Below are positions 1-64,000 of a stretch of DNA of 64,000 bases, in pieces. How positions within the stretch are numbered: position 1 is the stretch's first letter; every line of letters starts with the position of its first letter. The stretch is from contig NC_090016.1 of assembly GCF_036417845.1 (NCBI RefSeq), forward strand, positions 248,001 to 312,000. The letters run 5' to 3'. Below the pieces are notes generated by a model. That model made no database searches, was not told where the DNA came from, and was given only the letters and a program-made list of their open reading frames with translations. The stretch comes from Apteryx mantelli. Lineage: Eukaryota > Chordata > Aves > Apterygiformes > Apterygidae. The position numbers were made by a program, and so were the translations under genes.

Positions 1-14444
<14,444 letters not shown>

Positions 14445-14524
14445 GGAACCCGCCGGCCCCACGGCGTCGGACCCACGGCGTCAGACCCACGGCGTCGCCC
14501 CACGGCGTTGTCCCCCCCCTGCGC

Positions 14525-14530
14525 AATAAA
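14525..14530 (+). terminator. MYH7: Polyadenylation signal of the MYH7-like gene
   Basis: AATAAA about 80 bases after the stop codon, followed by a GT-rich stretch (TTGTTGGAGGGGTGTTGTGG) typical of a downstream element. The 3' UTR is therefore only about 100 bases. Confidence 0.85.
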
Positions 14531-14554
14531 CTCTGTCGAGCGCAATGACTTGTT

Positions 14555-15215
14555 GGAGGGGTGTTGTGGGGCGGCCCCGGACCCATAGCGTGACGGCGCC
14601 GGCCCCACGGCCTGATGCCCCGGCCCCGTTGCGCCACACCCTGCCCCACGGCGTGATGCCACCAGCCCCACGGCCTCCTCCCATCTGCTCCCGGCCCCAT
14701 AGCATGATGCCACCAGCCCCACGGTGTGATGCCCCGGCCCCATTGCATGACACTGCCCCATGGCATGATGCCCCAGCCCCATTGTGCGACACCCTGCCCC
14801 ACAGCATGATGCCACCAGCCCCACAGCACCCCCCATGTGCTTCCAGCCCCACAGCGTGATGCCACCAGTCCCATGGCACCCCCCATGCACTCTCAGCCCC
14901 ATAGCATGATGGCGCAGGCCCCACAGTGTAATGCCCCGGCCCCATTGTGCAACACCCAGCCCCACGGTGCCCCCCGTGTGCTCCCAGCCCCATAGCGTGA
15001 CGGCACCAGCCCCACGGCGTGATGCCTCTGGCCCCACAGCACCCTCTGTGCATTCCTGGCCCCATAGCGTGGTGGTGCTGGCCCCACGGTGTGATGCCAC
15101 CAGCCCCACGGCGCCCTCCCATCTGCTCCCAGCCCCATAGCGTGACACCGCCAGCCCCACGGCGCCCCCCTCCCTTCCCCCCACCGTTGCTGCAGCCACA
15201 CGCTGCCCCCCAACT
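14555..15215. repeat. Intergenic minisatellite, CAGCCCCACGGCGTGATGCC units
   Basis: Begins immediately after the MYH7 cleavage site. Units of about 31 bp contain CCCCATAGCATGATGCCACC or CGGCCCCATTGCATGAC. No gene is seen in it. Confidence 0.88.
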
Positions 15216-15299
15216 TGTGGGGTGGAGCCCAGGGCCCAGGCGTCCGGGCCAGGCCCCTCCCCTGCTGCAGAGGCCCTGCCCCACGGAGGGGGGGGCAGG

Positions 15300-16600
15300 G
15301 GGCTCCATAGGGTCTCTATAGGGCCCTGGGGGTCACTGAGGGGCTCTATGGGTCCCGGGGATCCCTATGGGTCCCGGGGAGGGGTTGCTATGGGTCGCAG
15401 GCAGTCGCTATGGGTCCTGGGGCTCCCTATGGGTCACAGGTGGTGTCTGTGGGTCCCAGCAGCTTCCTATGGGTCCCAGCAGCTCCCTATAGGTCCCTGT
15501 GCCTCCCTGTGGGTCCCGGAGCTCCCTATAGGTCCCAGCAGTCCCCTCTGGCCCCTGGGGCTCCGTGTGGGTCGCAGTTGGGGGGGGTCCCTATGGGTCC
15601 TGGGGCTCCCTATGGGTCCCAGCAGCTCCCTATGGGTCACAGCGGGGGGATCCCTATGGGTTGCAGGTGGTGTCTATGGGTCCCAGCAGCTTCCTATAGG
15701 TCCCAGGGGCTCCCTATGGGTCCCTGCACCTCCCTGTGGGTCCCAGCAGCTCCCTATGGGTCCTGGGGTTCCCTATAGGTCCCAGCAGCTTCCTATGGGT
15801 CCCAGGCTGCTCCTATGGGTCCTGGGGCTCCCTATGGGTCACAGGTGGTGTCTATGGGTCCCAGACTGTTCCTATGGGTCCCAGCGGCTCCCTCTGACCC
15901 CCAGGGCTCCGTGTGGGTCGCGGTGGGGGGGTCCCTATGGGTCCCAGCAGGGGGATCCCTATGGGTCCCAGACTGTTACTATGGGTCCCAGCAGCTCCCT
16001 ATGGGTCCCGGGGCTCCCTATAGGTCCCAGCAGCTCCTTATGGGTCCTGGGGGCTCCCTATAGGTCCCAGCAGCTCCCTATGGGTCCCAGGGGCTCCCTA
16101 TGGGTCCCAGCAGCTCCCTATAGGTCACAGCGGGGGGATCCCTATGGGTTGCAGGTTGTGTCTATGGGTCCCAGCAGCTTCCTATGGGTCCCAGGCTGCT
16201 CCTATGAGTCCCAGCGGCTCCCTATGGGTCACAGCGGGGGGATCCCTATGGGTCACAGGTGGTGTCTATGGGTCCCGGCACCTCCCTATGGATCCCGGGG
16301 GCTCCCTATAGGTCCCAGGCTGCTCCTATAGGTCCCAGACTGTTCCTATGGGTCCCAGCAGCTTCTTATGGGTCCCAGCGGCTCCCTATGGGTCCCTGAA
16401 CCTCCCTGTGGGTCCCGGGGGCTCCCTACGGGTCCCAGCAGCTCCCTATGGGTCCTGGGGTTCCCTATAGGTCCCAGCAGCTCCCTATGGGTCCTGGGGC
16501 TCCCTATGGGTCCCAGGCTGCTCCTATGGGTCCCAGGGCTCCCTGTGGGTCCCAGCGGCCCCCTCTGGCCCCCAGGGCTCCGTGTGGGTCGCAGTGGGGG
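15300..16600. repeat. Intergenic minisatellite, 20-bp CTCCCTATGGGTCCCAGCAG units
   Basis: About 60 imperfect 20-bp copies between MYH7 and MYH6. Open frames across it are by-products of repetition. Confidence 0.92.
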
Positions 16601-16810
16601 GGGACGAGGACTCCTGGGCCCGGTGCCGCCCCCCCCCCCCCGCCCGTGGGAATGTGGCACCTCGGCGGGACACTTGTGCGGGCGGCGGGGACAAAGTGGC
16701 CGCCGTGTTCGGGGCCGGCTGCCAGCGCTGGCGCCCCACGGCCGGCCCCACGGCGCCCCCGGCCCGATATAGCCCGCCGGGGGGGGGAGGAGCTGTCAGC
16801 GCCCCCCGGC
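16600..16810. promoter_or_regulatory. Unique GC-rich island between minisatellites; candidate enhancer/antisense promoter of the MYH7-MYH6 spacer
   Basis: The only clearly non-repetitive stretch between 14,550 and 18,290. It contains GGAATGTGG at 16649-16657 (TEAD/M-CAT-like), the E-box CACTTG near 16670, and an isolated AT-rich GATATAG near 16766 inside a GC-rich context. Mammals have a bidirectional promoter in the MYH7-MYH6 spacer; that this is its counterpart is inference. Confidence 0.4.
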
Positions 16811-16824
16811 GCCGCCGGACGCTG

Positions 16825-17560
16825 CCCAGGGGCCCAGGCGTCCGGGCCCGGCTCCAGCTCCATCCCCCCCCCCCCCGGTGCGCGAAGGGCCCAGGCGTCC
16901 GGGAGCCCCTGCTCTGCCCCACACATCCCCCCCAAAGGGGGCCCAGGCGTCCGGGATCCCCCCGTTCCACCCCACACATTCCCCCCCAAAAGGGGCCCAG
17001 GCGTCCGGGATCCCCCCGTTCCACCCCACACATCCCCCCCAAAAGGGGCCCAGGCGTCCGGGATCCCCCCGTTCCACCCCACACATCCCCACCAAAAGGG
17101 GCCCAGGCGTCCGGGATCCCCCTGTTCCACCCCACACATTCCCCCCCAAAAGGGGCCCAGGCGTCCGGGAGCCCCCGCTCCATCCCACACTTCCCCCCCG
17201 AGAGGGGGCCCAGGCATCTGGGACCCCCCTGCTCTGCCCCACACATCCCCCCCAAAAGGGGCCCAGGCGTCCGGGACCCCCTTGCTCTGCCCCACACTTT
17301 CCCCCCAGAGGGGGCCCAGGCATCCGGGAGCCCCCTGCTCTGCCCCACACTTCCCCCCCAAAAGGGGCCCAGGCGTCTGGGACCCCCTCGCTCTGCCCCA
17401 CACTTTCCCCCCAGAGGGGGCCCAGGCATCCAGGACCCCCCTGCTCCACCCCACACATCCCCCCCAAAGGGGGCCCAGGCGTCCGGGAACCCCCCCACTC
17501 TGCCCCACACATCCCCCCCAAAAGGGGCCCAGGTGTCTGGGCCCCCAGGCATCCAGCTGG
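16825..17560. repeat. Intergenic minisatellite, 53-54-bp units with GGGCCCAGGCGTCCGGG core
   Basis: About 13 copies; successive cores near 16944, 16998, 17051 and 17104 are 53-54 bp apart. Units also carry CACACATCCCCCCC. The core reappears at many other places in the window. Confidence 0.92.
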
Positions 17561-17599
17561 TGCCTCCCCCCACCCCCCCGCCCTGCCCCATAGCCCCCG

Positions 17600-18280
17600 C
17601 AGTTGGCACAGGGGGCCCAGGCGTCCGGCTGCCCCCTCCCCCCCCCGAAATCCGCATTAATCCGCCGCCTCCAGGATGCCCAGAGCCCCCTAATCCCGGC
17701 TCCGGGTGCCCCCCCCCCTCCTGGCACCATCCGGGGACGCCTGGGCCCCTCGGGGGGGCAATGGGGACTTGTGGGGCAGGGTAAGGTGAGCCCGGACGCC
17801 TGGGCCCCCCATGGGGCTGTGGGGCAGACCCAGATGCCTGGGTCCCCCATGGGGCAGTGGGGTGGACCCGGATGCCTGGGCCCCTCAGGGGGGCAATGGG
17901 GATGTGTGGGGCAGGGTAAGGGCAGCCCGGACACCTGGGTCCCCCATGGGGCAGTGGGGTGGACCCGGACGCCTGGGCCCCTCGAGGGGGCAATGAGGAT
18001 GTGTGGGGCAGGGTGAGGTGAGCCCGGACGCCTGGGCCCCCCATGGGGCAGTGGGGTGGACCCAGGCACCTGTGTCCCTCCAGCGGGGGGGGGGGGCCCG
18101 GACGCCTGGGCCCCTTGAGGGGGCAATGGGGACGTGTGGGGCAGGATGAGGTGAGCCCGGACGCCTGGGCCCCCCCGGGGAGGCTGTGGGGCAGACCCGG
18201 ACGCCTGGGCCCCTCGGCAGGGTGCAACGAGGATGCGTGGGGCGAGATAGAGCCCGCCCGGACGCCTGGGCCCCCGGGGG
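17600..18280. repeat. Intergenic minisatellite, inverted CCCGGACGCCTGGGCCCC core
   Basis: The core of the preceding array in the opposite orientation, in units with CATGGGGCAGTGGGG and GATGTGTGGGGCAGGGT. The two adjacent arrays therefore form a loose large inverted arrangement. Confidence 0.88.
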
Positions 18281-18329
18281 AGGCTGGAGGTGGTTGGGGG
18301 GGGGGGTGCATCCCCCCCCCCCCGCCCTG

Positions 18330-18495
18330 TCCCGGTGCATTATGGGCCGCCCCCTACCCAGGAATGCGCCGGGGGGGCCCAGGTCCCCTCCCCCCCCCAC
18401 GGCCCCTCCTGGGGGCGGCGCCGGCGCCGGGGCCCCATAAAGGCGCCCGGGGGGCCGGGGAGGCGGCGGGTGCCGGGACTGGGGGTGCAAGAGGG
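18330..18495 (+). promoter_or_regulatory. MYH6: Probable MYH6 core promoter with M-CAT and TATA-like box
   Basis: A non-repetitive window upstream of MYH6. It has AGGAATG at 18360-18366 (a perfect inverted M-CAT, CATTCCT, bound by TEAD factors and known in cardiac myosin promoters) and CATAAAGG at 18436-18443 in a GC-rich setting. The start site would be near 18,467, with a short noncoding first exon and a possible donor (GTGGGT) at 18495. The distance from the MYH7 poly(A) signal, about 3.9 kb, resembles the mammalian spacer. Start site and exon 1 are inferred. Confidence 0.55.
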
Positions 18496-18499
18496 TGGG

Positions 18500-19975
18500 T
18501 CTGGGGGCTGCGGGGCGGCTGTGGGGTGGCTATGGGGGTCTGGGGGGCATCTATGGGGCAGCTATGGCGATTTGGGGGGGCTGCAGGGTGGCTGTGGGGC
18601 GGCTATGGGGGTCTGGGGGTCCAGGGGCTGTGGGGTGCTGTGGGGCAGCTATGGGGATTTGGGGGGCTGGGGGGCGGCTATGGGGTGGCTGTGGGGATTT
18701 GGGGGGCCGGGGGCTGTGGGGCATCTATGGGGCGGCTATGGGGGTCTGGGGAGCCAGGGGCTGTGGGGCATCTATGGGGCGGCTATGGGGGTCTGGGGGT
18801 GGATATGGGGGTTTGGGGATATGGGGGTCTGGGGGCTGTGGGGCGGCTATCGGGTGGCTATGGGGATATGGGGGGTCTGGGGGCTGTGGGGCAGCTATGG
18901 GGGTCTGGGGGACATGGGGATTGGGTGGCTGTGGGGCAGCTATGGGGCAGCTATGGGGATATGGGGTCTGGGGGCTGTGGGGCGGCTATGGGGTGGCTAT
19001 GGGGATTTGGGGGGCTGTGGGGTGGTTGTGGGGCGGCTATGGGGGTCTGGGGGGTCGGGGTCTGGGGGGCAGCTATGGGGCAGCTATGGGGGTCTGAAGG
19101 GAATATGGGGGTCTGGGGTCTGGGGGGTGGCTATGGGGCGGATATGGGGCTCTGGGTTATATGGGGGTCTGGGTTATATGGGGGTCTGGGGACTGTGGGG
19201 CAGCTATGGAGGTCTGGGGGGGATATGGAGGTGTGGGGGGAATATGGGGGTCTGGGAGGAGATGTGGGTCTGGGGGGGATATGGGGGTCCGGGGGCTGTG
19301 GGGTGGCTATGGGGCAGATATGGGGGTCTGGGTTATATGAGAGTCTGGGTTATATGGGGGTCTGGGGGCTGTGGGGCAGCTATGGGGGTCTGGGGGTGGA
19401 TATGGGGGTCTGGGGATATGGGGGTCCAGGGGCGGATATGGGGGTCTGGGTTGTATGGGGGTCTGGGGGCTGCGGGGCAGCTATGGGGGTCTGGGGGATA
19501 TGGGGGTCTGGGGCTATGGGGTGGCTATGGGGCAGTATGGGGGTCTGGGTTATATGGGGGTCTGGGTTATATGGTAGTCTGGGGGCTGTGGGGCAGCTAT
19601 GGGGGTCTGGGGGTGGATATGGGGGTCTGGGGGGGATATGGGGGTCGGGGGGATATGGGGGTCTGGGGGGAGATGGGGGTCTGGGGGGGCTATGGGGAAG
19701 CTATGGGGGGAGATGGGGGCATGTGGGGGGTCTGGAGGGGATATGGGGGTCCGGGGGCTGTGGGGTGGCTATGGGGTGGATATGGGGGTCTGGGTTATAT
19801 GAGGGTCTGGGTTATATGGGGGTCTGGGGGCTGTGGGGCAGCTATGGAGGTCTGGGGGGGGGATACGGGGGTGTGGGGTGAATATGGGGGTCTGGGTGGC
19901 TATGGGGGAGCTATGGGGGGAGATGGGGGTCTGGGGGGGAGCTATGGGGGGAGATGGGGGTCTGGGGGGGGGCTG
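18500..19975. repeat. Minisatellite, GGGGCAGCTATGGGGGTCTG units, putative MYH6 first intron
   Basis: About 1.5 kb of G-rich units combining GGGGATATGGGG, CTATGGGGTGGCTATG and GTCTGGGGGCTGTGG. It is strongly G-quadruplex prone on the plus strand. Confidence 0.92.
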
Positions 19976-20032
19976 TGGGGTGCCCTGGGCTGGGGTCAGA
20001 GCCCCTCACCGCCCCCCACGGCCGCCCCACAG

Positions 20033-20068
20033 CTCCGACCATCTCCCACACGAGACCCAGAGAGGCAG
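20033..20068 (+). other. MYH6: Putative noncoding 5' UTR exon of MYH6
   Basis: A 36-base non-repetitive segment preceded by CGCCCCACAG (acceptor) and followed by GTGAGG (donor), containing ACGAGACCCAGAGAGGCAG. Sarcomeric myosin genes usually have noncoding exons before the ATG exon. Not testable here without transcripts. Confidence 0.45.
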
Positions 20069-20109
20069 GTGAGGGGCTGCGGGCGCCGCCGTGGGGCTGC
20101 GGGCGGGTC

Positions 20110-21470
20110 GAGGGAGGGGGCGACCCCGGCGTTAGTTTGGGGGCGATCGGGGCGTTTTGGGGGTCGATCTGGGCACTCGTCAGGGTCGATCCGGGTCGTT
20201 TTTCTGGGGTCGATCATGGCATTCTTTAGGGTCGATCCAGACCGGTTTTTGGGGGTCGATCTGGGCGTTTTTGGGGGTCGATCTTGACATTTCGGGGGGG
20301 GGTCGATCTGGACATTTTTGGGGTCAATCTTGCCATTCTTTAGGGTCGATCCAGGTTTTTTTTGGGGGGGGGATCAGTCTTGGCGTTTTGGGGATCAATC
20401 TTGGCATTTTGGGAGGGAGTCGATCTTGCCATTCCTTGGGGTCGATCCAGGTCGTTTTTTGGGGGTCGATCTTGGCATTTTAGGGGGGTCGATCTGGATG
20501 TTCTTGGAGTCGATCTTGCCATTCTTTGGGGTCGATCTAGGTCGGTTTTTGGCAGTCGATCCGGGCAGGTTCTTGGGGGTTGATCTTGGCATTATTTTTG
20601 GGGTCGATCTTGCCATTCTTCAGGGTCAATCCAGGTCATTTTTTGGGGCCGATCTTGGTATTTTTTGGAGGGGTCGATCTGGGCATTTTTGGGGGGGGCG
20701 ATCTTGCCATTCTTTGGGGTCGATCCAGGTGGTTTTTTGGTGGGCGATCTTGGCATTTTTGGGGGTCAATCTGGGCGTTTTTTGGGGTCAATCTTGCCAT
20801 TCCTTGGGGTCGATCCAGGTCATTTTTTGGGGGTCGATCTTGGCATTTTGGGGGGGGGTCGGTGTGGGTCTTTTTTTGGCAGTCGATCTGGGCGGGTTTT
20901 TGGGGGTTGATCTTGGCATTATTTTAGGGTCGATCTTGCCATTCTTCAGGGTCAATCCAGGTCATTTTCGGGGGTCGATCTGGGTTTTTTTGGGGGTCGA
21001 TCTTGCCATTCCTTGGGGTCGATCCAGGTCGTTTTTTGGGGGTCGATCTTGGCATTTTGGGGGGGTCTATCTGGACGTTCTTGGGGTTGATCTTGCCGTT
21101 CTTTGGGGTTGATCCAGGTCGTTTTTTGGCAGTCGATCTGGGCGGTTTTTGGGGGGGTCGATCATGGCATTATTTTGGGAGGTCAATCTTGGTGTTTTTT
21201 GGGGGTCGATCTTGGCATTTTGGGGGGGGGTCGATCTGGACGTTCTTGGGGGTCAATCTTGCCGTTCTTTGGGGTTGATCCAGGTCGTTTTTTGGGGGTC
21301 GATCTTGGCATTTTGGGGGGGGTCGATCTGGACGTTCTTGGGGTCGATCTTGCCGTTATTTGGGGTCGATCCAGGTCATTTTTTGGCAGTCGATCTGGGC
21401 GGTTTTTGGGGGGGTCGATCATGGCATTATTTTGGGGGGTCGATCCGGGCAGTTTTTTGGGTGCCTCCCG
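20110..21470. repeat. Minisatellite, GGTCGATCTTGGCATTTTGG units, MYH6 5' intron
   Basis: About 1.35 kb of 22- and 45-bp units with GGTCGATCCAGGTCGTTTTT and GGTCGATCTGGACGTTCTTG, just upstream of the start codon exon. Rich in CGAT words. Confidence 0.9.
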
Positions 21471-21538
21471 GGCGTTGGCGGGGGGATTCCGGGGCGCCCG
21501 GCGGCTCACGCGGCGGCACTGGTGCCGGCAGCGGCAGG

Positions 21539-42092
<20,554 letters not shown>

Positions 42093-42192
42093 CCCAGCGC
42101 CGGAGACCTTCCCCACCCCACCACCACCACCACCCTCCCCTCCCCTCCCCCCCCCGCCCAAGACGGGGCCTAACGAAGTAGAAGCAGTAATT

Positions 42193-42198
42193 AATAAA
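42193..42198 (+). terminator. MYH6: Polyadenylation signal of MYH6
   Basis: AATAAA about 100 bases after the stop codon. The repeat at 42,225 starts almost immediately after the expected cleavage site, as also happens after MYH7. Confidence 0.85.
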
Positions 42199-42224
42199 GA
42201 TGAACGGCACCTCTAGCGCCTTCC

Positions 42225-42755
42225 GGAGAGCCCAGGCGTCCGGGACCCGTCCCACCCGTGTCCGGAGGGGCCCAGGCGTCCGGGACCCGTCCCCATCTGT
42301 GTCTGGAGGGGCCCAGGTGTCCGGGACCCGTCCCCACCCGTGTCCGGAGGGGGCCCAGGCGTCCGGGACCCGTCCCCACCTGTGTCTGGAGGGGGCCCAG
42401 GCGTCCGGGACCCGTCCCCACCCGTGTCCAGAGGGGCCCAGGTGTCCGGGACCCGTCCCCACCCGTGTCCAGAGGGGCCCAGGCGTCCAGGACCCATCCC
42501 CACCCGTGTCTGGAGGGGGCCCAGGCGTCCAGGACCCGTCCCCACCCGTTTCTGGAGGGGGCCCAGGCGTCCGGGACCTGTCCCCACCCGTGTCCGGAGG
42601 GGCCCAGGCGTCCGGGACCCGTCCCCACCCGTGTCCGGAGGGGCCCAGGCGTCCGGGACCCATCTCCACCTGTGTCTGGAGGGGCCCAGGCGTCCGGGAC
42701 CCGTCCCCACCCGTGTCCGGAGGGGGCCCAGGCGTCCGGGGCCGGTCGGTCCCTG
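42225..42755. repeat. About 43-bp minisatellite with GGGGCCCAGGCGTCCGGG core, MYH6/CMTM5 convergent spacer
   Basis: About 12 copies with CCCGTCCCCACCCGTGTC between cores. Same core as the arrays at 16.8 and 56.1 kb. It lies between the two convergent 3' ends. Confidence 0.92.
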
Positions 42756-42907
42756 CCTGCTTCTCCCCCCGAAGAAAGCCACAATCACGGAAAATCGTCA
42801 GCCGCGAAAGCGATTTATGTCGCACCCACGGGAAGGGGGTGGGGTGGGGGTGGGGTCATGGGGGGAGGGGCGGGGGGGGAGGGGCATGGGGGGGGGGGTC
42901 GTTCCGG

Positions 42908-45900
42908 CTACACCGAGTCCGCGTCGGGGTCTGGAAGAGAAGAGCCGTGTTGGGAGGGGGCCCAGGCGTCCGGGTGGTTGTGGGGCCCGTCCCACCATGA
43001 GGGGCCCAGGTGTCCGGTCGCCTCCAACCCAGGGGGCCCAGGTGTCCGGGTGCCCCCACCGCGAGGGGCCCAGGTGTCCGGGTGCCCCACACCGGAGGCT
43101 CAGGTGTCCCACCACGAGGGGCCCAGGCGTCCAGGCGCCCCACACTGGGGGTTCAGGTGTCCCACCCCAGGGGGCCCAGGCGTCCGAGCACCCCACCACA
43201 AGGGGCCCAGGCGTCCGGGTGCCCCACCACAAGGGGCCCAGGCGTCCGGGTGCCTCCACCCCAGGGGGCCCAGGTGTCCCAACACAAGGGGCCCAGGCGT
43301 CCGGGCACCCCCACCACGAGGGGGCCCAGGCGTCCGGGCGCTCACCGCCGCCCCCGGCCGGAGCCAACTCGCTGCGGTAGGTGACGAAGGCGTCGAAGGC
43401 GAAGAGGGCGGCCAGGACGAGGCCGAAGGTCTGGCGGGGGGGGGAGGGGGGAGGGGGCGTGGCCTCGTCAGCACGGGGGGCGTGGCCCGGCCCTTGGGTG
43501 GGCGTGGCCATGCCCGGGGAGGGGGCGGGGCCACTCACGAAGGTGGCGGCCGCCAGGGCGTCGCGGGAGGCGGCGATGGCCGCCAGCGCCGTGACGAGGA
43601 AGACGAGGGTCCCGCTGGCGGCGCGGAGGAAGTCCTGGGGGGGACGCGGGGGTCAGGGGGGCGCCGTGGGGCGCGGGGCGGGGGGGGACGTGGGGGTCAC
43701 GGATGCCGTGGGGCGTGGGGGGACGCTGTGGGGCAGAGAGGGGGGAAGTGGGGGTCAGGGACGCCGTGGGGCGTGGGGGGACGCTGTGGGGCAGAGAGGG
43801 GGGACGTGGGGGTCGGGGGTGCCGTGGGGTGCGGGGGGACACGAGGAGGGACGTGGGGGTCGGGGGGGAGACATGGGGGTCAGGGACGCCGTGGGGCGCT
43901 GGGGGACGCTGTGGGGCGCGAGGGGGGACACGGGGGTCAGGGGGGCGCCGTGGGGCAGGAGGAGGGATGTGGGGGTCAGGGACGCCGTGGGGCGCTGGGG
44001 GACGCTGTGGGTCGCGAGGGGACATGAGGAGGGACGTGGGGGTCAGGGGGATGCCATGGAGTGTGTGGGGGAGACGTGGGGGTCAGGGACGCCGTGGGGC
44101 ACAGGGGGATGCTGTGGGGCACGAGGGAGGACGTGGGGGTTGGGGGTGCCGTGGGGTGCGGGGGGACGCTGTGGGGCAGAGAGGGGGGACGTGGGGGTCA
44201 GGGATGCCGTGGGGTGTGGGGGGACACTGTGGGGCGCGAGGGGGGACACGGGGGTCAGGGGGGCGCCGTGGGGCAGGAGGAGGGACGTGGGGGTCAGGGA
44301 CGCCGTGGGGCACAGGGGGATGCCGTGGGGCGCGGGGGGGGGACGTGGGGGTTGGGGATGCTGTGGGGCGCGAGGGGGGACGTGGGGGTCAGGGACGCCG
44401 TGGGGCGCGGGGGGACGCTGTGGGGCGCGGGGGGGGAGATGTGGGGGTCAGGGGCGCCGTGGGGCAGAGAGGAGGGACGTGGGGGTCAGGGACGCCGTGG
44501 GGCACTGGGGGACGCCGTGGGGCACGAGGGGACATGAGGGGGGACGTGGGGGTCAGGCGGACGCCGTGGGGCACAGGGGGCCACCATGGGGGATGTGGGG
44601 CGTGGGGGGGCGCCGTGGGGCAGAGCGAGGACACGAGGGGGGTCGGGGGGCGCCGTGGGGCAGAGGAGGGGCCCGACGACGCGGGCGGCGACGCACCAGG
44701 CAGGCGCCGTGGGGCAGGCGGGGGGGGCGGCGCAGCAGCTGCCCCCCAAGTGCTGCCGCCCCCACCAGGGTCTGCAGCAGGGCCGGCGCCAGCGTGGGGG
44801 CGCCCGGGGGGGCCAGGAGCCCCAGCAGCCCCACGGCCAGCGCCTGCGCCCCACAGCGACCCATAGCGACCCATAGCGACACCACTGTGCCCCATAGCAG
44901 CCCCATAGTGACCCATAGCGCCCCATAGCGACACCACTGCACCCCATAGCACCCCATAGCAGCCTCATAGTGCTCCATAGCAGCCCCAGCAGCCCCACGG
45001 CCAGCGCCTGCGCCCCACAGCGACCCATAGCGACCCCACTGCGCCCCATAGCAGCCCCATAGCGACCCATAGCAGCCCCAGCAGCCCCACGGCCAGCGCC
45101 TGCGCCCCATAGCGACCCATAGTGACCCCACTGCGCCCCATAGCACCCCATAGCAGCCCCATAGTGACCCCACTGCGCCCCATAGCGACCCATAGTGACC
45201 CCACTGCACCCCATAGCACCCCACAGCAGCCCCATAGTGCTCCATAGCAGCCCCAGCAGCCCCACGGCCAGCGCCTGCGCCCCATAGCGCCCCATAGTGA
45301 CCCCACTGCGCCCCATAGCACCCCATAGCAGCCCCATAGTGCTCCATAGCAGCCCCAGCAGCCCCACGGCCAGCGCCTGCGCCCCACAGCGACCCATAGC
45401 GACCCCACTGCGCCCCATAGCACCCCATAGCAGCCCCATAGCAGCCCCAGCAGCCCCACGGCGAGGGCCTGCGCCCCATAGCGACCCATAGCAGCCCCAT
45501 AGCAGCCCCATAGCAGCCCCAGCAGCCCCACGGCCAGCGCCTGCGCCCCATAGCGACCCATAGCAGCCCCATAGCAGCCCCATAGCGACCCATAGCAGCC
45601 CCAGCAGCCCCACGGCCAGCGCCTGCGCCCCATAGCGCCCCATAGCAGCCCCATAGCGACCCATAGCAGCCCCAGCAGCCCCACGGCCAGCGCCTGCGCC
45701 CCATAGCGCCCCATAGCAGCCCCATAGCGACCCATAGCAGCCCCATAGCAGCCCCAGCAGCCCCACGGCCAGCGCCTGCGCCCCATAGCGCCCCATAGTG
45801 ACCCCACTGCGCCCCATAGCGACCCATAGCAGCCCCATAGTGCTCCATAGCAGCCCCAGCAGCCCCACGGCCAGCGCCTGCGCCCCATAGCGACCCATAG

Positions 45901-48900
45901 CAGCCCCATAGCAGCCCCATAGCGACCCAGAGCGACCCATAGCAACCCATAGCAGCCCCATAGTGACCCATAGTGACCCATAGCAACCCATAGCAGCCCC
46001 ATAGTGACCCATAGCGACCCATAGCGACCCATAGCAGCCCCATAGCAACCCATAGAGCCCCAGAGCGACCCATAGCGACCCATAGAGACCCCACTGTGCC
46101 CCATAGCGACCCCACTGCGCCCCATAGCGACCCAGAGCGACCCATAGCAGCCCCATAGCGACCCATAGCGACCCATAGCAGCCCCACGGCCAGCGCCTGC
46201 GCCCCATAGCGACACCACTGTGCCCCATAGCAGCCCCATAGCAGCCCCAGCAGCCCCACGGCGAGGGCCTGAGCCCCATAGCGACCCATAGCAGCCCCAT
46301 AGCGACCCCACTGCACCCCATAGCGACCCATAGTGACCCCACTGCACCCCATAGCACCCCATAGCAGCCCCATAGTGCTCCATAGCAGCCCCAGCAGCCC
46401 CACGGCCAGCGCCTGCGCCCCATAGCGACCCATAGCGACCCATAGCAGCCCCAGCAGCCCCACGGCGAGGGCCTGCGCCCCATAGCGACCCATAGCAGCC
46501 CCATAGCAGCCCCAGCAGCCCCACGGCGAGGGCCTGCGCCCCATAGCGACCCATGGCAGCCCCATAGCAGCCCCATAGCGACCCATAGCGACCCATAGCG
46601 ACACCACTGCGCCCCATAGCAGCCCCAGCAGCCCCACGGCCAGCGCCTGCGCCCCACAGCGCCCCATAGCGCCCCATAGCGCCCCATAGTGCCCCATAGC
46701 AGCCCCACTGTGCCCCACAGCACCCCAGAGCGACTCATAGCGACCCCACTGCACCCCATAGCGACCCATAGCAGCCCCATAGCAGCCCCAGCAGCCCCAT
46801 GGCCAGCGCCTGCGCCCCACAGTGACCCATAGAGACCCCACTGTGCCCCATAGCGCCCCATAGTAGCCCCATAGCGACCCCATAGCAACACATAGCGCCC
46901 CATAGCAGCCCCACTGCGCCCCATAGCGACCCCACTGCCCCCATAGCAGCCCCATAGCAGCCCCACTGTGCCCCATAGCGCCCCATAGCAGCCCCATAGC
47001 ACCCCATAGCAACCCCACTGTGCCCCGTAGCGTCCCATAGCGACCCATAGCGCCCCATAGCAACCTCACTGTGCCCCATAGCGACCCCACTGTGTCCCAG
47101 AGCGCCCCATAGCAACCCAACTGCGCCCCATAGCAGCCCTAGCAGCCCCACGGCCAACGCCTGCGCCCCATAGCGCCCCATAGCAGCCCCAGAGCGACCC
47201 CATAGTGGCCCCATAGCGACCCCACAGCGCCCCATAGCAGCCCCATAGCAACCCAACTGCGCCCCATAGCAGCCCCAGCAGCCCCATGGCAAGTGCCTGT
47301 GCCCCACAGCACCCCATAGCACCCCAGGGACCCATTGCAACCCATAGTGCCCCATAGAACCCCATAGTGCCCTACAGCGCCCCATAGCACCCCATAGCAC
47401 CCAGGGGACCCATTGCAACCCCCATTGCAACCCCACAGCGCCCCCTAGCGCCCCGGGGACCCATTGCACCCCATAGCGCCCCATAGCGCCCCATAGCGCC
47501 CCATAGCGCCCAGAGGACCCATTGCACCCCATAGCGCCCCATAGCCCCCCACAGCACCCCAGGGCCCTGCTGCACCCCATTGCAACCCACAGTATGTCAC
47601 ACCACCCCATAGCCCCCCACAGCGCCCCATAGCACCCATTGCACCCCATAGCACCCACATCCCCCCACAGCGCTCCATAGCCCCTCCGAGCACCCCATAG
47701 CCCCCCCACAGCGCCCCACAGCGCCCCATAGCACCCACAGCCTCCCACAGCATCCCCCAACACCCCATAACACCCCATAGCCCCCCGCAGCCCCATAGAG
47801 CCCCCCCAGCCCCCCATAGCCCCCTACAGCCCCCCATAGCACCCACAGCACCCTATAGCCTCCCCCAGCCCCCCCAGCACCCCATAGCCCCCATAGCGCC
47901 CCATAGCACCCCATAGAGCCCCTCCAGCCCCACATAACACCCCATAGCCCCCCATAGCACCCATTGCACCCCCAGCACCTGTAGTGACCCACAGCACCCC
48001 ACAGTGCCCCATAGCACCCCATAGCCCCCCCAGCCCCATAGAGCCCCCCCATAGCTCCCCATAGCCCCACAGCACCCTATAGCCCCCATAGCGCCTCATT
48101 GCACCCCATAACACCCCATAGAGCCCCCCCAGCCCCACATAGCACCCCATAGCGCCATATAGCACCCACTGCAGCCCCAAGCCCCATAGCACCCCATTGC
48201 ACCCCATAGCCTCCCCCAGTGCCCCATAGTCTCCCCCAGTGCCCCATAGCCCCCATTGCACCCCCAGCCCCATAGAGCCCCCCAGCCCCATAGAGCCCCC
48301 CTAGCCCCCATAGCTCCCCATAGCACCCATAGCCCTCCATAGCCCCCCCCAGCCCCACAGAACCCCCCAGCCCCATAGCTCCCCCAGCCCCCATAGCCCC
48401 CCATAACCTCCCCCAGCCCCCCAGCACCCCATAGCACCCCATAACACCCCATAGAGCCTCCTCAGCCCCACATAACACCCCATAGCCCCACATAGCACCC
48501 ACTGCACCCCATAGCCTCCCCCAGTGCCCCATAGCACCCCATAGCACCCATAGCCTCCCATTGCACCCCATAGACCCCCCTAGCGCCCCCAGCCCCATAG
48601 CTCCTCCCAGCCCCATAGCGCCCCCATAGCTCCCCATTGCACCCATAGGCTCCCATTGCACCCCATAGACCCCCATAGCGCCCCCCAGCCCCATAGAGCC
48701 CCCCCAGCCCCATAGCACCCCCCAGCCCCCCATAGCCCCCATAGCGCCCCATTGCACCCCATAGACCCCCCTAGCGCCCCCCCAGGCCCATAGCTCCCCC
48801 CAGCCCCATAGCGCCCCCCCCAGCCCCCATAGCTCCCCATAGCCTCCCATTGCACCCCATAGACCCCCCCACTGCCCCCCAGCCCCCCATAGCCCCCCCA

Positions 48901-49827
48901 GCCCCATAGCGTCCCCCCAGCCCCCATAGCTCCCCATAGCACCCATAGCCCCCCATAGTCCCCCCAGCCCCATAGCCCCCCATTGCACCCCATAGACCCC
49001 CCACTGCCCCCCAGCCCCATAGCCCCCCAGCCCTATAGAGCCCCCCAGCCCCATAGAGCCCCCCCAGCCCCCATAGCTCCCCCCCAGCCCCATAGAGCCC
49101 CCCCCAGCCCCCATAGTCTCCCCCAGTGCCCCATTGCACCCCATAGACCCCCATAGCGCCCCCCAGCCCCATAGAGCCCCCCCAGCCCCATAGCCCCCCA
49201 TTGCACCCATAGCCCCCCATAGCCTTCCCCAGCCCCCCATAGCCCCCCCCCAGCCCCATAGCGTCCCCCCAGCCCCCATAGCCCCCATTGCACCCCATAG
49301 ACCCCCATAGCGCCCCCCTAGCCCCATAGCCTCCCATTGCACCCCATAGACCCCCATAGCCCCCCATAGCCCCCCATTGCACCCCATAGCCCCCCATAGC
49401 GCCCCCCCAGCCCCATAGTGTCCCCCCAGCCCCCATAGCCCCCCATAGCCTCCCCCAGCCCCACAGAACCCCCCCAGCCCCATAGCCCCCCATTGCACCC
49501 CATAGCTCCCCCCAGCCCCATAGCGCCCCCCCAGCCCTATAGCCTCCCATTGCACCCCATAGCCTCCCCACAGCCTCCCCCAGCCCCACAAACCCCCCCA
49601 GCCCCATAGCCCCCCCATTGCACCCCATAGCTCCCCCCAGCCCCCATAGCTCCCCATTGCACCCCATAGCCTCCCCACAGCCTCCCCCAGCCCCACAGAA
49701 CCCCCCCCAGCCCCATAGCGCCCCATAGCCGCCCCCCCCGTACCAGCTGGGCGCTCAGCAGCAGCCCCTTGGGGCTCCGCAGGGCCCCCAAGTCGAAGGC
49801 CCCGGGCGCCGCCGGCTGCTCCCCCAT
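42908..49827 (-). CDS. CMTM5: CKLF-like MARVEL transmembrane protein 5, five coding exons
   Basis: Small tetraspanning membrane protein of the chemokine-like factor/MARVEL family. Minus-strand exons: 49744-49827 (ATG; MGEQPAAPGAFDLG...), 44697-44843, 43539-43634, 43346-43430, 42908-42930 (TAG 42910-42908). They sum to 435 bases (144 residues) with consistent phases and GT-AG borders. Human CMTM5 landmarks align: SPKGLLLSAQL (human SHKGILLETEL), ...ACL|DFLRAAS (PCL|DFLRCVS), SRDALAAATF (SRDGAAIAAF), TFGLVLAALFAFDAFVTYRS (VFGIILVSIFAYDAFKIYRT). The four hydrophobic stretches are strongly biased to Ala, Leu and Gly by GC-rich codons. Neighbours MYH6 (convergent) and PABPN1 match mammalian order. 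Intron 1 (4.9 kb) and the next intron are minisatellite. The last, 23-base exon is the least certain. Confidence 0.8.
42955..43345. repeat. GGGCCCAGGCGTCCGGGTGCC minisatellite, CMTM5 last intron
   Basis: Cores of the CCCAGGCGTCCGG family spaced by CACCACGAGG or CCCCACACTGGGGG. It begins within a few bases of the donor of exon 43346-43430. Confidence 0.9.
43645..44690. repeat. About 58-bp GGGGGTCAGGGACGCCGTGG minisatellite, CMTM5 intron
   Basis: Fills intron 43635-44696 between coding exons. G-rich on plus, C-rich on the transcribed strand. Units carry GGGGACGCTGTGGGGC and GGGGGGACGTGGGGG. Confidence 0.92.
44850..47310. repeat. Minisatellite containing copies of the CMTM5 exon-2 acceptor and first codons
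   Basis: CCCATAGCGACCCATAGC units (plus strand) interspersed with about 19 copies of CACGGCCAGCGCCTGCGCC. On the minus strand this is the acceptor CGCAG plus the first coding bases of exon 44697-44843. Copies lie near 44998, 45090, 45263, 45369, 45459, 45532, 45609, 45681, 45764, 45870, 46187, 46258, 46399, 46459, 46521, 46638, 46798, 47149 and 47286. All lie in CMTM5 intron 1. Confidence 0.9.
47310..49740. repeat. CCCCATAGCCCCCCAGCCCC minisatellite, CMTM5 intron 1
   Basis: Continuation of the previous array without the exon-derived block. Units mix CCATAGAGCCCCCCCAGCCC, CATTGCACCCCATAG and CATAGCTCCCCATAGC. It reaches to within a few bases of the exon-1 donor. Confidence 0.9.
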
Positions 49828-50140
49828 GGCCGCCGTGGGGCAGAGAGCGCCGGGGGGCAGCGACAGGCCGCCGTGGGGCAGAGAGAGCCGGGGGGCAGCA
49901 CAGGCCGCCGTGGGGCAGAGAGCGCCGGGGGGGGTGGGGTGATGTGGGGCAGGGTGCCGCGGGGCGATGCGGGGCGGCGGGAGGCGCCGTGGGGCAGCGC
50001 GTGGGGCCACGTGTCCCCCCCCCTTGTCCCCCCTTGTCCCCCCCCCCGACGGCGCCTGGCACCGAGGGGCCGAAGGGGACAAAAGGGCCCCTGTGGCGGC
50101 GATGGGGGGGGAAGGGGGGGGGGGGAGGCTCTGCCCTGCC
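49828..50140. other. CMTM5 5' flank / putative 5' UTR
   Basis: GC-rich, moderately unique. Three copies of an approximately 38-bp unit (CCGCCGTGGGGCAGAGAGCG start) lie at 49,830-49,930, directly upstream of the ATG on the minus strand, followed by an unremarkable C/G-rich stretch. No TATA box is seen. The promoter would be here, but its start is not defined. Confidence 0.4.
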
Positions 50141-50144
50141 CCAT

Positions 50145-51690
50145 AGCGGCCCTGGGAGCCCCCCAGAGACCTCTCACTGCCCCACAGCACCCCAGGGACT
50201 CCCCTGCCCTGCCCCATAGCAGCCCCAGGACCCCTCAACCTGCCCCATAGCGGCCCTGGAGCCCCCCAGAGACCTCTCACTGCCCCATAGCGCCCCAGGG
50301 ACCTGCAGGGACCCCCCCCACCCTGCCCCATAGCAGCCCTAGGACCCCCCCATCCTGCCCCATAGCACCCCTGGGACCCCCCCCCCCCACATCCTCTCCC
50401 TGCCCCATAGCACCCCTGGGAGCCCCCCCACCCTGCCCCATAGCGCCCCTGGGACCCCCCCCCACGTCCTCCCCCTGCCCATAGCACCCTATAGCGCCCC
50501 TGCGACCCCCCCCGCCCCCCCATCCTGCCCCATAGCACCCCTGGGACCCCCCCCCCCACATCCTCTCCCTGCCCCATAGCGGCCCTGGACCCCCCCTGCC
50601 CTGCCCCATAGCACCCCTGGGACCCACAGGGACTCATCCTGCCCCATAGCACCCCAGGGACCCCCCCCGTCCTGCCCCATAGCGCCCTGGGACCCCCCCC
50701 CCCCCACATCCTCTCCCTGCCCCATAGCGGGCCCTGGGACCCCCCCATCCTGCCCCATAGCAGCCCGGGGACCCCCCCCTCCATTCTCTCCTGCCCCATA
50801 GCGGCCCTGGGACCCCCCCATCCTGCCCCATAGCAACCCTGGGAGCCTCCCAGGACCCCTCACTGCCCATAGCGCTCCAGAGACACCCTCCCCCCCCCTC
50901 ACCCTGCCCCATAGCGGCCTGGGACCCCCCAGAGACCCTTCATCGTGCCCCATAGTGGCCCTGGGATTCCCCCCCCCCCACATTCTCCACCTGCCCCATA
51001 GCACCCCAGAGAGCCCCCCCCCATCCTGCCCCATAGCGCCCCTGGGACCCCCCCCCACGTCCTCCCCCTGCCCCATAGCACCCTATAGTGCCCCTGGGAC
51101 CCCCCCAGAGACCCTTCATCGTGCCCCATAGCAACCCTAGGACCCCCCCCACATCCTCCCCCTGCCCCATAGCGCCCCTGGGATGCTCCCCAGGCCCCAT
51201 AGCAGCCCGGGGAGCCCCACAGGACCCCCCGCCCTGCCCCATAGCAGCCCAGGGACCTGCAGGGACCCTCCTGCCCTGCCTCATAGCACTGCGGAGACAC
51301 CTCTCCCCTGCCCCATAGCGCCCCTGGAATCCCTCCCCCCGCCCCATAGCACTGCAAAGACCCCCCCACCCCGCCCCATAGCAGCCCCACGAATCCTCGC
51401 CCTGCCCCATAGTGCCCCAAGGGACGCTCCCCAGGCCCCATAGCAGCCCAGAGACACCCCCACCCTGCCCCATAGCGACGCTGGGACCCCCCCCCGTGCC
51501 CCATTGAACCCCAGGGCCCCCTCGCCCTGCCCCATAGCACTGCAAAGACACCCCTAACCTGCCCCATAGCAGCCCTGCAACCCCCCACCCTGCCCCATAG
51601 TGCCCCAGAAACCCCCCTCACTTTGCCCCATAGCGCCCCTGGGACCCCTCAATGTGCCCCATAGCACTGAGACCCCCTCCCACCCCACAG
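50145..51690. repeat. About 42-bp CTGCCCCATAGCGCCCCTGG minisatellite, CMTM5-PABPN1 spacer
   Basis: Units with GGGACCCCCCCCCCACATCC. No trace of the EFS, IL25 or SLC22A17 coding sequences that occupy this interval in mammals. Confidence 0.9.
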
Positions 51691-51694
51691 CGCC

Positions 51695-52020
51695 CCCCCC
51701 ATGGGGCTGCTCAGGGGCCCGCCGTGGGTCACGGTCCCCCCCAAAGGCCTCGCCGTGGGTCGCAGCCCCCCATGGAAGTTCTCAGGCTTCCGCTGTGGGT
51801 CACAGTCCCCCCCAGGGACCCCGCTGTGGGTTGCAGCCCCCCCCCACAGGCCTTGCTGTGGGTTACAGGGCCCCCTCATGGGCTCCGCCGTGGGTCAGAG
51901 TCCCCCCAGGAACCTTGCTGTGGGTCACAGGCCCACTCCATAGGCCCTGCCGTGGGTCACAGACTCTGCTGTGGGTCGCAGCCCCCCCCCGCCCCCCGGG
52001 AGCCCCGGCGTGGGTCGCGG
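51695..52020. repeat. GCTGTGGGTCACAGTCCCCC minisatellite
   Basis: Ten or so imperfect units of about 30 bp between the previous array and the PABPN1 3' end. Confidence 0.8.
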
Positions 52021-52044
52021 CGCAGCGAGGCGGAGCCGGGCTCC

Positions 52045-52220
52045 CCCCGGGGACACTTTATTGCCGCCCGCCCCGTACAGCGCTCCCCCCCGGCCGCCCC
52101 CCCCGCGCCGCCCCCCGGCCGCCCCCCAAGTGCCCCCGGCCCCGGCGCGGCGGCGACGTCCGGCCCGGCCCGTCCGGCGGCTCCTCCGCCCACCTGCAAC
52201 GATAAAGGACACTCAAATGC

Positions 52221-52254
<34 letters not shown>

Positions 52255-52420
52255 GAGGAGGAGGAAGGGGGGGGGAGGGGGCGCCCCGGCCCCCCCCGCC
52301 CCCGCCCCACGGCCGCCGGGGGGGGTGGGGGGGGGGGCGGGGGGGGGGGGGAGCGGGGGCCCCGCGGCGCGGCGTCCTCGTCCGTTCTGCTTAGGGGGGC
52401 CGGGGGGGGGCCCCCGCGGC
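52045..52420 (-). other. PABPN1: PABPN1 3' UTR with GGA and poly-G microsatellites
   Basis: Lies between the PABPN1 stop and its poly(A) signal. It contains a run of GGA triplets (plus strand 52,230-52,262) and long G tracts at 52,318-52,360. In the transcript these are C/CCU-rich tracts. No other gene is visible. Confidence 0.7.
52057..52062 (-). terminator. PABPN1: Polyadenylation signal of PABPN1
   Basis: TTTATT on plus (AATAAA on minus), about 360 bases downstream of the PABPN1 stop codon. Confidence 0.75.
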
Positions 52421-55400
52421 CTAGTAAGGGGAGTACCATGAGGTGGCTCTGGCCCGGCCCCTGCGGAGAGATCGGGGAGCGGCGTGGTTGGGGGGGGGGG
52501 GGGGGCACGAGGGAGGGGGCCGGGGGGCGGCGGGAGGCCCCGCCTCCCTCCCGCCCCCACCCCCCTCCCAGGGGACCCCCGGAGTCCCCCTGCCCCACCC
52601 GCCCCCCCCTAGAACCCAGGCGGCCGGGACCCTCGGCCTGCCCTGGAAGACCTGGGCCTACCCTGGAGAACCTGGGCCTACCTGGGAGGGACTGGGATCT
52701 ACTGCTCTGGAGGACCTGGGCCTACCTTGGAGGACCTGGACCTACCTTGGAGAACTGGGGTCTACTGCCCTGGGGAATGTAGGCCTACCTTGGAGAACCT
52801 CAGCCTACCTGGGAGGACTGGGGTCTACTGCTCTGGAGGACCTGGGCGTACCCTGGAGAATCTCAACCTACCTGGGAAGACTGGGGTCTACTGCCCTGGA
52901 GGACCTGGGCCCGCCCTGGAGGACTGGGATCTACTGCTCTGGAGGACCTGAGCCTACCCTGGAGGACCCGGGCCTACCTTGGAGGACTGGCATCTATTGC
53001 CCTGGAGGACCTGGGCCTACCTTGGAGAATCTCAACCTACCTGGGAGAACTGGGGTCTACTGCCCTGGAGAACCTAGGCCTACCTGGGAGGACCTGGCCT
53101 GCTGCAGAGGACTGGGGTCTACTGCCCTGGGAGGACCTGGGCCCTACCTTGGAGGACCTCAGCCTACCTGGGAAAACTGGAGTCTACTGCTCTGGAGGAC
53201 CTCAGCCTACCTGGGAGGACTGGGATCTACTGCTCTGGAGGACCCAGACCTACCCTGGAGGACCTGGGCCTGCCCTGGAGGGACTGGGATCTACTGCTCT
53301 GGAGGACCCAGACCTACCCTGGAGGACCTGGGCCTACCTGGGAGGACTGGGATCTACTGCTCTAGAGGACCCGGACCTACCCTGGAGGACCTGGGCCTGC
53401 CCTGGAGAACTGGGATCTACTGCTCTGGAGGACCTAGGCCTACCTTGGAAGACCTAGGCCTACCTTGGAGGACTTGACCCTACTTTTGAGGACTGGGATC
53501 TACTACTCTGAAAGACCTGGGCCTGCCCTGGAGGACTGGGGGTCTACTGCCCTGGAGGACCTGAGCCTACCCTGGAGAACCTCAGCCTACCTGGGAGGAC
53601 TGGTGTCTACTGCTCTGGAGGACCTGGGCCTACCTTGGAGGATTGGGGTCTACTACCCCTGGAGAACCTGGGCTTACTCTGGAAGAATAGCATCTACTGC
53701 CCTGGAGGACCTAGGCCTACCCTGGAGGACTGAGATCTACTGCTCTGGAGGACCTGGGCCTACCTTGGAGGACTTCAGCCTACCTGGGAGGACTGGGGTC
53801 TACTGCCCTGGAGGACCTGAGCCTACCCTGGGAGAGTGGCATCTACTGCTCTGGAGAAACCTGGGCCTACCTTAGAGGACCTCAGTCCTCCTGCCTTAAA
53901 AGACTTCAGCCTACATTGGAAGACTGTGCTCTACTGCCTTGGAGGACCCCCTGCCTACTGCCCTAGAGAACTCTCTGCCCACCTTGGAGGACCTCAGCCT
54001 ACCTAGGAAAACTGGGGCCTACTACCCTGGAGGACCTGGGCCTACTACCCTAGAGAACTCTCTGCCTACCCTGGAGGACTTCAGCCAACCTTGGAGGACT
54101 TAGGCCTACTCTGGAGAACCTCAGCCTAACTTAGAGAATCTAAAGTCTACTGCCGTGGAGGACCTAGGCACTCTCTATCCACCCTGGAGAACCCAAGCAC
54201 TCCCAGCCCATCCTGGAGGACTCTCTGCCCACCCTGGAGGACCCAGGCACTCCCATCCCCACCCTGAAGGACTCTCTGCCTGTCTTGGAAGACCCGGGCA
54301 CTCCCAGCCCACCCTGGAGGACTCTCTGTCTGTCTTGAGGACCCAGGCACTCCTGTCCTCACCCTGGAGAACTCTCTACACCCTAGAAGACCCAGACACT
54401 CCCTGCCCACCCTAGAGAACTCTCTGCCCACCCTGGAGGACCCAGGTACACTCTACCCACCCAGGAGGACCCAGGCACTCCCAGCCCACCCTGGAGGACT
54501 CTCTGCCTGTCTTGGAGGACCCAGGCACTCCTGTCCCCACCCTGGAAGACTCTCTACACTCTAGAAGACCCAGACACTCCCTGCCCACCCTGGAGAGCTC
54601 TCTTCCCACCCTGGAGAGCTCTCTTCCCACCCTGGAGAACCCAGGCACTCTCTATCCACCCCAGAGGACTCTCTGCCCACCCTGGAGGACCCAGGCACTC
54701 TCTGCCCACCTTGGAGGACTCTCTGCCCATGCTGGAGGACCCAGGTTCTCTCTATCCATTCTGGAGGACCCAGGCACTCCCATCCCCACCCTGGAGGACT
54801 CTCTGCCCACCCTGGAGGACCCAGACATTCTCTACCCACCCTGGAGGACCCAGGTACACTCTACCCACCCAGAAGGACTCTCTACCCACCCTGAAAGACC
54901 CACTCTCTACCCACCCTGGAAGACCCAGACACTCTCTGCACACCAGAGAACTCTCTACCCACCCTGGAGGACCCAGGCACTCCCGTCCCGTCCACCACCC
55001 CGGAGCACCCCCGGGGCCCCGCCCACCTGTAGGCCCGCCCGCGGGGGCGGCTGTAGCCGCTGTAGAAGCGGGCCCGGGCCGCGCTGTAGCCGCCGCCAAC
55101 GGCCCCGGTAGCGGGCGCGGGGGAACCCCCGGTCCGTCGTGCTGATGCCGGGCCGGTTTGTCCGCTTGGGGATCACCTGGGGAAAAGGGGGAGGGTGGGG
55201 TGGGAGGGGGGTGAGGCGCGTGTCGCCGCCGGAAGCCCCGCCTCCCCTCCCCTCCGGCCCCGCCCCCCCTCCTCACCTTAATTTGCCGGCCCCGGAAGAG
55301 GGACTCGTCGAGCGCCATCGACGTCCGCACGGACTCCTTGTCGGAGAACTCGATGTAGGCGAACCTGAGGGAGGAGCGGGAAGGGGGGCGGGGCATGAGG

Positions 55401-55557
55401 GGCGGGGTGGGGAGAGGGGGGGGGCCCAGGCGTCCGGGAGCCCCCTCCCCCGACTCCACCCCTTGGGGTGCCCGCTGTACTTGTCGCAGAGGATGGTGAC
55501 GCGGTTGACGGAGCCGCAGCCGTGGAAGTGGGCCTCGAGCTCCTCCGCCGTGGCCCA
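52421..55557 (-). CDS. PABPN1: Nuclear poly(A)-binding protein 1, C-terminal part, frameshifted in the penultimate exon
   Basis: Binds growing poly(A) tails in the nucleus and stimulates poly(A) polymerase. Minus-strand exons: 55460-55557 (enters the N gap; [23 protein letters not shown] first half), 55277-55364 ([23 protein letters not shown] second half), 55027-55176 ([20 protein letters not shown] then Arg-rich tail), 52421-52460 ([12 protein letters not shown], stop TAG 52423-52421). These match PABPN1 almost residue for residue. Exon 55027-55176 is 150 bases where its flanking phases require 3n+2. The frame of GFPRARYR and that of [16 protein letters not shown] differ by one base, with the extra base between 55085 and 55107. 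The first codon at the gap edge reads Trp where the family has Gly. The polyalanine N-terminus and coiled-coil exons are not in the sequence. Confidence 0.88.
52635..54140. repeat. About 43-bp GGAGGACCTGGGCCTACCTT minisatellite, PABPN1 last intron
   Basis: Intron 52461-55026. Units alternate with GACTGGGATCTACTGCTCTG. Open frames across it ([10 protein letters not shown]-like) are repeat by-products. Confidence 0.92.
54150..54990. repeat. CCACCCTGGAGGACCCAGGC minisatellite, PABPN1 last intron
   Basis: Second, related family in the same intron, with GGACTCTCTGCCCACCCTGG and ACTCCCAGCCCACC. It ends close to the donor of exon 55027-55176. Confidence 0.9.
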
Positions 55558-55757
55558 NNNNNNNNNNNNNNNNNNNNNNNNNNNNNNNNNNNNNNNNNNN
55601 NNNNNNNNNNNNNNNNNNNNNNNNNNNNNNNNNNNNNNNNNNNNNNNNNNNNNNNNNNNNNNNNNNNNNNNNNNNNNNNNNNNNNNNNNNNNNNNNNNNN
55701 NNNNNNNNNNNNNNNNNNNNNNNNNNNNNNNNNNNNNNNNNNNNNNNNNNNNNNNNN
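55558..55757. other. Assembly gap (200 N)
   Basis: Exactly 200 N, a common placeholder length, so the true size is unknown. It removes the 5' exons of PABPN1 and makes the linkage of everything to its right dependent on scaffolding. Confidence 0.98.
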
Positions 55758-56090
55758 TCCCCGCAAAGGGCGGCACTTCCTGTTTCACCCTGGCTCCGAG
55801 GGGGCGGGACTTCCTGTTCCGGGCCTTGGTTTTTTTTTTTTCTCCTGGATCGACGGATTTGAATAAAAAAGGGGGAACGAACAAATCGCGGCTCGTTTGC
55901 TCTGTTAGGGCTTAATGAAGGACCCGCCCCCAATTCCTCTCAGCCAATGGGGTGGATGGGGCGGAGCCTGGGCTCCTATTGGCTCTTTTGGGGGAGGGCG
56001 GTGCCCCTGCTGGTTGGGCGGGGCGCCTGTGATGTCATTGGAGGAGGAGGGGGGTGTGGTGCTACGGCAGCCAATGGGGAGGGAGCTTGG
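55758..56090. promoter_or_regulatory. CCAAT/ETS/GC-box promoter-like island
   Basis: Non-repetitive. Two ETS cores CACTTCCTG/ACTTCCTG (55774-55782, 55809-55816), four NF-Y boxes (CCAAT 55944-55948 and 56071-56075; ATTGG 55978-55982 and 56037-56041) and GC boxes (GGGGCGG near 55958). Typical of a housekeeping promoter. By position it could be that of PABPN1 (minus) or of a gene lost in the gap. Confidence 0.55.
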
Positions 56091-56104
56091 GGGCGGGTCG
56101 CCCG

Positions 56105-56625
56105 TGGGCCCAGGTGTCCGGGTGGGGTGCGGAGGGGGGGAGGAGCCGCCCCCCGTCCCCGCCCCCCAACCAGGGGGCCCAGGCGTCCGGGTGCCCCCCC
56201 TTCCCGCTGCCACCAGGGGGCCCAGGCGTCCGGCTCCTTTCGCATCAGGGGGCCCAGGCGTCCGGGGGGGGCCCAGGCGTCCGGGTGCCCCTCGCTCCTC
56301 TCCCAAACTAGGGGGCCCAGGCGTCCGGCTTCTTCCACATCAGGGGGCCCAGGTGTCCGGGACCCCCCAGTTCCCTCCCCAAACAGGGGGCCCAGGCGTC
56401 CGGGGGGGGCCCAGGCGTCCGGGTGCCTCCACTTCCCCCCCCCCTCCCCGAACCAGGGGCCCAGGCGTCCGGGACCCCCTCGTACCCTCCCCCAATGAGG
56501 GGGCCCAGGCGTCCGGGTGCCCCCCCACAACCCCCTTCCCAGAGGGGCCCAGGCGTCCGGGACCCCCCCAGTCCCTTCCCAAACCGGGGGGGGCCCAGGC
56601 GTCCAGGCGCCCCCGGACTGAGTTT
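56105..56625. repeat. GGGGGCCCAGGCGTCCGGG minisatellite
   Basis: About 14 cores of the CCCAGGCGTCCGG family, some only 18 bp apart (56,240-56,285), others about 45 bp apart. Same word as at 16.8, 42.2 and 43.0 kb. Confidence 0.9.
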
Positions 56626-56639
56626 GGGCGGGGGGGGGG

Positions 56640-58030
56640 CACCTCTGCTTGGGTCCGAAAACAGCTATTTTGGGTTTTACCATCCGGGGGGGGGGACGGA
56701 CCCTGTTTCGGGCTGAGAAACGAAACTTTCAGGGCTGCTGCTTCTGCGAAAGCGGCTTGGGGGGGGGGTGCGAAACCGGGGGGAAACCGGGCGTTTTGCA
56801 TAAAAGCGGGCGGGAAACCAGGTGTTTTTTGGAGATTGGGGGGGGGGAGAAAAAAAGGCAAATTGGGGGGTTTTGCGGTTTGGGTGAAAAAACAGCCGGT
56901 TTGGGGCGGTTGCTTTGCAGCCATTTTCGGTTTTCAGTTTTGCTGCTGCTGCTAAACGGGGAGGTTTTGCCGAAATCGAGGTTTTTCAGTGTTTTTGGAC
57001 AAAACCGGCTTCTTGGAGGCGCTTTGGTAGATAAAAGTCGCCGCGGAGGTGGTTTTGGGGCAAAAAAAGGTGCTTTGGGGGAAAAAAGTGCTTTTTGGTG
57101 GTGGAGGAGGAGGTTTTGCAGGGGAAACGTGGCTTTTTTTTTCCTTCGTGTTAAAAAAGAGGTTTTGCAGCAAATCGATTAATTTGCAGGCGGAAAACGG
57201 GCGGGAAAAGGCGATTTTTGATGGAGAAAACAGGCAGAAAAGAAGATAAAGTTGCGCACAGAGCCAAAATCGGCCGTTTTGAGAGGAAAACAGGGTGCGA
57301 AAAGGAGCGTTTGCACCAAGTGGGCAATTTGCCGATAAAATAAGGGAGAAAAGAAGCAGTTTGCCCCGAGCGGCGGCTTTTTTGGGCAGAAACCACCCAG
57401 TTTTGGGGCGGTTGCTTTAATTTTTTGCAAGTCAAATTCTCCCCCCCGGGACTTGGCCGAAAGCGGAAGATTTTGGCCCGAGAAACAGGGTGGAAAAAGC
57501 CGCGAGAGCCCGGGCGGGGTTTGGTTTTTGCAGAGAATAACCAGGTTTTGGGGTGGTTTTATTTGTCTTTTTTTTTTTTTGCAAAATTAATCCGAGCAGT
57601 TTTGCAAAATGGCCCCAAGCGTTTTATTGCAAAAACCGGCATCTTTTGCAAAAGTGTTGCAGGTGCTTTTTGCAAAGTTAACGCAAGGGGTTTTTGCAAA
57701 GATCGGGGCAGGTTTTGCAAAATTCATGCAAGCGACTTTTGTAAAATTGACCATTTTTTTTTTGCAAAGTTGAGCGTTTTTTTGCCAAGATAACGGGGGC
57801 GGTTTTGCAGAGCCAGGTAAAACCAGCAGGTTTTTTTGCACCAGAACCAGGGGTTTTGCAGCAGGGCGCCACCGTTGCACGGGAAAGCTTTGCCAAAGGG
57901 GGGGGAGGGAGGGGAGGGATTTTTGGGGTTAAACCAGGGGGTTTTGGGGCCCGAAACGGGGCCGGACAAAGCGACACACTCACACCAGGGTGTTTTTTGC
58001 CCCAAACGGGCAGGTTTTATAGCAAAAGGG
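56640..58030. repeat. Degenerate A/T-richer repeat with TTTTGCAAA words
   Basis: The least GC-rich stretch of the window. Words such as GGGAAAACAGG, TTTTGCAAAA and GGTTTTGCAG recur every 25-30 bases, especially 57,420-57,850, but no unit is regular. No reliable gene is seen in it. Octamer-like TTTTGCAT (56794-56801) and ATTTGCAG (57182-57189) are present. Confidence 0.6.
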
Positions 58031-58149
58031 GGGGCACGGCGGAGGCTGCGGGGCAGGAGGGGGCGGCGGTGGGGAGGCCCGGTGACAAGGGGCGCCGGAC
58101 GGGGGCTCGCGTCGCCTTTTTGGGGCAAATCCCGCCTCATTCGGGAAGG

Positions 58150-58670
58150 ATGGAGCTGGTGTGCCGCACCACTTGGGTTGACCTGGTGTCTCCCCTGTGG
58201 CCACCCGCGGTTGACCTGATGTCCCGTGTTGATCTGGTGTGTCCCCGCTTTGGTTGACCTGTTGTCTAGGCTGTGCCTGGGTTGACCTAGTGGCCAAGTT
58301 CATATTGGGCGACCCGGTGGCCAGTCTGTCTGGGTTGACCTGATGACTGGTGCCCACCTCGGTTGACCTGGTGGCCAAGTCCCCCCCCCCCCACCTCCTT
58401 GGGGGACCCGGTGGCCAGTGTCCACCTTGGGGGACCTGGTGACCAACGTCCCCCCCGGTTTGACCTGGTGGCCACGGTCCATCTGGGGGCTGATCTGGTG
58501 GCCAGTGTCTCCTTTAGGTGACCTGGTGTCCGAGGTCCACCTGGTTTGACCTAACATCCACCTGCGTTGACTTGGTGACCAAGGTCCACCTCGGGTGACC
58601 CGGTGTCCACCTTGGGTGATGGGTCCCCGTGTGACCTGGTGTCCACCTCCATCCCCCCCCACCCCACGAT
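58150..58670. repeat. GGTTGACCTGGTGGCCAGTG minisatellite
   Basis: About 18 imperfect 26-30-bp units. Followed by about 200 bases (58,670-58,880) of unique GC-rich sequence with no recognisable gene. Confidence 0.85.
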
Positions 58671-58884
58671 GAGCCCTCCCCCCCCCCGTGCGCCTGTCCC
58701 CGGGGCCGGGCCAACTCGTGACAGGGGCCGGCTTCATCCCCGGGGAGCTGTGGGAGCCGCGGGCTGAGGAAACATCTGCTTCCACCTCCGCGGGGCCCCG
58801 GTGAGCCACCGGTGGGGGGGGGGGGCTGGGCTCTGCTCCGCCGGGCGTCCGTCCGTCCGTCCCAGGGCTCTTTCTGTCCGTGCG

Positions 58885-60260
58885 TGCAACCATCCATCCG
58901 TCCTTCCTATGTGTGCAACCATCCATCCGTCCTCCTCTCCGTGCAACCATCCATCCGTCCTTCCTATGTGTGCAACCATCCATCCGTCCTTCTCTCCGTG
59001 CAACCATCCATCCGTCCTTCCTATGTGTGCAACCATCCATCCATCGTCCTCTCCGTGCAACCATCCATCCGTCCTTTCCACGTGTGCAACCATCCATCCA
59101 TCCTCCTCTCTGTGCAACCATCCATCCATCCTCCTCTCCGTGCAACCATCCATCCGTCCTTTCCACGTGTGCAACCATCCATCTGTCCTCCTCTCCGTGC
59201 AACCACCCATCCGTCCTTTCCACGTGTGCAACCATCCATCCGTCCTCCTCTCCGTGCAACCATCCATCTGTCCTCCTCTCCGTGCAACCATCCATCCATC
59301 CTCCTCTCCGTGCAACCATCCATCCGTCCTCCTCTCCGTGCAACCATCCATCCGTCCTTTCCACGTGTGCAACCATCCATCCGTCCTCCTCTCCGTGCAA
59401 CCATCCATCCGTCCTTCCCATGCGTGCAACCATCCATCCGTCCTCCTCTCCGTGCAACCATCCATCCGTCCTCCTCTCCGTGCAACCATCCATCCGTCCT
59501 TCCTATGTGTGCAACCATCCATCCGTCCTTCCCATGTGTGCAACCATCCATCCGTCCTCCTCTCCGTGCAACCATCCATCCGTCCTTCCTATGTGTGCAA
59601 CCATCCATTTGTCCTCCTCTCCGTGCAACCATCCATTTGTCCTTCCCATGTGTGCAACCATCCATCCATCGTCCTCTCCGTGCAACCATCCATCCTTCCT
59701 TCCTATGTGTGCAACCATCCATCCGTCCTTCCTATGTGTGCAACCATCCATCCGTCCTTCCTATGTGTGCAACCATCCATCCGTCCTCCTCTCCGTGCAA
59801 CCATCCATCCGTCCTTCCTATGTGTGCAACCATCCATCCGTCCTCCTCTCCGTGCAACCATCCATCCGTCCTTCCTATGTGTGCAACCATCCATCCGTCC
59901 TCCTCTCCGTGCAACCATCCATCCGTCCTTTCCACGTGTGCAACCATCCATCCATCCTCCTCTCTGTGCAACCATCCATCCGTCCTTTCCACGTGTGCAA
60001 CCATCCATCCATCCTCCTCTCTGTGCAACCATCCATCCATCCTCCTCTCCGTGCAACCATCCATCTGTCCTCCTCTCCGTGCAACCACCCATCCGTCCTT
60101 TCCACGTGTGCAACCATCCATCCGTCCTTCCCATGTGTGCAACCATCCATCCGTCCTCCTCTCCGTGCAACCATCCATCCGTCCTTCCTATGTGTGCAAC
60201 CATCCATCCGTCCTCCTCTCCATGCAACCATCCATCCGTCCTTTCCATACACCCATCCAC
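58885..60260. repeat. 28/29-bp CAACCATCCATCCGTCCTCC minisatellite
   Basis: About 48 units of two alternating types, one with CTCTCCGTG (28 bp) and one with TTCCTATGTGTG (29 bp). It lies just downstream of the immunoglobulin M2 exon on the minus strand. Confidence 0.95.
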
Positions 60261-60432
60261 CCATCCCTCCATCTCCCCACGCATCCTCGCACCCATCCAC
60301 CCCTTCTCCTTCCCTTGCGTCCGTCCCCTCTCGCCCCGTCCTCCTGGCGTGCTGGTGCTGGCGGTGGTGGCGGTGGTGGCGGTGGTGGTGGTGGTGGCCT
60401 CGCTGGGGACACGGCGGCGGCGGCGGCAGCGG

Positions 60433-61777
60433 CTACATGATGGGCTGGAGGCCGCTCTTGGCGCCGAGCACCGGGCCCTGCTTCAGCTGCACCACGGTGG
60501 TCAGCAGCCACTTGACCTGCGGTGGGAGGAGGAGGCCTTGGAGGACCCGGGGGGGGGGGGGGGCCCACGTTTCCACCCGCGTTGGGTTTGCACATGGGTT
60601 TTCGCACCCGCGTTGGGTTTTCGCCTGGGTTTTTGCACCCACGTTGGGTTTCCACCCGGGTTTTTGCACCCACGTTGGGTTTCCACCCGGGTTTTTGCAC
60701 CCGCGTTGGGTTTTTGCACCCACGTTGGGTTTCCACCTGGGTTTTTGCACCCACGTTGGGTTTCCACCTGGGTTTTTGCACCCACGTTGGGTTTCCACCC
60801 GGGTTTTTGCACCCGCGTTGGGTTTTTGCACCCACGTTGGGTTTCCACCCGGGTTTTTGCCCCCGCGTTGGGTTTCCACCTGGGTTTTTGCCCCCGCGTT
60901 GGGTTTCCACCTGGGTTTTTGCACCCACGTTGGGTTTCCACCTGGGTTTTTGCCCCCGCGTTGGGTTTCCACCCGGGTTTTTGCGCCCACGTTGGGTTTC
61001 CACCTGGGTTTTTGCCCCCGCGTTGGGTTTCCACCCGGGTTTTTGCGCCCACGTTGGGTTTCCACCTGGGTTTTTGCCCCCGCGTTGGGTTTCCACCCGG
61101 GTTTTTGCCCCCACGTTGGGTTTCCACCCGGGTTTTTGCCCCCGCGTTGGGTTTCCACCTGGGTTTTTGCCCCCGCGTTGGGTTTCCACCTGGGTTTTTG
61201 CCCCCGCGTTGGGTTTCCACCCGGGTTTTTGCCCCCGCGTTGGGTTTCCACCCGGGTTTTTGCACCCACGTTGGGTTTCCACCTGGGTTTTGCGCCCACA
61301 TTGGGTTTCCGCCCGGTTTTTTGCGCCCACGTTGGGTTTCCGCCCGGTTTTTTGCACCCGCGTTGGGTTTCCACCTGGGTTTTTGCCCCCGCGTTGGGTT
61401 TCCGCCTGGTTTTTGCGCCCGTGTTGGGTTTCCACCCGGGTTTTTGCCCCCGCGTTGGGTTTTTGCCCTGTTTTTTGCACCCGTGTTGGGTTTCCACCTG
61501 GGTTTTTGCCCCCGCGTTGGGTTTCCGCCTGGTTTTTGCCCCCGCGTTGGGTTTCCACCCGGGTTTTTGCCCCCGCGTTGGGTTTTTGCCCTGTTTTTTG
61601 CGCCCGCGTTGGGTTTCCGCCCGGTTTTGGCGCCGGTTCTCACCTTGCAGAGGGTGACGGTGGCGCTGTAGCAGACGCTGAGGAGGAAGAGGGTGATGAA
61701 GACGGCGATGGTGTCCCAGGGCCCGTTGAGCGGCTCGGGGCCGCCGTGGCAGAGGTCCTCGGGCAGGAGCAGCTCTG
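60433..61777 (-). CDS. Immunoglobulin heavy chain membrane exons M1 and M2 (IgY/upsilon-like)
   Basis: Encodes the transmembrane anchor and cytoplasmic tail of a B-cell-receptor heavy chain. M1 is 61644-61777 (acceptor CCCCGGCAG, donor GTGAGA): acidic linker [18 protein letters not shown], then the transmembrane segment [17 protein letters not shown], identical in this stretch to mammalian IgG. M2 is 60433-60516: [13 protein letters not shown] followed by a short tail to TAG at 60435-60433, 27 residues. IgM would have only VK after the membrane, so an IgG/IgY-class chain is favoured; in a bird that means upsilon. The constant-domain exons must lie upstream, beyond 64,000. The M1-M2 intron and the CH-M1 intron are minisatellite. 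No poly(A) signal could be identified downstream. Confidence 0.82.
60560..61625. repeat. 31-bp GTTGGGTTTCCACCTGGGTT minisatellite, Ig M1-M2 intron
   Basis: About 34 units with TTTTTGCCCCCGCG or TTTTTGCACCCACG, filling intron 60517-61643 between the two membrane exons. Confidence 0.95.
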
Positions 61778-61809
61778 CTGCCGGGGAGAGGGGTCAGTGC
61801 GCTGCCGGC

Positions 61810-62650
61810 ACACGGACCCGACCGTCCCTCCTTCCCTCCGTCCGTCCATCTGTCCATCCAACCCTCCATCCATCCCTCCCTCCATCCCTCCCTCCATCCC
61901 TCTGTCCATCCATCCCTCCCTCCAACCCTGTATCCATCCATCCCTCCATCTCTACATCCCTCCGTCCATCTCTCCGTCCATCCATCCCTCTGTCCATCCA
62001 TCCCTCTGTCCATGCCTCTGTCCACCCCTCTGTCCATCCCTCCATCCCTGCATCCATCCCTGCATCCATCCCTCAGTCCATTCCTCCATCCCTCCGTCCA
62101 TCCATCCATCCCTCCCTCCATCCCTCTATCCATCCATCCCTCTGTCCATCCATCCCTCCATCCAACCCTGCGTCCATTGCTCCATACAACCCTCCATCCA
62201 TCTCTCCATCCATCCCTGTATCCATCCATCCCTCCATCTCTACATCCCTCCGTCCATCCCTCCGTCCATCCATCCTTCCATCCCTCTGTCCATCCATCCC
62301 TCCATCCAACCCTGCGTCCGTTGCTCCGTCCAACCCTCCATCCATCTCTCCATCCATCCCTCCCTCCCTCCAACCCTGTATCCATCCATCCCTCCATCTC
62401 TACATCCCTCCGTCCATCCCTCCCTCCATCCCTCCGTCCATCCATCCCTCTGTCCATCCCTCCCTCCATCCATCCCTCCATCCAACCCTGCGTCTGTTGC
62501 TCCGTCCAACCCTCCATCCATCTCTCCATCCATCCCTCCCTCCCTCCCACCCTGTATCCATCCATCCCCCCATCGAACCCATTGTCTCTCCCTCCATCCC
62601 TCCATTCTTCTGTTCCTCCATCCATCCCTCCATCCTCCCTCTCCTCCCTC
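61810..62650. repeat. CATCCATCCCTCCATCC minisatellite with longer blocks, Ig CH-M1 intron
   Basis: Tetranucleotide-based, but organised in roughly 170-bp blocks that share TCTACATCCCTCCGTCCATC and CCAACCCTGCGTCCATTGCT. Confidence 0.9.
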
Positions 62651-62654
62651 TCTC

Positions 62655-64000
62655 CTTGCACCCGTCTGTCCTGCATCTCCCTCCTTGCATCTGTCTGTCC
62701 TGCATCTCCCTCCTTGCATCTGTCTGTCCTGCATCTCCCTCCTTGCATCCGTCTGTCCTGCATCTCCCTCCTTGCATCCGTCTGTCCTGCATCTCCCTCC
62801 TTGCACCCGTCTGTCCTGCATCTCCCTCCTTGCACCCGTCTGTCCTGCATCTCCCTCCTTGCATCCGTCTGTCCTGCATCTCCCTCCTTGCACCCGTCTG
62901 TCCTGCATCTCCCTCCTTGCACCCGTCTGTCCTGCATCTCCCTCCTTGCACCCGTCTGTCCTGCATCTCCCTCCTTGCACCCGTCTGTCCTGCATCTCCC
63001 TCCTTGCATCCGTCTGTCCTGCATCTCCCTCCTTGCATCCGTCTGTCCTGCATCTCCCTCCTTGCATCCGTCTGTCCTGCATCTCCCTCCTTGCACCCGT
63101 CTGTCCTGCATCTCCCTCCTTGCATCTGTCTGTCCTGCATCTCCCTCCTTGCATCCGTCTGTCCTGCATCTCCCTCCTTGCACCCGTCTGTCCTGCATCT
63201 CCCTCCTTGCATCTGTCTGTCCGGCATCTCCCTCCTTGCATCCGTCTGTCCTGCATCTCCCTCCTTGCATCCGTCTGTCCTGCATCTCCCTCCTTGCATC
63301 CGTCTGTCCTGCATCTCCCTCCTTGCATCCGTCTGTCCTGCATCTCCCTCCTTGCATCCGTCTGTCCTGCATCTCCCTCCTTGCATCCGTCTGTCCTGCA
63401 TCTCCCTCCTTGCATCCGTCTGTCCTGCATCTCCCTCCTTGCACCCGTCTGTCCTGCATCTCCCTCCTTGCACCCGTCTGTCCTGCATCTCCCTCCTTGC
63501 ATCCGTCTGTCCTGCATCTCCCTCCTTGCATCCGTCTGTCCTGCATCTCCCTCCTTGCACCCGTCTGTCCTGCATCTCCCTCCTTGCATCCGTCTGTCCT
63601 GCATCTCCCTCCTTGCACCCGTCTGTCCTGCATCTCCCTCCTTGTATCCGTCTGTCCTGCATCTCCCTCCTTGCATCCGTCTGTCCTGCATCTCCCTCCT
63701 TGCATCCGTCTGTCCTGCATCTCCCTCCTTGCATCCGTCTGTCCTGCATCTCCCTCCTTGCACCCGTCTGTCCTGCATCTCCCCTCCTTGCATCCGTCTG
63801 TCCTGCATCTCCCTCCTTGTATCCGTCTGTCCTGCATCTCCCCTCCTTGCATCTGTCTGTCCTGCATCTCCCTCCTTGCATCCGTCTGTCCTGCATCTCC
63901 CTCCTTGCATCCGTCTGTCCTGCATCTCCCTCCTTGCATCCGTCTGTCCTGCATCTCCCTCCTTGCATCCGTCTGTCCTGCATCTCCCTCCTTGCACCCG
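62655..64000. repeat. Highly homogeneous 29-bp minisatellite, TTGCATCCGTCTGTCCTGCA units
   Basis: About 46 tandem copies continuing past the window edge. Units differ mainly at GCATCC/GCACCC/GCATCT; two copies (near 63,780 and 63,840) carry one extra C. It is the most homogeneous array in the window. The very long minus-strand open frames here are artefacts. Confidence 0.96.

Follow-up and report, generated by a model that had tools for sequence, protein, structure and literature searches.

IgY-type membrane exons beside PABPN1 on a dot-like microchromosome: a probable remnant of an old antigen-receptor neighbourhood

Why should the membrane exons of an immunoglobulin heavy-chain (IGH) gene lie beside two myosin genes and PABPN1? 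This is the arrangement in the window analysed here, a stretch of 64,000 nucleotides (C40:248001-312000, with window positions counted from its first base). The position of IGH in birds and the separation of IGH from TRA/D in amniotes are hard to read since dot chromosomes assemble poorly, and the two sides of this window meet at a 200-N gap. Our analysis indicates that the two sides are probably neighbours because an old antigen-receptor region has left a remnant here, rather than through an assembly mistake.

The membrane exons and their heavy-chain locus

The right-hand part of the window holds the following features.

61644..61774, minus strand: M1 exon of upsilon1 (extracellular stalk and transmembrane helix), from its translation, ag/gt splice sites and a PDB match
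60433..60516, minus strand: M2 exon of upsilon1 (cytoplasmic tail of 27 amino acids, stop TAG), from its translation, with acceptor and stop read in the DNA
60517..61643, minus strand: M1-M2 intron, mostly short-unit minisatellite, by direct reading
62600..64000, no strand: tandem array upstream of M1, by direct reading

By sequence, the two exons encode the membrane anchor (M1 and M2) of a heavy chain of the IgY type. Membrane exons of the IgG/IgY type are spliced before VKW and encode a tail of about 28 residues. On the minus strand M1 (translation ...[44 protein letters not shown]) ends at a gtgag donor and M2 (translation [31 protein letters not shown]) follows an ag acceptor, the splice precedes VKW and the tail has 27 residues, as expected of the IgY/IgG type, whilst the FLLSxxYSxxVTL core of the membrane-Ig-type transmembrane helix is present in M1. 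With an E limit of 1, a PDB search with the joined peptide of 71 residues returned 7 sequences, among them the human IgG1 membrane segment in the solved chain 7wso_K (E=4e-8) and IgM membrane segments, led by 8e4c (E=4e-4); a Pfam-A search of the same peptide gave no family. The translation, splice sites and 7wso_K match bear out the original prediction that the minus-strand segment is an IgG/IgY-type anchor.

A chance match of the 17-residue segment was considered separately and is ruled out by the PDB E value of 4e-8, the correct splice sites and the second exon. That second exon, M2, is the one that the prediction had left unnamed.

The constant domains of upsilon1, four C1-set CH stretches, lie upstream of M1 on the same strand (C40:327236, 325348, 323316 and 322199), with CH4 at C40:322199, about 12 kb upstream of M1. 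Amongst its 6834 PDB matches the best 60 for CH4 were heavy chains, including chicken IgY 9odb (E=1e-33). It is improbable that upsilon1 is a pseudogene or that its M exons have become detached from a working constant gene: the partly tandemly repeated 12 kb between CH4 and M1 would fit such a copy, as would a tail without the tyrosine that upsilon2 keeps, but none of the four CH stretches has an inner stop, both M exons have open frames and consensus splice sites, and the DNA from CH4 to M1 holds no C1-set match. When the translations were compared, the tail tyrosine was absent from upsilon1 M2 and present in upsilon2 as YRNV; the corresponding YRNM of human IgG is typical of the IgG type and is not required of an Ig membrane exon. 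M1 and M2 are the last two exons of upsilon1, which lies outermost among the constant genes of the IGH locus, and splicing of CH4 to M1-M2 in place of the secretory end would yield membrane IgY in B cells, which would pair with CD79 as judged from the IgG/IgM B-cell receptor family.

To the right of the gap runs a gapless stretch of exactly 230,000 bases, ending in an N run, which carries a bird-type IGH locus with two upsilon genes, an inverted alpha, a delta-like gene, mu (one gene found) and JH (one found). Between the JH and a V that bears a 23-spacer RSS there is a 12-spacer RSS, and all three are on the minus strand. With a D segment inferred from that single 12-spacer RSS, the stretch would contain the parts of a complete IGH locus, i.e. 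V, D and J with RSS followed by mu and further constant genes. VH-like segments number 32 (14 plus, 18 minus), many such segments in both orientations being a feature of gene-conversion loci. The IGH loci of chicken and duck comprise mu, an inverted alpha and upsilon (PMC5389807 and PMC3315531). The present locus resembles them in its alpha reversed between mu and upsilon, the single JH found and the many VH-like segments in both orientations, and differs in having a delta-like gene and upsilon twice. Certain birds, e.g. ostrich and emu, are known to carry delta as well as extra mu and upsilon genes (PMC5389807).

The myosin and PABPN1 side and the junction

On the other side of the window the following features were found, together with the gap and its right edge.

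1..12628, plus strand: 3' part of a first MYH gene, called MYH7-like from its position alone, from PDB/tblastn matches and DNA similarity to the second copy
23034..41371 (about 23.0-41.4 kb), plus strand: second MYH gene, called MYH6-like from its position alone, from its 5' exon, rod exons and DNA similarity
43338..43634, minus strand: CMTM5-like C-terminal part, by tblastn with a human query (E=2e-9)
52421..52460, minus strand: final coding exon of PABPN1 ([17 protein letters not shown]), by tblastn
55026..55176, minus strand: PABPN1 exon, 3' limit approximate, by tblastn, with boundaries read in the DNA
55277..55364, minus strand: PABPN1 RRM exon, by tblastn and PDB, with boundaries read in the DNA
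55460..55557, minus strand: PABPN1 RRM exon, its 5' part lost in the gap, by tblastn and PDB, with boundaries read in the DNA
55558..55757, no strand: 200-N gap, interrupting the PABPN1 RRM exon
55758..56157, minus strand: promoter-like stretch abutting the gap, proposed PABPN1 upstream region, from pattern matches

The original prediction placed the anchor beside a MYH7-MYH6-CMTM5-PABPN1 cluster, of which the two MYH genes and PABPN1 stand, whilst the names MYH6 and MYH7 are positional and CMTM5 is reduced to a C-terminal part. The first MYH gene has a 5' exon at C40:244.7 kb, beyond the window, and a rod exon at 6762-7802 (plus strand) with Myosin-7 as best PDB match (E=3e-88); the second has a 5' exon at 23034-23177 (E=2e-25) and resembles the first copy at the DNA level over 27534-41371. 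CMTM5 is the weakest identification amongst the neighbours, with 31% identity over a stretch spanning an intron and an N-terminal part that was looked for and not found. The PABPN1 last coding exon is identical to the human protein at 13/13 residues (E=0.002) and the RRM exons together match PDB 3b4d (E=8e-45); Pfam gave no family for two short PABPN1 exons, and the many low-complexity matches of a whole-PABPN1 tblastn were disregarded. Scans of the window for tRNA and Rfam families returned nothing.

The 200-N gap is the only N run in C40:248001-533757, and hence in the window. Its right edge, 55758-56157, contains 2 ETS, 3 CCAAT and 8 Sp1 pattern matches, counts that are jointly reached by none of 2854 windows of 400 bp, the patterns having been picked after the sequence had been seen. 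A tblastn search for the PABPN1 coiled-coil exon in C40:248001-542000 gave weak unrelated matches only (best E=0.016), and the one place elsewhere in the genome where it turned up is a paralogue-like gene on C10. The cut through PABPN1, the sighting of the coiled-coil exon only in the paralogue and the promoter-like DNA abutting the gap further support the join, so that contiguity across this gap of nominal size is probable.

In sequence terms C40 has the characters of an avian dot chromosome, described in PMC12954441 as small and GC-rich with minisatellite-filled introns (stuttering): it measures 647,450 bases, possibly only part of a chromosome, its GC is 0.50-0.69 per 10 kb over C40:248001-502000, and tandem repeat makes up 65% of window positions 55758-64000. 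Bird IGH is probably located on dot chromosomes according to PMC13320880. Term searches of three papers (complete chicken genome, MicroFinder and missing genes) found no mention of IGH, MYH or PABPN1; the missing-gene paper likewise showed none of METTL3, SALL2, CHD8, TOX4 or PRMT5, and the Silkie paper none of the IGH terms.

A gene block shared with human 14q11.2

The gapless IGH stretch continues into SALL2, METTL3, TOX4, RAB2, CHD8, SUPT16H and HNRNPC. METTL3 (its 7 genome matches all on C40) and HNRNPC were named by PDB matches, Pfam identified SPT16 and an SNF2 domain, tblastn identified RAB2, and SALL2 and TOX4 were recognised by comparing translations with the known proteins; Pfam gave no family for one METTL3 exon. 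In human 14q11.2, SALL2/METTL3/TOX4/RAB2B/CHD8/SUPT16H/HNRNPC and PABPN1-CMTM5-MYH6-MYH7 surround TCR alpha/delta. Human order and strand are kept by 11 of the 12 block genes placed on C40, the mutual order of MYH6 and MYH7, named by position, being no test. IGH thus occupies the slot where mammals have TCR alpha/delta, between SALL2 on the V side and PABPN1-CMTM5-MYH6-MYH7 on the constant side, and since the gapless stretch itself carries block genes, this placement does not rely on the gap. Human IGH itself is at 14q32.

A scaffolding error, with IGH and MYH-CMTM5-PABPN1 contigs from different chromosomes misjoined over 200 N, had been thought equally likely in the original prediction; the run of the IGH stretch into the seven SALL2-to-HNRNPC genes tips the balance to the ancestral reading. 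An N gap does exist at the junction, bird IGH loci lie on short contigs, ascribed in PMC13320880 to sequencing dropout on dot chromosomes, and a synteny-guided scaffolder or a curator could have chosen partner, end and orientation. However, the IGH contig carries seven genes of the human PABPN1-MYH6/7 block in the expected order and strand, and a random join would seldom choose that partner, end and orientation, so that we consider such a misjoin very unlikely.

The gene that departs from human order is PRMT5, at C40:8-16 kb, the far end of C40; in human it lies between TRA/D (and OXA1L/SLC7A7) and PABPN1. Its displacement from this position implies that something is rearranged or mis-scaffolded left of MYH7. 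BCL2L2, a neighbour of PABPN1 in human, was sought with PF00452 (Bcl-2 family), and none of the 7 genome matches is on C40. The two sides of the junction could share a microchromosome but with other genes, e.g. an OXA1L-PRMT5-BCL2L2 segment, between IGHC and PABPN1. The place of PRMT5 speaks for such a local misorder, and C40:1-238000, which with C70 was left out of the direct reading, may hold gaps; the gap, however, cuts a single PABPN1 exon whose coiled-coil partner is otherwise seen only in the paralogue-like gene, and the first bases to its right are promoter-like, which makes this arrangement rather unlikely.

History of the neighbourhood

We are fairly confident of the reading as a whole: a dot-like microchromosome carries the bird-type IGH locus to which the upsilon1 M exons belong, within a 14q11.2-type block, at a site where IGH and TRA/D would have been direct neighbours in the tetrapod ancestor, as they still are in Xenopus. 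The mammal lineage would have moved IGH away and kept TRA/D; this genome's lineage would have kept IGH here, and a putative TRA/D lies apart from it on scaffold C28. On balance we favour the stronger form, in which mammals and birds kept opposite halves, the SALL2 to PABPN1-MYH6/7 site retaining TRA/D in the former (IGH exported) and IGH on a dot chromosome in the latter (TRA/D exported).

The amphibian IGH-TRA/D linkage invoked in the prediction is described for X. tropicalis, where IGH, flanked by SLC7A7/OXA1L and ABHD4/DAD1, adjoins TRA/D (PMC9911811); as here, it lies in a block shared with TRA/D-flanking genes. Axolotl IGH has the same flanks in that paper, and its TRA/D is no longer linked to IGH according to PMC12529555, which provides a precedent for TRA/D leaving. 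The axolotl V cluster is the part of IGH near ABHD4 (PMC12967993), which turns the V genes towards the TRA/D side there as they are turned towards SALL2 here, and the V side of the present IGH is oriented as in amphibians. In Xenopus, unlike here, TRA/D, DAD1 and ABHD4 are still beside IGH, with OXA1L/SLC7A7 on the other flank (PMC9911811), whereas the present locus has SALL2 directly next to IGHV, and PABPN1 next to its constant side. The idea that the adjacency is ancestral needs dividing: the block genes on the IGH stretch favour it, and the linkage of IGH to the block looks ancestral, but with OXA1L/SLC7A7 in that place in Xenopus and PRMT5 displaced, the direct IGHC-PABPN1 contact is probably derived.

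Compared with human 14q11.2, HNRNPC, SUPT16H, CHD8, RAB2B, TOX4, METTL3, SALL2 ... PABPN1, CMTM5, MYH6, MYH7 agree in order and strand, with IGH in place of TRA/D and PRMT5 elsewhere on C40. Human TRA/D is flanked by METTL3, SALL2, DAD1 and ABHD4 in PMC12529555, and METTL3 and SALL2 flank TRA/D in mammals and not in chicken in PMC2275272. Birds have also been said to have METTL3, SALL2, DAD1 and ABHD4 around TRA/D (PMC12698447), which counts against the proposed history. The gapless stretch joining IGH to SALL2-METTL3 makes that history testable and links this IGH to the amphibian arrangement, and the flanking genes provide anchors for locating IGH in other bird assemblies.

The putative TRA/D is marked by 54 of 150 scored V-set matches (54 counted by hand) on C28, over about 1 Mb; the PF09291 profile for TRAC had no match in the genome and none in the controls either. 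The flanks are not of the Xenopus type (OXA1L/SLC7A7 on one side, DAD1/ABHD4 on the other), with IGHV facing SALL2 and DAD1 on the small scaffold C70, beside neither IGH nor the C28 V cluster. For OXA1L, PF02096 had no match in the genome and matched 11 of 14 prokaryote controls, a spliced vertebrate gene being a weak target, whilst for SLC7A7, PF13520 gave 16 SLC7-type matches (29 of 47 candidates scored), all of them outside C40 and C70. PF04000, used for NGDN, had one match, a long single-exon frame on C5 that is probably UTP3.

Membrane exons and anatomy of the heavy-chain locus

The original prediction of immunoglobulin heavy-chain membrane exons in the window was borne out by an open first exon (M1), by its splice sites and by a match to a solved IgG1 membrane segment, and a second membrane exon (M2) can now be added.

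Membrane exons of upsilon1, an IgY-type heavy-chain gene (window coordinates)
61644-61774, minus: M1, 44 residues encoded, AG acceptor and GT donor
60433-60516, minus: M2, 27 residues followed by a stop, AG acceptor

In a PDB search the joined M1 and M2 peptide matched the membrane segment of human IgG1 (E=4e-8) and, more weakly, that of IgM; Pfam-A returned no family for it. Like members of the IgG and IgM families, IgY would reach its membrane form through alternative 3' processing. Tyrosine is absent from the upsilon1 cytoplasmic tail (window 60433-60516), and YRNV is kept in that of upsilon2, the second IgY constant gene (C40:334920-335033, C40 being the contig that holds the window, at 248001-312000). 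A tail signal is known for IgG; tyrosine loss in upsilon1 would remove this IgG-type signal, with upsilon2 as the class still carrying the tyrosine, and signalling may differ between the two classes of IgY. The transmembrane cores of the two genes differ at 2 of 75 bases, with no synonymous change (C40:309644-309774 versus 335128-335264), beside CH exons that are 66-72% identical in DNA and 43, 47, 59 and 58% identical in residues (CH1 to CH4), a pattern reflecting either gene conversion or strong codon constraint.

IGH genes were placed using Pfam C1-set matches (C40 has 18 of the genome's 88 above the cut-off), motif matches and membrane-exon matches. Alpha, delta and mu were named from where each gene lies, its orientation and how its membrane segment compares with known proteins.

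Heavy-chain genes and segments on C40 (constant exons in kb, others in bases; J and recombination signals by strict pattern)
upsilon1, minus: CH1 327.2, CH2 325.3, CH3 323.3, CH4 322.2, M1 309.7
upsilon2, minus: CH1 343.6, CH2 341.5, CH3 340.1, CH4 339.1, M1 335.2
alpha, plus: 357.9, 358.9, 359.9, 361.2, M 362.9
delta-like, minus: 368.7, 366.5, 366.0, M 365.5 (365470-368871)
mu, minus: CH1 376.4 (motif scan only), CH2 375.9, CH3 375.5, CH4 374.2, M 371.9
384414-384464, minus: JH, AGSIDAWGRGTAVTVSS
419780, minus: 12-spacer RSS
422684, minus: 23-spacer RSS, beside the first V

The strict patterns matched only this one JH and these two RSS in C40:376700-452000, and 32 VH-like matches (14 plus, 18 minus) lie at 422.7-450.5 kb. 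Gene-conversion IGH loci of birds have such anatomy, and that of the C40 locus is the same.

The delta-like gene stands between mu and the inverted alpha. Its membrane segment, WTTFSTFTVLFLVLVFYSGVVTFIKV, resembles that of human IgD. When one of its domains was searched against the PDB, human IgD (1zvo, E=4e-10) was present among the best 60 of 1036 matches; the gene is likely, rather than proven, to be of the IgD class because human IgD is outranked by a UrIg2 entry (E=1e-13), by IgM and by several chains of MHC class I. PMC5389807 describes a delta gene in some birds, ostrich and emu among them, and its absence in several others, so that the place of this species among birds matters.

The myosin-PABPN1 side and the gap

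The heavy-chain exons had been predicted to lie beside an MYH7-MYH6-CMTM5-PABPN1 cluster; two MYH genes and PABPN1 were recovered, and CMTM5 for its C-terminal part only.

Genes left of the gap (window coordinates)
6762-7802: MYH rod exon, Myosin_tail_1 in Pfam, Myosin-7 as top PDB match (E=3e-88)
23034-23177 (5' exon) to about 41371: second MYH copy
43338-43634, minus: CMTM5-like C-terminal part, found with a human query
52421-52460, minus: PABPN1 exon
about 55026-55176, minus: PABPN1 exon
55277-55364, minus: PABPN1 exon
55460-55557, minus: PABPN1 exon abutting the gap

Another MYH stretch gave IQ and weak Myosin_tail_1 matches in Pfam, and the names MYH6 and MYH7 were assigned by position rather than from a tree. 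CMTM5 is the weakest gene call because its N-terminal part was looked for and not found. The PABPN1 RRM part matched polyadenylate-binding protein 2 in the PDB (E=8e-45).

PABPN1 is interrupted within an RRM exon by 200 N (C40:303558-303757), the one N run in C40:248001-533757; C40 was read from 238001 to 542000, and 238001-248000 holds none. The IGH-bearing stretch to the right (C40:303758-533757) is exactly 230,000 bases long, and after it comes an N run that starts at 533758 and extends for 8,243 bases or more; the sequence was perhaps cut at a round number by a scaffolder, or withheld (C40 totals 647,450 bases, in an assembly of 1,504,198,195 bases in 408 contigs). The PABPN1 coiled coil and RRM start were not found in C40:248001-542000. 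Queried genome-wide, without the alanine-rich protein start and in a search that a short exon could escape, they matched, beyond the C40 exons, a paralogue-like gene on contig C10 that has a coiled-coil exon too (68% identity) and, weakly, three RRMs on C19, C13 and C17 (31-32%). In the first 400 bases past the gap, on its right, eight Sp1 patterns were matched along with three for CCAAT and two for ETS; none of 2854 windows in 100-base steps reached all three counts, which is suggestive only since the patterns were picked after the sequence was read. Most likely, judging from these features, the gap holds the first exons of PABPN1 and the right-hand contig starts in its promoter. The gap-edge exon has TGGGCC at a point where one more G would be required to encode the protein's YGA, perhaps a contig-end error.

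Gene order and the origin of the adjacency

The gapless stretch that carries IGH runs on past the V genes through SALL2 to HNRNPC.

Genes beyond the V segments (C40, kb; names provisional except for METTL3 and HNRNPC)
about 465, plus: SALL2, C2H2 zinc fingers, named by reading (Pfam: C2H2 only)
468.6-471.0, plus: METTL3, PDB E=4e-43
473.3, minus: TOX4, named by reading
475.0-477.2, plus: RAB2, found with a RAB2A query
483.8-488.4, plus: CHD8, named by reading, SNF2 domain
496.7-501.3, plus: SUPT16H, FACT-Spt16 N-lobe
511.0-512.9, plus: HNRNPC, PDB E=7e-48 versus 1e-38 for Raly

All seven METTL3 matches in the genome fall on C40. Order and strand match reversed human 14q11.2 for 11 of the 12 block genes placed on C40 (for MYH6 and MYH7, named by position, this covers only strand and place in the block), and IGH has the strand of the TCR alpha/delta locus (TRA/D) in that order. 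The exception is PRMT5, at C40 8-16 kb, which in human lies between TRA/D and PABPN1; the block is therefore shared, though its collinearity is incomplete, and direct contact between the IGH constant genes and PABPN1 is a later junction or depends on scaffold order. Between the ancestral arrangement and the scaffolding error originally proposed, the former is favoured: the adjacency is probably real and an artefact unlikely, even if the immediate contact may be younger. The best reading of the locus is as one retained half of an ancient neighbourhood of IGH and TRA/D.

TRA/D itself is probably on contig C28, by size and elimination: of 1016 V-set candidates the best 150 were scored, and 54 of these lie there at 6.69-7.68 Mb, all plus. 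Within the same 150, tight clusters with adjacent C1-set matches on C17, C1 (135.9 Mb), C2 and C40 fit, as expected, IGL, TRB, TRG and IGH, and scattered matches fall on C32, C34, C18, C25 and others. A profile search found no TRA/D constant gene, and C40 gave no Bcl-2, OXA1L or SLC7 match. DAD1, a close TRA/D neighbour in other tetrapods, is here on a separate scaffold (C70:54663-56301), away from IGH as well as from the C28 cluster.

Comparison with the published record

In X. tropicalis, IGH has SLC7A7 and OXA1L to one side and, to the other, ABHD4 and DAD1 followed by TRA/D; the IGH flanks are the same in axolotl (PMC9911811), where it is the V cluster that lies near ABHD4 (PMC12967993). 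Axolotl TRA/D is unlinked to IGH (PMC12529555), a precedent for TRA/D departing the site, and in a newt haplotype IgH adjoins a SALL2-DAD1 block without TCR genes (PMC12698447). Bowfin carries TCR alpha/delta and IgH 12 Mb apart on one chromosome (PMC8423624), and chicken TRA/D spans ~970 kb of chromosome 27 (PMC10972964). In the opossum paper, METTL3 and SALL2 border TRA/D in mammals but not in chicken (PMC2275272). The statement in PMC12698447 that bird TRA/D is in general surrounded by METTL3, SALL2, DAD1 and ABHD4 conflicts with the opossum paper and with the C40 arrangement. In the titles, abstracts and passages covered among the papers listed, which leave out most subscription journals, we found no statement of IGH adjacency to PABPN1, MYH7, MYH6/SLC7A7 or SALL2. 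The chromosome class has already been proposed, bird IGH loci being on short contigs likely through dot-chromosome location (VGP paper, PMC13320880).

The 64-kb window gave 325 overlapping tandem-repeat rows, with minisatellites throughout like those described for bird dot chromosomes, and the M1-M2 intron looks like an example of the sequence stuttering that PMC12954441 describes for their repeat-filled introns. The two MYH genes have in common a 727-bp stretch at 99.5% (window 9260-9986 versus 37550-38276) and a 210-bp stretch at 99.0% (10141-10350 versus 38409-38618), and the other matches listed between them, some of them minisatellites, range from 73 to 98%. The two myosin rods have probably undergone recent gene conversion.
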